IMG/VR virus record: IMGVR_UViG_3300024262_006558
Span: 310,001-374,000 of that record
Direction: 5' to 3' (one strand)
Origin: a virus
Length of the DNA stretch: 64,000 nt
Shown here: in pieces, positions 1 through 64,000 of the stretch
Layout of the letters: each line of letters starts with the position of its first letter
Numbering within the stretch: position 1 is the first letter of the stretch
The notes under the pieces: model-generated
What the model was told of the DNA's origin: nothing
The model's database searches: none
The model's input: the letters and a program-made list of their open reading frames with translations, nothing else
Translations under genes and position numbers: made by a program

Positions 1-274
1 CTCCATTAAGCATTTCAATATAACAAACAGGAGTTCCGCTGTTAGCATTTATCAATACAAAAGAATTATATTTACCTAAAGCATGTCTAGCTGTATCAAT
101 GTCTTCCCAGTGATTTTCCAAATATAATCCATACATTAGATAAGCTTCTAATGTTAATGGCTTTACTAATTGCAAATCATTTTCTTCTATCTCAAGAGCT
201 ATTTGATAATCTTGATCCTGGACTAGTTCTATTTTATCAAAGAAGGATTCATTTTTATCTTGTTCTGAGATCAT
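1..274 (-). CDS. Hypothetical protein, 3' end outside window
   Basis: Reads leftward from an ATG at 274 off the left edge of the window, so only the first 91 residues are visible. They are acidic (start MISEQDKNESFFDKIE) and contain an alpha-helical-looking stretch with LEAYLMYGLYLENHW. I do not recognise a family. The frame is open throughout and the gene lies 10 bases downstream of the stop of the next leftward gene, as expected for an operon member. Confidence 0.6.
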   Translation of the reverse strand, partial: MISEQDKNESFFDKIELVQDQDYQIALEIEENDLQLVKPLTLEAYLMYGLYLENHWEDIDTARHALGKYNSFVLINANSGTPVCYIEMLNG

Positions 275-284
275 AAGAGTTTAT

Positions 285-602
285 TTATATAATTTCTACA
301 GACTTCCAAGTGTCAGTCACCTTCTTGCGGCATACTACAAATTCACGAAGAACGTTTTCAAATATCATGTAATGCACTAATGTATCATCATCATGATCCT
401 CTTCTAGTATGCTAAAAAGATCTTTAACAACATCAGCTTTAGTAAATGTGCTATTCATAACAGAAGGAGCACTCAGATCATAACTATCTGTTATTACTGC
501 TTCTTTTATTAATTTCAATTCAGCAATTGTAATAGTCTCTTTTTCTTTTTCAACCCCGTTAGCGTTAAACACTTTCGTAACTGTTGTAATTGGTCTTTTC
601 AT
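285..602 (-). CDS. Hypothetical acidic protein, 105 aa
   Basis: Small soluble protein of unknown function. The middle carries an acidic run (EEDHDDD) and the C-terminus is basic (VVCRKKVTDTWKSVE). No signal peptide, membrane segment or catalytic motif is visible. Its start overlaps the 3' end of the metallopeptidase-like gene upstream by 38 bases, which suggests translational coupling in one leftward operon. Confidence 0.6.
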   Translation of the reverse strand: MKRPITTVTKVFNANGVEKEKETITIAELKLIKEAVITDSYDLSAPSVMNSTFTKADVVKDLFSILEEDHDDDTLVHYMIFENVLREFVVCRKKVTDTWKSVEII

Positions 603-1266
603 CTTTGTTTATTTGATTTAACATGTAATCGATAAGTCTGTCAGCTTCATCTTCAAGATCTTTGAAGTTATACTCTGAATTTTGCTCGCATATCACTTCA
701 ACAAACTTACTAAAAATATTTGAATTAAACCACATTATTTGGTTTAATTGCTTAATGTCTGGGTTTGAAATTAAACAAGATTTAATTGAAAAATATGTTA
801 CAAGTAGCTCCTCTTCAGCTTCTATGAAATCCATCTCTTCTTGAGTTAAGTCTTCATTTATGGTATGAAACACTTCTCTATTCATTCTTTTAGGGTGCAT
901 AGTGCTATGGCCTAATTCATGAAACATGAGTTGATAATACATTAAAGGGTTTGAAAAAAACCCTTTAGATAAAGTGTGTATCTTGTCATGTTTGGGATGA
1001 TATATAGGATCTTCATAATCTCCAGACATATAAATTATTTTAGGTTTGCCTGACCAATTATCTATTAAGTTTTCTAGAGTTTGATTGGGTTTAAAAGTTT
1101 CTTTACGTTTATTGCTAAATCTTAAAAATACACCGCAACTACCAGTTAAGTTCTTTTTAAACCAACTGAAAATAACTCTTATAAAATAAGGTGTCTTCAC
1201 AGTTTTTCTATGAAGACGTATTAATTGTAAAGTTATAGATATGTTAGGATCAAAATTATTTATCAT
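565..1266 (-). CDS. Zincin-type metallopeptidase (polyvalent-protein/ArdC-like)
   Basis: Carries a clear gluzincin-type motif, FHELGHSTMHPKRMNRE, at about residues 115-131: an HExxH helix followed by a basic NRE segment, then a Glu-rich helix (EAEEELLVTYFSIK) that can supply the third zinc ligand. This arrangement matches the metallopeptidase domain found in phage polyvalent proteins and in ArdC anti-restriction proteins. The roughly 110-residue N-terminal part (KIIYMSGDYEDPIYHPKHDKI) also fits that family. It probably acts in the host cytoplasm on an unknown protein; an anti-restriction or take-over role is inference. It overlaps both neighbours by a few bases. Confidence 0.7.
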   Translation of the reverse strand: MINNFDPNISITLQLIRLHRKTVKTPYFIRVIFSWFKKNLTGSCGVFLRFSNKRKETFKPNQTLENLIDNWSGKPKIIYMSGDYEDPIYHPKHDKIHTLSKGFFSNPLMYYQLMFHELGHSTMHPKRMNREVFHTINEDLTQEEMDFIEAEEELLVTYFSIKSCLISNPDIKQLNQIMWFNSNIFSKFVEVICEQNSEYNFKDLEDEADRLIDYMLNQINKDEKTNYNSYESV

Positions 1267-1846
1267 ATTTATTATTTAATTTATGACCTAAAACTGCCAC
1301 GAATATACACATAACCTCTACCGCTACAAAATCTCTAAAACCATTTCTTGCAGATATGTTTTTTGTATTTTTTATAACTCCTTCTGTAACATTTTGATTG
1401 CCGCTTGCATACTTGGTGATAACTTCAATATTATGTTCTCCATCAACGTTAACTACTTTAATCATTGCTTTTGCTAATACCTTTTTATCTAATCTTCCAT
1501 AAATAGATACATAGGCTTTAGCAAACTCTATATCTTCTTCTGGCCAAGGTTCAGCATATCCAGTAGTAGATATCCCATAGTCTGATTTCATTTTGTCAGA
1601 TATACCTTTAGACATTTCATCAGCAACCCTTTCACTTACACAATTTACCTCTTTTGCATGTAAATAATTTACACCTAAAATGTTTACTTTATGAGTTAAA
1701 TTGTATGCAGTAATACCTCCTTCAAAGAAACTTGATGATCCCGATATACTAGCAAACGCGTCCTGAAGTTTACCTGCAGTAATACTTTCCGCAACAGCTA
1801 CAGTAGCCCCTTCTAAAATTAATAACTTCTTTATGGAATCAATCAT
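1256..1846 (-). CDS. pncC: CinA C-terminal/PncC-like NMN amidohydrolase
   Basis: The protein aligns by eye with the CinA C-terminal domain: TVAVAESITAGKLQDAFAS, then SGSSSFFEGGITAYN, VNILGV, VSERVADEMSKG and GISTTGYAEP. Established members (PncC) hydrolyse nicotinamide mononucleotide to nicotinic acid mononucleotide and ammonia in the NAD+ salvage cycle. The serine and glycine-rich segments expected around the active site are present. At 196 aa it is the stand-alone C-terminal domain with no CinA N-terminal part, plus a tail of about 35 residues. Its presence with two nicotinamidases and a PRPP synthetase elsewhere in the window supports an NAD+ role. The substrate is inferred. Confidence 0.82.
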   Translation of the reverse strand: MIDSIKKLLILEGATVAVAESITAGKLQDAFASISGSSSFFEGGITAYNLTHKVNILGVNYLHAKEVNCVSERVADEMSKGISDKMKSDYGISTTGYAEPWPEEDIEFAKAYVSIYGRLDKKVLAKAMIKVVNVDGEHNIEVITKYASGNQNVTEGVIKNTKNISARNGFRDFVAVEVMCIFVAVLGHKLNNKYDK

Positions 1847-2156
1847 CCTTTTCTTGTTTTAAGTCTCTCATAAGCCCTCTGTATGCTCCTATATTTGTTA
1901 ACAAGGAGAAAAGTCCAGTTCCTACAAACAGAAGACATATTATTTCAGGTCTAGCTGTTTTATTTTCTTGATCCATTTCATAATGAGACACGAAAGTTTT
2001 CACCACAGACATGTATGGAACTTTTTGTTTATTGTCATGCTCTATTCTAAGCTTCATAGTGTAGAAGAATAGGGCTAATGAAACATATCCTAAACTAAAC
2101 CAAATTATTACAATTATAATAGCGGTCACGCTAATTGTTGTCGATATCATATTCAA
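1839..2156 (-). CDS. Small membrane protein, 105 aa
   Basis: Two hydrophobic segments are visible: an N-terminal one (about residues 8-32, IIIVIIWFSLGYVSLALFFY) and a second near residue 72 (IICLLFVGTGLFSLL). They are separated by a basic loop, and the protein ends in a charged tail. Function unknown. It overlaps pncC downstream and the phosphatase-like gene upstream, so it is one link in a tightly packed leftward operon. Confidence 0.6.
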   Translation of the reverse strand: MNMISTTISVTAIIIVIIWFSLGYVSLALFFYTMKLRIEHDNKQKVPYMSVVKTFVSHYEMDQENKTARPEIICLLFVGTGLFSLLTNIGAYRGLMRDLKQEKDD

Positions 2157-2502
2157 TTCCTTTTTTTAATGCGATTTGTAAAGCGGAAACTAGTTTAGCG
2201 TCTCCATATGCAAATAATGGAGGCACATATAAAGTGACAAGTTTCTTATCAAACTTCTTTTTCCATAATGTTGATATGAAAATCTCAGCCATTGGTTCAA
2301 AGACAAATACTTTATCAGCCCACTCTAACATTTCTTCCGTAACAAATTTAGCCCCTTCCCAATAATCTCTTTTTGTAATTTCTACATCAACAGGACTAAC
2401 TCCAGCAGAATCATGCTCATCCTTCATATACATCTCAGACATTATATCTAAAGCTGTACGGGATGTGTTTCTATTTGATGAGCAGATGTATAAGTACCTC
2501 AT
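2131..2502 (-). CDS. Low-MW protein tyrosine phosphatase-like, altered P-loop
   Basis: Overall resembles predicted low-molecular-weight tyrosine phosphatases of the COG4551 type: an N-terminal catalytic-loop region YICSSNRNTSRTA, then DSAGVSP, a WADKVFVFE segment, and a C-terminal proline-rich region where family members read LDIPD (here LYVPPLFAYGD). The catalytic signature should be C-x5-R. Here the Arg is displaced (CSSNRNTSR is C-x7-R), so catalysis is doubtful. It could be a binding-only or re-engineered member. It overlaps both neighbours slightly. Confidence 0.6.
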   Translation of the reverse strand: MRYLYICSSNRNTSRTALDIMSEMYMKDEHDSAGVSPVDVEITKRDYWEGAKFVTEEMLEWADKVFVFEPMAEIFISTLWKKKFDKKLVTLYVPPLFAYGDAKLVSALQIALKKGIEYDIDNN

Positions 2503-3017
2503 TATTTTTCTGGTCCAGAAATAGCTTTTTTACCAAACTTAAACAAGGCAATCAAAACTACAATTATAATTGCAAATGTAATAAATGAACCTCCGAAGAA
2601 TAAGAATATTCTTGTCTTTACAATTATAAGAGCTATCACAAACACTGTTGTTAACATTAAATATAATCCTCTAAGTTTTTCAAATCCTGGAACATATTTC
2701 ATGTTAACATTTTTCTTGATGATAGTCATCGTTATAAACATAGATATAATTGGCAGTATTGTACTAACTAATTCCATGTTAAGTATATTTCCTTTAACAA
2801 AGAACATGGTATATGCTATAATAACCACCGCAAATACTCCAGGAAGTGATGTTAAATATACCAACAGACTATACACATATCTATGAGGCCTTGCATGACC
2901 ATTTTCACCTGCTATTAACTTTGCATATACTAAAGCTGTTAGAGGTATTGCAGTTAGCAAAATGAATATAAGTAATGTGTATTGAGATAGCAATACAATT
3001 AGATCATTGATTGTCAT
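2502..3017 (-). CDS. Multi-pass membrane protein, 171 aa
   Basis: About five hydrophobic helices can be drawn: residues 9-35, 48-75, 82-98, 115-135 and 140-162. A short basic loop (KKNVNMKYVPGFEKLRG) follows the third and a lysine-rich end (KFGKKAISGPEK) follows the last. No transporter or holin signature is recognisable, and it is too long and too polytopic for a typical holin. It shares a base with the next gene's start. Confidence 0.6.
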   Translation of the reverse strand: MTINDLIVLLSQYTLLIFILLTAIPLTALVYAKLIAGENGHARPHRYVYSLLVYLTSLPGVFAVVIIAYTMFFVKGNILNMELVSTILPIISMFITMTIIKKNVNMKYVPGFEKLRGLYLMLTTVFVIALIIVKTRIFLFFGGSFITFAIIIVVLIALFKFGKKAISGPEK

Positions 3018-3028
3018 AGTTCTTATTG

Positions 3029-3784
3029 TTAAAAGGTTAATGATGCGACAAAATATACGGGACTAGTTCCAACTCCTGGCACATCTGCAATGTTAATGTG
3101 ATTAGGACTAAGTATTAAAGATGTGGATAAAACAGAAGAGAATTCTTTTAGGCTCAACTTTTTAATTGTAGTAATACCAACATTTGTAACTCCTCTTTTG
3201 TCCATGAAATTTAAATAACTAGATCCAGTTAAAAAACCAGTAAAGACTGATATATTATCGTTAATGAATACAGTAGTTTGAATATAAACACCATCAGTAT
3301 TATCTATTGAAGAACTGTAGATATTGTAACCAATCAAGATCTCAACTGATTCTTTCCATAAGTATCTTGCTTGAGCTTCAATGTAATGCTGAGTACCACT
3401 TCCATATTCAAAGTAGTTATCTAAACTATCATGAGAATTAAAAAAATAATAATCATCTATTGTCAAGGAAAGATTATCTAATATGTCATAACTAGCATAC
3501 ATCTCTAAAGTGTTGCCATAACCAACTCTAGTTCCATTAGAAGTAACCACTCCAAAAGCTCCAATATTTAATTTGCAATAATTAAAATTCATCAAACCTT
3601 GAAGTGATGGCGAATCTCCAAAGCTAATTCCTCTCCACACATTTCTAGTAGCAAATGCTAATGATGAAGTTGTTTCTAATTTAACTTTTAGCGTATCTGA
3701 AACATTTAAAGAATCTTCTTGGATTCTTGCAAATGAAAATGTGACTGTTAATAAAGCAAATGTAATTAATAAGATGTTTTTCAT
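3029..3784 (-). CDS. Exported outer-membrane beta-barrel protein
   Basis: Residues 1-19 form a standard signal peptide (MKNILLITFALLTVTFSFA). The mature part alternates polar and hydrophobic residues in many short strands (for example LSLTIDDYYFF, YIEAQARYLW, VYIQTTVFI) and ends in a terminal Phe, the usual BAM recognition signal. The NVWRGISFGDSPSLQG segment resembles the bacterial Gcw_chp family (TIGR02001), an outer-membrane protein of unknown function. A phage-encoded outer-membrane protein may alter the infected cell surface, for example by superinfection exclusion; that is inference. Confidence 0.68.
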   Translation of the reverse strand: MKNILLITFALLTVTFSFARIQEDSLNVSDTLKVKLETTSSLAFATRNVWRGISFGDSPSLQGLMNFNYCKLNIGAFGVVTSNGTRVGYGNTLEMYASYDILDNLSLTIDDYYFFNSHDSLDNYFEYGSGTQHYIEAQARYLWKESVEILIGYNIYSSSIDNTDGVYIQTTVFINDNISVFTGFLTGSSYLNFMDKRGVTNVGITTIKKLSLKEFSSVLSTSLILSPNHINIADVPGVGTSPVYFVASLTF

Positions 3785-3791
3785 ATAGTTT

Positions 3792-4730
3792 TTAATTTAA
3801 TTTTAAATTCATTTTAACTTGTGCCCAGACAATCTCCTTGAACTTGTCTGATTCATGATCTTTCCACATACTAAACATTACTTTAGGATATCTACATGTC
3901 TTAAAGTATTCAGCGTATTCACGTGGACTTTCTCTTTCTTGATATTCCGATTCACATATGGAGATGATATCATCATACTCTTCAATTGAACTTTCAACAT
4001 CTTGCTGAGCCCACCAAGGGACAGATTTTTCTATTGCTAGTTTTACACTATCATCTAAAGCTGTTATTATGCCATGCTTGTTGCTGTACAATACAACTTT
4101 ATTAACTCCTTTCACTAAAACCTCTCTATAGGTGGTGCTCTTGTTCTTTCTATAAAGAATCTCATCATCACCCTCTCTTATTTGTCGAGTCATTTTAGCA
4201 AAATCGGATTTATCTATTTCAATACCCCATCTTTCCTGAGCTCTCTTTATTGTATGTTTTAGATTGTAGTCATCAAAGTCGTCATTGACTACGGCTTCAA
4301 AATATCTTTGAGGCAACACTCCTTTTCTAGTGTTGCATACGCTACACATTGGCTGGTAATTATCCATTTCATCAAGACCTCCATTGGCTTTAGCTAAAAT
4401 ATGGTCTTTAGTCATTAAAATTTCTCTTCCTATATAATCTTTAGCATACACGTTAAAATGCCAATCATTGTATATTGTTTTCTTTGGGCCTGGAGTTCTT
4501 TCCATTGCAACAAAGTCAGCTTCAGCTCCACATGAAACGCAGGTACATCCTTTTATTTTAAGAACTTGAAGAGTATCCCAATCCATAGGCATTAATACTC
4601 CATCATATTCTTTTACGGCAAACTTACCATCAAGAGAAACAAATGGAATAACCTCATCTAGTGAGTAAACCTTCTTTCTAATCATAGATGTGTTTTTATG
4701 ATTTCTTTTACTTGTTAGTTTTTTATCCAT
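3792..4730 (-). CDS. HNH endonuclease
   Basis: Has a zinc-knuckle HNH module in the middle third: a CTCVSC pair, then ILMTKDHILAKANGG with the catalytic DH, then a DNYQPMCSVCNTRKG segment holding the Asn and the second CxxC. This is the layout of free-standing HNH nucleases in phages, which act in homing or in DNA processing. The other parts (basic N-terminus, acidic C-terminus) are not recognisable. It lies in line with its neighbours rather than antisense, and a terminator hairpin lies just upstream of its start, so it heads its own transcription unit. Confidence 0.78.
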   Translation of the reverse strand: MDKKLTSKRNHKNTSMIRKKVYSLDEVIPFVSLDGKFAVKEYDGVLMPMDWDTLQVLKIKGCTCVSCGAEADFVAMERTPGPKKTIYNDWHFNVYAKDYIGREILMTKDHILAKANGGLDEMDNYQPMCSVCNTRKGVLPQRYFEAVVNDDFDDYNLKHTIKRAQERWGIEIDKSDFAKMTRQIREGDDEILYRKNKSTTYREVLVKGVNKVVLYSNKHGIITALDDSVKLAIEKSVPWWAQQDVESSIEEYDDIISICESEYQERESPREYAEYFKTCRYPKVMFSMWKDHESDKFKEIVWAQVKMNLKLN

Positions 4731-4742
4731 GCTTTCTAAACG

Positions 4743-4770
4743 AAAAAAGCAACAAAATGTTGCTTTTTTT
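4743..4770 (-). terminator. Rho-independent terminator after the AAA ATPase gene
   Basis: Inverted repeat AAGCAACA / TGTTGCTT flanked by A and T runs. Read leftward it is a hairpin followed by TTTTTT, placed just after the AAA ATPase stop and before the HNH gene start. Confidence 0.75.
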
Positions 4771-4785
4771 GAAACTTAATTAGAA

Positions 4786-6150
4786 TTAATGTTTAAAACC
4801 AGCTGATTCCTTCTCTTGGTTATACTCATCTTCATCAAGAGAGAATATTTCACTAAGCCTAGTGTCTTGAGTTATCAATTCTGAATCAAACCCTATTTTA
4901 TCTGCTAATTTCTTAGCTTTTTCTATATCCAAAGCTTTGAATTCATATTTAGAGATCAATCTTCCTTTTCTAAGTAAAGCTTGATCGATCTTCCCTATAT
5001 CTGCATTGAAAGTGCATAAAACCTGAATACTAAGCGCATCAGATAAGATTCCATCAGAAAGATTAAGAAGGTTGGCCACTGCTGCTTGATTTCCTCCCGC
5101 TGATTCCCCTCTACTTAAAATAGCATTCTCTGCATCTTCTATTACTAATATAGAATTAGAGTGTTGCATAAGAAATGCTATAAACTCTGGTCTACTAATA
5201 GAAGCTGTTAAATCTGGTGGTATATAAATAACTTTCTTGGTCATAACACTTAATAAGTGTTTAATTAAAGTTGTTTTACCTGTACCTGGAGCTCCATGAA
5301 ACATGACAATACCTTTATCTTTAGGAGTGTTTAATCTCTCAATAATTTTTTCATACTCAGGCATAAAATCATCATTGTAATTCAAAGTCAAATCCATTTT
5401 AGGATCTTTAATGTCATAACTAACAAGATCATATCCATTACTTGTTTGGATTACAATATTAATAGTAGATTTCTTTGAATCTTGTGTTTTAATCTTAGCG
5501 CTGCTGAACGTATTCATCAAATCACCTGCAATTACCGCATCATCTTCGCTGTGTATTAAAATGACATCAGCCTTACAAGCAATGTTAATGTTATCGCTTT
5601 TAATTATATCTTCACTATCATCAAAACTACAATCTCGTGAAGGCGCTATTGTCAGTTTTATGTAGAAAAGTTTATTTTTAAAAGTTAATTCAGCAACTAC
5701 CGCATTGGGATATTTGAAATCTTTAATTTCAGCTTCTGGTATTGATTCTATTGATCCATAAATTTTTTTACTTGATGAATCTGTAATAGGCGCATCCTCA
5801 CTTAATCCACAACTAGTATGAGTAATGTTGGTGATTGTAAACCCTTCAAATGTTTTCAAAATCTCTAACAAAGATTCATAATGATAATATTTATGACCAG
5901 AAAATGTAAATGATGGATAAGTGCCAAAATCAATAATCCATTTTTGGACATATGGAAACACAGACCCCTTGGATGTGTCTAAAGATGATATATAAGCTGC
6001 TTTCTTTTCGTCCATTTTTTCTATAAGTTGTGAAAATTTATTTTTTGAGTTTTCTTGAGATATAGACACTTGTCTATCGTAAATAGTTAGTTGATTAGCC
6101 TTATCACTATCGTACATCTCTGCCCTTTCATTTGTTATATGTGAAATCAT
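4786..6150 (-). CDS. AAA+ ATPase, BCS1/classical AAA type
   Basis: The C-terminal half has a full AAA core: Walker A FHGAPGTGKTTL near residue 283, Walker B SILVIEDAENAIL near 335, sensor-1 region VLCTFNADIG, and the arginine-bearing LLRKGRLISKYEF. The N-terminal 260 residues hold no motif I recognise and may be the substrate-recognition part. A role as a remodelling ATPase for a phage or host complex is inferred. A second AAA protein of different design lies at 36226-37323. Confidence 0.8.
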   Translation of the reverse strand: MISHITNERAEMYDSDKANQLTIYDRQVSISQENSKNKFSQLIEKMDEKKAAYISSLDTSKGSVFPYVQKWIIDFGTYPSFTFSGHKYYHYESLLEILKTFEGFTITNITHTSCGLSEDAPITDSSSKKIYGSIESIPEAEIKDFKYPNAVVAELTFKNKLFYIKLTIAPSRDCSFDDSEDIIKSDNINIACKADVILIHSEDDAVIAGDLMNTFSSAKIKTQDSKKSTINIVIQTSNGYDLVSYDIKDPKMDLTLNYNDDFMPEYEKIIERLNTPKDKGIVMFHGAPGTGKTTLIKHLLSVMTKKVIYIPPDLTASISRPEFIAFLMQHSNSILVIEDAENAILSRGESAGGNQAAVANLLNLSDGILSDALSIQVLCTFNADIGKIDQALLRKGRLISKYEFKALDIEKAKKLADKIGFDSELITQDTRLSEIFSLDEDEYNQEKESAGFKH

Positions 6151-6151
6151 A

Positions 6152-6400
6152 TTATTTCCTCCTGCCTTGCTGTTTACGTAAAGTGTTCATGAAAATATGT
6201 TTAGATTTATCTATTTCTTTTTTTCTTGCAGACCTCTTTCCAAATTCCCACCATTCTGGTTCAGAAGAAACTCCAGAGAAGTCTTTAGAGCTTAAATTGA
6301 AATTATTAGATGCTACTCTCTTGTCCTGTTTATTTTTTTGCTTCTGATAAGCTTTATATAAAACCGCTGCAATTATTATTATTAATAATATTTTAAACAT
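6152..6400 (-). CDS. Small single-pass membrane protein, 82 aa
   Basis: An N-terminal hydrophobic helix (ILLIIIIAAVLYKAY) is followed by a long positively charged cytoplasmic-type tail (KRSARKKEIDKSKHIF, then RKQQGRRK). Function unknown. The stop is one base from the AAA gene start and the start overlaps the upstream gene, so it is co-transcribed. Confidence 0.55.
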   Translation of the reverse strand: MFKILLIIIIAAVLYKAYQKQKNKQDKRVASNNFNLSSKDFSGVSSEPEWWEFGKRSARKKEIDKSKHIFMNTLRKQQGRRK

Positions 6401-6728
6401 TTTTGTTTCTTTTAAGTTTATCTAATAACTTCCAACTATATTCATCTTCTTTATTAAAAGAAAGGTTAATAGTACACACCTTACATTTAGCATCTAATAG
6501 AATAGTGTTAATAGTATCGCCATCAACTCTCTCTTTTTCGCACTGATCTTCATTATATAAGAATGTGCATGTAGCAAAACTAGTGTAACCATCTTCTATC
6601 CATTTCCAATAAGGACATATGATTAAAGGAGTGTTTTCCTCATTTAGCCCTTCCACATTCACAGCCTGGTCTATGTCTATTTTATAACAATATGGACCTC
6701 TTGGTATTTTACTTTCCTCTTTTGCCAT
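6393..6728 (-). CDS. Hypothetical Cys-rich protein, 111 aa
   Basis: I start it at the ATG at 6728 (MAKEESKIPRGPYCYK) rather than a TTG 33 bases upstream. Five or more cysteines occur in spaced positions (PYCYK, IICPYW, ATCTFL, QCEK, KCKVC), suggesting a metal-bound or disulphide fold, perhaps a small zinc protein. No family is recognised. The last eight bases overlap the membrane protein gene downstream. Confidence 0.5.
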   Translation of the reverse strand: MAKEESKIPRGPYCYKIDIDQAVNVEGLNEENTPLIICPYWKWIEDGYTSFATCTFLYNEDQCEKERVDGDTINTILLDAKCKVCTINLSFNKEDEYSWKLLDKLKRNKNV

Positions 6729-6766
6729 TTTATCACCTATTTTAAAAAGTGAATTTACCAAAATAT

Positions 6767-6982
6767 CTACAAATCTTTATGATAGTCTGCCGTCATTTGC
6801 ATAATAATTATAGACTTCTTAATATTAAGCTTTCTATTATCATCCAAATCTTTGCTATAAATCTCATCAACATTGGAGACCCATTCCTCATTTGCTTTAG
6901 CTTTAACCTTTTTTGCACTTCTTTGTGAGGCGCATATTCCATTATCATATGATTCTAATTGACCCTCAAATATAAGGTTGTT
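6767..6982 (-). pseudogene. Decapitated ORF with coding-like sequence but no start codon
   Basis: This frame is open for 71 codons between stops and reads like a real protein (LIFEGQLESYDNGICASQRS, then a basic stretch, then NEEWVSNVDEIYSKDL). It has no ATG, GTG or TTG until near its C-terminus. It would be the first gene of the leftward run ending at 6393. The promoter of the rightward cassette begins where its N-terminus should be. Most simply it is a gene cut off by arrival of that cassette; an unusual start codon is the alternative. Confidence 0.4.
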
Positions 6983-7002
6983 TTATTTTAATCACAACAA
7001 AG

Positions 7003-7034
7003 TTTGCTAAAAAGTTTTCTAATTTCTATTTTTG
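7003..7034 (+). promoter_or_regulatory. Bacteroidota-type promoter, leaderless
   Basis: TTTG at 7003-7006 and TATTTTTG at 7027-7034 with a 20-base spacer, matching the Bacteroidota consensus TTTG-N19-TAnnTTTG. The ATG of the rightward gene follows four bases after the -7 box, so the transcript would start at or next to the start codon. Confidence 0.6.
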
Positions 7035-7038
7035 TATC

Positions 7039-7584
7039 ATGACAAGAAAAGAGTTAGAGGCCTTAATACAATTAAATGGATTTAATGCAATTTATCTTCA
7101 AAAATCTATTCCAATGGACTTTGTAGAGGACTATATTGAATTTTTGGATATCCCATACCTTTTCTATATGGGATATTTAACTCATGACTTCGCTGATAAA
7201 AACAGGTGTGAGATAGAAGAATTCATTGGAGCAGGAGGGGTTAATGTGTATCTTAACCTGCAGGAATATACACATAAATATTTCAAAAAGGAATTAAGCG
7301 TTAAGAATTACGGACTACCTAAACAAAACTCGCAAAACATTTCAAAAACAGGAGTGAAGCTACAACTTGATTATGGTGACTATGAAATCACTTTTTCAAT
7401 AAACAATAACACTATAACTATATACTTCGAGTTATCACGCTTACCAAAAAATGCGGCTTTAGCTAACGTGTCATTTACCAATACCACACAAATTAAATCT
7501 GAAAATTTTGATGAAGACACATTTCTTCAGACAATTAATGGCGCATTAATAGGAATTATGTGGAATTTATATTTTGATTTCTAA
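7039..7584 (+). CDS. Hypothetical protein, 181 aa, first gene of rightward cassette
   Basis: Soluble protein of unknown function with no motif I recognise. The C-terminal half is rich in beta-strand-like sequence (YEITFSINNNTITIYFEL, IGIMWNLYFDF). It opens a four-gene rightward block that contrasts with the leftward genes on both sides, and it is preceded by a Bacteroidota-type promoter. Confidence 0.6.
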   Translation: MTRKELEALIQLNGFNAIYLQKSIPMDFVEDYIEFLDIPYLFYMGYLTHDFADKNRCEIEEFIGAGGVNVYLNLQEYTHKYFKKELSVKNYGLPKQNSQNISKTGVKLQLDYGDYEITFSINNNTITIYFELSRLPKNAALANVSFTNTTQIKSENFDEDTFLQTINGALIGIMWNLYFDF

Positions 7585-7607
7585 ATATAAACTATTAAAT
7601 TTACCTT

Positions 7608-7976
7608 ATGACAAGAGAAGAATTCGTAGATAAAGTAGGGGTAGCAAACAGAGCTATTGAAAGTACTACTAATTTACTAAACGAGATGATTCGAAAAAGA
7701 GATGAATCACTTTACATATACATCAAAGAAAATAAAAAATATAGCGCTGGAGACAGAGTTAGAGTATATAAGTTTGAAGGTGATGTACTTGATGAAAAAA
7801 CCGAGTTAGGAATCGGTTATGTAGATGATATTTTCGTAGACAATGCTGACGGTCTTATTATTTACCAAATTTCAAAAGAAATAAATAAAGAAAAAAGCAC
7901 TACCAGATTTTTTAATGAATTTGGTTGTGATATTGAGTGTTACAAAGAATATAATATGTTAATTGATAAATTATGA
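7608..7976 (+). CDS. Hypothetical protein, 122 aa
   Basis: Begins MTREEFVDKVGVANRAIE with a helical N-terminal third, then beta-type sequence with KKYSAGDRVRVYKFEG that looks like a small barrel. Not recognised. Its stop overlaps the next start as ATGA, so translation is coupled to the following gene. Confidence 0.6.
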   Translation: MTREEFVDKVGVANRAIESTTNLLNEMIRKRDESLYIYIKENKKYSAGDRVRVYKFEGDVLDEKTELGIGYVDDIFVDNADGLIIYQISKEINKEKSTTRFFNEFGCDIECYKEYNMLIDKL

Positions 7977-8608
7977 GTTCTACAAAAAAAATGAACAAAG
8001 AAGAAGCTATAGCTTATGCTAAAAAAATAGCAACACAAGACTTGTTAAAGATGGCTAAAAAAGGCTCCGATGGAGAATCTTATGACTGGACTTTCTTGTC
8101 TACTTATTTTGCATTACCAGAATTCTTCATGGAAGAATTTGCATCAGAGCTTGACTGGGAAGCTGTGTCTGTCTATCAGCCTATGGCTCAAAGTTTCATG
8201 AGAAACTTTAAAGAAGACATTATTTGGAAAGAGGCAACTCTAACTCAACATATGGATGAAGATTTCATAGAAGAGATGAAAGATTTTATAGATTTTGATG
8301 TTTTGTTTTACAGTAGAGTTTTATCTCGCGAGTTTCTTGAGAAGCATATCCATAGATTCAAAAACTGGATCAAAAACTGTCATGAGGATTCTAAAACAGA
8401 ATACTCTATCTCAAAACAAGAAGATTGGTATAAATGTGCGGAAGGAGCTAAATTAAAAAATAACTTATTCATCAATTTAAGAACTGTTGGAGCTCTTTGT
8501 CTTCATGAAGAAGACTATGAAAATGAAGTTTCTATGGGGGATATTTATGATTTAATACAATCATCACAAAAAGTGATGGAAGAAGAAACTGAAAAAGAAA
8601 ATAATTAA
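7973..8608 (+). CDS. Repeat protein with DW/YQ helical repeats
   Basis: Shows a degenerate repeat of about 22-24 residues: an F(x)EEF or FI start, a DW or W(x)xV core, then YQP or TQH, as in FMEEFASELDWEAVSVYQP and FMRNFKEDIIWKEATLTQH. Repeats of this style recur in phage and large-virus proteins of unknown function and probably stack as alpha-helices for protein binding. The C-terminal half is different and ends in an acidic tail (MEEETEKENN). The same repeat style occurs in the next gene and in the protein at 34710-35840. Confidence 0.6.
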   Translation: MSSTKKMNKEEAIAYAKKIATQDLLKMAKKGSDGESYDWTFLSTYFALPEFFMEEFASELDWEAVSVYQPMAQSFMRNFKEDIIWKEATLTQHMDEDFIEEMKDFIDFDVLFYSRVLSREFLEKHIHRFKNWIKNCHEDSKTEYSISKQEDWYKCAEGAKLKNNLFINLRTVGALCLHEEDYENEVSMGDIYDLIQSSQKVMEEETEKENN

Positions 8609-9333
8609 TGTCAGTTATTAACGAAGAAGAATTCAATAAGGCTATCTTTTCTTCATACAAAAAAAAGTATGAAGAATTGATAGCCTCTTGGTTTTCGAAA
8701 GATGCTCTTGGTAATATAGAAATTCATTTACCTGAATATTTAGATGAGAATACTTCTCCTGCAGAAACTTTACAAGCTATTAAGGAAATAGTGGCTCACG
8801 AATCTTTCATTTATTCAGTAAATGATGTAATCAAATATTCCAGAGTTACCATGGATGTCATTCGTGAATATGCCGAATATGTAGATTGGGAGATTGTAGC
8901 AACAAAGCAAGTGTTAGATGAAAGATTTATAGAAGAGTTTATAAATGAATTAGACATACAACAAGTATTGCTATATCAGGATACAAGTGATGAGTTTATC
9001 AAAAAGTATGTAAAAAAAGCTAAAATAAAAATTAAATCAAAAATAAACAAAATAATAGAAATTAAAGATGTGAAACATTTAATTGATGATTTAGACATGA
9101 ACAATCTTAACATAAACCCTCTTAACATAAACCCTAATAGTATTTTTGGAGGGGCAAATAATGTTTTCACTACATATGGAGGTAGCGTCATAAACTCAGT
9201 TTCTAATTTAAATGAAGAGCAAAGTAAATCATTGGATTCTGAATCAGCAAAAGAATTATTAAACAACTATTTTAATCTACCCGAAGCTAATAAAAGCGCT
9301 TTAATAAGAAGTAAACTTTTTAAAACAAAATAA
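8608..9333 (+). CDS. Repeat protein, paralogue of preceding gene
   Basis: Contains the same helical repeat as its upstream neighbour (VIREYAEYVDWEIVATKQV, FIEEFINELDIQQVLLYQD), followed by a lysine/isoleucine-rich segment and a short tandem NINPLNINP sequence encoded by a near-perfect 15-base DNA repeat around 9105-9135. Start and upstream stop overlap as TAATG. It is the last gene of the rightward cassette and ends in a shared bidirectional terminator. Function unknown. Confidence 0.6.
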   Translation: MSVINEEEFNKAIFSSYKKKYEELIASWFSKDALGNIEIHLPEYLDENTSPAETLQAIKEIVAHESFIYSVNDVIKYSRVTMDVIREYAEYVDWEIVATKQVLDERFIEEFINELDIQQVLLYQDTSDEFIKKYVKKAKIKIKSKINKIIEIKDVKHLIDDLDMNNLNINPLNINPNSIFGGANNVFTTYGGSVINSVSNLNEEQSKSLDSESAKELLNNYFNLPEANKSALIRSKLFKTK

Positions 9334-9360
9334 AAAAGGGAAGTATTACTTCCCTTTTTT
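9332..9360. terminator. Bidirectional terminator between convergent genes
   Basis: AAAAAAGGGAAGT / ACTTCCCTTTTTT inverted repeat. It ends the rightward cassette and contains the stop codon of the leftward RNA ligase, so it serves both strands. Confidence 0.8.
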
Positions 9361-10059
9361 AATTTCCCAATTTAGCTTATGTCTCATTTCCTCCCGCTGA
9401 TCTCGATTAGCTGTTATCCATCTCCTGGCCCAAAACTCATCCGTTTTAACATGATCCTTTCTCACCCATTTTAATAAATGAGAATCAGAATCATTCTGAT
9501 GAAATCCTTCTACAGTTCTAACAACAACACCCTCCATTGTACAATCTTTTTGCTCCGCGCTATCTACGCTGCCAAAAACAGAAGGTCTTTTGACGATTTC
9601 TTCAACTTCAGCTTTTATATCAGAGAACACGCCTCTTTTTAAAACTGGAACAGTTGGAAGCTCTAGCATTTCAGCATATAAACAAATTTCATCCCAAGAT
9701 AAAAAATTACCATTATCTCTCACTCCGAATACATAGAAGAAAGTGTCTAATTCTTTATATGTTATCGAATGTGGAGCAAACATATTTTCACCAAAGACAA
9801 AATCATCTTCGCCTAACTGGTGTTTTATTCTATCGTGAATAGACCAAATGCAATTGTTCCATGGTTTCTCAGCGAAAGCCCCGTGAGACCTGGCATAGAC
9901 ACCTCTGTTGCATATAGAGTTATTTTCTCCATCCATCTTCTCTAGGATCACAACCTCCTTGTTTTCTAGAAAGGAATAATCTTGAGTTATTCTATCATCC
10001 GAAGTCGTACCTGGCGACCATGGAAAATGCATTGAGCGGAAGTATTTGGTTTTTTCCAT
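9346..10059 (-). CDS. RNA ligase, small Rnl2-like nucleotidyltransferase
   Basis: A covalent nucleotidyltransferase with motif I EKMDGEN (residues about 40-46, adenylated Lys), motif III region FYVFGVRD, motif IV MEGVVVRT and motif V LLKWVRKD. It is about 237 aa with no extra C-terminal domain, close to compact Rnl2-type RNA ligases. It would seal 3'-OH/5'-phosphate RNA ends using ATP. It is the first of two unrelated RNA ligases in the window. A terminator hairpin lies just upstream of its start and one overlaps its end, so it is a single-gene unit. Confidence 0.82.
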   Translation of the reverse strand: MEKTKYFRSMHFPWSPGTTSDDRITQDYSFLENKEVVILEKMDGENNSICNRGVYARSHGAFAEKPWNNCIWSIHDRIKHQLGEDDFVFGENMFAPHSITYKELDTFFYVFGVRDNGNFLSWDEICLYAEMLELPTVPVLKRGVFSDIKAEVEEIVKRPSVFGSVDSAEQKDCTMEGVVVRTVEGFHQNDSDSHLLKWVRKDHVKTDEFWARRWITANRDQREEMRHKLNWEIKKGK

Positions 10060-10074
10060 AGCTATAATGTAAAC

Positions 10075-10103
10075 AAAAAGGTGTTGTTTTACAACACCTT
10101 TTT
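10075..10103 (-). terminator. Terminator after gcvH-like gene
   Basis: Perfect AAAAAGGTGTTG / CAACACCTTTTT inverted repeat with a five-base loop and flanking T run. It lies between the GcvH-like gene and the RNA ligase gene. Confidence 0.8.
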
Positions 10104-10147
10104 GACAGTAATTTGATTAAATGTCAAATATCTAAATATTTTGACAC

Positions 10148-10534
10148 TTACTGACCAATCATTTCAGCGTATTTTTCTGAACTAAGAAGTGATTCAATTT
10201 CTGAATCATGACTGATTTTTATCTTTATGATCCACCCCTTTTCATAAGGGGATTCATTTAAGCTTTCTGGATCATCTTCTAAATCCTCATTGATTTCTAA
10301 AACTTCACCAGACACTGGAGAGAATATATCAGCAACGGTCTTAACCGCCTCAATAGTTCCAATAACTTCTTCTTGAGAAACATCGTCACCAACAGCAACA
10401 TCAGTTTCTACATAGACTATATCACCCAGTTCTCCTTGAGCAAAGTCGGTAACTCCAATAGTTGCTACGCCATCTTCAATCATGATCCATTCATGATCCG
10501 CTGTGTATTTTAAATCTTTTCTAACCTCAGACAT
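10148..10534 (-). CDS. gcvH: Glycine cleavage system H-protein (lipoyl carrier)
   Basis: Nearly full-length GcvH (128 aa). N-terminal YTADHEWIMIEDGVATIGVT, then LGDIVYVETDVAVGD, then the lipoylation site IGTIEAVKTVADIFSPVSGE with the target lysine at residue 65, and the C-terminal PYEKGWIIKIK. In cells H-protein carries the aminomethyl group between the P, T and L proteins of glycine cleavage. No P, T or L gene is visible here, so it would work with host enzymes. Possible roles are boosting methylene-tetrahydrofolate for nucleotide synthesis or acting as a lipoate decoy. The identity is clear; the role is open. Confidence 0.93.
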   Translation of the reverse strand: MSEVRKDLKYTADHEWIMIEDGVATIGVTDFAQGELGDIVYVETDVAVGDDVSQEEVIGTIEAVKTVADIFSPVSGEVLEINEDLEDDPESLNESPYEKGWIIKIKISHDSEIESLLSSEKYAEMIGQ

Positions 10535-10569
10535 TATTTTTTTTTTATACTTGTAACATTTATTAAACC

Positions 10570-10809
10570 TTATACTTTCTTATGAGTGTTACATATTAAA
10601 ACCATAATTATAGATGCCGATATCATGCTAAATAATAAATCAAAAGAAAACCAATACTCTGGATATAAAGTCATTAGATGAACCATAGATTTTCCTCCAA
10701 AAACAATCCAAACAATAAAGATTGGAAGGTAAAATATCCAAGGTATACCTAGTTTCTGGTATATCCATTGGTGTGACCTGGTTAACATAGAGTTAAGCTT
10801 TTCCATCAT
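10570..10809 (-). CDS. Small two-helix membrane protein, 79 aa
   Basis: Two hydrophobic helices (IFYLPIFIVWIVFGG, then FDLLFSMISASIIMVLIC) with an amphipathic N-terminal segment and a basic C-terminus. The size and two-helix topology would allow a holin-like role, but no lysis gene is adjacent. It sits two bases from the YqeY gene upstream. Function unknown. Confidence 0.55.
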   Translation of the reverse strand: MMEKLNSMLTRSHQWIYQKLGIPWIFYLPIFIVWIVFGGKSMVHLMTLYPEYWFSFDLLFSMISASIIMVLICNTHKKV

Positions 10810-10811
10810 TA

Positions 10812-11216
10812 TTAATTTAGTAATTCTCTCGCAATAGTACTTACCAATTTGCCATCGTACAAACCTTCATGGTTCTTTTTGAAATGACCCATGATAGCCC
10901 CAAGGTTCCCAGCTCCATCAGCAACCATATTCTCGATTGTTTCTCTAATGTATGCTTCAGTCAACTCAGTAGGTAAATACTCATTTAGAATATCTATTTC
11001 CTTCTGAGCAGTCTCGGTACCAACCTCTTTCAGGTTTTTAACAACTTTCTTAATGATAGCCTGGCATTCGGTATCACTCAATTGTTTAGTTGCATCTTCT
11101 ACTCTTGAGAATTCAGATACAACTACTTTTAATAACTCTTTTTTAAGAGCTCCAGCTTCTCTTTCTTTCATAGCGACTTTTATGTCCGCTAATATTATTT
11201 CTTTTAATGTTGACAT
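10812..11216 (-). CDS. yqeY: GatB/YqeY-domain protein
   Basis: Recognisable YqeY-type helical protein: an N-terminal MSTLKEIILADIKVAMKERE, central ELLKVVVSEFSRVED, IIKKVVKNLKEVGTETAQKE and C-terminal GAIMGHFKKNHEGLYDGKL. This domain is related to the tail of GatB in tRNA-dependent amidotransferases, where it contacts tRNA. The role of stand-alone forms is poorly known. I take the ATG at 11216; an in-frame ATG at 11222 and a TTG at 11225 also exist. A promoter of the phage GCAACA/CGTTATAT type lies about 25 bases upstream. Confidence 0.85.
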   Translation of the reverse strand: MSTLKEIILADIKVAMKEREAGALKKELLKVVVSEFSRVEDATKQLSDTECQAIIKKVVKNLKEVGTETAQKEIDILNEYLPTELTEAYIRETIENMVADGAGNLGAIMGHFKKNHEGLYDGKLVSTIARELLN

Positions 11217-11240
11217 GATCATCAAATTTTAAGTGTAATA

Positions 11241-11270
11241 ACATAACGAAATTATGTTATGATTTGTTTC
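11241..11270 (-). promoter_or_regulatory. Phage promoter family member before yqeY
   Basis: Read leftward: GAAACAAATC, then TCGTTATGT with 23 positions from the first G to the C of CGTT. It is a weaker match to the GCAACA / WCGTTATAT motif shared by other leftward genes in this window. Confidence 0.5.
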
Positions 11271-11272
11271 AT

Positions 11273-12115
11273 TTATTTTTTATAAACTTCGGGGGCGTAT
11301 TTACTTCTAAATATCTGGTCATAATCTAAGATCTTCTTAGATAAACGTCTATGTTTACCTTCATTAAAGCTAAGTGATCCTTGTAAGCAAATTATTGCAG
11401 CTGTGTCTCCACTTTTATTTTTAAGTGTAGGATTAGCTCCTTTACTTAATAAAGTTTCTACAGTATGTTCTCTTCCATATCTAGCTGCTAACATTAAAGC
11501 GGTTTCACCAGACTCATTACGAACATCAAGGTCAGCCCCATCAAAATAGTAGCAAGTAATTAATATACTTCCAACATCATCATTCTCCAAACAACATAGT
11601 TGATGGAATGCAGATGATTTAGCTAATTCAGATGTTGTGAAGGGGTTTGCTCCACTTTTTATGAGGAATTTCCAAACTTCTAACTTTTTACGCCTTTCGT
11701 TTTCTTTTTCTATAAAAAAGTTGTTTAAACCAAAAACTGAAGCGTTAAGCATATCCATCCCACTACTAGCTTTTTTATTGATGTCAAAACCTAATTCTAT
11801 TATAAATTTCACTTCTTTTAAACTACCTTGATTGGCAAATATAAAAGCAAATCTCATAACTTCGATATCATTAATATCAAGTCCGTTTCTTAAAGCTCTA
11901 TTAGCAGCTGATTTGTTTTGTTTAGAACAAGACCATTTTAAAAGATCTATATCATCTATTTCATCCTTAAATTCATCAAAAAATTCATCAGAGAAATTAT
12001 AAATAGCTTTAAAGTGATCATCCCATTTTTTAATAGTATCGGCGTTAGACACATACCATTCTTCACTTTTATTTATTAAAGGAGCTTCAGTTTTCTTTCT
12101 ATTCCAAAATGCCAT
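11273..12115 (-). CDS. Ankyrin-repeat protein
   Basis: The C-terminal half holds ankyrin repeats, the clearest being DVRNESGETALMLAARYG followed by VETLLSKGANPTLKNKSG. More degenerate copies precede them (VKFIIELGFDINKKASSG, WKFLIKSGANPF). The N-terminal 90 residues are charged and helical and resemble the DW-type repeats of other proteins here (FFDEFKDEIDDIDLLKWS). Ankyrin repeats mediate protein binding; the partner is unknown. It is separated from the dCMP deaminase gene upstream by one base. Confidence 0.75.
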   Translation of the reverse strand: MAFWNRKKTEAPLINKSEEWYVSNADTIKKWDDHFKAIYNFSDEFFDEFKDEIDDIDLLKWSCSKQNKSAANRALRNGLDINDIEVMRFAFIFANQGSLKEVKFIIELGFDINKKASSGMDMLNASVFGLNNFFIEKENERRKKLEVWKFLIKSGANPFTTSELAKSSAFHQLCCLENDDVGSILITCYYFDGADLDVRNESGETALMLAARYGREHTVETLLSKGANPTLKNKSGDTAAIICLQGSLSFNEGKHRRLSKKILDYDQIFRSKYAPEVYKK

Positions 12116-12116
12116 A

Positions 12117-12560
12117 CTAATAAAATTCTATTTCCACACCACCCTCATCAAGAATATTTTTTGATATAGTGAACTCTTCTAGCCATCGCTGATCTCTCTC
12201 ATGGGTTTCATCAATCTTTGGAGCATATGCTTTAGATATTCCCGATTGCACAATTGCGTTGGCGCAACTGCTGCAAGGACATAGTGTCACATAAATACTG
12301 GCCCCAATCAAAGATATACCTTCAGCTGCAGCATTGTATATTGCGTTAGCTTCAGCATGAGGTGTATAGCTGTATTTTAAAGGACGTTCTTTTCTTTCTT
12401 GAACACTATCATTAACTCCACGAGCAAATCCATTATATCCAATTGAAAGCACTGTTCCGCGATCATTTACGACAACGGCTCCAACCTTTGTGCTTTCATC
12501 CTTACTCCAAGTAGCTACATGACCAGCTAAGCCAATCATTCTTTCTTTCCATTTACTCAT
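12117..12560 (-). CDS. dcd: Deoxycytidylate (dCMP) deaminase
   Basis: Classic zinc deaminase signature: the HAE motif in YTPHAEANAIYNAA and the PCxxC motif in LCPCSSCANAIVQSG, plus the N-terminal STKVGAVVVNDRG typical of ComEB/dCMP deaminases. It makes dUMP for thymidylate synthesis. Length (147 aa) is near the usual 130-190 aa. It has its own Bacteroidota-type promoter with a near-leaderless start and is followed by the ankyrin gene. Confidence 0.9.
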   Translation of the reverse strand: MSKWKERMIGLAGHVATWSKDESTKVGAVVVNDRGTVLSIGYNGFARGVNDSVQERKERPLKYSYTPHAEANAIYNAAAEGISLIGASIYVTLCPCSSCANAIVQSGISKAYAPKIDETHERDQRWLEEFTISKNILDEGGVEIEFY

Positions 12561-12564
12561 AGAG

Positions 12565-12596
12565 CAAAGTTAGCCATTTATATATTTACCAGCAAA
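12565..12596 (-). promoter_or_regulatory. Bacteroidota-type promoter of dCMP deaminase gene
   Basis: Leftward TTTG (12593-12596), 20-base spacer, TAACTTTG (12565-12572), then four bases to the ATG. It is a good match to TTTG-N19/20-TAnnTTTG. Confidence 0.65.
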
Positions 12597-12617
12597 CTCT
12601 GGATCATATTTCTCAAA

Positions 12618-12980
12618 TTAAAATTTCTTTCCTTCTTCTGACATGTGACTTTCTATAGCTATAAACACTTCAGGATGTTTATCAAAATATTCCTTAGGAT
12701 TAAAGTTTGTATTTAGAACATTAACAAAAGTTGCGGTTTCAAAATGAAAACCCATTCTTTTAACCTCACTGTCTTCAGATTCATTTTTATTCATTACAAT
12801 GAATATAGGACCTTTTGCTGTATAAGCTTTAAAGTAAACTTGAAGACTTCCACCTTTAGCTATTGGACCTATAGCCCAATAAGTGTCTTTAGCATAAAAT
12901 GCTGATGCTGAATGACTAAGAGGTTGTACTATTAACCAGTTGTCATTTTCTAATATGATATTTGCTTTGTATTTCGGCAT
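12618..12980 (-). CDS. Short degenerate member of the WCTA-domain family
   Basis: This 120-aa protein aligns by eye with the central domain of the two larger proteins at 14733-17428: NDNWLIVQPLSHSASAFYAK, then KGPIFIVMNKNE, then GFHFETATFVNVLN and YFDKHPEVFIAI. The hallmark KGTxWCTA of the larger proteins is replaced by KDTYWAIG, so the Cys-Thr pair is missing and any activity tied to it is likely lost. It could be a regulatory or antagonistic short form. The family's function is unknown to me. Confidence 0.6.
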   Translation of the reverse strand: MPKYKANIILENDNWLIVQPLSHSASAFYAKDTYWAIGPIAKGGSLQVYFKAYTAKGPIFIVMNKNESEDSEVKRMGFHFETATFVNVLNTNFNPKEYFDKHPEVFIAIESHMSEEGKKF

Positions 12981-12984
12981 AGTA

Positions 12985-13638
12985 TTATTGTTTCTTTTTT
13001 AAATCTAGATAGAAGGTAATTCTTGACAAGCCCCTTGAGTAGCTTACTCTTAAATTACAATTAATTTTTTCGGCCATTTTCTTACTGAAATATAAACCAA
13101 ATCCACTCCCAGGGTTTGGCTTGGTATCATCTACATACTCTAAATCAAATAACCTGTCTATATTCTTAGGTGTATCACAAGGGTTTCTAACATAAATTCT
13201 AGAATTATTAATTACTAATTGAGGCTTTGATTCTCTATCATTTCTATACTTGAAAGCATTGTTTAACAGTTCATGTATAATAGCAAACAAAACAGCTTTA
13301 TCATTAAAAACTTCAACATCATCCTCGCATTCAAACTCGATCTTGTCACTGATAAACATTTTCTCAAAATCTTCTTTCTTAATGATTTGTCTATATGTTG
13401 ATTTTTTGTGATAACAAGTATTTAGCACTGAACGTACTTGACCCATAGTGCTTTGATATAATTTTTTTATATTATCGTACTCTTCAGGTAGAGACTCAAT
13501 TTGATAACTAAGACTGCTGGTTCCAGCGTTAAAACCATGGGTTAAGGAATGACCCATCATACCTATTAAAGCATATTCTTCCAATCTGGAAATATACTCA
13601 TTTAATTCTTTTAAACTTTTTTCAATAATATGATCCAT
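12985..13638 (-). CDS. Histidine-kinase-like ATPase (GHKL) protein
   Basis: The C-terminal half has a HATPase fold: N-box HELLNNAFKYRND, then a G2-type loop GSGFGLYFSKKMAEKI. The N-terminal helical part has a possible H-box-like segment (LIGMMGHSLTHGFNAG) followed by a coiled region. No membrane or sensor domain is present, so it would be a soluble GHKL ATPase, perhaps a phosphodonor or a decoy for host two-component signalling. The gene is preceded by the phage promoter family motif. Confidence 0.72.
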   Translation of the reverse strand: MDHIIEKSLKELNEYISRLEEYALIGMMGHSLTHGFNAGTSSLSYQIESLPEEYDNIKKLYQSTMGQVRSVLNTCYHKKSTYRQIIKKEDFEKMFISDKIEFECEDDVEVFNDKAVLFAIIHELLNNAFKYRNDRESKPQLVINNSRIYVRNPCDTPKNIDRLFDLEYVDDTKPNPGSGFGLYFSKKMAEKINCNLRVSYSRGLSRITFYLDLKKKQ

Positions 13639-13662
13639 AGCAATAATTTAGTTTACATTATA

Positions 13663-13690
13663 CAAACGTAAAAAAAACATAAAATGTTGC
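13663..13690 (-). promoter_or_regulatory. Phage promoter family member before the GHKL gene
   Basis: Leftward TTTGCAACATTTT, then TACGTTTG; the C of CGTT is at position 23 counted from the G of GCAACA. It also satisfies the Bacteroidota form TTTG-N19-TAnnTTTG, so it appears to be a hybrid of both signals. Confidence 0.55.
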
Positions 13691-13720
13691 AAAAAATGGA
13701 GACTTTTTAAAAGTCTCCAT
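13691..13720 (-). terminator. Terminator overlapping end of T4-type Pnkp gene
   Basis: ATGGAGACTTTT / AAAAGTCTCCAT inverted repeat followed, leftward, by TTTTTTG. It spans the last codons of the Pnkp gene. Confidence 0.75.
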
Positions 13721-14636
13721 ATGCTACTTGAAAAACGGTGATACCCATGGATCTCCATTTACGCACCACTTGATCTCTATCATCAAGAATAAAATCAATA
13801 TAAAACTTATCTCTTATATTTTCATTAAACATCTCTTCTTTAAGAATAGAATCGGATCTGAAATCACCTTCTTTTCTCATGACAAGCTTATGATACTGGA
13901 CATGGTTTTTTTCTAAGAACTTACTTGTCTCTTCTATATATGCATCACTTCTACCAGAGAATAGATACACTCTATAACCTAAATCAAAGTAATTCTTAAG
14001 CACTCCAGCAACTGGTTTAACTAATGGGTCGTTTTCACAGTCGGAAGCGTCATATGGATCTCTGTGATCTATATTAGCTAGAGTTCCATCAATGTCACAG
14101 ATAATACACTTTGGATTACTTGGATCGTTGACAATCAAGTTTTGACCTGGATAAAGAGCTTCGTATACATTTTTAACAAATCCACTAGAAACACCTTTAA
14201 CATAGTTAGCGTGCATCTTTTCGATTACCTCTTTACCTACAGTACGTTCTCTTTCCTCATCTCTTTTGATGCACACTTTTACATCTACATCAAAAGTTTT
14301 TCTTTCGATTCCTATTACTTCACCAGTCTCATCACAATAAGCCTGTATATATTCTTTTAACTTATTGAAATACCTTTCATTCAAGTTAGTATCATCAACA
14401 ATTACATCATGACCAGCTCTAAGAGCTGTTCTGATTGCAAAGTGCTGTAACTTAGTTACCTCTTTCTCAAATTCAGGATTTAGGCACAAAGAAGAGTCCC
14501 CAAACAAAGATCGGATATCATCTCTATTTGCTCTACGGTAGTTAGTGTCTCTGCACTGACGTATAGCCCAGGTTGACTTACCTGATCCAGGGATCCCCTG
14601 AGTTACTTTTACCTTCTTTATTCTATCCGTTGACAT
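13707..14636 (-). CDS. pseT: T4-type polynucleotide 5'-kinase/3'-phosphatase
   Basis: N-terminal P-loop kinase (GIPGSGKSTWAIRQ at residues 14-27, then DVIVDDTNLNERYF) joined to a C-terminal HAD phosphatase (CDIDGTLANIDHR with Asp181, then LFSGRSDAY). Length 309 aa and domain order equal T4 Pnkp (301 aa). It heals 2',3'-cyclic phosphate and 5'-OH RNA ends so that an RNA ligase can seal them, the established route by which T4 repairs tRNAs cut by anticodon nucleases. Both RNA ligases in this window could be its partners. It has a Bacteroidota-type promoter. Confidence 0.93.
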   Translation of the reverse strand: MSTDRIKKVKVTQGIPGSGKSTWAIRQCRDTNYRRANRDDIRSLFGDSSLCLNPEFEKEVTKLQHFAIRTALRAGHDVIVDDTNLNERYFNKLKEYIQAYCDETGEVIGIERKTFDVDVKVCIKRDEERERTVGKEVIEKMHANYVKGVSSGFVKNVYEALYPGQNLIVNDPSNPKCIICDIDGTLANIDHRDPYDASDCENDPLVKPVAGVLKNYFDLGYRVYLFSGRSDAYIEETSKFLEKNHVQYHKLVMRKEGDFRSDSILKEEMFNENIRDKFYIDFILDDRDQVVRKWRSMGITVFQVAYGDF

Positions 14637-14656
14637 AATTTATAATTGTTATTTAA

Positions 14657-14687
14657 CAAAGTTAAACAATAAATGGTGAATCCCAAA
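14657..14687 (-). promoter_or_regulatory. Bacteroidota-type promoter of pseT-like gene
   Basis: Leftward TTTG (14684-14687), 19-base spacer, TAACTTTG (14657-14664), about 20 bases before the ATG. It overlaps a terminator hairpin of the upstream gene. Confidence 0.6.
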
Positions 14688-14706
14688 AAGAAGTTCACCA
14701 TTTATT
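14668..14706 (-). terminator. Probable terminator after the LRR/WCTA gene
   Basis: AAATGGTGAA / TTCACCATTT inverted repeat with a 17-base loop between the WCTA-domain gene and pseT. The loop is long, so strength is uncertain. Confidence 0.55.
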
Positions 14707-14732
14707 TCATCAATGTTATATGTTGTTAATCA

Positions 14733-15992
14733 TCATTCAAGAAAAATTCTTCTTTTAATGTTGTGGTTTTTAGGAAGAGACTTTATCCCAGTGTCTCTTG
14801 CATAAAAATGAGTATTAACATATAAGCTTTCAGGGACTTCTGTTATACGGTTATTATTCGAAACATATAAGTTTCCACCTATAACGCTGTTAGCGGGTAA
14901 CCTCGAAAGGTTGCAACCTATCATCTTACAAGTGCCTCCTATTTTTATATTATCTGGCAGTTCTTTTAAATTACTGCAGTAATCAGCTAACAACATTTTA
15001 CCTACTTCAAGATATCCTGTTATTGATTCCACAGAGCTACCCTTTAATATTAAATCACCAGTAACCTTCAAATTATGAATTCTCTTAATATTTTGAGCTC
15101 CTCCTAATTTTAAATCACCATCTATTTCTAAACCTGGAGTTAAATCTTCTATTTGAATTTTAGTTAAATCAAGGTCTCCGCTGATCTTTTTATTTTCATC
15201 TTCTATTGGAAGATTGAATAAAAGTCTCATAGTAAAAGCTTGCGTATCTTTGATATTATCAATGATAGCTAATAAAATGTCTTGGTTTTTCTTTAAAAAA
15301 GCCATTTCATCTATTCTATCATCAGTAGCATCCATGAATTGAGATGTCTCATAGTGAAACTGATGCTTATAAGTCTTCTTATCCTTATCATGTTTATTTA
15401 TGATAATTATTAAAGGACCTTGTCTATTGTAATAATCAAAATTAGATGCGCCTTTAGTTGCTGTACACCACCTAGTTCCTTTTCCATAAAGGACAGCAGC
15501 TTCTTGAGTAGTTGGCATTAATACTAACCACTCTTCATTGTCTAGCCAGACCTCAGCGCCTTCTTTAGCTACTTTATCAGCCTGACTTTGACTTACAAAT
15601 TCATCTTCTTTTCTAATTTTAGAAAGAGACTGATACAAATCTTGAAGTGATTTGTAATTTTTTATATTTCTTTTGTCTACAGGTAATTTAGAGTGATGTT
15701 TAAATAAAAAACCAAGGTCGTCTTTAGCTTTCTCTAAATCTTCAACCATTAATCTTTGAGCATCGTCTTTATTATCTAAAAACCTAAACAACATCCACTC
15801 TAAATATTGAGAGTTGGGAGTTGGATCTGAATTAACAAAAGAGACAAATATGTCTTCAGGAGTTGGTTCAGTAAGATTACCTTTAAATTTATCATCAGAT
15901 AAAGACAGTTGAAGTTGAGCCTCCTTTAAAAAGGGGCTCGACTCAATCTTTGGTATAAACTTTTCTTTTAGAAAATGGATTCTATTTGACAT
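14733..15992 (-). CDS. WCTA-domain protein with leucine-rich-like repeats
   Basis: Three parts. An N-terminal helical region of about 150 residues; a central domain with NEEWLVLMPTTQEAAVLYGK, GTRWCTATKGASNF, GPLIIIINKHD and HQFHYETSQFMDA; and a C-terminal solenoid of about 150 residues with short leucine-rich-like turns (LKELPDNIKIGG, LSRLPANSVIGG, ITEVPESL). This central domain recurs in phage proteins but I cannot assign an activity. The solenoid suggests protein binding. It is a paralogue of the next gene upstream, overlapping it by one base, and of the short form at 12618. Confidence 0.65.
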   Translation of the reverse strand: MSNRIHFLKEKFIPKIESSPFLKEAQLQLSLSDDKFKGNLTEPTPEDIFVSFVNSDPTPNSQYLEWMLFRFLDNKDDAQRLMVEDLEKAKDDLGFLFKHHSKLPVDKRNIKNYKSLQDLYQSLSKIRKEDEFVSQSQADKVAKEGAEVWLDNEEWLVLMPTTQEAAVLYGKGTRWCTATKGASNFDYYNRQGPLIIIINKHDKDKKTYKHQFHYETSQFMDATDDRIDEMAFLKKNQDILLAIIDNIKDTQAFTMRLLFNLPIEDENKKISGDLDLTKIQIEDLTPGLEIDGDLKLGGAQNIKRIHNLKVTGDLILKGSSVESITGYLEVGKMLLADYCSNLKELPDNIKIGGTCKMIGCNLSRLPANSVIGGNLYVSNNNRITEVPESLYVNTHFYARDTGIKSLPKNHNIKRRIFLE

Positions 15993-17428
15993 TATTTTAT
16001 CATTTTTCTCATTCCAGCAATTAACTCTTGATTTTTAATATCTCCTCCGATATATCTAATCTTAACATCTCTGTTAACTATCTTTAATCCATGAAGATAA
16101 AGATGGTTACCAACGCTTATATCTGGCTCTATGCGAGTGATATCGGTATTAGAAAGGTAAAGGTTTGCGCCTACTTCTAATCCTTTAGGTATAACTTTTA
16201 ATTTACTACCAACAAGCGTTATACTTCCTTTAACTGTGGTATTTTCTGGAAGGCTTTCTAATTTACAATATTTACCTTTAATAGATCTGCCAACATATAA
16301 TGATCCAGTAATATGTGTAATTTCAGAACCTTCAAGAATTAACTCTTTTTCAACGTAAAGATTGTCTATACTAGTAGCTTTACATCCTCTAAAATCACAA
16401 TTACCTCTAACTGTCAAACCACTTGGTATCTCTACCATTTCAAGTTCAGACATAGTCAAATCTTGATCTATGATTTTATCTTCTGGAGTTAAATTCTTGT
16501 TAAATTTAAACCTTAGTTTCAAACCATACGGAGTGCTTAACTTAGTAAAAACATCCAACAACTCTGGGTGTTGATATAACCATTCATCAACATCTCCAAC
16601 ACTTCTGTTTTGAGCGTTTTGGAACTGACCTGTCTCCCAGTGAAATTGAAACTTGTGATTGACTTGATCTTCTCTAGGGTCAGCATGTTTATCAATCATA
16701 ATATACAATCTTGATCCTGGGTACCTATCTTGAGTGTATGTCTTGAAATAGTTGCTACCATGCATGGATGCAGTACACCAAGTCGTACCCTTACCATAAA
16801 GTATAGCCGCTTCTTTTGTTAAAGGAACAATGATTTTCCATCTATCTGAATCCAATAACACTTCCGCATCTTTTAACTTCTGAACTTTTAACAATTGAGT
16901 ATTAGACATCAGTTCTTCCTCTGAAAGATTTCTATAAGGAAGAACTGTGTTAAATAAATCATCAATATTTTTATAGTTCTTGATGTTTCTCTTTTTCTCG
17001 TCGAGTCTGTGCTTACACTTATCGAAAAGTAAAAGATACTCATGCATTCTTCCCATGTCTTCCATTAAAAATCTACCTTTTGCATAGATAGTTAATACCC
17101 ATTCAGAGTATTGCTTATTAGTGGAAGGATCAAGATCAACAATTTCTAAAAACGCAGACTTCTTTATAGACTCATCGTATAGCTTACGTTTTTTCTCATC
17201 AAAGTCTTCATCATTTTCTGGTATAGAAATCTTTCTACCGATATATCTATCAGAAAGAAATTCAACTCTACTTTTCTTCTGCTTTTTAACTTTTTTCTGT
17301 TGAGGTTTTTCTTCCTGTTTAGATATAGTATGACCCACTACTTTATCAGTAGTTTCTTTTACCTTTGCTTCTACTGCTTTCTTTGCAGTATTTTCTCTTT
17401 TGGATCTTCCCCAATTAATTTTGCTCAT
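15992..17428 (-). CDS. WCTA-domain protein with leucine-rich-like repeats, paralogue
   Basis: Same plan as its downstream neighbour: basic N-terminus (QQKKVKKQKKSRVEF), a central domain with SDRWKIIVPLTKEAAILYGK, GTTWCTASMHGSNYF and KFQFHWETGQFQNAQ, then a repeat solenoid (LYVEKELILEGSEITHITG, LESLPENTTVKGS, LKVIPKGLEVGANL). The conserved KGTxWCTA and FHxExxxF pieces suggest an enzyme or nucleotide-binding site shared by the family. A tandem duplication explains the pair. Its start overlaps the stop of a small proline-rich ORF as ATGA. Confidence 0.65.
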   Translation of the reverse strand: MSKINWGRSKRENTAKKAVEAKVKETTDKVVGHTISKQEEKPQQKKVKKQKKSRVEFLSDRYIGRKISIPENDEDFDEKKRKLYDESIKKSAFLEIVDLDPSTNKQYSEWVLTIYAKGRFLMEDMGRMHEYLLLFDKCKHRLDEKKRNIKNYKNIDDLFNTVLPYRNLSEEELMSNTQLLKVQKLKDAEVLLDSDRWKIIVPLTKEAAILYGKGTTWCTASMHGSNYFKTYTQDRYPGSRLYIMIDKHADPREDQVNHKFQFHWETGQFQNAQNRSVGDVDEWLYQHPELLDVFTKLSTPYGLKLRFKFNKNLTPEDKIIDQDLTMSELEMVEIPSGLTVRGNCDFRGCKATSIDNLYVEKELILEGSEITHITGSLYVGRSIKGKYCKLESLPENTTVKGSITLVGSKLKVIPKGLEVGANLYLSNTDITRIEPDISVGNHLYLHGLKIVNRDVKIRYIGGDIKNQELIAGMRKMIK

Positions 17429-17583
17429 GATAAAAACGCTTTTGGTCTAGGTTCAACTTTAGGTTTGGTTGGCCTAAAAGGTGATCTTCCAGGCTTTTTC
17501 CCTGGACTCGTGTTCGGCTTCGTACTAGGTTTAGTAGGAGTCGGCGCAGGAGCGGGAGAAGGATGATTAACAACGTATTTCAT
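17425..17583 (-). CDS. Small proline/lysine-rich protein, 52 aa
   Basis: An ORF from an ATG at 17583, rich in Pro, Thr and Lys (NHPSPAPAPTPTKPSTKP, then GKKPGRSPFRPTKPK). Its TGA overlaps the ATG of the WCTA-domain gene in the ATGA arrangement used throughout this genome, supporting real translation. It is probably unstructured and could be a linker-like or nucleic-acid-binding peptide. Function unknown. Confidence 0.5.
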   Translation of the reverse strand: MKYVVNHPSPAPAPTPTKPSTKPNTSPGKKPGRSPFRPTKPKVEPRPKAFLS

Positions 17584-17627
17584 ATGTTAAAATTACTGTT
17601 TTTATTTCAATTAGACAAGCTTTTGTG

Positions 17628-19148
17628 TTATTTTGTCTTTTTAATTTCTTCGATTCTATTTTTGCACTTACCTGCTAGTGAATAATCTTCATCAGCAATA
17701 GCTTGTTCTTGTAGAGTTGCAAGCTCATCCACAGTAAGTGTATCAAAGTCTTTGGAAGATAAATCCTCTTCGTGACTAAAGTCTCCACCACCTATATCTG
17801 TTCCAGTAGGCAAAATTTCAGGTATGACACTTTCAGGTTCATACACATCTTCCTCTTCATCTTCACTAGCTTGAAGCTCTTCCATATATTCTTGAATTGC
17901 GGATACAGCTTTATCTTTGTCATGAACTATGTACACACACATTTCAGCTAATTCTTCATATGGCAATGAACATAAAAACTCTAGTGTTTCTGGAATTTCT
18001 ACCTCATCATTTAAATCTGTATTGTCAGATTTAAATTCTTCATTTATTTTGTTGACCACAGTTACCATATCAGACCAAAGTGTTGGCGCTAAGAAATAGA
18101 ACCAAGGCTCTAATACATAGTCATCACTTATCTGGTAGTACAATTGTAGTTCTTTAACAGAGAAGTCTGTAGGTATAGCATGGTAAGAAATCAATTCAAC
18201 TACTCCTTTGGAAAGCTCATGAAGTAATACAGGGAAGTTCATTCCAACACCAGTTACTACTGGCACTTCTTCATCCTCATTATCTTCTGGACGTTCATCC
18301 TCATTACAATCCTCATTACAATCCTTTTGTTTGAAGCCTACTTTATTCCAACCTTGATTGACAGCTTGATTGCTTTCAATCATTTGCCTCATCTGTTCAG
18401 CAGGGAACATCCACATAAGAAATGAAACCAATGCCGCATATTTGTCATACCACTCAATTAATTGAGGATTTAACGCATTCAAACGCTCTTGCGCAATATA
18501 GTAAGAGCTTTTCCAAATATGTATAGCTGAACCATGAGCAAACCCATTCATGATAAGTCTTTTTTGAGCCTCTTCACGAACATAAGCCTCTCTCTCTGGA
18601 GATATTGGAGCATCAGGATCTTCTTGTACCTGATCTTCAATTGGAGCTTCTGAGCCCATCTCTGGAGCTTCTGATCCCATGTCAGGCATGTCTCTTTTAA
18701 AATCTGGTATTTCTTCTGAGTTTCTAGAATCGAAACCATTATTGCCTGGAGGCAAAATGTCTGGATTGAATTCTACATCTTCAGGCTCAATTCCATAGAT
18801 TTCTCTTACAACATCCTGAGAAAGAGCTAGCAACTCGTCTTTTATTGGCGCCTCTAAACGCTGTAATTCTTGATTAGCTCTCATCCACTCCATCATTAAT
18901 GGATTGAAAAAGTTTTCAGGAGTTAGGTTAGGCATGTTTGGTAATAATCGATTTTCAAATAACCTTAAACATCTTTGCCACTCTTTGTCAGCATTATGTT
19001 GCGGACAAAAACCAAAAAACAAATTGTCAGAAATAGGAAATTGTCTATTATCTATTGCGCTTATAATACTTTGGTCTGGAGAATAATTTCCTCTACCTGC
19101 TAATTGTCTAAAAGTTCTTACTTCTCTTATAATGTCTCTAGTATTCAT
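17628..19148 (-). CDS. Large acidic protein with C-terminal UVR-like motif, 506 aa
   Basis: Not recognised as a whole. It has two compact regions (about residues 1-130 and 190-400) joined by an acidic linker with a tandem DMGSEAPEMGSEAP repeat and a second acidic repeat DCNEDCNEDE. The C-terminus (TVDELATLQEQAIADEDYSL, then AGKCKNRIEE) resembles the UVR helical-hairpin motif used for protein contacts in UvrB/UvrC. The same ending style occurs in the next gene and at 28890-29291. It could be a structural or DNA-metabolism protein; no evidence decides. Confidence 0.5.
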   Translation of the reverse strand: MNTRDIIREVRTFRQLAGRGNYSPDQSIISAIDNRQFPISDNLFFGFCPQHNADKEWQRCLRLFENRLLPNMPNLTPENFFNPLMMEWMRANQELQRLEAPIKDELLALSQDVVREIYGIEPEDVEFNPDILPPGNNGFDSRNSEEIPDFKRDMPDMGSEAPEMGSEAPIEDQVQEDPDAPISPEREAYVREEAQKRLIMNGFAHGSAIHIWKSSYYIAQERLNALNPQLIEWYDKYAALVSFLMWMFPAEQMRQMIESNQAVNQGWNKVGFKQKDCNEDCNEDERPEDNEDEEVPVVTGVGMNFPVLLHELSKGVVELISYHAIPTDFSVKELQLYYQISDDYVLEPWFYFLAPTLWSDMVTVVNKINEEFKSDNTDLNDEVEIPETLEFLCSLPYEELAEMCVYIVHDKDKAVSAIQEYMEELQASEDEEEDVYEPESVIPEILPTGTDIGGGDFSHEEDLSSKDFDTLTVDELATLQEQAIADEDYSLAGKCKNRIEEIKKTK

Positions 19149-19579
19149 AATTCGTTGTTCTTTTTATTTATCATGTCTCTATACTTTGCCGCTTCTAAAT
19201 AACTTTCTTCCTTTGCAGATTTAATCATTAAATATTTCATTTCTCTAATTGATAGGTCTTCTATGTTTCCATGCTTTGGTTTGGTAAATGTATCAGACAA
19301 CTCTTCAAAAACAGTTACTGGCCATCCATCATTTAAATCCAACTCTTCGGTTAATACATCTATAAACTTGGTAGGCAACTTTTCTTCACCAAAATTATCA
19401 ATTATGAAACTGATATACACTTTATCTTTTTCTTGAGTGCAAAGTATATAGTTTTCATCTGAAAAAAACAAGATAAACCTATTGTATTTGTCTACCACGT
19501 CTTTTTCAGCGTATATAATCAAACCAAGTTCTTCGATTCGATTAATCAACTCACCATATTTCTTTTTTCTATTAAGCAT
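19145..19579 (-). CDS. UVR-motif protein, 144 aa
   Basis: The last 40 residues (LSIREMKYLMIKSAKEESYL, then EAAKYRDMINK) fit the UVR motif, a helical hairpin with a conserved E-x-A-A-x-x-R-D core. The preceding 100 residues look like a small alpha/beta domain (LFFSDENYILCTQEKDKVYI). UVR motifs mediate UvrB-UvrC contacts and also occur in stress proteins. It overlaps the acidic 506-aa gene by four bases, and both share the motif, which suggests a functional pair. Confidence 0.6.
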   Translation of the reverse strand: MLNRKKKYGELINRIEELGLIIYAEKDVVDKYNRFILFFSDENYILCTQEKDKVYISFIIDNFGEEKLPTKFIDVLTEELDLNDGWPVTVFEELSDTFTKPKHGNIEDLSIREMKYLMIKSAKEESYLEAAKYRDMINKKNNEL

Positions 19580-20561
19580 TAATTAAGCTAAATAAGAAGT
19601 TTACGTAGTTTTCCATATTGTCTTTGTCAGCTCTAAAAACATCAGCAGGAGAATGGCACACAGACCAAGTTCCTGGGAATCCTAAAGACGCCTCTTCTGT
19701 AGGTAATATACCAAAACATACAGCTTGAGGAATTCCACTTGATCTATAATACATAGCATCACTTGGAGGGCAACGCTTCTCCACTATATTTTCATCATAC
19801 TCTCTAGCCTTTTCCATATAAACCACAGATTCTAAAGTATCTACTGATTCCATCCAAATAGATTCTCCAATAGCTGTTAATTCAGAGTTGGCAATGAAAA
19901 CAACCTCTCCATATTTACCATCTTTTATTTTAGTAGCGTTATGAGACGCTCCTCTTCCTCCTGTTTCTTCACAGTCTAAGAATATGATATACACATTTTT
20001 AGTTAAATCTGGTTGTTCTTGCTTTAATTTTCTAGCAAGGTCTAACAAATTAGCTACAGAAGCTCCATTATCTTGACAATTGTCAGAATCAGGCCTTACA
20101 ATATCGTGATGAGCAGTAAATATGATTGATTCATCAGTTGGTTCACTAGCTTCAAACTTAACCACAATGTTGTGATAAGTAGGTACAATATCATGAATTA
20201 TACCTTGCTCTAGTAACTCTTCTGCATTGAAATTGAAGTTGAAATTACCATCTTCTTCAGTCATCTCAAATGTAGCTTTAGCACGATCAACAAAAGAAAG
20301 ATTATCAATTGCTCTAAACACTTCTTGAAACATTAAAGCTTTATCATTAGACTCTCGTTCATCGCTGAAAGATTCTAATTCATAGTCTAATTTTAAGAAA
20401 TCCAAAACTTCTATTATGAATTTTGCTCTCGGAGTTATATTAAGAACCCCTGAACGGGATCCTTTATAATTCCTAACGCTACATAACTGTTCTAGAACAT
20501 CAACAGCTTCGAAAAGCTTTTCTTGTGATGTATTATTTTCTGCCGTTGCTGTTACGCTCAT
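19572..20561 (-). CDS. M28-family zinc aminopeptidase-like protein
   Basis: Co-catalytic metallopeptidase signature of family M28: FTAHHDIVRP (first His), DNCQDNGASVANLLDLA (bridging Asp), FLDCEETGGRGASHNATK (Glu base and ligand), an Asn-Ser-Glu ligand segment FIANSELTA, and a final His in VCHSPADVFRADKDN. All five zinc-ligand positions look intact. There is no signal peptide, so it would act in the cytoplasm. Peptidases of this kind are uncommon in phages; peptide recycling or processing of a host peptide is possible. Confidence 0.78.
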   Translation of the reverse strand: MSVTATAENNTSQEKLFEAVDVLEQLCSVRNYKGSRSGVLNITPRAKFIIEVLDFLKLDYELESFSDERESNDKALMFQEVFRAIDNLSFVDRAKATFEMTEEDGNFNFNFNAEELLEQGIIHDIVPTYHNIVVKFEASEPTDESIIFTAHHDIVRPDSDNCQDNGASVANLLDLARKLKQEQPDLTKNVYIIFLDCEETGGRGASHNATKIKDGKYGEVVFIANSELTAIGESIWMESVDTLESVVYMEKAREYDENIVEKRCPPSDAMYYRSSGIPQAVCFGILPTEEASLGFPGTWSVCHSPADVFRADKDNMENYVNFLFSLINA

Positions 20562-20573
20562 ATTTTTAAATTT

Positions 20574-21665
20574 TTAGTCCTCCACAAAAGGAGTGTTATA
20601 AGTTGGTCTCATTTCAGACCATAAAGCACGTTTTACCGATGTTTCAGATCCATATTTCAAAGATAAGAACAAAGATGCGTCTTTCTTACTAATTTTCCTA
20701 GCGTTTATAGCAAAATCTTTTCTATCAATCTTTCCTTCAGATATCATTTTGTCATTAAAAGCTTTAAAATCAGACTTTACCACTGCTAATCTTTTTTCAT
20801 ATTCTTTATCGAAATCATCGAGAGTCTTATGTATCCAGTCATAAAACTCATCAGGGACCTTGTCTAATATATCATCTAAAGTAAACTTCCATTCAGGATA
20901 ATATTCTGGAGCAATTTCAAACATTCTCATTCTCCAAAGGTCCAAATTTGAAATTCCAGTCATTACTCTGTGAAGTCTTACATACTCGTCAAACTTCACC
21001 TTCAATCTAAACCCGTTCTTAAAAAGAACAACAAATCCTTCTTCATTCTCCACCTCTAAAGCTTCCAACTCTTTGATATCCTTGATACCATCGTGCTTTT
21101 TCGCTATTGGCATACCAATATCCTCTAAAGGTAAGTCTTTACCTGTATCGGTATCTAAAACAGCTAATAGAACTAATTGCCTTTTACCTCTATAGTCCAC
21201 AACTATTCTATTATTTGGATAGATTATCTCAAAAATGTAAGTCTTATCTATATTTTCCAATATAGATTTAGATGCGCTTGGATATAGCTCATCCAACATC
21301 TTAGACGCTTCTACAGCCTGGTCTGATGTGAATGATCCTCTAGAGGCCGCGTAAACCTTACCATTTAATACATAAGAAACCCCATAAGATCCATCCATCT
21401 TAGTGAATACATCAAATGATTCATTAGGTATTTCTTCAGGCTTATGCTGTGACAGGTTAAAGAATTTAGGAAGACATTGAGATACAACTTCCCCGTTACC
21501 ATTAAGTATTAAGCCGCGACATGATAATGTAACCTCATTCCAATAATCCTCAAACTGAGCCTTCTTAGAATAATTGTAAATATACAGATCAGCGCTAGGG
21601 TGTTTTTGTGACATCACATAACCCTCTTTGATCATTTCTTCAAAAAGCTCTTTATTAAATACCAT
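20574..21665 (-). CDS. rnlA: T4 Rnl1-like RNA ligase
   Basis: ATP-dependent RNA ligase 1 family: CRGLILNGNGEVVSQCLPKF upstream element, motif I TKMDGSYGVSY (adenylated Lys), motif III TYIFEIIYPNN, motif IV EGFVVLFKNG and motif V RLKVKFDEY. The C-terminal helical domain of about 130 residues corresponds to the tRNA-contacting domain of T4 Rnl1. At 363 aa it is close to the T4 enzyme (374 aa). It would seal tRNA anticodon loops healed by Pnkp. A possible -7 box (TACATTTG) lies about 25 bases upstream. Confidence 0.9.
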   Translation of the reverse strand: MVFNKELFEEMIKEGYVMSQKHPSADLYIYNYSKKAQFEDYWNEVTLSCRGLILNGNGEVVSQCLPKFFNLSQHKPEEIPNESFDVFTKMDGSYGVSYVLNGKVYAASRGSFTSDQAVEASKMLDELYPSASKSILENIDKTYIFEIIYPNNRIVVDYRGKRQLVLLAVLDTDTGKDLPLEDIGMPIAKKHDGIKDIKELEALEVENEEGFVVLFKNGFRLKVKFDEYVRLHRVMTGISNLDLWRMRMFEIAPEYYPEWKFTLDDILDKVPDEFYDWIHKTLDDFDKEYEKRLAVVKSDFKAFNDKMISEGKIDRKDFAINARKISKKDASLFLSLKYGSETSVKRALWSEMRPTYNTPFVED

Positions 21666-21719
21666 TATTTCTAAAATTAAATTTAGACAAATGTAATTAA
21701 TAAAAGAAGATTTAAAAAA

Positions 21720-22001
21720 TTAAATTGGTTTTATTTCAGATAAACCAATTAATTCTACAATTTCTTCTTCCTCTTCATATTCATATTGAATATATCCATT
21801 TTTAACTTCAGTAATTTCAATTGTATTACCCTTTTTGATTCCTATTACAAACCCATTTCCGCTTGCTATTTTTCGGATAGCAATTTCCTCCTTTGAATCT
21901 TCAAGAGATTCATTTATCTCTTTATGCCACTTTTTTATTGATGAATCGCTTACTTGTGAACCATCTTCAAACGAATACATGTTATCTAATTTAGCTTTCA
22001 T
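21720..22001 (-). CDS. Hypothetical protein, 93 aa
   Basis: I start it at the ATG at 22001 (MKAKLDNMYSFEDGS) because the longer frame would run through most of the upstream gene. A central helix (SIKKWHKEINESLEDSKEE) is followed by a beta-rich part that ends with a strongly acidic run (YEYEEEEEIVELIG). Not recognised. It overlaps the upstream gene by 11 bases. Confidence 0.5.
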   Translation of the reverse strand: MKAKLDNMYSFEDGSQVSDSSIKKWHKEINESLEDSKEEIAIRKIASGNGFVIGIKKGNTIEITEVKNGYIQYEYEEEEEIVELIGLSEIKPI

Positions 22002-22230
22002 CTTTTGTTTTTTTATCACATATTCTTTTGTAAGTAATATTACTTTCTTCATGAAACTTGTCAGAAGAAACTGGAGTGAACTCATGAGGCATTTCTCCAT
22101 AAGGAATTTCTTCATCCAACTCTACCACTCCTACAATCTGAAGTATTTGATGAAATCTCAAATCAGGATGTTCTTCTACTAAAATAGTAATTTCTTCTAA
22201 TATTTTCTTATTATAACCTTGTCTGCTCAT
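21991..22230 (-). CDS. Small conserved phage-type protein, 79 aa
   Basis: The pattern KILEEITILVEEHPDLRF, HQIL, then EESNITYKRI at the end is one I associate with short phage proteins that share an N-terminal helix, a HPDLRFxQIL core and a C-terminal EESxxTYxRI. The function is not known. It is probably soluble and helical, and is co-transcribed with the following gene. Confidence 0.5.
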   Translation of the reverse strand: MSRQGYNKKILEEITILVEEHPDLRFHQILQIVGVVELDEEIPYGEMPHEFTPVSSDKFHEESNITYKRICDKKTKDES

Positions 22231-22247
22231 ATGTATAATGATTAAAT

Positions 22248-22268
22248 CCCATTGCTATTAACAATGGG
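22248..22268 (-). terminator. Hairpin after pheRS gene, weak terminator
   Basis: CCCATTG / CAATGGG inverted repeat with a seven-base loop a few bases after the PheRS stop. The following T run is short (ATTTAATC), so termination may be partial. Confidence 0.5.
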
Positions 22269-22275
22269 CTTTATT

Positions 22276-23379
22276 TTATCTTACTTCTACCCCTAAATTG
22301 TCAGTAATAGAATTTTCTATCCTATTATGAATCTCATTTATTTCATCATCTGTTAAAGTTCTGTTTGGAGATCTATATACCAATGAATAACAAAGAGAGG
22401 TTCTATTCGTCTTAGGGTTTGTGAATTTATCAGATAAACTGATAGATTCAATCAAATCATCTCCTTCAGCTCTAGAAATTTCCATGAATTCATTCTCATG
22501 GAATCCTTCAGGAGTCCAGAAAGATATATCTCTATTAACTGGAGGGTATTTAGAATATTCTTTGAACTCAACTACTTGACCTGATGCGAATTGCTTCAAG
22601 AATCTTTCGTCTTCAGTCCAAAAATATCTAATATCCTTTATGTTGAATAAAATCATAGCAAGCCTTTCAAGCCCTAGGCCGAAAGCCCAAGCTTGTTTAC
22701 CACCTAACCCAATAGAGGACATTATATCTGGCTCTACAGTTCCACCTCCTAATACTTCTACCCATTTATCTTCTCCACCCATATTGAATAGCACCTCTAT
22801 TTCAGTTGAATCATAGGTGAATGGGAATTCTGTTTCTGGATCGAACTTTTCTTTCTCATATTCTTCTGCAGACAACTCTGCTTTAATAGAATCATCAAAT
22901 TCTTTATTATCTTTGAATCTATATTGTTGTCCAGGGAAAAGTGTCTCCACCATTTTAGACATCCAATGCCTTAATTCTTGAGCTGGATCTTTATCAGCAA
23001 GACAGAACCCGTCAATCTGATGGAATACTGGAGCGTGCGTAGCGTCTACGGTGTCTTTACGGTAAACATCTCCAGTAACTAAATATTTAGTGTGACCTGA
23101 TTTTACCAAAGGTACTAAGTGAGCAGTCATTTGAGTACGAAGAACCGTTTCTTCATCTTCATAGTAAGTATCTGTAATAGCTCTTGCAGGATGGTCTTTA
23201 GGAACCAGTAACATGTCGAAGCAATGAGCTGCAGGAACTTTAGGTTCTAACCCTTCAATTTTCTCGAACCCTTCAAATACTTCGTAAATTTTTCTTTTAA
23301 CAATCTCTAATGGATGGTTCTTTTGTTGGTAGAGATTTCTACCTAGTTTTTGCTTAATAGCATCTGTGATGTTGTTCAT
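22276..23379 (-). CDS. pheS: Single-chain mitochondrial-type phenylalanyl-tRNA synthetase
   Basis: Class II core of PheRS alpha: motif 2 TQMTAHLVPLVKSG and GDVYRKDTVDATHAPVFHQIDG, then motif 3 region AFGLGLERLAMILFNI. The catalytic core runs straight into a C-terminal ferredoxin-like anticodon-binding domain (KYPPVNRDISFW through the end, about 90 residues), normally the last domain of the beta subunit. This alpha-core plus FDX-ACB fusion is the layout of mitochondrial PheRS, which works as a monomer. No pheT is nearby. I use the ATG at 23379; a TTG lies at 23385. Expected reaction: Phe-tRNA(Phe) formation. Confidence 0.88.
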   Translation of the reverse strand: MNNITDAIKQKLGRNLYQQKNHPLEIVKRKIYEVFEGFEKIEGLEPKVPAAHCFDMLLVPKDHPARAITDTYYEDEETVLRTQMTAHLVPLVKSGHTKYLVTGDVYRKDTVDATHAPVFHQIDGFCLADKDPAQELRHWMSKMVETLFPGQQYRFKDNKEFDDSIKAELSAEEYEKEKFDPETEFPFTYDSTEIEVLFNMGGEDKWVEVLGGGTVEPDIMSSIGLGGKQAWAFGLGLERLAMILFNIKDIRYFWTEDERFLKQFASGQVVEFKEYSKYPPVNRDISFWTPEGFHENEFMEISRAEGDDLIESISLSDKFTNPKTNRTSLCYSLVYRSPNRTLTDDEINEIHNRIENSITDNLGVEVR

Positions 23380-23425
23380 ACTCAATTGCTTTTATTATGT
23401 ATATCAAGAACAACAAATATATGGC

Positions 23426-24193
23426 TTATTTTTTTCTTCTGCTAGTTTTTCTAGTAGTTTTTTTAACAGTTTTCTTATTTTTATTCTTTTCTAATTCAAG
23501 GTGAGGATACTGAGGTTTATACCTTCTAGAACTACCTCCTGAATTTCTTAGATCATATGGAGCATAATCTCTATTACGTACTATATCCTCTATATGTTGT
23601 TTCTGAAGTTTACTAGGTTTTTCAGATAGGTTTTGTTGATATCTATCTATTGCTTCATCAAGCATCGCTTGATAAGCTCTTACGATTGGAGTTATTGGAT
23701 AATTAGTAGGATCTTTAACTGGATCCTTTTTGACAACTATCACCTTTTCTTTTTTAACAACCTTTGTAGAAATTACCTTTTTGACAGGCTTAGGCTTTAA
23801 AGCTACAGATGGCTTTTTAGGAGCGCTTGGTTTTTGAGCTACAGTTTTAGGTTTTACCGCTGTGCTAACTGGCTTCTTTGGAGCAACTGGTTTTGCTGTT
23901 ACATTTTTAGATTTAGTTACTGTAGGTTTTTTGGGAGCAGCTGGTTTCTTAGTTACCGACTTAGTTACTGTAGGTTTTTTGGGAGCAGCTGGTTTTGCTG
24001 TTTTAGTTCTAACTGGCTTCTTTGGAGCAGTTGGTTTCTTAGTTACCGACTTAGTTACTTGTTTAGATTTAACAACAACAGCGGCTTTTTTAGGAGCCGC
24101 TGTTTTTTTTGGTGTAACTGGTTTTTTTACAGCAGGTTTCTTTGGAGCTGCAGGTTTCTTATTTACTGTTTTAGCTGTTATTTTCTTAGCCAT
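23426..24193 (-). CDS. Histone H1-like Lys/Pro/Ala-rich protein
   Basis: Start taken at ATG 24193 (MAKKITAKTVNKKPAAPKKP). The first 160 residues are tandem variants of KKPAAPKKP/TVTKSVTKKP, the composition of histone H1 tails and of bacterial Hc1/AlgP-like DNA-binding proteins. The C-terminal 80 residues are different: a helical segment (IVRAYQAMLDEAIDRYQQ) and a very basic end (KTTRKTSRRKK). It probably condenses or coats DNA. The tandem DNA repeats make length variation likely. Confidence 0.72.
   Translation of the reverse strand: MAKKITAKTVNKKPAAPKKPAVKKPVTPKKTAAPKKAAVVVKSKQVTKSVTKKPTAPKKPVRTKTAKPAAPKKPTVTKSVTKKPAAPKKPTVTKSKNVTAKPVAPKKPVSTAVKPKTVAQKPSAPKKPSVALKPKPVKKVISTKVVKKEKVIVVKKDPVKDPTNYPITPIVRAYQAMLDEAIDRYQQNLSEKPSKLQKQHIEDIVRNRDYAPYDLRNSGGSSRRYKPQYPHLELEKNKNKKTVKKTTRKTSRRKK
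23820..24180. repeat. Imperfect tandem repeats inside the H1-like gene
   Basis: Repeated units encode the KKPxAPKKP and TKSVTKKP modules. An exact repeat is the block around GGTTTCTTAGTTACCGACTT, seen near 23947 and again near 24031, with TTAGTTACTGTAGG copies near 23915 and 23964. It looks like slippage-prone coding DNA, not a CRISPR array. Confidence 0.7.
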
Positions 24194-24219
24194 ATAGTAA
24201 TATAACACTTGCCATGACC

Positions 24220-24624
24220 TTATTTCAAGACTTTTTTAACATTTAAAGAATCTAAACAACATTTTTGAGGTTTAGTATAAACTCTGAATGTAACATATTC
24301 TAAACCATCTTCATCAAGTTCTATTTCAACATATTTACAAATACCTCTTATGCATACATTATGATAAATTAAGGTGCAATCATTTGGACCAGTCCAATCT
24401 TCAGTATTAGGTGCTCTTCCCATAATTTCCACTACTTCATTATAACTAAGTCCTCTCTTGTTTAAAGAAAAAGCAAGTTCTCCTTCTTCATAAGGAGTGT
24501 AATCGGAATCAATTCCTATTAATTTTTCAGCTTTATAATGAGGTAGTTTATTGTCATTACATGAAAACCCAAACAACACACCTATCATTAAACCAATTAT
24601 TGCAATTACTGTTCTTTGAGCCAT
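24220..24624 (-). CDS. Lipoprotein with SmpA/OmlA (BamE)-like domain
   Basis: N-terminal signal with a lipobox: a hydrophobic stretch AIIGLMIGVLFGFSC ending in Cys22, the expected lipidation site. The mature part has LNKRGLSYNEVVEIMGRAP, which resembles the G-x-s-x-x-E-V-x-x-x-x-G-x-P core of SmpA/OmlA/BamE domains, and four cysteines that could pair. It would sit in the outer membrane or periplasm. Phage lipoproteins often block superinfection; that role is inference. It overlaps gltX by 19 bases. Confidence 0.7.
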   Translation of the reverse strand: MAQRTVIAIIGLMIGVLFGFSCNDNKLPHYKAEKLIGIDSDYTPYEEGELAFSLNKRGLSYNEVVEIMGRAPNTEDWTGPNDCTLIYHNVCIRGICKYVEIELDEDGLEYVTFRVYTKPQKCCLDSLNVKKVLK

Positions 24625-26183
24625 AATAATACATTTTTAATTCTAAATATTGTTTCATCTGATCCTATTAATTCCATAATTGGAAATAATTCAGGTCCGC
24701 CAGTTTCTTGTGTTATAATATACCTTAATGGTTTTAACACATCACCAAACTTCACACCAAGGTCATCACAAGTAATCTTTAAGTAATTCTTTGTTTGAGC
24801 AGTTGGGACCGTTGTATAGTCTTCATAAAAATCAGTAAGAACCTCTACAACATTATCAGTCAATTGCTTTTTAAGAATGCTCCAATCATAATCTTCTTTA
24901 TTAAGTGGAAGGAATAAATACTGAGATTTTGGCATCAGATCAGTTATAAACTCTACTCGATCCTTAAGGAGATCGCAAGCTTTAGTAGCGTATACTTCAT
25001 TAAGCCTGGATAATGTAAAGTGAGGCTTATAAACCTCACCCCAACTTTCAACCTCATATTTCCAGTCTTTCAATAAAGTTTCAGCTAATACACTTGAATC
25101 AGTTTGGCGAATATACTTTCCATTCATCCAAGTAATCTTTTCATTGTCATAGCGAATACCTGCTTTGTTAACTCTATCCATAGAGAATGCATTTACCAAT
25201 TCTTCAAAGGTAAAAATCTCTTGATCGTTGCCAGGGTTCCACCCTAACATCGCCATAAAATTTACTACAGCATCTTTATCATAACCTCCCTCTTTATAAC
25301 CTAAACATGTAATTTGTTGTTTCTTTTTATCGTCATACACTTGACATTGAAAAGGATAGATAGGAAAACCTAATCTATGAGCCGTTCTCTTACTTAATTT
25401 ACCTTTACCATCAGGGTTTAAAACTAATGGCAAGTGGGCAAATTCAGGAATATCCCACCCTAAAGCTTCGTACAACATAATATGTAATGGAGTGGATGGT
25501 AACCACTCTTCCCCTCTTATCACATGAGATATCTTCATAAGATGATCATCTATGACAGCAGCTAAGTGATACGTTGGAACACCATCAGATTTCATAAGCA
25601 CTTTATCATCCACTTCATTAGAATTGAATGTGACTTTATCTCTGACCATGTCAGTAAATGTAATTTCTTTATCTTTTGTAACTTTAAATCTTATTACGTA
25701 AGACGCGCCAGAAGAAATTGCTTTTTTAACATCGCTTTCCCCCATTGTAAGAGAATTAGACATCAAGTCTCTAGTGTTATGATCATATTTAGGCATAGGA
25801 TTAATATCCGTTTTAAGATCTTCTCTCATAGCATTCAATGCCGCAGGAGTATCAAAAGCGTAATAAGCATGTCCAGATTTGATTAACTCTTGAACATATA
25901 CCTCATATAACTCCAACCTCTCAGATTGTATATATGGACCATCAAGGCCGCCTATGCCTGGACCTTCATCAAACTCTATACCGCACCAATCCATAGATTT
26001 CTTGATATATTCTTGAGCTCCTTCTACGAGCCTTGAACTATCTGTATCTTCTATTCTGAGTATTAATTCACCACCATATTTAGCTGCGAACAAATAGTTG
26101 TAAAGGGCTGTTCTTATATTACCACAATGTATTGGACCTGTCGGGCTTGGAGCAAATCTAGTTCTAATGCGTTTTTCTTCCAT
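24606..26183 (-). CDS. gltX: Glutamyl-tRNA synthetase, Bacteroidota-like
   Basis: Full-length class I GluRS (525 aa). The HIGH-type signature is FAPSPTGPIHCGN at residues 10-22 and the KMSKS-type signature is GKLSKR near residue 261. The Rossmann core has LRIEDTDSSR, VIRGEEWLPS and GVPTYHLAAVIDDH. After KLSKR an insert with LGFPIYPFQ and LGYKEGGYDKDAVVNFMAML matches the form seen in Bacteroidota enzymes. It charges tRNA(Glu) with Glu. The gene follows a GIY-YIG homing endonuclease inserted antisense upstream, beyond which lies a 14-codon ghost of another gltX start. A TATTTTTG promoter-like box lies within the 80-base gap. Confidence 0.93.
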   Translation of the reverse strand: MEEKRIRTRFAPSPTGPIHCGNIRTALYNYLFAAKYGGELILRIEDTDSSRLVEGAQEYIKKSMDWCGIEFDEGPGIGGLDGPYIQSERLELYEVYVQELIKSGHAYYAFDTPAALNAMREDLKTDINPMPKYDHNTRDLMSNSLTMGESDVKKAISSGASYVIRFKVTKDKEITFTDMVRDKVTFNSNEVDDKVLMKSDGVPTYHLAAVIDDHLMKISHVIRGEEWLPSTPLHIMLYEALGWDIPEFAHLPLVLNPDGKGKLSKRTAHRLGFPIYPFQCQVYDDKKKQQITCLGYKEGGYDKDAVVNFMAMLGWNPGNDQEIFTFEELVNAFSMDRVNKAGIRYDNEKITWMNGKYIRQTDSSVLAETLLKDWKYEVESWGEVYKPHFTLSRLNEVYATKACDLLKDRVEFITDLMPKSQYLFLPLNKEDYDWSILKKQLTDNVVEVLTDFYEDYTTVPTAQTKNYLKITCDDLGVKFGDVLKPLRYIITQETGGPELFPIMELIGSDETIFRIKNVLLWLKEQ

Positions 26184-26263
26184 ATTTAATCATTTAACAC
26201 AAAAATACAATTATAAATCTAAAAAAAACAATTTTTTATAATATTTAATTATAAAGACTTATT

Positions 26264-27217
26264 ATGAAAGATAAAATAAAAATATACCAATTATCAAGTT
26301 CTAGGAACCCTGAAAATGTGAGATATATTGGTAAAACTTCAAATAGCATAAAGTGTAGATTGCAAAAACACTTAAGTAATTTAAAAGGAGATACAACTTA
26401 TAAAGGGAACTGGATAAGAAAAGAAATAAGTGATGGGTTTCATATAATTATAAAAAGTATTTATATCGTTTTAGAAAATGAGAACTGGCAAGATGTGGAA
26501 ATAAAACTTATTTCTGAATACAAAAAAAAAGGTTATAAATTGACAAACTTAACCCCAGGAGGAGAAGGGATGCATGGAAAAGATAATCCTTTCTATAATA
26601 AATCACACACTGAAGAATCTAAGCAAAAGTTGAGAATATCACAACCTTCAAGAAAGGAAGTGATTCAATATAATAAAACAGGTAAAATAATTAATAAATA
26701 TGATTCAATAGCACAAGCTTCAAAAGAATGCAAAATACCTATATCATCCATTTCTAATGTATGCAAAATAAAAAAGAAATATAAGACGGCTGGAGGTTAT
26801 GTTTGGAGATTTAAAGGTGATTCTTTTTCTTTAGAATATGAAAATCCAGCCAAAAATTTAAGAAAGAAGGTGGATCAATATAATAAAAAAGGTGAGTTAA
26901 TTGCAACGTATAATTCAGTTTCAAAAGCTTGTGATATAACCAGTATACCTTCTGGCAATATTTCTAGATGCTGCAATAAAAACCTTAAAACTGCTGGTGG
27001 ATATGTATGGAGATTTGAAAATGACCTTTTCGAAAAACCTTCTGTAAGGAAGGGTTCCAAAAATATCATTCAATTTGACGTAGATGGAAATAAAATTATG
27101 GAATACAATTCTATATCAGATGCTGTCAAAAAAACTGGAATTAATTATTCAGGAATATACCATTGTGCTAACGGTAAGGTTAAAACTATAAAAGGATATA
27201 TTTTTAAGTTTAAATAA
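26264..27217 (+). CDS. GIY-YIG homing endonuclease with NUMOD repeats
   Basis: N-terminal GIY-YIG domain (IYQLSSSRNPENVRYIGKT, then a catalytic Arg/His/Glu region with CRLQKHLSN and EIKLISEYKKKGYKLTN). A NUMOD3-like motif follows (GMHGKDNPFYNKSHTEESK), then three NUMOD1-type DNA-binding repeats of the form QYNKxGxxIxxYxSxxxAxK, each closed by GGYVWRF or GYIFKF. This is typical of free-standing phage homing enzymes. It is antisense to gltX, and its stop lies in a perfect 38-bp palindrome whose other strand ends the gltX ghost. Confidence 0.9.
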   Translation: MKDKIKIYQLSSSRNPENVRYIGKTSNSIKCRLQKHLSNLKGDTTYKGNWIRKEISDGFHIIIKSIYIVLENENWQDVEIKLISEYKKKGYKLTNLTPGGEGMHGKDNPFYNKSHTEESKQKLRISQPSRKEVIQYNKTGKIINKYDSIAQASKECKIPISSISNVCKIKKKYKTAGGYVWRFKGDSFSLEYENPAKNLRKKVDQYNKKGELIATYNSVSKACDITSIPSGNISRCCNKNLKTAGGYVWRFENDLFEKPSVRKGSKNIIQFDVDGNKIMEYNSISDAVKKTGINYSGIYHCANGKVKTIKGYIFKFK

Positions 27218-27243
27218 AAATTTATAAATTTTTATTTAAACTT
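27206..27243. repeat. Perfect 38-bp palindrome at the endonuclease 3' end
   Basis: Two 19-base arms (starting AAGTTTAAATAAAAATTTA) with no loop. It contains the TAA of the endonuclease on the top strand and the TAA of the truncated gltX ghost on the bottom strand, both reading Lys-Phe-Lys-stop. It could also act as a bidirectional terminator. Confidence 0.85.
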
Positions 27244-27285
27244 ACCTGTTGGCGAAGGCGCATATCTTACTCTTACTTTATTCAT
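27232..27285 (-). pseudogene. gltX: Ghost of a second gltX 5' end (17 codons)
   Basis: From ATG 27285 the frame reads MNKVRVRYAPSPTG, the canonical GluRS N-terminus up to the residue before the HIGH-type motif, then KFK and stop supplied by the palindrome. It differs from the intact gltX start in both protein and silent codon positions (for example GCGCCTTCGCCAACAGGT against GCTCCAAGCCCGACAGGT), so it is not a simple duplication. It keeps its own phage-type promoter upstream. I read it as the original gltX start, displaced by endonuclease insertion. Confidence 0.8.
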
Positions 27286-27289
27286 AATT

Positions 27290-27318
27290 ATATAACGAAA
27301 TTATAATCATTTTGTTGC
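27290..27318 (-). promoter_or_regulatory. Phage promoter family member before the gltX ghost
   Basis: Leftward GCAACAAAAT, then TCGTTATAT with 22 positions from G to C. It now drives only the 17-codon ghost and whatever lies antisense to the endonuclease. Confidence 0.6.
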
Positions 27319-27372
27319 TTGACTTATTAAATGATTATGATTAAATTCTTATAAAGATACAAAATCTATGCC

Positions 27373-28092
27373 ATGAGAAAAAGATTTTACATAAAACCTG
27401 ACTTAAAACTTTTCTTAGACCAAGATCCGCTTAGGTTTTCCAGAAGTCAAATAACAGATTTAATTGAAAACCACTTCAATATATATAGCAGTAGATTTGG
27501 TAAAAACATTCCATTCAAACTAAATAATAATCAGAAACAAATTATTAAATCTGTTTCTGAAAACAAGATAACTGTTATTTCTAAAACTAGACAATTAGGC
27601 GTTTCTACAGTTATGCAATCAATTTTAACTTTGTTAATGGCTGATGCAGATGTTACTGTTTATTATATTTGTCATAATAAACAGTCTGCTAAATCTCGTA
27701 AACAATCGATGATATATTTACTTGAATGCTTGAAAGAGTTTGAACTTCAATACAAATCTCCTGACAACCCTTCTTCATTTGATATTATAAAAGAAACTGA
27801 AAATTCTTATACTTTATCAAACTTTAGCAAAATAAAGTTCACAACTTACGATCCTAACCTTTTTAGAGGAAGTAATGCTATGCATGTTTATTTTGATGAA
27901 TGTTTACCTAACAATGTAGCTGATGCTATGATTATGTTAGGGCCAATTACGAATGCGATTAAAGGTCATAGAATTATTATATCAAACCCTACAAGTGAAG
28001 CTGAATACATTTCTCAATCTTTGAGAAACTTAAGGCATCATTTTTTAAATATACCTAGAGGTGAATACCATTTATCTCCAGCCACTTACTAG
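27373..28092 (+). CDS. Terminase-large-subunit-like ATPase domain, no nuclease domain
   Basis: TerL-type ATPase core: FKLNNNQKQIIKSVSENK adenine-binding region, Walker A VISKTRQLGVSTVMQ near residue 75, Walker B MHVYFDEC near 176, and coupling motif IIISNPTSEAE. It ends at residue 239, before the RNase H-like nuclease domain expected in a TerL of 450-600 aa. It may be a split TerL half, a free-standing ATPase, or a remnant. The N-terminus MRKRFYIKP carries the MRKxFY tag seen on nine other proteins here, eight of them in the array at the right end. Confidence 0.72.
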   Translation: MRKRFYIKPDLKLFLDQDPLRFSRSQITDLIENHFNIYSSRFGKNIPFKLNNNQKQIIKSVSENKITVISKTRQLGVSTVMQSILTLLMADADVTVYYICHNKQSAKSRKQSMIYLLECLKEFELQYKSPDNPSSFDIIKETENSYTLSNFSKIKFTTYDPNLFRGSNAMHVYFDECLPNNVADAMIMLGPITNAIKGHRIIISNPTSEAEYISQSLRNLRHHFLNIPRGEYHLSPATY

Positions 28093-28571
28093 CCATATGC
28101 TTTAATACATCTTAGTATGTATTCAGAATGCTCTCTCCTTCCTGAATCTTCTGGTACTAACCCAATAGATAAATGGAATCCATAAAACGGATCACCAAGA
28201 CCAGCTTCATTTCTAATAGATTGACCTTCGGGACAATTAACTTTTAACCACCAATGAGCAGCGTTTGTTCTCACATTCACATCATAGTAAAATGTTACTA
28301 GTGTTCCGTGATATTTTTCTTTTATAGCTTCAAAGTTTTTAGTTAACTCAGGAGTATTGATCCTATCATTTATGATAGTAACATGATTCCCTCTAAGAGG
28401 TGTATTAAGTTCTAAACCATATCTAGCCTTAACAAACCAAGCATAATATTCTGGAAGATCATCATTAATGATAATCATAGCAGTTCTCTTCCAACTACTT
28501 TGTTTATTATGCTTCTTTGTTTTATTGTCTGGATCAAAGAAAATTCTACCCGTTAACTTAATTCCTTCCAT
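28089..28571 (-). CDS. 2H phosphoesterase-superfamily protein
   Basis: Two H-x-T/S-x motifs at suitable spacing, GNHVTIIND and GFHLSIGLV, are the hallmark of 2H phosphoesterases (LigT/CPDase fold). At 160 aa it matches the compact members. These enzymes open 2',3'-cyclic phosphates or cleave 2'-5' bonds; the phage anti-CBASS nuclease Acb1 also belongs to the superfamily. Which activity applies is not decided by sequence alone. Its end overlaps the end of the convergent terminase-like gene by four bases. Confidence 0.68.
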   Translation of the reverse strand: MEGIKLTGRIFFDPDNKTKKHNKQSSWKRTAMIIINDDLPEYYAWFVKARYGLELNTPLRGNHVTIINDRINTPELTKNFEAIKEKYHGTLVTFYYDVNVRTNAAHWWLKVNCPEGQSIRNEAGLGDPFYGFHLSIGLVPEDSGRREHSEYILRCIKAYG

Positions 28572-28574
28572 TTT

Positions 28575-28883
28575 TTAAATAGAATTCATGTAATCTAAAT
28601 ATCTATCTACTAACTCGTTTGAGTCAACTATTTCAACCGTAGTTAGGTTCTTAGTTGTTCTCCATCCTTTAGAAGTTTTTTTGTAAACATGATCCCCAAC
28701 TAAAACAAAAGAACCTTTCTTGTTTCTGGAAATTGTGTTCATAAATACAGAATGATGCTCAACTTTATCTTTACTATCAGCTTTTTTCAATGACTCACTA
28801 GTCAATAAAGCTTTAAAAAACACATCTACACTCTTCGGCGGTTCCACTCCAACTATATCCTCTAAAATTCGTTCATCACTCAT
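28575..28883 (-). CDS. Hypothetical protein, 102 aa
   Basis: Soluble, mixed charge, with a DEMRD-like helical N-terminus (RILEDIVGVEPPKSVDVFFK) and a beta-rich centre (GSFVLVGDHVYKKTSKGW). No family recognised. Short spacing places it in the operon with the 2H phosphoesterase. Confidence 0.5.
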   Translation of the reverse strand: MSDERILEDIVGVEPPKSVDVFFKALLTSESLKKADSKDKVEHHSVFMNTISRNKKGSFVLVGDHVYKKTSKGWRTTKNLTTVEIVDSNELVDRYLDYMNSI

Positions 28884-28889
28884 ATGTTT

Positions 28890-29291
28890 CTATTTAGTTT
28901 GTTCTAAGAACTTTATTCTATCTCTACATATACTAGCAAAAGTATAATCTTCAATTTCAGTATAATAATTCATTAACTGATTTAGTTCTTCAATATTTAA
29001 TAGCTCAAAATCTCTAGCTTGCAATTCTTGTATAGAAGAGTTTTTGTCAGCCTCAAAAGTAATATTATAAAGCGTTATAAGTTGTTGCATCTTCTGAATA
29101 GTAGCTTTATAATTTAAAGCTATTATCATCCACTCTTTACTTTTTTTCTGCTCTTTTCTTCTATCATTCTCCAGGTTTTCAATCCTAGTTTTTTGCTGAA
29201 TTAAAATGTATATAAAAATAGGGGAAAACATAATCACTCCAACTAAAATAATACACACTACATTCAAAACAATAATACTTATTAATTCCAT
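28890..29291 (-). CDS. Membrane-anchored UVR-motif protein, 133 aa
   Basis: An N-terminal hydrophobic helix (IIVLNVVCIILVGVIMFSPI) is followed by a coiled-coil-like charged region (RIENLENDRRKEQKKSKEW). The C-terminus (IEELNQLMNYYTEIEDYTF, then ASICRDRIKFLE) resembles the UVR motif found in the proteins at 17628 and 19145. It is probably anchored in the inner membrane. It is preceded by a clear member of the phage promoter family. Confidence 0.55.
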   Translation of the reverse strand: MELISIIVLNVVCIILVGVIMFSPIFIYILIQQKTRIENLENDRRKEQKKSKEWMIIALNYKATIQKMQQLITLYNITFEADKNSSIQELQARDFELLNIEELNQLMNYYTEIEDYTFASICRDRIKFLEQTK

Positions 29292-29312
29292 ATTGTTATC
29301 GACTTCACACTT

Positions 29313-29341
29313 ATATAACGTCTATTATAGTATTTTGTTGT
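29313..29341 (-). promoter_or_regulatory. Phage promoter family member
   Basis: Leftward ACAACAAAAT, then ACGTTATAT with 22 positions from the first base to the C, about 20 bases before the ATG at 29291. Confidence 0.6.
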
Positions 29342-29350
29342 TATTAAATC

Positions 29351-29379
29351 AAAAAAAAAGGCGGAATATCCGCCTTTTT
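29351..29379 (-). terminator. Terminator after clpP
   Basis: AAAGGCGGA / TCCGCCTTT hairpin followed leftward by a run of nine T residues, just after the ClpP stop. Confidence 0.85.
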
Positions 29380-29396
29380 CTAATAAACACTATAAA

Positions 29397-30203
29397 TTAT
29401 TTAGCAACTGCTTTCTTTACGATAACAGAATCAATGATTCCATATGCTTCAGCCTCTTCAGATCTAAACCACTTATCAGTAATACAATCTTCTTCAATCT
29501 GCTCATAAGACTTGCCAGTAGCTTCTGCTAAAATCTTATAAAGATCCTCAGTGTATTTTTCTAATTCAGCCATAGTAACTTTCATGTCACTACGTTTACC
29601 TTGAGCTCCACCTGAAGCTTGGTGAATCATTGTACGAGAATACTTTAAAGAGTGTCTCTTGCCTTTTGTACCAGAAGCTAACAAAATAGCTCCCATGCTT
29701 GCTGCCATACCTGCAACAGTTGTTCTAACGTCTGGGTTTATGTAGTTCATAACATCAACCGTTGATAGACCGTGAATAACACTTCCACCTGGAGAATCAA
29801 TATACATATTGATCTCTTTCTTGCTATCCGTATTCTCTAAGAATAGAAGTTGAGCGTTAACAATATTTGTTACTTGAGAATCTACTGGTGTACCGAACCA
29901 AATAACTCTGTCTTTCATAAGACGAGAAAACACGTCTAAGATAGCCATGTTACCTGGTCTCTCTTCTACAATGTTTGGAGTTAGGTTATAAATGTCTGAA
30001 GCGCTTTGGGATATTCCAGAAACCTCCATAACGTTTGCACTAATACCTGCTTGGTACTGATGCATAGCCGCATTAGAGATACCAGCCATTACTTCAGCGG
30101 AAAATCTTTTAGGATTAAAAACCTTATTTTGATAATCCTCTAAAGTAGTTGTTGGAACACCTTGATCTTTTGCAAATAATTTAAATTCTTTTTCGATATT
30201 CAT
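29397..30203 (-). CDS. clpP: ClpP-like serine protease with N-terminal extension
   Basis: ClpP fold with the catalytic triad in order: Ser169 in GMAASMGAILLASG, His194 in RTMIHQASGG, and Asp in QIEEDCITDKWF. The oxyanion region IDSPGGSVIHGL is present. At 268 aa it exceeds ordinary ClpP (about 195 aa) because of an extra N-terminal region of roughly 75 residues (through TPNIVEERPGN). It could hijack host Clp ATPases, process a phage protein such as a prohead component, or act as a SppA/ClpP-type head protease. It is transcribed alone between two terminators. Confidence 0.85.
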   Translation of the reverse strand: MNIEKEFKLFAKDQGVPTTTLEDYQNKVFNPKRFSAEVMAGISNAAMHQYQAGISANVMEVSGISQSASDIYNLTPNIVEERPGNMAILDVFSRLMKDRVIWFGTPVDSQVTNIVNAQLLFLENTDSKKEINMYIDSPGGSVIHGLSTVDVMNYINPDVRTTVAGMAASMGAILLASGTKGKRHSLKYSRTMIHQASGGAQGKRSDMKVTMAELEKYTEDLYKILAEATGKSYEQIEEDCITDKWFRSEEAEAYGIIDSVIVKKAVAK

Positions 30204-30265
30204 TACTTAATATTTAATGAGTTAATATGAAAACAAATATAAGACTTTATAAAAACTTGTGCAAT

Positions 30266-30298
30266 AAAAAAGCCCCTTTTTTTTAGGGGCTTTTTTTT
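30266..30298 (-). terminator. Strong terminator between the 165-aa gene and clpP
   Basis: AGCCCCT / AGGGGCT stem flanked by long A and T runs, symmetrical in both directions. Confidence 0.85.
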
Positions 30299-30794
30299 AT
30301 TTTTTACTAAAAAGGCTTTTAAACATGCTCCAACCAGAGCGATTCAACTTTTCTTTTTCCAGTTTAAGCAAATGCTTATACTTAGAAACAATATTAGCAA
30401 CCTCAGCGCATTCCTGAAGTAAACCATCTGTTGTGTCTATGTTAACTGCTTTTAATTCACTTTTGAATCTTGCGAATATGTTGTATCTAAAATCAATAAA
30501 CTCTTGACTGTTTTGAAAGTCAGTGTGAGTATATCTCCATTTGATTTGACCCTTGATCATTACAGGTATCATTCTCATGTTAAACCCAGTGTAGTTAATA
30601 GTATCCTGTAAAGCGGCCATCTTTTCTACACTTTTTACTTTCCAACCATGTTGTAAATAGTTAAATACAAGATCTCTTGCTATTAAACCAAGTTCCTCGT
30701 TTTCATTCATGCATTTTTTAAAACCTTCATTGGTTAATGCGTACTTTGGCACAGATTTGGACTGAGCTTTAGTAAGTTTCAATTCCTTTGACAT
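30297..30794 (-). CDS. Hypothetical basic protein, 165 aa
   Basis: Lysine-rich at both ends, with aromatic-rich central part (IKWRYTHTDFQNSQEFIDFR) and a helical C-terminus (YKHLLKLEKEKLNRSGW). No family recognised. It stands alone between a 102-base gap upstream and a strong terminator that overlaps its stop. Confidence 0.5.
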   Translation of the reverse strand: MSKELKLTKAQSKSVPKYALTNEGFKKCMNENEELGLIARDLVFNYLQHGWKVKSVEKMAALQDTINYTGFNMRMIPVMIKGQIKWRYTHTDFQNSQEFIDFRYNIFARFKSELKAVNIDTTDGLLQECAEVANIVSKYKHLLKLEKEKLNRSGWSMFKSLFSKK

Positions 30795-30896
30795 TTTGTT
30801 ATTCTTTTTATTATTTTTAATTAAGTTATTACAAAGTTATAAAATTAAATACTTATAACTAAAATAAAACATGATATTTATTTGTTATTTTTTATT

Positions 30897-31793
30897 TTAT
30901 TTTACCCATTGAGCTAAACGACCATCTTGAGTGAAGTATAAATCTTTATCTTCCAATTCTTCTTTGATGATATATTTTTTAAAGTACTCATAAAAAATTT
31001 GTCCAGGTATTCCAACTAGACTATTATATTCATGATGACAATAGTCATTATACCTCTCCTTAAGGTACTCACCTTTTCTCATGCCATCAGCCTTCACCCA
31101 TTTCAAAACAGATAGTTTGAGAGGTACACCAAGTTCATGTGAAGGTAAAGCTCTAGTTGCTATTCCAGATAATTTCATCCAATCCTCATAAGCATTATCC
31201 GTTGACACAATAACTTCATCATTACTGATATAAGCTAAGTCAAATCCTTCTTTCTCTAATGCGTCAGCTAACTGATTCATTTTCATTAGCTGTATCTTAC
31301 CATTTCTATTAGGGTTAAGGTTTCCAAACACTACTTGCCTAAATGATTTAGATTTAACCAGAGTTGGATAAATCATTAAACTAATACAAAGCTCTTCCCA
31401 ACTTTTACCTAACTCATTATCCACATCAAATGTTTTCATGGTAGAGAAATTAGCGCTCTTTATATCAATCGATATAAACATGCTTCCAGACTTAACAAAC
31501 CTTTGATCTAAAGTTCTAAACTCATGACTTGAATAATCATACTCCTGAAAACATGTATAAGCTACAGAATGTTCAATATGGTGTTTTATCTTAGAAAGAC
31601 ATTCTTTTTTATATCTACCAATATGTTCATAACCATGTTCTTTAACCCACTTTTCAAAACCTTTAAACTCTTCTACAAGAGCAGGTAAATGAGAAAACTC
31701 AGGTGACTTAGATAATGTTTCAATATAGTAATCGAACAACGTATCCACTGGAACACTTATTTTAAACATTTTAGCAAATTCTTTATTGTCCAT
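30897..31793 (-). CDS. Uncharacterised protein, possible polymerase-like palm
   Basis: Start placed at the ATG at 31793 (MDNKEFAKMFKIS); a TTG precedes it at 31802. Two acidic motifs stand out, FISIDIKSANFSTMK near residue 105 and AYISNDEVIVSTDN near 190, separated by SKSFRQVVFGNLNPNRNGK. The spacing and the hydrophobic-D-x-K / D-E-hydrophobic pattern recall motifs A and C of a nucleotidyl-transferring palm, but this is only a visual impression. No family is recognised with confidence. It overlaps the MRKRFY-tagged gene upstream by 11 bases. Confidence 0.45.
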   Translation of the reverse strand: MDNKEFAKMFKISVPVDTLFDYYIETLSKSPEFSHLPALVEEFKGFEKWVKEHGYEHIGRYKKECLSKIKHHIEHSVAYTCFQEYDYSSHEFRTLDQRFVKSGSMFISIDIKSANFSTMKTFDVDNELGKSWEELCISLMIYPTLVKSKSFRQVVFGNLNPNRNGKIQLMKMNQLADALEKEGFDLAYISNDEVIVSTDNAYEDWMKLSGIATRALPSHELGVPLKLSVLKWVKADGMRKGEYLKERYNDYCHHEYNSLVGIPGQIFYEYFKKYIIKEELEDKDLYFTQDGRLAQWVK

Positions 31794-32064
31794 AATCTCC
31801 AAATCTATCTTTTAAAACTTTTTTCTCACCATACCGATCTGTAAACACAATCAAGTCTGCTCTATTCATTCTATTCCTAGAGTCTACAGCCACACCGCTT
31901 GTAAAGAACGACATACCTGTAGACCTATGGAAGTTAAAGTCATATAAATTAATATCATTTATATGCTTATATCTAGACCCTTTCACCAAATCATTCTCAG
32001 TTAAATATATTGGTTCCCTATATGGTCTCCACTGTTTGACTGTGTGGTAAAAACGCTTTCTCAT
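31783..32064 (-). CDS. MRKRFY-tagged small protein, 93 aa
   Basis: Starts MRKRFYHTVKQWRPY, the tag also found on the terminase-like ATPase and on the small-protein array at 61.5-63.6 kb. The rest (YLTENDLVKGSRYKHINDI, then a C-terminal VFTDRYGEKKVLKD) is not recognised and looks beta-rich. It lies far from the array, between the RlaP-type gene and the 30897 gene, and overlaps both. The scattered location argues that the tag marks a function and is not just local duplication. Confidence 0.6.
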   Translation of the reverse strand: MRKRFYHTVKQWRPYREPIYLTENDLVKGSRYKHINDINLYDFNFHRSTGMSFFTSGVAVDSRNRMNRADLIVFTDRYGEKKVLKDRFGDYGQ

Positions 32065-33434
32065 ACAGAATAAAACTCTTTACGGATATTAAGAAGTATT
32101 TCTTTACCTTTTTTAGGATCAGAATCTTTAGGCAAATCACTTATAGCATAAGCTTTATCTGATTGCTTCATAAGATCTTCCGCTCCAGACAATATAGTAT
32201 CATAGTCTTGAGCTCCTTTGCGTATCGCTAAGAGCTCTTCTCTATTGTCACGCCTAACGTTAACACCTTTGCCTTCAGCGATCTCTAGAGACATCTGTAG
32301 AAGCCTATAGCAATGCATCATGTTCTTGGTATCATAACCTTTCTTAGCTGAATCTTTATAACGCTCAGGATTTCTTTCTTCAACCCAGTCCCAATATTTT
32401 TTATGAGACTTGCAGTGTTGAGTATAAGCATCCTTTGAATAAACAAAGATTGCTACAGACTCTTCAGACTTAGGAACAGAAGAAGATCTAAGAGAATTAG
32501 AAGTCTCATGCATTATCCCTTTGTATCCAAGGCCCATGAATTCACCAGCGTCCTTAGCAATTTTCTTTCTTTCTTTTCTATCCTCTTCGGGAACCATTTC
32601 AGAAAACATGTTATGCGCAGACCAATCATAAAACAATGCGAAATTATCTTTTGCATTAGGTATACTTACTATACCGCAAAACTTTTGATCATAACCATAA
32701 TGTTCTAATACCTTCTTTAATGGAATAGTCTTATGACCTTCTATTGCATAACAGAAGTCCAATGGAGTTTTTCTAGCTTTTGGCATCTCATTAACAATCA
32801 TTTTGTTTTGCCCTCTAGCTTTTGATATTTGCTTTTTAGCATATCCACCAAATGAATCTTTACATCTTTTTGACAAGAAATCTTTAGCATTAATTTGATC
32901 TAGTAACTCAGATTTAAATAACACACAATCATCTGGCATGTTTAACAACTCCAACACTGTTGGGTTGTTGCTAGTCAACATATCCATATACTTTCTAATT
33001 TCAAAATAAGAGTAATCATCTTTCTTTCTCAAGAAAGTTTGAATTGGCTCTATACCATCATCACTTACAACAGAAACTCCTTCCTTGTTTTCTATAGGAA
33101 GTTTGTCTACAATTACATTTTTATATCCTACATCAGAACATTGCTCTTTTAGAAGGTTATGTAATGCTTCTTGCATTTCATCTCTATTTTCCTGGTTCTC
33201 GCTTTTCTCTTTGAATTCTTCGAAAACGTCTTTTACTTGTTTCTTTACAGTACTTTCAATTACGTCTGGATATTCACCTAACAGTACATCATCTAACTCA
33301 GCTACAAAGATACCTCTTCTATCCTCATCTGATGTTTCTATAGCCGTGTTATAAGCGTGTGATCCAGCTATAACTTCTAACAAAAGAAGTTTATTCTCTT
33401 TGATATACTCTATAGTGTATTTGTCTTTTGACAT
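32061..33434 (-). CDS. RlaP/YcgL-type nucleotidyltransferase
   Basis: N-terminal pol-beta fold signature: VIAGSHAYNTAIETSDEDRR, the G-S-x-A-Y-x-T...S-D-x-D-x-R-G pattern of the RlaP (RNA ligase-associated) nucleotidyltransferase family, PF10127. The long remainder has DPLDFCYAIEGHK-like and helical segments (MMHCYRLLQMSLEIAEG) also typical of that family. RlaP proteins occur next to RNA ligases in predicted RNA-repair operons, and would add or rearrange nucleotides at RNA ends. A LAGLIDADG endonuclease sits immediately upstream on the other strand. Confidence 0.75.
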   Translation of the reverse strand: MSKDKYTIEYIKENKLLLLEVIAGSHAYNTAIETSDEDRRGIFVAELDDVLLGEYPDVIESTVKKQVKDVFEEFKEKSENQENRDEMQEALHNLLKEQCSDVGYKNVIVDKLPIENKEGVSVVSDDGIEPIQTFLRKKDDYSYFEIRKYMDMLTSNNPTVLELLNMPDDCVLFKSELLDQINAKDFLSKRCKDSFGGYAKKQISKARGQNKMIVNEMPKARKTPLDFCYAIEGHKTIPLKKVLEHYGYDQKFCGIVSIPNAKDNFALFYDWSAHNMFSEMVPEEDRKERKKIAKDAGEFMGLGYKGIMHETSNSLRSSSVPKSEESVAIFVYSKDAYTQHCKSHKKYWDWVEERNPERYKDSAKKGYDTKNMMHCYRLLQMSLEIAEGKGVNVRRDNREELLAIRKGAQDYDTILSGAEDLMKQSDKAYAISDLPKDSDPKKGKEILLNIRKEFYSV

Positions 33435-33487
33435 TTTTTAATATATTTATAATTAAAACAACTCTAATTGTACACTATCAACTTACT

Positions 33488-34522
33488 ATGTGGAACCGTA
33501 TAAAATTAGACTCAGAAGAAATAGTAAAATTATATCAATCTGGATTATCTGCAGCAAAGATAGGTAAAAAATTTAACACTAGCAATACTCCAATATACAG
33601 AATTTTAAAAGAAGAGGGAGTTCAACTGAGATCTTTTAGTGAAATGAATAGAAAATATAAAGTAAATGAAACCTATTTTGATGTAATAAACTCTCATGAA
33701 AAAGCTTATATTTTAGGTCTGATTTATGCTGATGGATGTAATAAGGTTTATAAAAATACAATAGACATTTCTTTACATAAAAAGGATGTTGACATTCTAA
33801 AAAAAATAAAAAATATAATTCAGCCAGATAAACCTCTAGGTTTTAGTAAAAAAATGAATCAATATTCATTTAGAATTGAAAATAAACATATCTCTAAACA
33901 ACTAGAGCTAAAAGGAGTTATTCAAGCAAAGAGTTTAAAAATAACATTTCCCACTAAAAAAATTGTTCCTAAAAAATTTGTTCATTCCTTTGTACTTGGA
34001 TATTTTGATGGTGATGGCAGCTTATCTATTAGTAAACAAAAATACAATAGAGGATCTATAAATATTACTGGAACTGAAAATTTTGTAGATCATATAATTA
34101 GATTATCAGAAAATATAAAATGCAATTGGTATAAATATCAAAGATTCCCTGAAAGGAACAATAATAACTACACTATACAAATGTGTGGATCAGTTCAAAG
34201 TATTAGATTTCTAAAATGGATGTATAAAGATTCTCCTATTTTTATGCAAAGAAAACATGATACATTTAATAAACTTTTATTTACTCAATTAGAAAAGGAA
34301 AATAGAAAACAGGAAATTAAAAACAGAAAACAGGAAGATCAAAAAAAAAAAGAAGACAAATATATTAAATATAAAAAAGAGTATAATATGGTTATTTCTC
34401 TTTATAAGAGAGGAAAATCTATAAGAGAAATACAAGATCTAATTGGTGTCGATCGTAGGAAATCAAGTAAATATATTAAAGAACAGGGTATTAACATTAA
34501 AATGGGAGGATGGAATAATTAA
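33488..34522 (+). CDS. LAGLIDADG homing endonuclease with terminal HTH modules
   Basis: Two LAGLIDADG-type motifs, YILGLIYADGC near residue 76 and FVLGYFDGDGSLS near 173, with flanking beta sheets. N-terminal HTH (EIVKLYQSGLSAAKIGKKF) and C-terminal HTH (VISLYKRGKSIREIQDLIG) may help target recognition. Start taken at ATG 33488 (MWNRIKLD), since a longer frame would run into the start of the antisense RlaP-type gene. It lies in the gap upstream of that gene and does not break any recognised ORF. Its stop overlaps the stop of the small membrane gene. Confidence 0.88.
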   Translation: MWNRIKLDSEEIVKLYQSGLSAAKIGKKFNTSNTPIYRILKEEGVQLRSFSEMNRKYKVNETYFDVINSHEKAYILGLIYADGCNKVYKNTIDISLHKKDVDILKKIKNIIQPDKPLGFSKKMNQYSFRIENKHISKQLELKGVIQAKSLKITFPTKKIVPKKFVHSFVLGYFDGDGSLSISKQKYNRGSINITGTENFVDHIIRLSENIKCNWYKYQRFPERNNNNYTIQMCGSVQSIRFLKWMYKDSPIFMQRKHDTFNKLLFTQLEKENRKQEIKNRKQEDQKKKEDKYIKYKKEYNMVISLYKRGKSIREIQDLIGVDRRKSSKYIKEQGINIKMGGWNN

Positions 34523-34695
34523 TATTTTTTATTAATCCAAATCCTTAAAATGAAAATAAGACCTATTGGACCAATAATAAATATAAAAAATTCATCATAA
34601 TAATCTTCGCCTTTCTTTAACCTGAAATTATTAACCCAAATGTGTACAGAAAAAACTCCACATAAAAACCATATTATAATATTAGCAAATAACAT
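34519..34695 (-). CDS. Small membrane protein, 58 aa
   Basis: ORF from ATG 34695: hydrophobic helix (MLFANIIIWFLCGVFSVHIW), a short charged loop (LKKGEDYYDE), and a second helix (FFIFIIGPIGLIFILRIW) ending NKKY. Two-helix hairpin topology is holin-like in size, but there is no lysis context. It converges with the LAGLIDADG gene. Confidence 0.55.
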   Translation of the reverse strand: MLFANIIIWFLCGVFSVHIWVNNFRLKKGEDYYDEFFIFIIGPIGLIFILRIWINKKY

Positions 34696-34709
34696 ATATA
34701 CTATAAAAA

Positions 34710-35840
34710 TTATTTAGAAATAAAAATATATTTTTCAATATACTTTTTTTCTAAATCTGGACTTAGTTCTTGATATTGTAAAACTATATTATAAAGAGTC
34801 TTTTTATTGCTAAAAACACCCCCGTTTTCTATGCCTCCAAAATAAGCATCGCCCGTTTTTTTGACTTCAGAATAATCAAGCAATGCTTCTAAAGTTTTTT
34901 CTCCTAATTGCCATTGCGACAACAACTCACTTACAAAATTATCATCAGCATATCTTTTTTTTATGATTTCAGAAAAATATTCATCGTCCTCAATAGGATC
35001 AAGTCCAAAGTGCATTGTTTTTTCAATTAAATCAGAAGCACGTCCTCTGAAACCATGTGAAATTAAAACCCAATCAAACTTTGACCAGCCCTTTTTTTCG
35101 GCCACAAACATAGTTAAGTCCTTAATTGTTTGCTTGTTCTTTATTCTTTTTTTCAAAGAAAAGCTTCCCAAGTACATATCAATATCATGTATATTAAACG
35201 CCCCCAAATTATTTCCTCCTCCTCTTGGTTTTTCATTAGAAAAGAAAATATTCATATATTTGTTCACTAAATCATCATTAATGTAATCATTGTGTAATAA
35301 TTCTTCAGCATAAGAAAAGTCTTCATGTATATTTTTTTCTACAAAACTTATAATGTTTTTCTTACATAATTTATGGTGGGTTATAATTATAGAAAAAATC
35401 TTACTTTTTTCACCAAAAGATAACGTATCAAACATTTTAATAAAATGAGAATCGCATCCATATAAACTTATATATGAATAAATAGGAGCGTTAGATACAT
35501 AATTAGGCATGAAAAACTGATTTTTAAACTTAAGCAAATCTACCTTTTTTAGTTGCCTACGCTTTATTACAACTCTCCAATTAATTACGTCTTTATATTT
35601 TTCTATCAGATCCATAGATAATCCAGTAACCCCATTTGCTTTTGAATAACGTATCATATCAAATTCTGATTCAAACTCATCTATGTAGCTTGTTATATCA
35701 TTTACGTCAATATAAGGAGAAAAAACAGACCAATCAATTTGGTCAGCTTTTTCTCTTACACTGTTTATAGCAGCCCCATCTCCTAAGAGATAACCTCCTA
35801 TTCTTTTAGATAATAAGAATTTTTTATTTTTTTTTAACAT
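34710..35840 (-). CDS. Large helical repeat protein, 376 aa
   Basis: Degenerate repeats of the same kind as at 7973-9333: VREKADQIDWSVFSPYIDV, LIEKYKDVINWRVVIKRRQ, FKNQFFMPNYVSNAPI. The later two thirds carry more weakly related helical units with aromatic anchor residues. Function unknown; a protein-binding solenoid is likely. It is preceded two bases away by a ferritin-like gene. Confidence 0.55.
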   Translation of the reverse strand: MLKKNKKFLLSKRIGGYLLGDGAAINSVREKADQIDWSVFSPYIDVNDITSYIDEFESEFDMIRYSKANGVTGLSMDLIEKYKDVINWRVVIKRRQLKKVDLLKFKNQFFMPNYVSNAPIYSYISLYGCDSHFIKMFDTLSFGEKSKIFSIIITHHKLCKKNIISFVEKNIHEDFSYAEELLHNDYINDDLVNKYMNIFFSNEKPRGGGNNLGAFNIHDIDMYLGSFSLKKRIKNKQTIKDLTMFVAEKKGWSKFDWVLISHGFRGRASDLIEKTMHFGLDPIEDDEYFSEIIKKRYADDNFVSELLSQWQLGEKTLEALLDYSEVKKTGDAYFGGIENGGVFSNKKTLYNIVLQYQELSPDLEKKYIEKYIFISK

Positions 35841-35842
35841 TA

Positions 35843-36208
35843 TTAGTCTAAACTTAAATGATGGTTTAATACATAAAGCGACTTGCTTATGTTGTCAACA
35901 ATATCACATAAATCATCATTATCAAAATCTTCTCTTCTAACTAAGAACGACTTGATCTCTTTTACTTTTGTAATAAGATCACCAATTTCAAAATCCTGCT
36001 TAACTGTAATTGTTAATGTTGGACTCGGAGTCAACCTCTTAGCAAACTTGCCTTGAAACACTTCCACGAATTCATCCACACAAGGCCTTATCTCATCTAG
36101 AGCTTGATCTGTATATTGATGCTCTGTGTGCTTATGAGTATTCCAATGAGTAACTTGTAACTGGTTAACTACTGTAAGTAAATTACCTAAAATATCTTCA
36201 ACTTTCAT
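35843..36208 (-). CDS. Dps/ferritin-like small protein, 121 aa
   Basis: Four-helix pattern with QVTHWNTHKHTEHQYTDQAL followed by DEIRPCVDEFVEVFQGK, which recalls the HW...H...E/D of Dps-type ferritins and of the DUF5856 family in phages and large viruses. The helix-end Asp/Glu ligands are partly present. Iron or DNA binding is not proven by this. The second half has two more helices, ending NHHLSLD. Confidence 0.5.
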   Translation of the reverse strand: MKVEDILGNLLTVVNQLQVTHWNTHKHTEHQYTDQALDEIRPCVDEFVEVFQGKFAKRLTPSPTLTITVKQDFEIGDLITKVKEIKSFLVRREDFDNDDLCDIVDNISKSLYVLNHHLSLD

Positions 36209-36225
36209 TTTTTTTTATTTATAAA

Positions 36226-37323
36226 TTAATAATCTTCTTCTGGATTTAAATCCTCTTCTTCTAGCGACTCTCCACATACTTCGTCTCCTTCTGATAGATA
36301 TTTTGCCTTCCATTCAATATCATCTATATCATCTTCATATTCTTCAGTATCATTGTGAAATCCAGCAGCACCTCTCTTAGACTCATCATCATAAGATGAA
36401 GGTATCTCTCCAAGTTTTTTTAACTCTTCAGCTACTTTGTCCATATCCTTTCCTTTGATAACTATCTCGGCAAAGAACTCTTTACAATGAGCAAGTGTAA
36501 ACATGTCAGTAACTTCAACCATTCTCTTTAAGTCAAATTTATTAACATCGTCTTCAATGAATTTGCTTTCAAAGAACCTCTTTCTAACGCTAGCTTTTGG
36601 ATATCCAATTTTTATCCTTTTATCAAACCTACCTGGTCTATTAGCTACTCTTTTAGCTAATTTTTCTGGATAGTTAGTTGTGGCAATATAAGCCACGTTT
36701 TCAATCTGATTGATTCCATCTAAAAGATTAAGGACCATTTTTTCATACCCTCTATCTCTTACTAAATCATCAATATCTTCTATGATTGCAATAACTGGAC
36801 GATCTGGCTCAATCTTTCTAAAAATAGTGGAAATGAAATCACTATATTTCCTAAGCGTGTCGGGATCTTCTATTGAAAATAGAACTCCATTCCTGTTTTC
36901 AACTAAATCTTTAACTAATAGATTAATTACACAACTCTTACCTGATCCTGGAGGTCCATAAAGTAAAACCCCTCTTTTGTGAATGAAGTTATATCTATCA
37001 TATTGACTTTTAAGGTCCCAGAAGCTTTTTACATCTTCTATAACTTCTTTAATTTCTTCGCTAGATAAATCGATTAATTCATCAGTATGAATCTCTTTCT
37101 TTTGAAGATAAGGACCTCTGTTTCTAGATATTTGTATTGTGTAATACCCTGGAGGTATCTCGTTTACAACTTTTGGCTTATTAATTGGAAAAAATACTTC
37201 CCCATCTTTCTGTTCTTCCCATCTACAAAAACCTTCTATGAAATCTTTTTCTTTTTTTTCATTTTCAGAAACAGCCTCTTCTAAAACTTTACCCATAACC
37301 TCTTTTAGTTCATCGTTTTTCAT
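36226..37323 (-). CDS. AAA+ ATPase, classical (Cdc48/FtsH-like core)
   Basis: Complete AAA module: Walker A LLYGPPGSGKSCVINLL near residue 122, Walker B VIAIIEDIDDLVRDRG near 180, sensor 1 IATTNYPEKL, and the second-region arginines RVANRPGRFDKRI near 225. The N-terminal 110 residues contain a beta-type segment (GYYTIQISRNRGPYLQ). An acidic C-terminal tail follows. It is unlike the AAA gene at 4786. A probable unfoldase or remodelling factor in the cytoplasm. Confidence 0.82.
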   Translation of the reverse strand: MKNDELKEVMGKVLEEAVSENEKKEKDFIEGFCRWEEQKDGEVFFPINKPKVVNEIPPGYYTIQISRNRGPYLQKKEIHTDELIDLSSEEIKEVIEDVKSFWDLKSQYDRYNFIHKRGVLLYGPPGSGKSCVINLLVKDLVENRNGVLFSIEDPDTLRKYSDFISTIFRKIEPDRPVIAIIEDIDDLVRDRGYEKMVLNLLDGINQIENVAYIATTNYPEKLAKRVANRPGRFDKRIKIGYPKASVRKRFFESKFIEDDVNKFDLKRMVEVTDMFTLAHCKEFFAEIVIKGKDMDKVAEELKKLGEIPSSYDDESKRGAAGFHNDTEEYEDDIDDIEWKAKYLSEGDEVCGESLEEEDLNPEEDY

Positions 37324-37360
37324 ATCACAAATTTATAGATAAAAAACAAGACAAACAATA

Positions 37361-37387
37361 AAAACCCTATAATTTATAGGGTTTTTA
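37361..37387 (-). terminator. Terminator after phosphatase C-half gene
   Basis: AAAACCCTATAA / TTATAGGGTTTT stem followed leftward by T-rich sequence, just after the phosphatase stop at 37390. Confidence 0.75.
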
Positions 37388-37389
37388 TT

Positions 37390-38118
37390 TTATGATAAGA
37401 AGAAATCTAATAACCCTTCCGAGGTTTTCTTTTGTTTAGACAAAACGCAATCAATAGACATCTTTTCTCCAGGCTTTATGGTAGCATATGTTAATTTACC
37501 ACCTTTATAACATCCAGTGTCTATATTAATCTTATTAAATACGGTCATATATCCGCAGGCAATATGTCCAAAAAAATGGGATGGATGAATAAGTGAAGCC
37601 TCTTGTTTCAAAAAAGAGAAAAATATTTCGATCTCTTTAATGTAAGCACTTTCTCTATCCGACATCTTTTTAGTTTTCTTGTTCACCTTCCTATAAAAGA
37701 ATTCAACAATTTTATCAACAATAGATTCTGCTCCAGGCATTTTAGGATACATTACATGTTGCTGATACTTCAAACTTTTACCGTGAAGCTTGCCGATGTA
37801 TTTATTTCTACATGGAGCATGAGTAACTACAAACTCTTTATGTATATAAAATGATTTAGCATTTTCAACAAGCTCAAAGAACTTTTCTCTTAACTCCTCA
37901 TCATCTTGTAATAAAAGAACTGTGTCAAAGTAGTTCTCAATCAATCCAGGCTCAACAGATTTAGCTGGTATAATACCTTTTAAATATTTGTAAACCCAGT
38001 TCTCATGATTTCCTACAGTAAGAAAGAACCATTCTTGGTTATTATAAATAAATTCTATAACACCTCTAGAGTCAGGCCCTTTATCTATCCAATCACCTAA
38101 TAATAATATTTTTTTCAT
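37390..38118 (-). CDS. C-terminal part of split PPP-family phosphatase
   Basis: Starts MKKILLLGDWIDKGPDSRG, which is motif II of PPP metallophosphatases, followed by motif III TVGNHENW near residue 36, a His-bearing VVTHAPCRNKYIG, and the last metal and substrate motifs FFGHIACGYM and IDTGCYKGGKLTYA. Motif I (GDxHG) is absent; it is found at the end of the leftward gene at 39215-39745, on the far side of a LAGLIDADG endonuclease. The two pieces join as ...NNKI / LLLGDWIDKG. It is probably made separately from its own promoter and may assemble with the other half. Confidence 0.85.
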   Translation of the reverse strand: MKKILLLGDWIDKGPDSRGVIEFIYNNQEWFFLTVGNHENWVYKYLKGIIPAKSVEPGLIENYFDTVLLLQDDEELREKFFELVENAKSFYIHKEFVVTHAPCRNKYIGKLHGKSLKYQQHVMYPKMPGAESIVDKIVEFFYRKVNKKTKKMSDRESAYIKEIEIFFSFLKQEASLIHPSHFFGHIACGYMTVFNKINIDTGCYKGGKLTYATIKPGEKMSIDCVLSKQKKTSEGLLDFFLS

Positions 38119-38150
38119 ATTTATAATAGTGTTTAAAAACGCTAGTTTAT

Positions 38151-38180
38151 ATTAAAACGTAGTATTATATAAAATGTTGC
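38151..38180 (-). promoter_or_regulatory. Phage promoter family member before the phosphatase C-half
   Basis: Leftward GCAACATTTT, then TACGTTTTAAT with 22 positions from G to C, about 35 bases before the C-half ATG. It lies between the endonuclease start and the severed gene, so it restarts transcription of the downstream half. Confidence 0.6.
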
Positions 38181-38186
38181 AAAAAA

Positions 38187-39218
38187 ATGGGAAAAAGGTG
38201 GAATAAAAAAGAAGAAGAATTTTTAAAAGAAAACTATCCTACTCAAGGACTAGAGTATTGTCATAACAAATTAGATAGAAATAAAAAGTCTATAATATGT
38301 AAAACGAATAAATTAAACCTAAAATTAGAAGATAAGGTTAAATCTAAAATTCTAAAAAAGTTTCGCATTAAAGATGTGAAAGAGTATAAAATAAACCCAA
38401 ATCAATTCTTTAATATCAAATCTAAAAAAGTTGCTTATTTTTTAGGTTTTTTATGGGCTGATGGACATATAACCAAAACTGGGTATAATATTAACATAGA
38501 AATTAAAAAAGAAGACATGAATTATGTTAAGCCTATATTTGATTCGTTAGGTATATGGGGATACTATGAAAGAAATCGAAACAATTGGGCTACTCAATCT
38601 AAAATAAGTACAAACAATTATCATATACACAAATTTTTAAAAGAAAATGATTACCATATTAAATCTTATGAATCTCCAGATAAAATTTTATCTAAAATAC
38701 CTGAATATTTAAAACATTATTTTTTTAGAGGATGGAGTGATGGAGATGGTTGTTTCATAAGTAATCATAATTATCACAATTTTGTTTTAACTGGTGATAA
38801 GTCTCAAAAATGGAATGCAACAAAATTTTTAGTGCAAGAGTTGGGTATTAAAAATTATAGGATAATAATAAATGAGAATAAAAAAAGTTCCTCTTCATAT
38901 CTGAAAATATCAAATAAAAAAGATATAGCACTTTTAGGAGATTACCTTTATCAAGGATTCAGTAAAGATAAAATAGGATTACCTAGAAAATATCATACAT
39001 ACGAAACAATAAAGGAAAAATCTTCCAAAACTAGATACCTCACACCAGAACAAAGAAATAAAGCAATAGAAAATAACTTAGGAGCAAAAAATCCAGCTTA
39101 CAAAAATGTTAATGTTGGTGTGATTACGGAAATGAGAGAAAAAGGTCAAACTCTCCAAAATATAGCTGATCATTTTAATGTTAGCATTTGGACTATAAGA
39201 ACAAGGTTAAAACCTTAG
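38187..39218 (+). CDS. LAGLIDADG homing endonuclease splitting a phosphatase gene
   Basis: Two motifs, YFLGFLWADGHI near residue 84 and FFRGWSDGDGCF near 180, mark a single-chain LAGLIDADG enzyme. The N-terminus (RWNKKEEEFLKENYPTQG) looks like a small SANT/Myb-type DNA-binding helix set, and the C-terminus is an HTH (LQNIADHFNVSIWTIRTRL). It sits antisense between two pieces of one metallophosphatase, and its stop codon lies in a 21-base palindrome shared with the stop of the phosphatase N-half. Confidence 0.9.
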   Translation: MGKRWNKKEEEFLKENYPTQGLEYCHNKLDRNKKSIICKTNKLNLKLEDKVKSKILKKFRIKDVKEYKINPNQFFNIKSKKVAYFLGFLWADGHITKTGYNINIEIKKEDMNYVKPIFDSLGIWGYYERNRNNWATQSKISTNNYHIHKFLKENDYHIKSYESPDKILSKIPEYLKHYFFRGWSDGDGCFISNHNYHNFVLTGDKSQKWNATKFLVQELGIKNYRIIINENKKSSSSYLKISNKKDIALLGDYLYQGFSKDKIGLPRKYHTYETIKEKSSKTRYLTPEQRNKAIENNLGAKNPAYKNVNVGVITEMREKGQTLQNIADHFNVSIWTIRTRLKP

Positions 39219-39235
39219 GAGTTATTAACTCCTAA
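39215..39235. repeat. 21-base palindrome carrying two opposed stop codons
   Basis: Arms TTAGGAGTTA / TAACTCCTAA with one central base. It contains the TAG of the endonuclease (top strand) and the TAA of the phosphatase N-half (bottom strand). It is equivalent in position to the palindrome at 27206-27243. Confidence 0.75.
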
Positions 39236-39745
39236 AATTTTATTGTTTACCATATCGATCTCAAACCCATTTTTAACTAATGCTTCTTTAAACTCTTCTA
39301 AGCATCCATGAATATCCCCGACAACAATCCACTCTTTTGTTTCATCTAATTTATGAGTCAACAAAGTTTCATGTGATGTAGAAACTATTTCATTATCGAT
39401 ATCCTTTATGAAAATCTCAATCTCTCCTTTTTTCTTAGAGTTCTTTCCAGAAAGTAAAGCCTCATCAAATATCAAAGAAACTAAGTTGTAGTTATTTCTA
39501 TCCGCAATACTTTTGATACCTTTTTTTGTTAAACCATCTTCAGCAATTACAAAATAAGTATTCTTAGGATATTCGGTTGATTTCTCAATCTCATCCAAAT
39601 CACCTAAAATAACAACAGAAGAATCATCTAATGATTTTAATGCTGGATGCAGACGATCTTTTACGAAAGTATCTCTTTCTACATCTGTAGCTCCAACTAA
39701 CATTATGATGCTGTGTACTGGAATATCGATTTTTTGTTTCTTCAT
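39215..39745 (-). CDS. N-terminal part of split kinase-phosphatase (Pnkp-like)
   Basis: Residues 1-135 look like a P-loop kinase fold with a worn-out Walker A (IIMLVGATDVERDTF where GxxGxGKS/T is expected). Residues 138-172 hold PPP motif I, EWIVVGDIHGCLEEFKEAL, then NGFEIDMVNNKILG, after which the frame runs into GVNNS and stop inside a palindrome. The missing motifs are in the gene at 37390-38118. A kinase domain followed by a PPP phosphatase is the order of bacterial Pnkp, the RNA end-healing enzyme. The kinase part is probably inactive. Confidence 0.8.
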   Translation of the reverse strand: MKKQKIDIPVHSIIMLVGATDVERDTFVKDRLHPALKSLDDSSVVILGDLDEIEKSTEYPKNTYFVIAEDGLTKKGIKSIADRNNYNLVSLIFDEALLSGKNSKKKGEIEIFIKDIDNEIVSTSHETLLTHKLDETKEWIVVGDIHGCLEEFKEALVKNGFEIDMVNNKILGVNNS

Positions 39746-39766
39746 AGTTATATTTACCTTATAATA

Positions 39767-39796
39767 ATATAACGTTATTATTCACCCTTTTGTTGC
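39767..39796 (-). promoter_or_regulatory. Phage promoter family member before the phosphatase N-half
   Basis: Leftward GCAACAAAAG, then AACGTTATAT with 23 positions from G to C, ending about 20 bases before the ATG at 39745 and overlapping the last codons of the upstream gene. Confidence 0.6.
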
Positions 39797-40200
39797 TTCT
39801 TGATGTCTAATTCTTTTTCTCTGATCTCTTCATACAACTTTTCCAGGAACGCATTCTTCTCAAAAGTTAATATAGATGTTGTGAAACCATCTATCTTATC
39901 AAAGTCAGTTGGTTGATCAACCGAGTGAAGCGGGATGTTTATTAAAGCAGCTTGAATCTCTTCTATTGTAAAAGTTTTCTTTTCTTTCTCTGGATCATGT
40001 CCATATAATCCACCACCTCTTTTTTTAAGAGTGTTTTCGCATTGTATTATTGCGTGATCCATACCCTCTTCAGGCATAGTTTTATAGTCACCATGCATTT
40101 TTTTAAAAAACGATTGTTCCTTTTCCGTACAATAAAATAAGAGGTTACCCAAAAGTGACCTCTTATATTCTTTTACTTTTTCTAATGTCTTGCTTTTCAT
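39778..40200 (-). CDS. Hypothetical charged protein, 140 aa
   Basis: Highly charged, largely helical protein with a glycine-rich turn (KKRGGGLYGHDPEKEKK) and a basic-acidic tail (REKELDIKKQQKGE). No motif recognised. It is the gene upstream of the split kinase-phosphatase, with a phage promoter overlapping its 3' end. Confidence 0.5.
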   Translation of the reverse strand: MKSKTLEKVKEYKRSLLGNLLFYCTEKEQSFFKKMHGDYKTMPEEGMDHAIIQCENTLKKRGGGLYGHDPEKEKKTFTIEEIQAALINIPLHSVDQPTDFDKIDGFTTSILTFEKNAFLEKLYEEIREKELDIKKQQKGE

Positions 40201-40257
40201 TTTTAATTGTATGAAATTTGTTGATACGTGTTACTTCCTACAACTATATCAACAAAT

Positions 40258-41208
40258 TTATTTTTTGAAAAATGTGTCAGCATGAACAAATCCCATCCCA
40301 AGTCTTGTAGCTGTCGTTTTATCACTGGTCTGGTCTCCTACGAAAATACTGTTTTCAATGTCTATCTCATCACGCATCACATATTTCATAACCATACCCA
40401 TTTGTGGCTTTCTACAATAACAAGAAGGTGGAACATTATGTGGACAATAAGATATTTCGATGTCAATACCAAGTTGTCTATTAGTTTCTTCAAAACATTC
40501 TATAATGTCTTCTTCAGGTATATTATTTCTATCGATCCCACTTTGGTTGGAAATACCATAAACTTTATATCCCTTGGTAATGAAGTCTTTGATTATTTCT
40601 GTTCTATTTTCAAGAACAACAACTTCATCTGTTTTGATTGGGAACTTATAAGGTGAACCATCAGGGACATCTCTTACTGTACCATCATAGTCCAGAAATA
40701 AAGCTTTTTGAGTAAATCTTTGATTGTATCTTCTGACAAACTTTCTTTTTTCGATGTTAGAAAACCCTTCTTTCAATTCGGGTTTTTCAAATTGTTTTTT
40801 CATTTTAAAAAGAACAACAATTGGAAACATGTTAGGATCTTTTGATGCTTCTTTATGGTCAGCAATGTCTTTTGCCACCATAAATAATTCACCATATCTA
40901 TCCCACATCCGAGTTAATGCATTGATTTGACAATCTTCTGTTGTGGTAGTCTGCCAAACACATTCGATCTCTACATTGTTTTTGATAGCTAACTCAATAA
41001 ATGGTTCTCTAGAAACCTTAGTAGTAAAAGTAGCATCTAAAATAACAGAATTATCATCGTCTATGTGTTTTTGTAGTTCTGGTAATAGGTCAGCTATAAG
41101 ACCGCCTGAAACATCCCTACTTAATATATCTAATGATTCGTATTTTGCTTCTTTACAAATACTAGATTTCCCACTTGCGGGGAAACCGCATAACATAGTT
41201 ATTTTCAT
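40258..41208 (-). CDS. Bifunctional P-loop kinase / HAD phosphatase (PNKP-like)
   Basis: N-terminal kinase with Walker A MLCGFPASGKSS (residues 5-16) and DILSRDVSGG; NSVILDATFT is the second acidic motif. The C-terminal HAD phosphatase starts at FLDYDGTVRD (171-180) and has YGISNQSGI and the metal-binding PPSCYCRKPQMGM and VGDQTSDKTTA. The C-domain is of the histidinol-phosphatase/eukaryotic PNKP class (with a Cys cluster), distinct from the T4-type HAD at 13707. A second, independent nucleic-acid end-healing enzyme is the likely role; DNA or RNA is not resolved. Confidence 0.82.
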   Translation of the reverse strand: MKITMLCGFPASGKSSICKEAKYESLDILSRDVSGGLIADLLPELQKHIDDDNSVILDATFTTKVSREPFIELAIKNNVEIECVWQTTTTEDCQINALTRMWDRYGELFMVAKDIADHKEASKDPNMFPIVVLFKMKKQFEKPELKEGFSNIEKRKFVRRYNQRFTQKALFLDYDGTVRDVPDGSPYKFPIKTDEVVVLENRTEIIKDFITKGYKVYGISNQSGIDRNNIPEEDIIECFEETNRQLGIDIEISYCPHNVPPSCYCRKPQMGMVMKYVMRDEIDIENSIFVGDQTSDKTTATRLGMGFVHADTFFKK

Positions 41209-41256
41209 TTCAGCACTTTTTATAAGGTTTCAAAATTAAGTAAATAATGTTTCACA

Positions 41257-42237
41257 TTACATCTCTTCTATTTTATCTAAAATAGTTTCAGCAATTGACC
41301 TAACCTCATAAGGTAGTTTGTTATCAAATACACTGTACGCCATTGGGTGCGTATCAGTCACGGTAACATGATCAATACCTCCACTATCAATAATTCTAGC
41401 TAAAGAATTCTGAGGGAAAATACCATGAGTGGCAATTGCATATACATGTTTAGCTCCAGCTTCTTTGTATGCTTTACCCGCATTTATAAGACTTCCCCCA
41501 GTACGAATCATGTCATCATATATAACAACATTCTTACCCTCAACGTCTCCGTACACCGCCTTAACTTCAGTCTCTGTACCAGATATCCTTTTCTTCATTA
41601 TATAAGCGGCATCAACACCCATCTCGCCAGCAAGCTTTTCAATTTGCTTAGCCCTACCTGAATCAGTTGACGCGAACACAAAATCATTACCACCTATTTT
41701 CTGAGCCGCATCCTTTATGATATGATCACATCTAATTTGTTTAACAACAGTGCTTCCTTCGAAATAATGAGTTAATCCATCAACATGAAGATCAAACAAG
41801 TAAATAGTGTTTCTGTTTGATTGAGGTATACAAGAAAGTATTCTGGCCCTTGTTTTTGCTTTAACTACTTCTCCATCTTTTACTGCCCTCTCCATTGTAG
41901 AGTAACTGAAATAAGGAATGAATAAAGTAAGTGTATGAGCTCCATTCTTTACGGCAGCACATGCAAGATCATATATTTCCATAAGATCCATATCATGAGG
42001 AGTCCCTCCTATAATAATAACATCTTTGTCATCTACATTAGTTGCTAATCTATGATAAGTTTCCATATCAGGAAATTCTTTCACTTCTACAGTTCCTTCA
42101 ACTAGTGAATCAAACAATTTACTTGCTTCAGGATTCTCGTCAATAATTGGAGCATATACCTCATCTCTAGTTTGAAGAACTAACTCTAAAAGAGAAGCAT
42201 AGTTTTTTGTGCTGAATATAATTTTTTGTCTTTCCAT
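41257..42237 (-). CDS. prs: Ribose-phosphate pyrophosphokinase (PRPP synthetase) family
   Basis: Type I PRPP synthetase family protein, 326 aa. The metal/ATP loop is in FDLHVDGLTHYFEG and the PRPP-binding loop is VVIYDDMIRTGGSL, with the flexible loop KKRISGTETEVKAVYG and the FVFASTDSGRAKQIEKLA segment. Standard members make PRPP from ribose-5-phosphate and ATP. Some phage members instead pyrophosphorylate ADP-ribose as part of an NAD+ rebuilding pathway, and this copy may be such an enzyme. Sequence alone does not decide. Other NAD-linked genes lie in this window, but no obvious partner transferase was seen. Confidence 0.82.
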   Translation of the reverse strand: MERQKIIFSTKNYASLLELVLQTRDEVYAPIIDENPEASKLFDSLVEGTVEVKEFPDMETYHRLATNVDDKDVIIIGGTPHDMDLMEIYDLACAAVKNGAHTLTLFIPYFSYSTMERAVKDGEVVKAKTRARILSCIPQSNRNTIYLFDLHVDGLTHYFEGSTVVKQIRCDHIIKDAAQKIGGNDFVFASTDSGRAKQIEKLAGEMGVDAAYIMKKRISGTETEVKAVYGDVEGKNVVIYDDMIRTGGSLINAGKAYKEAGAKHVYAIATHGIFPQNSLARIIDSGGIDHVTVTDTHPMAYSVFDNKLPYEVRSIAETILDKIEEM

Positions 42238-42241
42238 AATA

Positions 42242-42616
42242 TTATAATAATTTTATAATGTCAAATTTATATATAAAGTGATTAACAGCCAAGAATATTA
42301 ATAATAATATACTCAGTATAGCATCTATTTTAAACGCTTTGTTCTTTGGTACAATATATCCTAATCCTATAAGAAATAAAAACCATGGCCATTGAAATGT
42401 GAACATTCCTAATGCTGTCCATAAAATATAACAAAACTGTAAAATTATGAAGACAGCCGCTTTTTGGCTAACTTTATTAGGATCTATCTCTTTTTCATTT
42501 AATACCTTAGTTAATTCTTTAGCTTTTAAAGCATCACCATTCAAGTTAAATAATACGGTGAACTCCCAAGCTAATGGAAATACTATTAATAAATAAAATA
42601 TATTAATCATGCCCAT
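42242..42616 (-). CDS. Small membrane protein, 124 aa
   Basis: About three to four hydrophobic helices (IFYLLIVFPLAWEFTVLF; AVFIILQFCYILWTALGMF; WFLFLIGLGYIV; ILSILLLIFLAVNHFIY) with a lysine/glutamate loop (AKELTKVLNEKEIDPNK) after the first. Unknown function. It overlaps the upstream gene's end by 14 bases. Confidence 0.55.
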   Translation of the reverse strand: MGMINIFYLLIVFPLAWEFTVLFNLNGDALKAKELTKVLNEKEIDPNKVSQKAAVFIILQFCYILWTALGMFTFQWPWFLFLIGLGYIVPKNKAFKIDAILSILLLIFLAVNHFIYKFDIIKLL

Positions 42617-42818
42617 TTTCTTTTAAAATTTTAGTGCATAACACTTCTATCTTTTTAAGATTTTTCATTTCATCTTCAGGAATTTCTCCAGAATCTCCCA
42701 ATCGATAATCTACACACATTTTTTCTAAATGCCAAACAAAGTCCAAAAATCCTTCTTCATTCATTTGTAAAATACTGTCAAATAGTTCTTGTTTAGAACT
42801 GTCAATGTATTCACTCAT
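42603..42818 (-). CDS. Hypothetical acidic helical protein, 71 aa
   Basis: Short, acidic and helical (QELFDSILQMNEEGFLDF, then DEMKNLKKIEVLCTK). No motif recognised. It is co-transcribed with the downstream membrane gene, overlapping it. Confidence 0.5.
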   Translation of the reverse strand: MSEYIDSSKQELFDSILQMNEEGFLDFVWHLEKMCVDYRLGDSGEIPEDEMKNLKKIEVLCTKILKENGHD

Positions 42819-42822
42819 AACT

Positions 42823-43023
42823 TTATATTACTAAAGTTTTCTTAATTTCTTCATGAGTTGAAATTACCTCTTCCTTGGAAGGGCGTCTATTTCCTTTTTC
42901 ACATAAAATCCTTCTTACCATTGAAGCTTCGATGGATATTAACTTATCCATCAAGTCTTCATTAGTATTGTCTTGCAATAATGCAACATATATTTTTTCC
43001 CACTTTTGTCTTAGTTTTTTCAT
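42823..43023 (-). CDS. Hypothetical protein, 66 aa
   Basis: Basic helical peptide (MKKLRQKWEKIYVALLQ) with a central RRILCEKGNRRPSKEEV. Not recognised. The start overlaps the last base of the DNA ligase gene, so it is translated in the same operon. Confidence 0.5.
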   Translation of the reverse strand: MKKLRQKWEKIYVALLQDNTNEDLMDKLISIEASMVRRILCEKGNRRPSKEEVISTHEEIKKTLVI

Positions 43024-45071
43024 TAGAATAAACTTAATTGTTGTGATTGAGGCTCTTCATCCTCCTCTTCTGGCTCATCTGCAGGAGCAGCAACGATTGC
43101 GTCAAAAGGGCCATACTTAGCTTCAAAATCTTTAGCATTCATTAAATTAGTTCCATAATTTCTAGCCTTAGACAATTTACCAGAGTTACCACTTACATCA
43201 AGCGCTACAAGTATAGTAGTTTTCTTAGAAAGAGAACTCCCTAACTTTCCTCCTTTATCTTCAACTGCAGCTTCCCATTCAGGGTTTCTAAATCCTGTGA
43301 AGACAATTATTTCACCTTCTAATTCATCAGAACTTGCTTGTTGTTTCTGAGCTATAGTAATAGGAAGATCCTTTACAAACTCTTCATAATCAGAAAGTCC
43401 ATTCAAATAGATGTCTACGCTTTTCTCAGCAAATCCACCAATCTTCAATAAAGCTTTCTTATCTAAAGCTACACCTTCTACCAATTCAAGCTTCTTACTT
43501 CCTAATCCTTCAAAGAATCCAGAAGCATGTTGTAGTTTGGCCAAAGTAACACCTTTCATTTTACTATGAATGCTTTTGTAGATAAGATCAGCTTTACGTT
43601 TTCCGAATCTATCAATAGACTCCATGTCTTTCTGAGACATTTTTAATATCTTAGGTACACTATCATACCCTGCATCAAAGAACGCTTTAATATTACCCTC
43701 TCCAACACTATCAACATCAAGTATTTCAAAGAATGAAATAGCTTTTTGTAATAACTGATCCGAACAACCGCTATGGTTCGTACACATCAATTCAATATTA
43801 GTTTCGTTCCAAGTTAATTCAGTACCACAACTAGGGCAATGAGTAGGAGTGTCTATATTAATATGATTACGAGTTTCAGCAAACTCTGCCACAGCCTTTT
43901 TATCAGTTGCTGGAGGAAGAGAAATTCCATCTATAGCTATCACTTGAGGTATTACCATACCACTTCTACGTACAGTTATTTCTTCACCAACAGCAAGGCC
44001 CATATTAATTAAGTAACGCTCATTGATACCTGTAACATTTTTTACCATGGCACCATCTAACGATACTCCAATAACTTCAATAATAGGTTTTAGATAACCT
44101 TGCTTAGAAATATTTCTTTGTAATTTTTTTATCCTTGTGTCTTTTCTTTGCTCAAAATTATTTTTATAAGCTTTTGCAAAATGAGGATTATTGCTAGTAT
44201 CTCTTCCTAACTCTTCTCTGAGATCATGGTCATTTACGTCAATGATAAGACCATCAATTTCATACTCAATACACCATTGATCAAATAAAGAAGCTAAATA
44301 TTCTTCAGTCATTTCATCAACCGTAGCAACTTTATATGGAACTTGAACTTTGTTCATTTTGTTCAAACGATCCAACTGTTCTTCTTTAGATAAAGTAGTT
44401 TCTTTGTTTTTGTATTCCATACCATAACGGATATAGTCTACATCAACAAGTATAATATTAGGTTTGTCATCATTAAATTTTCCTCCAACCATATTACGGC
44501 CATTAGCAAACCCTTTCTCCTCACCTAATGCTTCATGAGAGTATCTACTATCAAAAGTAGTCCTCTTCATTATAGCTTCTCCGAAACTATATATTGGAAC
44601 TGGCTTAGGATATATGTCACCCATTTTATCAAAGTGAGAATCAGAACATTGACCTTCAACACCATCACCTCTAGTCCAAGCTTGATTAGTTTCTTCATCT
44701 ACACAAAGAGAAATTCCATCATATTTAGGAGTAAGTACAAACTTAGTACCTTTTGGAATCTTCTTAAGACGTAACCAATCTAATACATCTTGATATGACT
44801 TCATTTTATTCATTGAAGCCATTGTAATTGGAAGTTTAGATTTTCTATCACCATCAACTGTAAAACCTATTTGATGTGGATTAAACTCTAATGTTTCATC
44901 TCCTGGAGCTATCTTTCTCATCAGACCTTGTAGCTGCTCAATTTCTTCAAGCAATACATCAAATTCAGGATCAGACAAATCCGACTTACCTAATTTTCTG
45001 TAGTCGTAATTACTTTTGATTGCTTTGGCAATTTTTTCCTGAAGTTTATTGCTAATAGTATAATAATCCAT
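43023..45071 (-). CDS. ligA: NAD+-dependent DNA ligase
   Basis: Full LigA: an N-terminal Ia-like region (LSDPEFDVLLEEIEQLQ), adenylation motif LTPKYDGISLC, GLIIDVNDHDLREELG and the OB fold (GLAVGEEITVRRSGMVIPQ), a four-Cys zinc finger (HCPSCGTELTW through CTNHSGC), HhH segment (IDRFGKRKADLIYK) and a C-terminal BRCT domain (GEIIVFTGFRNPEWEA). Start taken at ATG 45071; a TTG lies nine bases upstream. It seals nicks using NAD+, linking replication to the cell's NAD+ pool. Confidence 0.93.
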   Translation of the reverse strand: MDYYTISNKLQEKIAKAIKSNYDYRKLGKSDLSDPEFDVLLEEIEQLQGLMRKIAPGDETLEFNPHQIGFTVDGDRKSKLPITMASMNKMKSYQDVLDWLRLKKIPKGTKFVLTPKYDGISLCVDEETNQAWTRGDGVEGQCSDSHFDKMGDIYPKPVPIYSFGEAIMKRTTFDSRYSHEALGEEKGFANGRNMVGGKFNDDKPNIILVDVDYIRYGMEYKNKETTLSKEEQLDRLNKMNKVQVPYKVATVDEMTEEYLASLFDQWCIEYEIDGLIIDVNDHDLREELGRDTSNNPHFAKAYKNNFEQRKDTRIKKLQRNISKQGYLKPIIEVIGVSLDGAMVKNVTGINERYLINMGLAVGEEITVRRSGMVIPQVIAIDGISLPPATDKKAVAEFAETRNHINIDTPTHCPSCGTELTWNETNIELMCTNHSGCSDQLLQKAISFFEILDVDSVGEGNIKAFFDAGYDSVPKILKMSQKDMESIDRFGKRKADLIYKSIHSKMKGVTLAKLQHASGFFEGLGSKKLELVEGVALDKKALLKIGGFAEKSVDIYLNGLSDYEEFVKDLPITIAQKQQASSDELEGEIIVFTGFRNPEWEAAVEDKGGKLGSSLSKKTTILVALDVSGNSGKLSKARNYGTNLMNAKDFEAKYGPFDAIVAAPADEPEEEDEEPQSQQLSLF

Positions 45072-45090
45072 GTCTTCCAATTGTTTATGT

Positions 45091-45993
45091 TTAATTTAAT
45101 AAATTTTTCTCAAAAGGACCAATAAATTTTTTGTCATCTGAGTAGTCAAGAACAGCAAACCTAGCTTCTTTAAAAAAGCCTTTGAACTCATTCTCTAATT
45201 TGTCCTTGAAAATTTTAGAAATAACATCAGGGTCATTGCCGAAAACTCCGCATCCCCATGCTCCTAAAATTAATTTATCATAACCTTTATCAGCCGCAAA
45301 AGTTAATACAATTTCAATTCTTTCATCCATTGTTGAGTTTATTAACCCAACATTATCTGGCTCATTTACTGTAACCGCTCCAGCGTTAACTGCGGGAGAA
45401 GTAAGAACCGATATTTGATATGGTTCATCTAAAAGATTTCCATTATCATCCTTAAAAAAGGTAACTCCTGGAGAATGTATCAAGCCATGACTATACAAAG
45501 ATGAACCAAAATAAGCATTGTTATCATAAAAGTTATTAGAATTTTTAGTGATCAATGTGTGATACAAATCAGAAGATCTAGCTAAACATTCTTCTTGAGC
45601 TTGAGCTCCATTTAGAAAACCTCCGCCTGGATGTTTTGCTGAAGCAAAATTAAGCATTAAAGTCTTGCCATCGGTTTCAAGTAATTCTTGAGCGGCTTCC
45701 ATAGTAGTTTGATTCACTACGGTAATATTCAAAGTATGGTCAGGGTTTTCTTCAGAGTGAGAAAAACATTCATAAACTTCCTTCACCAACTTTCTATCAC
45801 TATTAAGTTCAATGGTAATGCCATGATCATAATAAGTGGCCAAAGTCAACGCTTGTTTAGTGTTGCCAGACAAACTAACAACTTTGCCCTTTGAATTAGT
45901 ATAAGATCCCTCTTGAACCTTTTTCATGGTGTCATTAGCAATCTCAATTCTATTATGAGATGGGTATTTTGAATTTGTCGTTTTTTGGTTCAT
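45091..45993 (-). CDS. Microbial PARG-type macrodomain hydrolase
   Basis: TIGR02452-type microbial poly(ADP-ribose) glycohydrolase/macrodomain: the signature SAKHPGGGFLNGAQAQEECL matches the PARG GGG...QEE catalytic loop, with the catalytic Glu pair at QEE. Upstream VNQTTMEAAQELLETDGK and downstream LTSPAVNAGAVT and GAWGCGVFGNDP complete the macrodomain. It would remove ADP-ribose from proteins or nucleic acids. In a phage this could undo toxin-type ADP-ribosylation used in host defence. A strong phage-type promoter precedes it. Confidence 0.85.
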   Translation of the reverse strand: MNQKTTNSKYPSHNRIEIANDTMKKVQEGSYTNSKGKVVSLSGNTKQALTLATYYDHGITIELNSDRKLVKEVYECFSHSEENPDHTLNITVVNQTTMEAAQELLETDGKTLMLNFASAKHPGGGFLNGAQAQEECLARSSDLYHTLITKNSNNFYDNNAYFGSSLYSHGLIHSPGVTFFKDDNGNLLDEPYQISVLTSPAVNAGAVTVNEPDNVGLINSTMDERIEIVLTFAADKGYDKLILGAWGCGVFGNDPDVISKIFKDKLENEFKGFFKEARFAVLDYSDDKKFIGPFEKNLLN

Positions 45994-45999
45994 ATACTG

Positions 46000-46028
46000 A
46001 TATAACGAAAATAATAGGCAAATGTTGC
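46000..46028 (-). promoter_or_regulatory. Phage promoter family member before the macrodomain gene
   Basis: Leftward GCAACATTTG, then TCGTTATAT with 22 positions from G to C. It ends seven bases before the ATG at 45993 and its upstream box is part of a hairpin. Confidence 0.65.
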
Positions 46029-46033
46029 CTATT
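46013..46033 (-). terminator. Hairpin at the end of the thg1 gene, overlapping a promoter
   Basis: AATAGGCAA / TTGCCTATT inverted repeat with a three-base loop, followed leftward by ATTTTCG. It covers the Thg1 stop and the GCAACA box of the next promoter, so it may be a terminator, an operator, or both. Confidence 0.55.
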
Positions 46034-46814
46034 CTTCTAATTGAAATAATTTATTTTCATACACAGGAACTATGCTTGATAAGAATGTCCAATCCTTAGA
46101 GAATATTGGAGGCTCCAACGCTTCCCATCTAGACCTTTTAACTCCAGGCTCTTTTTCATATTCTTTTCTAGCGATCACGGTCCCTCTTTTAAAACGAACC
46201 TCATAATCATTCCAATTAATCCCTTTCTCAAGCATTAACTTATCTTGAATCTGACCCCCATTCTTGCCTTGCAACTCCTTGTGAGAGAACTGAGCTTGAC
46301 CCGCCATTGAAACTGAGTTTCTTGTACAGTCTTGCTGTCTCCAAAGAAAGTAGTTTAATACATCATTTGGATTTGGTATTAGAAAAGCTCTAGAATCAAA
46401 GTTAGCCCAAATAAAAGAGTCTAACTTGAAACCTTCCTCGGAAATAGCTCTCTTAAGTCTAAGGTTGTTAAAGATAGTTGTTGCTAATGAAGCAGCTATA
46501 GAATTGATCTTATCCACTCTACCATCATATAATTGTTGACTCTTAATGTTCTCAAAATCAGTGAACAATAAAGATATCTCATCAGATTGAGTATATGCCA
46601 TTCTACAACATTGCAGTTCAGAACATAACTGTCTAGCCGTCTCAATCATATCGTCAGATAAACCAGAATCAAATGGCTTTTCAACCTTTTTAGTGTACTT
46701 TGAAAATTTTTTCCCGTCTAATCTAACTAAAACATAGCTGCGAGGAGACAGTTTAATAGTGGAGGCTGATTCGTATTGTTTTATACGTTCACCTAATGTT
46801 ATTTCTTTACTCAT
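46029..46814 (-). CDS. thg1: tRNA(His) guanylyltransferase / Thg1-like 3'-5' polymerase
   Basis: Thg1 family: RLDGKKFSKYTKKVEKPFD (first metal-site motif), then AYTQSDEISLLFTDF (second), and SMAGQAQFSHKELQGKNG-type downstream core. Length 261 aa is standard. Thg1-like proteins add nucleotides in the 3'-5' direction; in bacteria they repair tRNA 5' ends. It fits the RNA-repair group in this window (RNA ligases, Pnkp, RlaP, Tpt1). It overlaps the radical SAM gene by eight bases. Confidence 0.9.
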   Translation of the reverse strand: MSKEITLGERIKQYESASTIKLSPRSYVLVRLDGKKFSKYTKKVEKPFDSGLSDDMIETARQLCSELQCCRMAYTQSDEISLLFTDFENIKSQQLYDGRVDKINSIAASLATTIFNNLRLKRAISEEGFKLDSFIWANFDSRAFLIPNPNDVLNYFLWRQQDCTRNSVSMAGQAQFSHKELQGKNGGQIQDKLMLEKGINWNDYEVRFKRGTVIARKEYEKEPGVKRSRWEALEPPIFSKDWTFLSSIVPVYENKLFQLEE

Positions 46815-47700
46815 TACGTTCTAATTTTACTTTCGAAAATATTTCCTTAATTCCTTTTCCACCAATCCTATGTCTTTTTTCAGCCGTAGATGAAACTCCA
46901 TATTCTTGTTCCACTCCACAGATATACATAGAAAACTCACCTTCATCTCCCATAAAGAATTGTTCCCAAGACTCCTTAGAAAGGAACCTCTTAAGATTCA
47001 ATTGATCTATAGCTAGATTATCAAATGAGAAAATAATCTTTTTAAAATACAAAGGCATTTTTGTATACCATTGATAGATGTTACTCTTAACATCTTCACT
47101 GTAGTAACGTTTACCTTTGCCAAATTGTTTGTAACCAAGTACAAGTATTTTTGCATTCATTTCCAAAACCTCATCTAAACATTCAATAGGGTTGATTCCC
47201 GCAATCACGTGAAGAACAGTGTTTGGAGTTAATTCTACAAATTTCTTAACCAAAGCTACATGCTTACCTGCATAAGTAAGCCCTAGGCCCCAAATAAGTT
47301 TCTCATTAACGAACCTTTCGATTGTATCCTCATATTTCTTGAGGTGCAATTCATTCATGGTCATATTAGCAATAATGCCGCGCTCTTTAAGCGTCTGTAA
47401 GAAACGTTCTATCTCTGGATGAGCCAATGGATTACCTCCACCAATAGCTAGCTCTACACCTGCTGGCAATTCCTCTAAACAAGAAAGAAGCTCATCTATA
47501 TCAGCATGTTTTCCTTTAAGATTAGATTGCTCATGACACCATAAACAGTGAGATCCTAAATCACAAAAATTAGTGATTTTAACATCTATGCTACAAGGGA
47601 AATCTGGTTTAGCCTCTCCAACGTATTCTCTAATGCTGGTCCCATCTTCCATAACAGTAACTCCTACGTTACCATTAATATATTGATGAAGCCTAGACAT
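46807..47700 (-). CDS. Radical SAM-like protein with CX5CX2C cluster
   Basis: TIM-barrel radical SAM pattern with an iron-sulphur cysteine cluster in ITNFCDLGSHCLWCHEQSN, spaced C-x5-C-x2-C instead of the usual C-x3-C-x2-C, followed by ELAIGGGNPLAHPEIERFLQ, a typical GGxP SAM-binding/second strand, and later VLGYKQFGKG. An N-terminal segment (YINGNVGVTVMEDGT) may be a small domain. The substrate is unknown; neighbours are Thg1 and a conserved phage protein, so a nucleoside or RNA target is conceivable. Confidence 0.72.
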   Translation of the reverse strand: MSRLHQYINGNVGVTVMEDGTSIREYVGEAKPDFPCSIDVKITNFCDLGSHCLWCHEQSNLKGKHADIDELLSCLEELPAGVELAIGGGNPLAHPEIERFLQTLKERGIIANMTMNELHLKKYEDTIERFVNEKLIWGLGLTYAGKHVALVKKFVELTPNTVLHVIAGINPIECLDEVLEMNAKILVLGYKQFGKGKRYYSEDVKSNIYQWYTKMPLYFKKIIFSFDNLAIDQLNLKRFLSKESWEQFFMGDEGEFSMYICGVEQEYGVSSTAEKRHRIGGKGIKEIFSKVKLERNE

Positions 47701-48499
47701 CTTCTATCGTGTAGTTAAATGTTTTATCCACACCATCTTTTCCCCACCCAGACTTAGCTGTAACAGTAAGGTTTTCAGTGTTTACCATAAAACTCCACAG
47801 ATCATCATCATCAATTAAAGCCTCAACTGATCTAAGTAATTCTTCCGAGCTTTCTTTATCTGTCAAGTTACCTACATTGCCAAACCCTTCAACTCTCATT
47901 TTATATTTAGCTTCATTGTCATTGCAATAGAAATTAAGAGGAGCTGAAGAGTTATCGTTACCAGTATGTAATGCAGATTTAGGATTGAATATGAACTGTC
48001 TTATCTTTTCTTTATCAAGAAGAATTTCACCATCAGAAGCATCTTCAAATGACTGGTGATCTATGTAAGAATAATGTCCATCATTCCAATTAGTAGTTCC
48101 TAACACAACCACTTCTAATGCTCCAGTTTGCTCTTTAATAGCCTCTTCGAAATTCTTACGACATTCTAAATAATCAGATGCTGCAAATTTATATAATCCG
48201 TACTGAGAAATTTCATCCCCAGGCTTACCTTGTATATATTTAAGCATATCTTCAAGCGTTAACAACATAGTTGCTAAATAGCTAGCTTTAGTTTGCGCAT
48301 CATTAAATTTTTCCCATTGCCATCCGAATTCATCACCCTTAATTATAATTGCATTCTGAACTACTTCTTCTAATTCATCTATGTACCCACTTTCAATAGG
48401 TAATGTTTCATACACATCAACACTATCATCAATATGTAAACTATGACTACTGGAGCTGTTTGTTTCAAATACAGCTTTTCTAATTTTCTTGTTCTTCAT
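47693..48499 (-). CDS. Conserved phage protein with NSSSSHS motif, about 268 aa
   Basis: Starts MKNKKIRKAVFETNSSSSHS, a head sequence I recognise from many phage and bacterial proteins of unknown function (IRKxVFETNSSSSHS). ATG at 48499 is chosen over a TTG at 48529 and an ATG at 48511. The rest mixes helical segments (ATMLLTLEDMLKYIQGK) with beta-rich C-terminal sequence (NLTVTAKSGWGKDGVDK). It overlaps both neighbours. Confidence 0.65.
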   Translation of the reverse strand: MKNKKIRKAVFETNSSSSHSLHIDDSVDVYETLPIESGYIDELEEVVQNAIIIKGDEFGWQWEKFNDAQTKASYLATMLLTLEDMLKYIQGKPGDEISQYGLYKFAASDYLECRKNFEEAIKEQTGALEVVVLGTTNWNDGHYSYIDHQSFEDASDGEILLDKEKIRQFIFNPKSALHTGNDNSSAPLNFYCNDNEAKYKMRVEGFGNVGNLTDKESSEELLRSVEALIDDDDLWSFMVNTENLTVTAKSGWGKDGVDKTFNYTIEDV

Positions 48500-48842
48500 C
48501 GAATAATTCATCTTTACCGTATTCAACAATATCTCTAATCAAGTAATCTATGATTACTTGATTAAAATCTTTTTCAGCTTTCTTCTCACCTTCTTCACAG
48601 AATACGCTGTACACACCTTTGTGTTTTTTACCATTCATAATAGCATTGTATTCAAAGGTGTGATTATTTGCAGCATCTACTGAAATTAACACATACTGAA
48701 CTATAATATTACCTTTAACCCATTTAACTAAGTCAGCATCAATCGATTCTTGATCTAAACAATCATCTACATCCAATACGCTTTCAATGTAAGAATTTTT
48801 GTTACCTTTAAAATTAGCATAGAATAAAAGTTTACTTCCCAT
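48480..48842 (-). CDS. Hypothetical protein, 120 aa
   Basis: Small alpha/beta protein (LFYANFKGNKNSYIESVLD, then IIVQYVLISVDAANNHTFEY) with an acidic C-terminal tail (ELFDEEQEN). Not recognised. It lies between the nicotinamidase gene and the NSSSSHS protein with overlapping ends. Confidence 0.5.
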   Translation of the reverse strand: MGSKLLFYANFKGNKNSYIESVLDVDDCLDQESIDADLVKWVKGNIIVQYVLISVDAANNHTFEYNAIMNGKKHKGVYSVFCEEGEKKAEKDFNQVIIDYLIRDIVEYGKDELFDEEQEN

Positions 48843-49762
48843 TATAGTTTTATATTTTCAAGTTTAACAAACTCAACTCCCATATCTCTAGCTTCCTGAA
48901 ATATGTCATCAGCAATATTTTCAAACCCAGGAACTGAACTCATACAATCTTCTACAATTACCACCCTATCTAATAGCCTTTTGAAATCATCGTCTTCTTT
49001 TGAAAAGTCAATTATTTGTTTAATTGAAGTGGCTACACAATGCGACTTTGCTTCACCGCATAAATATATTTTATCCATTCCATTATCATAGCCAAACTGA
49101 GCCGTTCCAACAAGATAATTTACTAGATTCTGAACCATCATAGAATGCCTTGTTGTTTCTGATACTTGTGGCACAGGAACTTCAGCTTCAAAAATTCCAT
49201 AATGCTCAGAAAACGCGAACTGACCTTTATATAGTATTTTGTGATTATTAGCTGTAGCTATACTCCAGTCTTTAATGACTTTCATTAACGGATCATATAT
49301 AGCGTGCCCCCAACTACCCGACACGCAGTGTATAGGCCAAATTGTATGCTCTTTACCTGCTTCCTCAAGATCGCTCAAATACTCCACAGAACCTCTTTGA
49401 TATGTCATGTGAGTATCGAAGTCGTAACTTGGATCTTTCAAGTCTACTTTTTTAATGCCTCCAAACTCATCTTGAGTAATAGCTGCAGTATATTTTCTAC
49501 CTTTAGCCTCTTTGTGTTTGATTGTGGTAAATGGCTCAACTGGATTACCCTCTGGATCCATCCAGAAAGTGGGGTGCGATATATCAATCACATCATGCGT
49601 ATCTAATGATACAGCTATCCCGCTAATCTTATCTTGATTAGCTGCTATGAACTTGGATAATCTATCCATGTCATCATCCGCCCCTGGAACATATAAAGAT
49701 CCTTTTGGGTCAACGAAGTCATTTTGTGGATCTATACAAAGTATTGAAATTCTCTTTTTCAT
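48842..49762 (-). CDS. pncA: Nicotinamidase/isochorismatase-family hydrolase
   Basis: Nicotinamidase-type catalytic triad: Asp in LCIDPQNDFVDPKGSLYVPG, Lys in YKGQFAFSEHYGIFE, and Cys in CGEAKSHCVATS. The metal-site DxH is in SLDTHDVIDISHPTFW and the WPIHCVSGSWGHAI element is typical of PncA. It would turn nicotinamide into nicotinate for the Preiss-Handler route to NAD+. At about 306 aa it is longer than PncA (about 210 aa), with inserts in the first half. A second close paralogue lies at 54409-55239. Confidence 0.85.
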   Translation of the reverse strand: MKKRISILCIDPQNDFVDPKGSLYVPGADDDMDRLSKFIAANQDKISGIAVSLDTHDVIDISHPTFWMDPEGNPVEPFTTIKHKEAKGRKYTAAITQDEFGGIKKVDLKDPSYDFDTHMTYQRGSVEYLSDLEEAGKEHTIWPIHCVSGSWGHAIYDPLMKVIKDWSIATANNHKILYKGQFAFSEHYGIFEAEVPVPQVSETTRHSMMVQNLVNYLVGTAQFGYDNGMDKIYLCGEAKSHCVATSIKQIIDFSKEDDDFKRLLDRVVIVEDCMSSVPGFENIADDIFQEARDMGVEFVKLENIKL

Positions 49763-49772
49763 ATAATTTTAC

Positions 49773-50270
49773 TTATTTTATTAATTCTTCTTTTTTGATT
49801 CCTAGAAACTCTTGATAGATGTTTTCTGTCCTATCTTGGCATATTCCCTCCCACACTAGATAGAAACTACGACCTTCGGAATAAATCATTGAAACCGTTG
49901 GTTTACCTATTTTTGTGATATGTGTAAATTTATGGTGCCTACTATTATATGTCAATATAAGAGAATCTTTTATATTAATCAAGCTTTCAGTGTTTTCGTC
50001 TTTCACCCAATCATCTGGATATAACTCAAACCTATCTCTCATCTGACTTATTCCTGGTCGTAAATAATCTAGCGTATTATGTTTAAAAGTTAGAATAGAA
50101 ACTGTAACTACTATTACAACTGTTAAAGCTGTATACAGTTTTCTTTTATCCTCATATAACTGTTCTCTTTTAGTGTATAGGAACTCCCAAGTTCCCCATA
50201 ATGTAAATGCACCTATGGCTAATCCACCAAAAATACAATATAACATGAAACTATCAAAACTAATAATCAT
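49773..50270 (-). CDS. Two-helix membrane protein, paralogue of next gene
   Basis: Two N-terminal hydrophobic helices (MLYCIFGGLAIGAFTLWG; YTALTVVIVVTVSILTF) and a soluble tail containing RPGISQMRDRFELYPDDW and an ending ITKIGKPTVSMIYSEGRSF...EELIK. The next gene upstream ends in the same EELIK and has RPAVESVYIEFRENPENW, so the pair seems to derive from a duplication. Function unknown. Confidence 0.55.
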   Translation of the reverse strand: MIISFDSFMLYCIFGGLAIGAFTLWGTWEFLYTKREQLYEDKRKLYTALTVVIVVTVSILTFKHNTLDYLRPGISQMRDRFELYPDDWVKDENTESLINIKDSLILTYNSRHHKFTHITKIGKPTVSMIYSEGRSFYLVWEGICQDRTENIYQEFLGIKKEELIK

Positions 50271-50277
50271 AATACTT

Positions 50278-50766
50278 TTATTTTATTAACTCTTCTACTT
50301 TAGAGTTTTCTTCAAACTCTTTATATCTATTTTTATCGGCATCTTCACTCCTCTTGTATATTGCTAATTTAAGAAAAGAATCTTCTATTTCAGTAAGTTT
50401 AAATGAATTTTTGCCATATGGAGCCATCCAATCTCTATCTTTATTAAACCTTAAACCATCACTCTTTCTAATCCAAACATCTCCAGATAGACTCCAATTT
50501 TCTGGATTCTCTCTAAATTCTATATAAACCGATTCCACTGCTGGTCTCATTTTTATGTGATATGTTTCTATCCATAAATAAAATAATGATACTATAACAA
50601 AAGAAATCACTGGAGCCATTATAAAAATGTTTTCACTTACCCAATCACATGCTTCATTATTATAAGAAGTTTTACCATTATCGAAAATTCCATGTCTAAT
50701 TATAGCCGCTAATACAACAAACAAAACCACGCAAAAGCATATACAAAATTCTTGCAAACCTATCAT
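50278..50766 (-). CDS. Two-helix membrane protein, paralogue of preceding gene
   Basis: Same layout as its downstream neighbour: two hydrophobic helices (FCICFCVVLFVVLAAII; IFIMAPVISFVIVSLFYLW), then a tail with RPAVESVYIEFRENPENW and the C-terminus VEELIK. They lie between a nicotinamidase and the kinase gene of the TerY-P-like cluster, so a membrane sensor for that system is possible but unproven. Confidence 0.55.
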   Translation of the reverse strand: MIGLQEFCICFCVVLFVVLAAIIRHGIFDNGKTSYNNEACDWVSENIFIMAPVISFVIVSLFYLWIETYHIKMRPAVESVYIEFRENPENWSLSGDVWIRKSDGLRFNKDRDWMAPYGKNSFKLTEIEDSFLKLAIYKRSEDADKNRYKEFEENSKVEELIK

Positions 50767-50767
50767 A

Positions 50768-52462
50768 CTATTTTTTATTTAAAAGATAAACATCATCTTC
50801 CCACGCTATGATTCCAGCGTTAGTTACATACAAAGATGTGGAATCTGAAGTAAAACTGCAAGAGATTGAAGCTATTTCTTGAAAATCTGATGTTCTAATA
50901 ACTTTAATACCTCCATCATTCGGTTCAAATATCATACCCGCAGCCTTTCCTCCGAACTCATACATTCTCTTAACTTCATTTGGAGAAAATACAACCTTCA
51001 TCCCATCTATTTTGAAATACTTGTATTTCAACTCTGGGCCTTCTATATATTGAGCTATTCCTAAATTAGCTTTTTGGAAAACTAATTTTACATTATCCTG
51101 AAACGCTACATTATTCATAGCTTTGCCTGAATTATATAACAACCTCTTTTTGCCTCCAAGATTTTGCATATACGCTCCACGATTGATAAATCCTTTTGAG
51201 AAAACATCTTGAACTTCTACTCTCAATCTATCATTAGATGGCTGAAAAATCTCATCAAGATACACGTTGGTCATTTTATCATCCCCAATCATAACCAACA
51301 TATTTTCATATTGATTAAATGAAGGTTCATCATCAAAAGTGAAGTTTTTTATCTTAGTTCTTTCTTTTTCCGATTTGATATAATATAAACTATTCCCTCT
51401 CTTTCCATAAATAAATTTATCTGTAAGGAAGATGAATTCATATTCATCTCTAGAAAGAGCAAATTTCTGTCTTACATGCCCTTTGTTGGAGCTGTCATAA
51501 ATGATGTAATTTTCATCGGTAGCTATATAGCCTTGATTCTCCATAAAAAAGACATTGTTCACCTCTAGTGAACTAGTAATGCAGCTCACGTTTACATCTT
51601 TGTCAGAGAACTGTGCAGGCTTTATTTTTTTAACTTTCTTAGTAGCAGCTACTGGAGTTCCAGCTAATGACATGAGAAATCTGTCACCTTCACAGTATAA
51701 CAAATCATATTGATTGGTTAAAGATACATCCGTTATAGGCTCATACGCTTTGGGTATTTTTATATCGGGATCTTTTTTAAATACGGGGAGCTTCAACTTC
51801 ATACGATCCTCAATTTTCTTATGCACTTTATGCACTCCTTTAAATGGGTGTATGTGCGTAAGCATGTTGAATATGAGGACAGACAACGCGAAGAAGTCGC
51901 TAGTTTCAGCAACTGTTCCTCCATGTAAATAATCTCTTATGTCTTGCAGTAAAATTCCAGAGTGAGGATGGTTTGGAGTCTGATAAGAATCCACATCAAT
52001 CAGTCTTAAATCACCTTTGTTATTGATCATAACATTGAACTGGTTTAGATCTCCTATAACCACTTCATTCTTATGAGCGTATTCAACGGATTTAATTAAT
52101 GCTTCACCAATCTTTCTCTTTATCTTGTCAGTGATATTGTTTCTTCCGCAAAAGTTCTTGGCAAATATACTAGACAAAGGAAAGAATCCTTGCCCTAAAT
52201 ACTCCATGGTAAACCCAACGATCTGGTCGTTCTGATTCATTAACAGCTCTCTAGGGGACACGAATAGAGTCTGATCTAAACCACTAAGGTAATCAAACTG
52301 ATCTTCCGTTATAGGGGTTATATTGTCATGATATATTTTCGCAACAATACTTGAATCGCTCTTGATAGATATGATTCTACCTTCCCCTCCTCTATGTATC
52401 TCATCTACCTCGTCAATCGCATATCGATTCCCTAAAGGTGTCTTTAACTGAAGTAATGCCAT
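50768..52462 (-). CDS. Protein kinase of TerY-P type with C-terminal propeller-like region
   Basis: Ser/Thr kinase-like core: glycine loop RGGEGRI (residues 24-30), Lys42 in VAKIYHD, catalytic loop IGDLNQFNVMIN (136-147) where HRD is changed to GDLN, and metal motif LIDVDSY (154-160) where DFG is changed to DVD. These alterations are like those of the kinase in TerY-P systems. The last 260 residues are beta-rich repeats (for example YIATDENYIIYDSS, KFIYGKRGNSLYYIKS), perhaps a propeller. PP2C and vWA genes follow upstream. Confidence 0.78.
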   Translation of the reverse strand: MALLQLKTPLGNRYAIDEVDEIHRGGEGRIISIKSDSSIVAKIYHDNITPITEDQFDYLSGLDQTLFVSPRELLMNQNDQIVGFTMEYLGQGFFPLSSIFAKNFCGRNNITDKIKRKIGEALIKSVEYAHKNEVVIGDLNQFNVMINNKGDLRLIDVDSYQTPNHPHSGILLQDIRDYLHGGTVAETSDFFALSVLIFNMLTHIHPFKGVHKVHKKIEDRMKLKLPVFKKDPDIKIPKAYEPITDVSLTNQYDLLYCEGDRFLMSLAGTPVAATKKVKKIKPAQFSDKDVNVSCITSSLEVNNVFFMENQGYIATDENYIIYDSSNKGHVRQKFALSRDEYEFIFLTDKFIYGKRGNSLYYIKSEKERTKIKNFTFDDEPSFNQYENMLVMIGDDKMTNVYLDEIFQPSNDRLRVEVQDVFSKGFINRGAYMQNLGGKKRLLYNSGKAMNNVAFQDNVKLVFQKANLGIAQYIEGPELKYKYFKIDGMKVVFSPNEVKRMYEFGGKAAGMIFEPNDGGIKVIRTSDFQEIASISCSFTSDSTSLYVTNAGIIAWEDDVYLLNKK

Positions 52463-52466
52463 ACTA

Positions 52467-53243
52467 TTAAAATTCTAAGTGTAATTGATCATCAGATATT
52501 ACAATTCTGTAAATACCCAAATCATCTCTATGATTCCATCCTTTATTTCTAAGGATGTTTACTTTTCTCTCCAACATTGTTGGGTTACCTAAAAACCTTA
52601 TGTCTTCTGAAAGATAAGCGGCTGGATCCTCTATATCTGGAGAAACGCCATGGTTAGGAACATATGAAGTAATCCCATCTGTAGCAATAGTCACGTCTCT
52701 AATTTGAGGCACAGTGAAGTCTATTACATTCTTTGCAAATCTAGGAGTTTCTACTATTCCATCATACCAATTCTCAAAAGAAGACAGGTCATTAATATCT
52801 CCCAAATGATATGCAATATAATTGGGAGCATTACTTTGCTCTATTTCATGGCGTTGACCATTAATTGAAACAAAACCATCTCCAATAACAGCGATGTAAC
52901 CACTATTATCTCTCACATCTCTTACTAGAAGTATGATAGTCGCTAGAAGATCGTTAGTGTTTAATCCTAAATCTTCTTTAACTCTTTTGAGTCTACAAGA
53001 AAATGAGTAAAGCAATTGTTTCGAAAGTTCTTTTGGAGTTTCATCTCCAAGAACCATATGCTCTTTACAAGTGTTTTCAAATAATCTAGCAAATAAAGTA
53101 GAGGCAAAATGTGAATCTCTACCGCTTGAACAACCATCAAATACAGCGGATACAAAATACTGCCCCTCATAATCATGAAAGAAATTGAAATCTTCGCACC
53201 AATTTTTGTGATCGGCGCCTTGTTTTAACAAACTATATATCAT
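52467..53243 (-). CDS. PP2C-family protein phosphatase
   Basis: PP2C metal-binding motifs in order: KNWCEDFNFF, AVFDGCSSGRDS, GYIAVIGDGFVS, TIATDGITSYV and NHRDDLGIYRIV. It is 258 aa, a single catalytic domain. It removes phosphate from Ser/Thr. With the kinase directly downstream and the TerY-type vWA protein upstream it forms the three-gene set known as the TerY-P triad, a stress/phosphorylation module. Confidence 0.82.
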   Translation of the reverse strand: MIYSLLKQGADHKNWCEDFNFFHDYEGQYFVSAVFDGCSSGRDSHFASTLFARLFENTCKEHMVLGDETPKELSKQLLYSFSCRLKRVKEDLGLNTNDLLATIILLVRDVRDNSGYIAVIGDGFVSINGQRHEIEQSNAPNYIAYHLGDINDLSSFENWYDGIVETPRFAKNVIDFTVPQIRDVTIATDGITSYVPNHGVSPDIEDPAAYLSEDIRFLGNPTMLERKVNILRNKGWNHRDDLGIYRIVISDDQLHLEF

Positions 53244-53247
53244 TTAA

Positions 53248-53589
53248 TTATATTTGCGTAAATTCTGTGTCACTAAAATCAGCTGCTTCATATGGAGCAT
53301 AATAGAAAGAAAAGCTGAACGCTATCCCATAATCAATAAACTCACATACATTTTTTACACATCCATCAGATTTTTTATTCCAATCAGGAGTACTTACAGC
53401 TTTAAGTTTATACTTATCTTTCAAAGCAATATAAACATCGTGTAAATGATTATCTTCTGGTTCAGATTCGTCCTCGCCAGTTATATAATTAAGGAACTGT
53501 TCATGTAAACCAAGGTTGTGATTAACAACAAAAGTTTTAAAATTTATTCCTGAATCTTCAATGTCTTTTTTTATTTCTTCTAATGTCAT
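53248..53589 (-). CDS. Hypothetical acidic protein inside the TerY-P-like cluster
   Basis: I start it at ATG 53589 (MTLEEIKKDIEDSGINF) and not the TTG nine bases upstream. 113 residues, acidic, with a compact alpha/beta look (AIALKDKYKLKAVSTPDW, then AFSFSFYYAPYEAADF). No family recognised. It is the only extra gene between the PP2C and the vWA protein and is separated from the latter by a terminator. Confidence 0.5.
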   Translation of the reverse strand: MTLEEIKKDIEDSGINFKTFVVNHNLGLHEQFLNYITGEDESEPEDNHLHDVYIALKDKYKLKAVSTPDWNKKSDGCVKNVCEFIDYGIAFSFSFYYAPYEAADFSDTEFTQI

Positions 53590-53613
53590 GATTAACAATG
53601 TTTAAAGATAATA

Positions 53614-53635
53614 AAAAGGGGCTTAGGCCCCTTTT
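53614..53635 (-). terminator. Terminator after the vWA (TerY-like) gene
   Basis: AAAAGGGGC / GCCCCTTTT hairpin just after the vWA stop. Confidence 0.75.
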
Positions 53636-53637
53636 GA

Positions 53638-54381
53638 TTAGAAGTCTATATCTGGAATTCCTTGACCGCTTGATACGGATGAAATAGATTGAGAAATAAA
53701 CCCAATCATATCTCTGATATCTTTTGCGCTATTACCCATCTTAGCTAAGTGATGGATGCCCATATCTTGCTGAGCTCTAGTGAAGTCACCTTCATCCCCT
53801 AAACCAAAAAGGATAGTAGTGAAAGAGAATGCGCTACGCTCTTCAGCCGATAAAGCATCGATCTTTTGCTTAACAATATGAGCAGGGTTACGAGAAGAAT
53901 TATCATCTCCATCAGTAATGACGAAAACAAGAGTCTTCACATCAATACCAGCATCTTCCTGATCTTCTCTATAAGCAACAGCTTTATCAATCGCTGAAGC
54001 AACAGCATCATAAAGAGCCGTTGATCCCCCAAGACCACTTGCTCCAAAATCAACATCTTGTAAAGTATTGATTGGCTGGAACCCGTTTCTTACAAGAATG
54101 TTTTGAGGTTCAGAGAACTCAACAACGGATACAAACAAATTGTTTGCTACGTGTGAATTACCCATCTCTTGAACAAACTCATTATAAGCTTTGCTCATGT
54201 CCCCTAGCACTCCATGCATAGAGTAAGACTTATCAATTACGAATACCGCATTGATGATGTCGGTAACTTCGATATCATCAATATTAAAATTACCCGTAGC
54301 ATCGCCAAAGGTTACCCCTCCAAAATCGGGCGCATCATTCTGAGGCGCTACGCTTTGGACATTTTGTGTTTCATCTGCCAT
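53638..54381 (-). CDS. terY: TerY-like von Willebrand factor A protein
   Basis: vWA domain with an intact MIDAS: DKSYSM (residues 50-55; the DxSxS motif), a Thr in GLGGSTALYDAVAS and an Asp in VFVITDGDDNSSRN. An acidic, disordered N-terminal tail of about 40 residues precedes it. TerY proteins bind metal and act with a kinase and a PP2C phosphatase; both are encoded next to this gene. The set has been linked to tellurite and stress responses. A copy on a phage is unexpected. Confidence 0.82.
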   Translation of the reverse strand: MADETQNVQSVAPQNDAPDFGGVTFGDATGNFNIDDIEVTDIINAVFVIDKSYSMHGVLGDMSKAYNEFVQEMGNSHVANNLFVSVVEFSEPQNILVRNGFQPINTLQDVDFGASGLGGSTALYDAVASAIDKAVAYREDQEDAGIDVKTLVFVITDGDDNSSRNPAHIVKQKIDALSAEERSAFSFTTILFGLGDEGDFTRAQQDMGIHHLAKMGNSAKDIRDMIGFISQSISSVSSGQGIPDIDF

Positions 54382-54408
54382 GACAGTATTTTTTTATGTT
54401 AAAATTTA

Positions 54409-55239
54409 TTAAACTTGCGTTTGAGAAGTTGACTTAACAGTCCTGCCTTCTAATGCATCATTCGTGTTAGAAAAACGAATGTTATTTTGTCTAGCTCGAT
54501 CATATATTGGATCAGCAAGAGTTTCAAACCCTGGAACAACACTCATAGCATCTTCCAAAATGATAAACTTGCTTGCTAAGTCTGGAGCTAAATCCATCGC
54601 TTGCTTAAGCGTATTAGCTACACAGTGAGACTCGGCCTCTCCAGCAAAATAAACGTTTTGGAATTTCTCCAAACTTCTAATAAGCTTTTGATTTAATTGA
54701 GTTGACTGTTCCCCTTGAACTTCAACGTTAGCCCTAAAAGCTCCGAAGTGTTCAACTAAAGGATATTCCCCTTTTTGTACATATTGTACGAATTTACCTG
54801 GAGAAGCATTTACCCATTGCGCTAAAGCGTCAGCTAAAGGTCCGTAGATTGCATGACCTTCAGTACCTCTGATACAGTGAGTAGGCCATATACAGTGAGG
54901 ATATTCCCCTTGATCTTCAAGATCAGCGATATACTTAACAACTTGAGGACCAAAAGCTTTTGGAGTCCAAGTTCCATTCTCGATATCTTCAGAAGTGATA
55001 ATTGTGAAAGGATTTGGACTGTTTCCATCTTTATCTTCCCAAAGAGTTGGGTGAGCAATGTCGTTAATGTGATGCGTGTCAAGCGTTACCGCTATAGCAT
55101 CAATAGTCTCAATGTTGTTGAGAATCCATTCAGCAAGACGTTCCATGTCTTTATCCGCTCCAGGTACATATAAGGACCCTTTTGGATCACAAAAATCTAC
55201 TTGAGGATCTATACAAAGTAATGCATTTTTAGTTGCCAT
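54409..55239 (-). CDS. pncA: Nicotinamidase-family hydrolase, second copy
   Basis: Close paralogue of the gene at 48842: LCIDPQVDFCDPKGSLYVPG (Asp), TLDTHHINDIAHPTLW (DxH metal site), WPTHCIRGTEGHAIYG, VQKGEYPLVEHFGAF (Lys) and AGEAESHCVANTLKQ (Cys). All triad positions are retained. It is 276 aa. Two such enzymes in one phage suggest either dose or different substrates. It is immediately upstream of the vWA gene. Confidence 0.83.
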   Translation of the reverse strand: MATKNALLCIDPQVDFCDPKGSLYVPGADKDMERLAEWILNNIETIDAIAVTLDTHHINDIAHPTLWEDKDGNSPNPFTIITSEDIENGTWTPKAFGPQVVKYIADLEDQGEYPHCIWPTHCIRGTEGHAIYGPLADALAQWVNASPGKFVQYVQKGEYPLVEHFGAFRANVEVQGEQSTQLNQKLIRSLEKFQNVYFAGEAESHCVANTLKQAMDLAPDLASKFIILEDAMSVVPGFETLADPIYDRARQNNIRFSNTNDALEGRTVKSTSQTQV

Positions 55240-55250
55240 AATTTTTCTTT

Positions 55251-55844
55251 TTAGTTTATGTAAAATTTCATTTCTTGTTCAGTGTCACAATTGTAACTTT
55301 TCAAATGCCCTTCTTCACCTTGCATGCCGATGGTGCAAAGAACATACTGAACACCTTCTCTGCCTTCATCTAATTGGGATAATTTGAATTTTTTTAAAAC
55401 ATCTTCACGATCGGAAATGTATGAATTACGCTGTATTTGTTGAGTAACAATAACTTCATACCCATCTTCTTCCTGAGAAATATTATAAAGGTCTTCATCT
55501 ATCTTACCTATAATTTCAAGATAGCTAAGATCATTTTCTGACCCATCTCCTAGAGTTAAATTACCTATACCATCAATAACAATAGAGTCATATCCTGGAT
55601 AATTTTTTAACTTCCTAATAATATCATTAACGCTAGATCCTAAATCCAACTCTACAATTTTTATGTTATTACCACCACTTAATAAATTATTACTATTAAG
55701 TAACATATCCATCCTATTGAGCACATCTTTCATTCTCCACTCAGACACAAAGAAAACAAAATTAGTTTCTGGTCTAGATATCATATGAGCAAGCAATGAA
55801 ATGTTATTACCACTCCCAACAGTTCCGCAAAATTTCTTATACAT
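55251..55844 (-). CDS. Possible RecA/DnaB-fold ATPase-like protein with worn Walker A
   Basis: Has the flow of a RecA-like domain: KFCGTVGSGNNISLLAHM where Walker A GxxGxGKT is expected, then DSIVIDGIGNL as a Walker B-like segment, and EVIVTQQIQRNSYISD as a sensor-like motif. The missing Lys/Thr in the first loop makes ATP hydrolysis doubtful. A degraded recombinase/helicase-like protein or a structural variant is possible. It overlaps the Tpt1 gene. Confidence 0.45.
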   Translation of the reverse strand: MYKKFCGTVGSGNNISLLAHMISRPETNFVFFVSEWRMKDVLNRMDMLLNSNNLLSGGNNIKIVELDLGSSVNDIIRKLKNYPGYDSIVIDGIGNLTLGDGSENDLSYLEIIGKIDEDLYNISQEEDGYEVIVTQQIQRNSYISDREDVLKKFKLSQLDEGREGVQYVLCTIGMQGEEGHLKSYNCDTEQEMKFYIN

Positions 55845-56367
55845 TTTTTATATATTTTAAAGGTACAAACTCCGTTAAATAAACTCCATTCTCAGAACGA
55901 TAAAACACATATCCATCGTTATGCATTCTCTTAGCTTCAATAGTTAATATTGAATGCTCTCCTTTACGAGATCCTACATTATCTGCAGTCTCTACATCTT
56001 CAGAAAGATGTACAGCATGTCGTTTCATTTTACTAATACCGTCTTCCATAATTAAAGGTACAGTTTTAGTTGCGGTCCCATGATATAGATCAAATGGAGG
56101 AATAACTGCCTCAAGTTGTAAATCTATATTTTCAACCGAGTGCCCTTGATTCGCTCTTATCTTAGATTTATCTTCACTGAAAGCGAATCTCTTTTTATTA
56201 TTTGTTTCAACGATTTCTTCTAATATCTCCATAGTTAACCCTTCAATCTTATCCAGTAGAAAAGACACATCGGCCCAACCATTTTTATCCAACTCTAAAC
56301 CAATAGCCTCTGGCTTATGTCTAAGTACTTTTGAAAGTAGTCTAGATGTATTGTTTTTGTTTCCCAT
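55837..56367 (-). CDS. kptA: RNA 2'-phosphotransferase (KptA/Tpt1)
   Basis: Tpt1 motifs in order: LLSKVLRHKPEAIGLELDKN (Arg-His), FAFSEDKSKIRANQGHSV (the RxNQGHS motif), DLYHGTATKT, RHAVHLSEDVETA and the final FYRSENGVYLTEFVP. Length 176 aa is normal. The enzyme moves an internal 2'-phosphate from RNA to NAD+, giving ADP-ribose 1'',2''-cyclic phosphate and nicotinamide, so it links RNA repair with NAD+ metabolism. It suits the other repair genes here. Confidence 0.92.
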   Translation of the reverse strand: MGNKNNTSRLLSKVLRHKPEAIGLELDKNGWADVSFLLDKIEGLTMEILEEIVETNNKKRFAFSEDKSKIRANQGHSVENIDLQLEAVIPPFDLYHGTATKTVPLIMEDGISKMKRHAVHLSEDVETADNVGSRKGEHSILTIEAKRMHNDGYVFYRSENGVYLTEFVPLKYIKNV

Positions 56368-56368
56368 T

Positions 56369-56668
56369 TTAGAATAAAATAAGTGCAGTTACCCAAGTAA
56401 ACAATAGAGAAATTAAACATATAAATCCTCCATTTAAAATTTGCTTAAGTAAAATTGTGGTGACATCTTCACCTTCATCTTTGGGAGTCTTGTAAAATAA
56501 TAAACCTTTTACAGCAAATAATATATAAGCTTGTGTAGCTGTTATTTTGAAAATGCCAAATGCTGGCACCATCAAAGAATTCCATTGATATGCAAATACA
56601 TTTGCGAATGCAATAGCCATTAATGCTCCTACTATAATAGCTACTGTTATTTGTCCTATTGCTTTCAT
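56369..56668 (-). CDS. Small membrane protein, 99 aa
   Basis: Three hydrophobic segments (ITVAIIVGALMAIAFANVFA; AYILFAVKGLLFY; GFICLISLLFTWVTALILF) with an acidic loop between the second and third. No family recognised. Three bases separate it from the next upstream gene. Confidence 0.5.
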   Translation of the reverse strand: MKAIGQITVAIIVGALMAIAFANVFAYQWNSLMVPAFGIFKITATQAYILFAVKGLLFYKTPKDEGEDVTTILLKQILNGGFICLISLLFTWVTALILF

Positions 56669-56671
56669 TTT

Positions 56672-56887
56672 TTAATCTTTATAAATTACACATGTTAAAA
56701 TTACCGATAAATACAACGTAATACCAAACCAATATAAAGGATCAAATATACCATCTATTTCTGATAAAACCCATGAAACTACATATATGACGCAGGAACT
56801 ATAGAAAATAATTTTCCTTATTTTCCATCTACCCTGCTTGGTCTCCATTAATTTGTCTATTGATATTTTACTAATCTTTTCTATCAT
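56672..56887 (-). CDS. Small membrane protein, 71 aa
   Basis: A basic N-terminal helix (KISIDKLMETKQGRWKIRK) is followed by two hydrophobic stretches (IIFYSSCVIYVVSWVLS; LYWFGITLYLSVILTCVIY). Unknown. It is preceded by the phage promoter motif, so it starts a transcription unit with the Tpt1 region. Confidence 0.5.
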   Translation of the reverse strand: MIEKISKISIDKLMETKQGRWKIRKIIFYSSCVIYVVSWVLSEIDGIFDPLYWFGITLYLSVILTCVIYKD

Positions 56888-56910
56888 TCTATGGAACCTA
56901 CATTACCTTA

Positions 56911-56943
56911 CTATATCTAACGTTGTTTTCCATTAAATGTTGC
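56911..56943 (-). promoter_or_regulatory. Phage promoter family member
   Basis: Leftward GCAACATTTA, then AACGTTAGATATAG with 22 positions from G to C, about 25 bases before ATG 56887. The downstream box departs from TTATAT. Confidence 0.5.
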
Positions 56944-56945
56944 AT

Positions 56946-57623
56946 TTAATATGCGCCAATATTGAATATGTATGCTACACGATCTAATTTTCCTTTGTTA
57001 CCATCTGATCCATGTATAGTCCCGCCTAAATGCATAGTAAACCCTCCAGCTTTAATGGGGAATGATATTGGGTCTCCAAAATTGCCAACTGCTTCTATTA
57101 TTCTATCTGGAGCATAAGGATCACCTGCCGCAACTATATGTTCAACCGTTTCGCGAAACCTTTTTGGAACATAATACAAACAACCAGTCTCCTCCGTTGT
57201 ATCAATCAATGGCACCCAAAATTGAAGGGTTCTATCTATTTTTGTTCCAGCATCAGTTGACGGTTCTTTAGAGTATGCAAAATCTTGATGTAAAGCCACT
57301 TTTGATGGTGACTCCGCACCTTTCACCACTAACATAGACCAGTTAAATGTTTCATCTAACCCAAACACCTCTTTATAAACTGCTAAGGCTTTATCTATAA
57401 TTTCATTTCCTTTAAAATACTCATCTACATCCTCAGGTCTCATTAATTGCTTATGAGTACCTCCTAATACTCTATCATTTTCTCCAAGCTTACTATCTCC
57501 AGACATTAAGTTGTGACAATGGTTTCTTAACTCTTCAAGAGCTTTATTACTAAAAGCTTCTTGAAGAACAGCAAAACCATGTTCAGGTATCCTAGAAGGG
57601 GAATATAATTCGTATTTATCCAT
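56946..57623 (-). CDS. Phytanoyl-CoA dioxygenase-like Fe(II)/2-oxoglutarate oxygenase
   Basis: PhyH-type jelly roll: iron ligands His-Asp in VALHQDFAYSKEP near residue 116, and a distal His in MHLGGTIHGSDGNKG with the 2-oxoglutarate Arg following in LDRVAYIFN. An aromatic-rich strand (LQFWVPLIDTTEETGCLYYV) is typical of the family. The substrate cannot be told from sequence; in phages such enzymes can modify bases or small molecules. It overlaps the P-loop kinase gene by eight bases. Confidence 0.78.
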   Translation of the reverse strand: MDKYELYSPSRIPEHGFAVLQEAFSNKALEELRNHCHNLMSGDSKLGENDRVLGGTHKQLMRPEDVDEYFKGNEIIDKALAVYKEVFGLDETFNWSMLVVKGAESPSKVALHQDFAYSKEPSTDAGTKIDRTLQFWVPLIDTTEETGCLYYVPKRFRETVEHIVAAGDPYAPDRIIEAVGNFGDPISFPIKAGGFTMHLGGTIHGSDGNKGKLDRVAYIFNIGAY

Positions 57624-58143
57624 TTAACATTTCAATTATTTGATCCGCTATCTTCTTAGCATTCTCTGGAGAGCTGGAAATCTTTGTAAATGTTACGTCA
57701 TTTTCTACTAATATGTTTTCAATATCCTTATCCAAATCTTTAGCCTCATCTTCATTTTGATATCTACCTGTTTGTTGATACTCATGTTCTCTAAACAGAA
57801 GTATATCAAAACTATTTAGCTTTTTATGTTCACTAATAGCTAAAGCTCTAAGCTCTTTGTTATTATCTGAATCATAAAGAATAGTATTCAACAAAGGAGA
57901 GTCACATATAACTACATCATTTTGTTTTAATAAACGAAATAATCTATGATGCTGTTTTCCAAATATATAAATCTGATTTGTAAGGGTTGTAAAACTCTCT
58001 TCATAAACTTTGTCTTTAGCATACTCTGGAGACTCTTCACATATAACCCCTTTATACTTTAACTCGGTAAATAACCTAGCTCTAAATGTTGATTTTCCAG
58101 CTCCTGGGCCACCGTAGATTTGCACGATTATAGCTTTTTTCAT
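57616..58143 (-). CDS. P-loop kinase, AAA_28/nucleoside-kinase-like
   Basis: Walker A IYGGPGAGKSTFRARLF (residues 9-25) followed by CEESPEYAKD, an acidic segment typical of NadR-type and phage AAA_28 kinases, and a Walker B-like DVVICDSPLLNTILY. The final LLFREHEYQQTGRYQNEDEA looks like a LID. Substrate unresolved: nucleoside, nucleotide or nicotinamide riboside are all possible, the last being attractive next to the NAD genes. Confidence 0.62.
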   Translation of the reverse strand: MKKAIIVQIYGGPGAGKSTFRARLFTELKYKGVICEESPEYAKDKVYEESFTTLTNQIYIFGKQHHRLFRLLKQNDVVICDSPLLNTILYDSDNNKELRALAISEHKKLNSFDILLFREHEYQQTGRYQNEDEAKDLDKDIENILVENDVTFTKISSSPENAKKIADQIIEMLNG

Positions 58144-58601
58144 TTTCTATTATTTTGATATATGTTATACAATCCTAACACTAAATATAAAACGCTAAAG
58201 AACAACATTGAATATCTCAAAACGTTATAAGTCAGTAATTTATTTTTACATGAAGCTCTCAACTCTACTAAATTATCTGCTTCTTTTATTTGTTCATCTC
58301 TCATTTTTACAAATACATCAAATCTTCCTGAGTATGAACCTTTGTGAAAAATAAATACACTCTGCTCATCTAAAGTCATAGATCTATACTCGTTTTGAAC
58401 CTGTATAGCTGAATCGGCAAAGCATTCCAACTCTTGTAACTCAGCATTTAAACTAGACATGTTATTAATTAATAGTTCAGATCTCACATCATAAGTCGTA
58501 ATATCTATTAATATATCACTTTTTTTAAACATTACAACGAAAAACAAAACTAAGAATAGGATAAGCGAAATATTCTTAATTATTATTATTTTTTTTTCCA
58601 T
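58140..58601 (-). CDS. Two-helix membrane protein with central coiled region, 153 aa
   Basis: N-terminal helix (ISLILFLVLFFVVMFKK), a roughly 85-residue extramembrane helical part (ITTYDVRSELLINNMSSLNA, then FVKMRDEQIKEADNLVELRA) and a C-terminal helix (YSMLFFSVLYLVLGLYNIY). The central part would lie on one side of the membrane. Unknown; spanin-like or sensor-like roles are guesses. Confidence 0.5.
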   Translation of the reverse strand: MEKKIIIIKNISLILFLVLFFVVMFKKSDILIDITTYDVRSELLINNMSSLNAELQELECFADSAIQVQNEYRSMTLDEQSVFIFHKGSYSGRFDVFVKMRDEQIKEADNLVELRASCKNKLLTYNVLRYSMLFFSVLYLVLGLYNIYQNNRK

Positions 58602-58605
58602 AATT

Positions 58606-59529
58606 TTATAATCCCATATGAGAGGTTATTGTTTTATTGTTAATAGATGTTGCCTTTTCACCAAGAGTATCTAACATTTTTTCTAGTGTAAGATCACAAT
58701 ACTCATCAATCCAATCGGCAATGAAATAAAGCTTAGTACTGTTTTGCATTACGCCAAAAAGTATTGGATCTTTCTCTATTTCCTTTTCAGCTTTCGTGCT
58801 ATCACTACCATTACCTAATGGATCATAATGCAAAATCACATAGTTGTCGAAGATGTTAAGATCATCCGCCTTCTTCTTCAAAGCAATTACATCAGAAGGG
58901 ATAACCCTAGTGAAATTCTTAATGAAATTCATTTTAAGATTAGCTGGCATGCCTACCTTCTTGTAGAAATCAATCACCTGCTTCTCCGTTACATATTTCT
59001 TTACCCCACCCTCTTTCAAAGCGCATTCATTAAGTATTGCCCCCAATTGATCTTTTAATTTCTCAGCTAAAGCAACTTGACCTAACTCTATGGCTTGCTC
59101 CATGTTTTTCACATAGCTTTTCTCAACCTCTTTTGAACCATCTATCTCCGCGAAGTTGCCTTTGACTCCGTCAAAGAATTGTTTAATATCAATAGTTGGA
59201 GCCTTTTTGAAATCTCCTTTTTGGAAATTAATACATCTCGTTATAAGGAAGTATTTCAACTTGTTTTTCCAAGTAGGTTGAATATCTCTAATGTTTCTGA
59301 AGAAGAACTTTAACTCTTGAGCTCTTGTTTGAGCTGGACCCTCTAAACCATTTTCTGTATTAACAAATGTCCAAGGGTTTGTGCCCGATATGTTAACCCT
59401 AGTATCTCCATCAAAGCTAACATTAGTTAATTCTGACGACTCATCATGCTCTTTTTTGAATTTTGGTAAATTAGTATCCGCATGGAAATTCTCAAACACT
59501 TCTAACCTTCTTAAACTTGTAGTTAACAT
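58606..59529 (-). CDS. Uncharacterised protein, 307 aa
   Basis: No family recognised. A Gly/Asn-rich N-terminal third (SFDGDTRVNISGTNPW, TENGLEGPAQTRAQEL) is followed by helical segments, then FTRVIPSDVIALKKKADDL, VILHYDPLGNGSDSTKAEK and a C-terminal KLYFIADWIDEYCDLTLEKM. It is soluble and lacks cysteine-metal or P-loop motifs. It could be a structural or assembly protein. Confidence 0.5.
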   Translation of the reverse strand: MLTTSLRRLEVFENFHADTNLPKFKKEHDESSELTNVSFDGDTRVNISGTNPWTFVNTENGLEGPAQTRAQELKFFFRNIRDIQPTWKNKLKYFLITRCINFQKGDFKKAPTIDIKQFFDGVKGNFAEIDGSKEVEKSYVKNMEQAIELGQVALAEKLKDQLGAILNECALKEGGVKKYVTEKQVIDFYKKVGMPANLKMNFIKNFTRVIPSDVIALKKKADDLNIFDNYVILHYDPLGNGSDSTKAEKEIEKDPILFGVMQNSTKLYFIADWIDEYCDLTLEKMLDTLGEKATSINNKTITSHMGL

Positions 59530-59533
59530 ATAA

Positions 59534-60010
59534 TTATTTTTGTTGTAATTTTTCTCTTGCTTCCATCCAAATCTTACCTAATATATTGTCACCTTTCCAA
59601 TATCCAGTCTGCTCATCTTTAGCTGCGCCCCAAAACTGATGCCTTCCTCCAATTCTGCTGGTTGTATCTTCCACAATCCATTTATCTTTTGTAAGTATCA
59701 AGCCGTCACGAAGCTCCTGATGGAACTTTAGCTTCAACTCTACACATAGCTTCATATTATCCACATCCTGCTCAGACATAGGCTTTATGGACATCTTACT
59801 AGTTTTCTCCATCGCCAACTCTTTAGCTAACATTGGATTGCTTACAAGACGTATTTTTTCCCTAATTACTTCATCGTCAAAACGGAGAGCTTGGAACAAA
59901 CCTTCAGTATGTTCCCAGCGTTTACCATCATGCTCGACAGGATATGGAGCCATGTTACTCATCCATCCGTATGGTAACTTAACTTTCGTAAATGCTATAA
60001 TTTCACTCAT
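59534..60010 (-). CDS. NADAR-family (YbiA-like) protein
   Basis: NADAR fold: FTKVKLPYGWMSNMAPYPVE, then KRWEHTEGLFQALRFDD with the conserved Glu in xEHxFQA position, VSNPMLAKELAM, and a C-terminal FWGAAKDEQTGYWKGDNILG. It is 158 aa, a single domain. Members act on ADP-ribose derivatives, and some remove ADP-ribose from guanine in DNA, countering DarT toxins. In this phage it may be an antidote to nucleic-acid ADP-ribosylation. It overlaps the next gene by four bases. Confidence 0.82.
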   Translation of the reverse strand: MSEIIAFTKVKLPYGWMSNMAPYPVEHDGKRWEHTEGLFQALRFDDEVIREKIRLVSNPMLAKELAMEKTSKMSIKPMSEQDVDNMKLCVELKLKFHQELRDGLILTKDKWIVEDTTSRIGGRHQFWGAAKDEQTGYWKGDNILGKIWMEAREKLQQK

Positions 60011-60399
60011 AGATAATAAGCCCTATGTCTTTTAAATTTAACTCTATCACGCATAATTTCTTTTACCAAATTAGCGTGACCCAACATGGACTCATCCCAT
60101 GTTTCATATCTTATCTGCAATTCATTCCATTTATGATCATCTGAAAATGTCATGGTTTCAAATATAAGTGGTTGATAATCTTCCTTTTGCATGTCTTCTT
60201 TTGAAGCTCCATAGAAATGATCGACTCCAAGAAATACTGTAGACATAAGAACTTCATTAGCTTTACCTTTATCGATGATTGTTGTTTTAACTCTTCTTTT
60301 AGAATCATCCCCAAAGAACTCGCCCCAAACTTGGACATCACTTTCCCTAACGGATTTCTTATCAACAAGTATATAATTTGTTAAGATTATAAAACTCAT
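60007..60399 (-). CDS. Conserved phage-type hypothetical protein, 130 aa
   Basis: Beta-rich protein with KTTIIDKGKANEVLMSTVFL, GVDHFYG, then QPLIFETMTFSDDHKWNEL and YETWDESMLGHANLV, a block order I recall from other phage proteins of unknown function. The C-terminus is basic. No enzymatic motif. It is co-translated with NADAR downstream and the CYTH gene upstream, sharing four-base overlaps. Confidence 0.55.
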   Translation of the reverse strand: MSFIILTNYILVDKKSVRESDVQVWGEFFGDDSKRRVKTTIIDKGKANEVLMSTVFLGVDHFYGASKEDMQKEDYQPLIFETMTFSDDHKWNELQIRYETWDESMLGHANLVKEIMRDRVKFKRHRAYYL

Positions 60400-60896
60400 T
60401 CCATAGAATCAGCTAAATTGTAGTTCTTAAACTCTTCAAATTCAGACACTTCCATTATGAGAACATCTTTTATAGATTGAGGCATCTCAAATTCTTGACT
60501 TTCTGATTCTAATTCTACCTCTACGGTTACAAGATCCATGTTCATGAATTTATCTATTTCCCATTTCAAACCTTGATGGTTCATAATGTATCTTAATTTG
60601 CCAATTCTTTTACTTGAAGCTCTAAATTGTTTAACGAATTCATCTTTAACAATATCTTCTTCAGCCTCATTGTTTACGATAGCTCCAGAACCCTCTCCTT
60701 CAACTGGAGTCTTAATAGTTGTATAGAAAGATTCTTCTCCTCCATGAGTTCTTTCAGCTCTATATCTAATGTGATTTTGAAGAACATCATCCCACACGTA
60801 GCACTGCTCTATAATTTTAGGAGGCTCCTGCATATCTAGCTTAGGCAAACCTCTTAGTAAAAACTTTCTTTCTATTTCTAAATTCTCTGTATGCAT
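60396..60896 (-). CDS. CYTH-domain protein (triphosphate tunnel metalloenzyme)
   Basis: The CYTH signature EIERKFLL (an ExExK motif) lies at residues 7-14 when the ATG at 60896 is used. I prefer that start because a terminator hairpin and a TATATTTG promoter box lie between it and the upstream ATG at 60938. Alternating Arg/Glu/Lys strands follow (HIRYRAERTHGGEE, KWEIDKFMN, VEVELESE), lining the tunnel. CYTH enzymes hydrolyse or cyclise triphosphates (thiamine triphosphate, ATP, RNA 5'-triphosphate). The substrate is undetermined. Confidence 0.78.
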   Translation of the reverse strand: MHTENLEIERKFLLRGLPKLDMQEPPKIIEQCYVWDDVLQNHIRYRAERTHGGEESFYTTIKTPVEGEGSGAIVNNEAEEDIVKDEFVKQFRASSKRIGKLRYIMNHQGLKWEIDKFMNMDLVTVEVELESESQEFEMPQSIKDVLIMEVSEFEEFKNYNLADSME

Positions 60897-60936
60897 GCTT
60901 AATTTCTTTGTCACAAATATAAAAAACTTTTGGGAC

Positions 60937-60961
60937 AAAAAAAAGGCCCGAAGGCCTTTTT
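60937..60961 (-). terminator. Strong terminator after the RNase H-like gene
   Basis: AAAAAGGCC / GGCCTTTTT hairpin with a four-base loop followed leftward by a run of eight T residues. Confidence 0.85.
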
Positions 60962-60984
60962 GTTAATTATATAACATTTACTGT

Positions 60985-61524
60985 TTATGTAGTACTTTTG
61001 TTAAGTGCATAATCGGCTGCACATGTAGCTGCGAAAGCATCTGGTTTTATCTTAACTCTATACCCTTCGCCTTTAAGCCAGTCAATAGTAGCTTTGTATA
61101 CTTTATAAGATTTATTCTCTTGGTAAACCTTTCTAACTCTACGTCCAGCTTGAGCATTGTAATCCAAATGTATTTCGCAAAGCTTATCATGCCCGCCCCT
61201 TGGGATAACTCCCTCAAGTTCAATCTCTAGCATATCAGCAATTTCTTTTGATAATTCCGCTTCTTTCCAAAGTCTAACAAAGTTATCTGTTATTCTTGGG
61301 AAACTCTGATCTATACGAACAATATGCACTCCAGCTCTTATGTCTTCATTATAAAGACAGATAGCTGTAATATAGGCAGTCTTAGTCCCTTGCTGATCAG
61401 AGTCAGTTCCGATATACACTTTATGTGTTGGGTTTTCCTTTAAGTATTCCCTTAAATACTCCCCAAGATCATTCATGCTTTTTCCTTTCCAAAGCGTGAA
61501 TGGGATTTTGCCTATGTTACTCAT
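60985..61524 (-). CDS. DUF458/YkuK-type predicted RNase H-like protein
   Basis: Begins with a strand-Asp motif VYIGTDSDQQG (compare TDSQ of DUF458), then HIVRIDQSFPRITDNFVRLW, EAELSKEIADML, HLDYNAQAGRR and a final VKIKPDAFAATCAADYAL, the KP-x-A-x-AA-x-AD signature of that family. It is thought to have an RNase H fold. No proven activity. It is the last gene before the small-protein array. Confidence 0.7.
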   Translation of the reverse strand: MSNIGKIPFTLWKGKSMNDLGEYLREYLKENPTHKVYIGTDSDQQGTKTAYITAICLYNEDIRAGVHIVRIDQSFPRITDNFVRLWKEAELSKEIADMLEIELEGVIPRGGHDKLCEIHLDYNAQAGRRVRKVYQENKSYKVYKATIDWLKGEGYRVKIKPDAFAATCAADYALNKSTT

Positions 61525-61572
61525 TTTACCTACATTTATTAAACTACTACTCTTGTATTGATATTACATATT

Positions 61573-61791
61573 TTATCTATCACTTCCTAATAAGCCACGT
61601 TGTAAAGTTCTCCATCCACCTTCTTCATAAATCTGAAGCGTTTGAAATGTTGAATTGAATAACATGATACCAGGTGTCGGTTGTGAAATGTTTTCCCTTT
61701 CTCTTTGTGTATAAATTTGAAAATTTATAGCTTTAACCTCCCTTACTTTAAAAGGCATATAAAACCTTTTACGAATTGTCTTGTGCGCCAT
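61573..61791 (-). CDS. IRKRFY-tagged small virion-like protein, 72 aa
   Basis: Starts MAHKTIRKRFYMPFK: the tag is preceded by five extra residues. The C-terminal half, GIMLFNSTFQTLQIYEEGGW, resembles the GxxxYNxxxxxLxxYxxxxW segment common in phage tail-fibre and capsid-decoration proteins. It overlaps the next array gene by 23 bases. It is the last gene of a leftward array of tagged proteins. Confidence 0.6.
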   Translation of the reverse strand: MAHKTIRKRFYMPFKVREVKAINFQIYTQRERENISQPTPGIMLFNSTFQTLQIYEEGGWRTLQRGLLGSDR

Positions 61792-61987
61792 TGTTATCTA
61801 TTATGTTTCCATAATAAATAGGATTCACTTCTGCAAGGGCGTATCTAGATCTCAAATTTACCTTTGAGCTAAATGAAGGATCACATATAACCTTCGTAGT
61901 ATTAACCATTATATATGGCATAAACACAAGCCCAGGCATACTTAGATCCACACACTTATTATACGCAAAGTAAAATCTCTTTCTCAT
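61769..61987 (-). CDS. MRKRFY-tagged small protein, 72 aa
   Basis: Begins MRKRFYFAYNKCVDLSMP. The remainder is beta-rich (LVFMPYIMVNTTKVICDP, LRSRYALAEVNPIYYGN). No other family seen. Its ATG overlaps the TAA of a 23-codon open stretch continuing the upstream gene, in the TAATG arrangement. Confidence 0.6.
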   Translation of the reverse strand: MRKRFYFAYNKCVDLSMPGLVFMPYIMVNTTKVICDPSFSSKVNLRSRYALAEVNPIYYGNIIDNNGAQDNS

Positions 61988-62058
61988 TACACTAAATTTG
62001 CTTGAGCCTCTAGTTCAGCCCAATAGTCTATGCCAAATGTTTCAGCATTATACCTGAT
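61987..62058 (-). other. In-frame 23-codon extension beyond a TAA of the upstream gene
   Basis: Directly after the stop of the 149-aa array gene (TAA at 62059-62061) the same frame stays open for 23 codons of coding-like sequence (RYNAETFGIDYWAELEAQA) and ends in a TAA that overlaps the next ATG. This suggests the stop at 62059 is a recent nonsense change or an assembly error, or that the two parts were one protein of about 173 residues. Confidence 0.5.
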
Positions 62059-62508
62059 TTAACTCGTGGTTTGCTCAACTCTACGAACTTCATCACCAAC
62101 CCTTACATTAGTAAAGAAAGTCATTGGTTCAGCAAATACATGATAAAACTTTTTAATAGTCCTCCCGTCTGCATGTGCCTTATGATCCAAGTCTCTTCTA
62201 ATTTTCCAAATATACCAAGGCTCATCTTCTGAACATGTATTTGAGGCTGAATAAACGAAGTCTAAATAATTCAAAATTCCTATAGGCCCATTCATAGGCC
62301 GTACTTCAACAAGTTCTTGAGCTAGCAGTGTAGAAACAGGTCTTCTAGCTACAATAGATCCCTCATCTCTTGACGAGCGTCCTTCTTGCAATTTTCTCAT
62401 ACTATACCATTCACTAATGGAACACTCTTTTTCTATAGGAACATACCAGTCTTCATCAATGAATAAATCTGGATAAACATTATATCCTACATAGAAATTC
62501 TTTCTCAC
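62059..62508 (-). CDS. MRKNFY-tagged protein, 149 aa, GTG start
   Basis: Reads from a GTG at 62508 as MRKNFYVGYNVYPDLFID, so it has the tag with Arg changed to Asn at position 4. The middle contains WYSMRKLQEGRSSRDEG and a Trp-rich EPWYIWKIRRDLDHKAH, then a beta-type end (PMTFFTNVRVGDEVRRV). Its stop may be premature, as the frame continues in coding style for 23 codons. It is the largest member of the array. Confidence 0.6.
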   Translation of the reverse strand: MRKNFYVGYNVYPDLFIDEDWYVPIEKECSISEWYSMRKLQEGRSSRDEGSIVARRPVSTLLAQELVEVRPMNGPIGILNYLDFVYSASNTCSEDEPWYIWKIRRDLDHKAHADGRTIKKFYHVFAEPMTFFTNVRVGDEVRRVEQTTS

Positions 62509-62555
62509 TATTATGCTTTTATTAAAACATAATGATAAATAATATAAAAATCAAA

Positions 62556-62777
62556 TTAAGACTTTGGTTTACAGAAGTGTTCTTCTCTAAAATTCATGTA
62601 TGTAGACATCATTACAGCATCACACATGTCAGTAAGATCATGGTTCTCTTTCAAGGCGTCTAACAGTCCTGTTTCAGACCATTTAGTTACTAAATGTTCA
62701 CGTTGAATTTGTAAAGTTCTACTACCCCACAATTCTTTTGGAGCTGGATTGTATGCATGATAAAAGTACTTCCTCAT
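62556..62777 (-). CDS. MRKYFY-tagged small protein, 73 aa
   Basis: Begins MRKYFYHAYNPAPKELWG. The rest is helical (LVTKWSETGLLDALKENHDL, TDMCDAVMMSTYMNF). Tag residues 1-10 closely match the next gene (MRKQFYHAYN). It has a 47-base gap downstream that carries nothing recognisable. Confidence 0.6.
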   Translation of the reverse strand: MRKYFYHAYNPAPKELWGSRTLQIQREHLVTKWSETGLLDALKENHDLTDMCDAVMMSTYMNFREEHFCKPKS

Positions 62778-62779
62778 TA

Positions 62780-63025
62780 TTATAAATTCAAATCTTCTAT
62801 ATTAATACCAAAACTGCTCAAATTAATTGTAGCTTTCATACGTTCTCTTGTTTGCTCATTGTTTGGTTCTCCAACAAACTGTTCCAAGGCTACCCTCATT
62901 TGTTCTTGAGCATCAACTCCAAACACATTAAAATTGCTATCTGGAAGATTTAGTTCAATGGGAAAACGTACAGACACACTTGGAAACTTGTATTTGTTAT
63001 ACGCATGGTAAAATTGCTTTCTCAT
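62780..63025 (-). CDS. MRKQFY-tagged small protein, 81 aa
   Basis: Begins MRKQFYHAYNKYKFPSVS. The C-terminal half is helical (FGVDAQEQMRVALEQFVGE, TRERMKATINLSSFG). It overlaps the upstream array gene as ATGA and is separated from the downstream array gene by two bases. Confidence 0.6.
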   Translation of the reverse strand: MRKQFYHAYNKYKFPSVSVRFPIELNLPDSNFNVFGVDAQEQMRVALEQFVGEPNNEQTRERMKATINLSSFGINIEDLNL

Positions 63026-63267
63026 ACTCTAGTCATCTTAAAAGGCATAATTTTAGACAGTTGCCTAAAAGAATCTGGAGCCCCTCTAAGAACTTTAAAT
63101 GTTGTGAAATCATTCTCACTTACAAGAGTGTCAGATATATCAACATTATATTTGTTACATATCTGCTCTATGCTAATCCCGCTGATCATAATTAAGTCCT
63201 GAACACTTTCAAGACTTATCTTCATTTTTATTTTATAAGGATGACCTATATAGAATCTCTTTCTCAT
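63022..63267 (-). CDS. MRKRFY-tagged small protein, 81 aa
   Basis: I start it at ATG 63267 (MRKRFYIGHPYKIKMKISLE); the upstream ATG at 63285 would add six residues inside the previous gene and hide the tag. The start overlaps the previous stop as ATGA. The rest contains SVQDLIMISGISIEQICNKY and a basic C-terminus, looking like a small HTH-type helix set. Function unknown. Confidence 0.6.
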   Translation of the reverse strand: MRKRFYIGHPYKIKMKISLESVQDLIMISGISIEQICNKYNVDISDTLVSENDFTTFKVLRGAPDSFRQLSKIMPFKMTRV

Positions 63268-63476
63268 GCTACAACTTGGACCCATCGTCCATTTAAATAA
63301 ATTTTAACAGAACCTTCATCCCTATCATAAATAGACTGACCATCAAATGGGCTTGCCACCTCTTCAGGTAAATAACCAGGTAAAGTATCTTCTATAATAA
63401 CTTGATGGTGTCTTTCTAACTCTTCTAAAGTTATAACTGCTTTAAGATTTCCGTTTAAATAGAAGCGTTTTCTCAT
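63264..63476 (-). CDS. MRKRFY-tagged virion-like small protein, 70 aa
   Basis: Begins MRKRFYLNGNLKAVITLE. The C-terminal part FDGQSIYDRDEGSVKIYLNG, then RWVQV, resembles the GxIxYxxDExxxxxYxNGxW segment common in phage tail and capsid-decoration proteins, as also seen in the gene at 61573. It overlaps the upstream 57-aa ORF by 35 bases and the downstream gene by four. Confidence 0.62.
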   Translation of the reverse strand: MRKRFYLNGNLKAVITLEELERHHQVIIEDTLPGYLPEEVASPFDGQSIYDRDEGSVKIYLNGRWVQVVA

Positions 63477-63615
63477 ATGCGTGTTCTCTCATTTCTTTTG
63501 CTAATAAATCACGTTTCTCTACACTTATTTCAATTCCATATTGAGACAACTGATCCCAAGGAACTCCCAATACTGTAAGCGCTGGCATATATGCAAAATA
63601 AAACTTCTTTCTCAT
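63442..63615 (-). CDS. MRKKFY-tagged small protein, 57 aa, too short for routine calling
   Basis: From ATG 63615: MRKKFYFAYMPALTVLGVPW, then DQLSQYGIEISVEKRDLLAK and a short basic end, stop at 63442. The tag is intact apart from Lys at position 4. It is the first array gene after the tRNA-Leu gene, whose 3' end lies three bases upstream of this ATG. Confidence 0.65.
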   Translation of the reverse strand: MRKKFYFAYMPALTVLGVPWDQLSQYGIEISVEKRDLLAKEMREHAYEKTLLFKRKS

Positions 63616-63617
63616 TG

Positions 63618-63701
63618 TACTCGAAGAGGGAGTCGAACCCTCATGCCCATAAGGGCGCTAGATCCTAAGTCTAGTGCGTCTACCAATTCCGCCATCCGAG
63701 C
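63618..63701 (-). tRNA. tRNA-Leu (anticodon UAG)
   Basis: Class II tRNA of 84 nt on the minus strand. The acceptor stem GCTCGGA pairs with TTCGAGT (with two G-U pairs), the anticodon stem CTAGA/TCTAG holds the loop CTTAGGA with anticodon TAG (reads CUA Leu), the variable arm is long (CGCCCTTATGGGC), and the T stem GAGGG/CCCTC holds TTCGACT. The CCA end is not encoded. It is adjacent to the MRKxFY array. Confidence 0.93.
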
Positions 63702-63752
63702 AAGTAAATAAATTTAAACTTTTTTTATGATATTATCAAATTATGCTAATAC

Positions 63753-63783
63753 AAAAAAGCGAAGACTCACGCCCTCGCTTTTA
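63753..63783. terminator. Terminator hairpin between tRNA-Leu and the edge gene
   Basis: AAAAGCGA / TCGCTTTT stem with a 12-base loop, T-rich on both sides. It lies 25 bases after the stop of the leftward gene at the window edge. Confidence 0.7.
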
Positions 63784-63807
63784 AACTACTATTATTTCAA
63801 AATGTGA

Positions 63808-64000
63808 TTATTTCTTCTTCAGCATTCTATAAATAGGTTCGAAACCTATTCCAAACGCTAATCTCAATATAACAAAGTCAATAACTAGATTATCTGTAAT
63901 AGGTTGAAATAACACCATTCCAGCAAAGAAACATAAAAACATTGCAGCTTGAGCAAAATGCCACCCATCCGTTAATGAGACAAACACTGTCGCGCTTAAT
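63808..64000 (-). CDS. Membrane protein, C-terminal part (5' end outside window)
   Basis: 63 residues ending at the TAA at 63808: SLTDGWHFAQAAMFLCFFAG, then LFQPITDNLVIDFVILRLAF and IYRMLKKK. Two hydrophobic segments and a basic C-terminus indicate at least a two-pass membrane protein. The start lies beyond the window, and no family is recognised. Confidence 0.55.
   Translation of the reverse strand, partial: LSATVFVSLTDGWHFAQAAMFLCFFAGMVLFQPITDNLVIDFVILRLAFGIGFEPIYRMLKKK

What the first reader, a model, noticed from the sequence alone, without database searches (positions are those of the whole stretch)
61573..63615. An N-terminal MRK(x)FY tag shared by ten otherwise unrelated proteins
Eight small genes in this array begin (M)RKxFY, several continuing as (H/F)AYN. 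Two more lie elsewhere: the terminase-like ATPase at 27373 (MRKRFYIKP) and the gene at 31783-32064 (MRKRFYHTV). The proteins differ completely after residue 10. Codons for the tag vary silently (for example AGA/CGC/CGT for Arg4, TTT/TTC, TAT/TAC), so the conservation is at protein level and not a recent DNA repeat. A short N-terminal docking, packaging or targeting signal for a set of virion or packaging proteins is the simplest reading. Two members have tail-fibre-like ends (GxxxYxNGxW style), consistent with virion proteins. I do not know of a described tag of this kind.
Basis: partly seen in the sequence, partly recalled or inferred. Interest (0 to 1): 0.88.

Follow-up and report, generated by a model that had tools for sequence, protein, structure and literature searches.

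The report
Shared tag on phage protein fragments
A giant virus of bacteria puts the same short start sequence on at least 46 small proteins, and about ten of these are chopped-down, diverged copies of its own building blocks (shell, tail tube, tail sheath, DNA-packaging motor), which hints at an undescribed family of handle-bearing molecular mimics.

Summary
The window is part of a 388,594-bp huge T4-like phage record (at least ~485 kb with an overlapping contig). In it 43 ORFs, plus 3 on the overlapping contig, carry an N-terminal RKxFY tag; shuffled proteins give 0.03. The motif is sharp: 35 ORFs match all four fixed residues right after the start codon and only 6 match three of four, which is background. 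The tags use 18 codon combinations, so selection is on the protein. A 372-kb sister phage has no tagged ORF and 42 relatives' contigs (~3 Mb) no tagged gene; no other IMG/VR contig found has more than one.

The proteins are not all unrelated. Searching every six-frame ORF with the phage's own major capsid protein profile, the next five hits after the capsid gene are all tagged ORFs covering five different stretches. The nearest relatives of the tail tube, tail sheath and TerL are tagged ORFs too. A sixth capsid piece and a second tube-like protein are weaker. A larger array of about 20 tagged genes has bodies with no relatives.

Best reading: a docking motif giving a common handle to many small proteins, some of them mimics of virion parts. 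Partner and function are inferred. A T4-type head-loading signal is the main rival.

The parts
63442..63615 (-). Tagged ORF, 57 aa, MRKKFYFAY; body without relatives; first gene of the array
   Evidence: ATG one base after the tRNA-Leu gene
63264..63476 (-). Tagged ORF, 70 aa, MRKRFYLNG; weak similarity to the MCP spine-helix region (MCP about 314-370 of relatives), fibre-like end
   Evidence: blastp against relatives' MCPs, E 7e-5 in a small database
63022..63267 (-). Tagged ORF, 81 aa, MRKRFYIGH; body without relatives
62780..63025 (-). Tagged ORF, 81 aa, MRKQFYHAYN; body without relatives
62556..62777 (-). Tagged ORF, 73 aa, MRKYFYHAYN; N-terminal piece of a major capsid protein (MCP about 16-40)
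   Evidence: 6e-4; rank 4 among non-self ORFs; E 1.6e-5 to MCP of LR756508
62059..62508 (-). Tagged ORF, 149 aa, GTG start, RKNFYVGYN; capsid protein piece (MCP 77-114)
   Evidence: (rank 1); Pfam Gp23 E 0.008
61769..61987 (-). Tagged ORF, 72 aa, MRKRFYFAYN; C-terminal capsid protein piece (MCP 495-544)
   Evidence: (rank 2); Pfam Gp23 E 4e-5, just below cut-off
61573..61791 (-). Tagged ORF, 72 aa, MAHKTIRKRFY; fibre-like end by eye, no family match
31783..32064 (-). Tagged ORF, 93 aa, MRKRFYHTV; body without relatives; overlaps the end of a nucleotidyltransferase gene that itself ends IRKEFYSV
27373..28092 (+). Tagged ORF, 239 aa, MRKRFYIKP; TerL ATPase domain with Walker A and B kept and no nuclease domain
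   Evidence: PHROG terminase 2e-10; own TerL profile 5e-7 among all ORFs; alignment; Pfam Terminase_6N 5e-7, above cut-off
63617..63701 (-). tRNA-Leu (TAG) directly upstream of the array

Best explanation
RKxFY, usually followed by [I/H/F][A/S/G][P/Y], is a short linear docking motif at the N-terminus of at least 46 small proteins of one huge T4-like phage. It gives them a common handle for one shared partner, probably phage-encoded. Behind the handle, one group carries cut-down, diverged copies of virion building blocks: six capsid pieces (five firm, one weak), a full-length tail tube and a weaker second one, the sheath N-terminus, and the TerL ATPase domain. I think these act as molecular mimics: the body binds what the real protein binds (assembly partners of a competing phage or satellite, or a host sensor of capsid, tube or terminase), and the handle brings that complex to the common partner. 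Shown: the motif, its protein-level constraint, its restriction to this lineage, the homology of the bodies. Inferred: the partner and the mimic function.
For: Sharp motif with no excess of near-misses and free silent variation. Tag fused to unrelated bodies at several separate loci. MCP profile against all 8685 six-frame ORFs: the five next hits after the MCP gene are all tagged (random chance 3e-12). Best non-self hits of tube, sheath and TerL are tagged. Reversed-sequence control gives nothing below 0.003. Pfam assigns the TerL piece above cut-off and two capsid pieces just below. The TerL copy keeps its ATPase motifs. Tag predicted unstructured in two models. Capsid and tail tube are known triggers of bacterial defence (PMC9712102, PMC11087589) and terminase and portal too (PMC10286901); blocking of virion assembly between phages is known (PMC10884400).
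Against: No functional data and no candidate partner. Most bodies, including the whole array of about 20 genes at 222859-229682, have no relatives, so mimicry cannot be generalised. Several capsid pieces are short and may not fold. Virion proteins are the best conserved phage proteins, so they are the ones most easily recognised. No known phage is a clear donor or target.
Confidence: 0.35

Rival explanations
1. Head-loading signal: the tag works like the T-even capsid targeting sequence. It loads small proteins into the prohead for injection with the DNA; the bodies are assorted anti-defence proteins, and virion fragments are one source of cargo among others.
For: The phage has a T4-type capsid and prohead protease. 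T-even internal proteins are diverse defence proteins that share only a conserved targeting sequence (PMC3012670). Small, variable, tagged genes in arrays resemble that design.
Against: No conserved [LI]xE-type protease site follows the tag: 21 of 46 have any such site in the first 40 residues, at scattered positions. The tag is basic and aromatic, with a different sequence. Only one tagged gene has the late promoter directly upstream. It does not explain why so many bodies are virion-protein copies.
Confidence: 0.27
2. Start-module capture: recombination keeps joining a tag-bearing gene start to scraps of coding DNA. The tag is selected or spread as a start module; virion fragments are relics on their way to new genes or to loss, without function in the body.
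For: Several bodies are short internal pieces of the capsid protein; low coding scores of tagged ORFs.
Against: All pieces stay open and keep the conserved residues; the TerL copy keeps its catalytic motifs and the tube copy its length. Tag codons are diverse, so the spread is not recent.
Confidence: 0.2
3. Expression element: the first codons help translation start or message stability, and the amino acids are a by-product.
For: The tag sits at the start codon, and many tagged genes overlap the stop of the gene before.
Against: Constraint follows the amino acids, not the bases. Up to nine extra residues may precede the motif, and codon 4 is free. Other genes of the phage do without it.
Confidence: 0.06
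4. Chance or a recent DNA repeat.
For: RKxFY is short, and single N-terminal matches occur in unrelated contigs, several of them signal-peptide-like.
Against: Expectation 0.03 against more than 40 found; sister genome without a tagged ORF; 18 codon combinations.
Confidence: 0.01

Closest known systems
T-even internal proteins (IPI, IPII, IPIII) with the capsid targeting sequence
   Same: Small, highly diverse proteins of a T4-type phage that share only a short N-terminal sequence (PMC3012670)
   Different: Different tag sequence, no conserved protease site after it, many more members, several bodies homologous to capsid, tube, sheath and terminase; head loading not shown
DSAD1, a phage inhibitor that competes with the tail tube for the DSR2 sensor
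   Same: A phage protein that occupies a sensor of a virion protein (PMC10286901, PMC11087589)
   Different: I have no evidence that it carries a shared tag or derives from a virion protein; no DSR2-type partner is known for this phage
Blockers of virion assembly (prophage Tab; satellite capsid and packaging interference proteins)
   Same: One phage element stopping another's head or tail assembly (Tab, PMC10884400; satellites from general knowledge)
   Different: I know of none built from an array of fragments of the target protein behind a common tag
T4 Gol region of the capsid protein, sensed by Lit
   Same: A short capsid stretch acts as a signal; the piece at 62059-62508 covers roughly the corresponding conserved stretch (from general knowledge, not aligned to T4 here)
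   Different: Gol is part of the intact capsid protein, without a tag; the correspondence is a lead, not a test

Membership tests
T-even internal proteins / capsid targeting sequence | Short conserved N-terminal sequence on otherwise diverse small proteins | tested here: met
   46 tagged ORFs, bodies not related to one another by sequence
T-even internal proteins / capsid targeting sequence | Conserved prohead-protease cleavage site closing the targeting sequence | tested here: not met
   Only 21 of 46 have an [LIVMF]xE in the first 40 residues, at scattered positions. The site rule of this phage's protease is not known, so the test uses the T4 rule
T-even internal proteins / capsid targeting sequence | Proteins present inside the virion and injected | not testable with these tools
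   No proteomics for this uncultured phage
T-even internal proteins / capsid targeting sequence | Late expression | tested here: inconclusive
   Late-type promoter CTATTTATA found; of the tagged genes only record 116977 has it directly upstream, others may be in operons
Gp23 major capsid protein (six tagged fragments) | Sequence homology to Gp23 | tested here: met
   Five fragments are the next best ORFs of the whole record for the MCP profile; two match Pfam Gp23 just below cut-off; the sixth rests alone
Gp23 major capsid protein (six tagged fragments) | Full-length capsid fold | tested here: not met
   Fragments of 50-149 aa against a 552-aa MCP
Terminase large subunit (window 27373-28092) | ATPase domain with Walker A and B | tested here: met
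   Terminase_6N above cut-off; motifs in the alignment
Terminase large subunit (window 27373-28092) | Nuclease domain | tested here: not met
   Protein ends after the ATPase domain
gp19-type tail tube (record 168541-168993) | Full-length tube sequence and fold | tested here: met
   Own tube profile 2e-10; PHROG tail tube 5e-8; alignment 31-36% identity with two loops missing; model of moderate confidence matches tube/Hcp structures with TM-scores below 0.6

The most novel reading that the evidence does not exclude
An array-encoded interference system made of protein: a constant N-terminal handle recruits one common effector, and variable bodies derived from virion proteins supply specificity by co-assembling with the matching capsid, tube, sheath or terminase of rival phages or satellites. 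The logic resembles repeat and spacer in CRISPR, carried by polypeptides.
Probability: 0.1. Interest if true: 0.95.

Novelty: categorically new. Interest (0 to 1): 0.74.

Why it matters
I know of no phage described as keeping a set of tagged fragments of its own virion proteins. If the tag is a docking signal, finding its partner would open a new targeting route (head loading, sensor blocking or interference with rivals) and give about 46 orphan phage genes a common function. If the bodies are mimics, they point to host or rival systems that read capsid, tail tube and terminase. The tag alone lets orphan genes be grouped by a short signature that ordinary homology searches miss.

Tried and rejected
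(1) Common body family in the big array 222859-229682: by eye the bodies share a strand-strand-helix-strand look, but leave-one-out profiles never rank the left-out member above background, and the one single-sequence model is of low confidence. (2) A recent donor phage for the fragments: LR756508, RM378, immuto and LAK capsids are at best 30-50% identical over short stretches. Relatives of the tagged TerL and tagged tube in IMG/VR: none. (4) Timing from promoters: early-type and late-type promoters found, but most tagged genes have neither. (5) Foreign origin from codon use: the virion-derived bodies look like the rest of the genome; only the big array is shifted (TTC 0.49, ATA 0.59). (7) Papers: searches for a described N-terminal tag of this kind or for truncated capsid proteins used in interference found nothing.

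Full report
WHERE IT IS. The window is bases 310001-374000 of a 388,594-base virus record. A near-identical contig (99.95-100%) overlaps its first ~53 kb and runs ~96 kb further upstream, so the phage is at least ~485 kb. It is T4-like: Gp23 capsid protein (E 1e-74), Peptidase_S77 prohead protease, gp18-type sheath, gp19-type tube, T4-type terminase. The nearest isolated relatives by capsid protein are the Flavobacterium phages 'immuto', at 32% identity, so a Bacteroidota host is likely but not shown.

THE OBSERVATION. All ten tagged ORFs are there. Across the record there are 43, and three more on the overlapping contig. They fall into several loci: the window array; an array of about 20 genes at 222859-229682; four at 168541-170515; two at 4791-5669; and singletons. 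Shuffled proteins give 0.03. I counted every start codon opening at least 40 codons: 35 ORFs match R2, K3, F5 and Y6, and 6 match three of the four; the sister phage G029 (372 kb, MCP about 70% identical) gives 0 and 7. So near-misses do not exceed background. The fixed residues are coded by 18 codon combinations, with third positions of Lys, Phe and Tyr close to even. Because tags were picked by pattern, invariance alone would be circular; the lack of near-misses together with silent variation is what shows constraint on the protein. Positions after the motif fall into two styles, HAYN-like and IxP-like.

DISTRIBUTION. 42 contigs with MCPs 56-76% identical, about 3 Mb together, hold one match to the tag pattern, in an 18-codon ORF. 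An unbiased count of N-terminal motifs in G029 shows no substitute tag. IMG/VR pattern scans return contigs of this phage plus unrelated single hits. The tag is therefore specific to this lineage as far as these collections reach.

WHAT THE BODIES ARE. I built profiles of 446 untagged genes of the phage, with relatives where found. Tagged bodies match the tail tube (8e-13), TerL (2e-9), five separate stretches of the MCP (2.5e-6 to 0.003) and the sheath N-terminus (3.5e-4); reversed bodies give nothing better than 0.003, so the weakest MCP fragment (record 5484-5669) rests on the next test. Searching blindly, the MCP profile against all 8685 six-frame ORFs lists, after the MCP gene itself, five ORFs that are all tagged: window 62059-62508 (MCP 77-114), window 61769-61987 (495-544), record 170115-170267 (404-432), window 62556-62777 (16-40) and record 5484-5669 (349-380). 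Random choice would give this with probability 3e-12. The best non-self hits of tube, sheath and TerL are tagged as well; the sheath hit is weak in that larger search (E 0.14). A sixth MCP piece (window 63264-63476) is supported only by a small-database comparison, and a second tube-like protein (record 94018-94494) only weakly. Two MCP pieces overlap the same region, so this is not one capsid gene simply cut up. Pfam independently gives Gp23 as the only match for two fragments (4e-5 and 0.008, below its cut-off) and assigns the window gene at 27373 to Terminase_6N above its cut-off.

ANATOMY. The TerL-like protein keeps Walker A, Walker B and the following motif and stops after the ATPase domain. 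The tagged tube aligns over its length but lacks two loops; its model has an unstructured tag (pLDDT 35) and matches tube/Hcp structures, with modest TM-scores. In the tube, sheath, TerL and N-terminal MCP copies the body begins near the natural N-terminus, so the tag replaces or extends it. Record 119158-119382 shows the same with another protein: its body is a small protein also found in Cellulophaga phages, whose own N-terminus is different. Bodies of the big array have no relatives in the searches made and are not detectably related to one another.

SURROUNDINGS. The window array starts one base after a tRNA-Leu gene at the end of a tRNA cluster. An early-type promoter is confined almost wholly to 230-274 kb and a late-type promoter to virion genes; most tagged genes have neither directly upstream.

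MECHANISM. Shown: a protein-level N-terminal motif, many bodies, several of them virion-protein copies. A motif conserved on unrelated bodies needs a common reader, which I infer to be one docking partner. For the virion-derived bodies mimicry is the simplest use: capsid, tail tube and terminase are each reported triggers of bacterial defence (PMC9712102, PMC11087589, PMC10286901), a phage protein competes with tail tube for its sensor (DSAD1, PMC10286901), and blocking virion assembly is a known weapon between phages (Tab, PMC10884400). Whether these are decoys for sensors or poison subunits for rivals cannot be told from sequence. The main rival is a head-loading signal as in T-even internal proteins (PMC3012670); the two are compatible if mimics are injected.

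LIMITS. Gene calls were made on pieces with a simple codon model, so small tagged genes were read from the motif itself. The virion proteins recognised are also the best conserved, so the share of virion-derived bodies may be under- or over-estimated. No functional data exist. I rate the set 'categorically new' because I know of no described kind that combines a shared tag with fragments of virion proteins; if the tag proves to be a head-loading signal, 'new variant of a known kind' would be the right label.

Noticed in passing
Record 45705-48092 and 49564-51765 (L011:5705-8092 and L011:9564-11765, - strand): DNA polymerase III alpha is split in two genes exactly at a likely split intein: the first ends with an N-terminal intein region (TIGR01445, weak), the second begins with an intein-C-like stretch before the polymerase resumes; two further genes lie between, one of them nuclease-like by eye.
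   Followed up: partly
Record 230-274 kb: A strong repeated promoter, AAAGTACATAATATCCCC..CACCGTATATATTGGTGA, about 30 bases before the ATG of many small genes, probably the early class.
   Followed up: partly
Record 0.5-200 kb: CTATTTATA about 24 bases before the start of many virion genes, probably the late promoter.
   Followed up: partly
L047:2265-4364 (overlapping contig): tRNAs with anticodon CTA (called Pyl, likely amber suppressors) and two with four-base anticodons, next to a large tRNA set.
   Followed up: no
Record 271442-273488 (L022): Six tandem paralogous genes made of repeated WYLNGKxHREDGPA units.
   Followed up: no
window 63615-63617: The array's first ATG follows the tRNA-Leu gene after a single base, so processing of the tRNA 3' end would leave an almost leaderless message.
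   Followed up: no
window 32061-32090: The nucleotidyltransferase gene 32061-33434 ends IRKEFYSV and overlaps the start of the tagged gene MRKRFYHTV, a tag-like sequence at a C-terminus next to a real tag.
   Followed up: partly
Record 52230-52469 and 170558-170773: Two untagged small paralogs (E 3e-10), one of them directly after the tagged group at 168541-170515.
   Followed up: no
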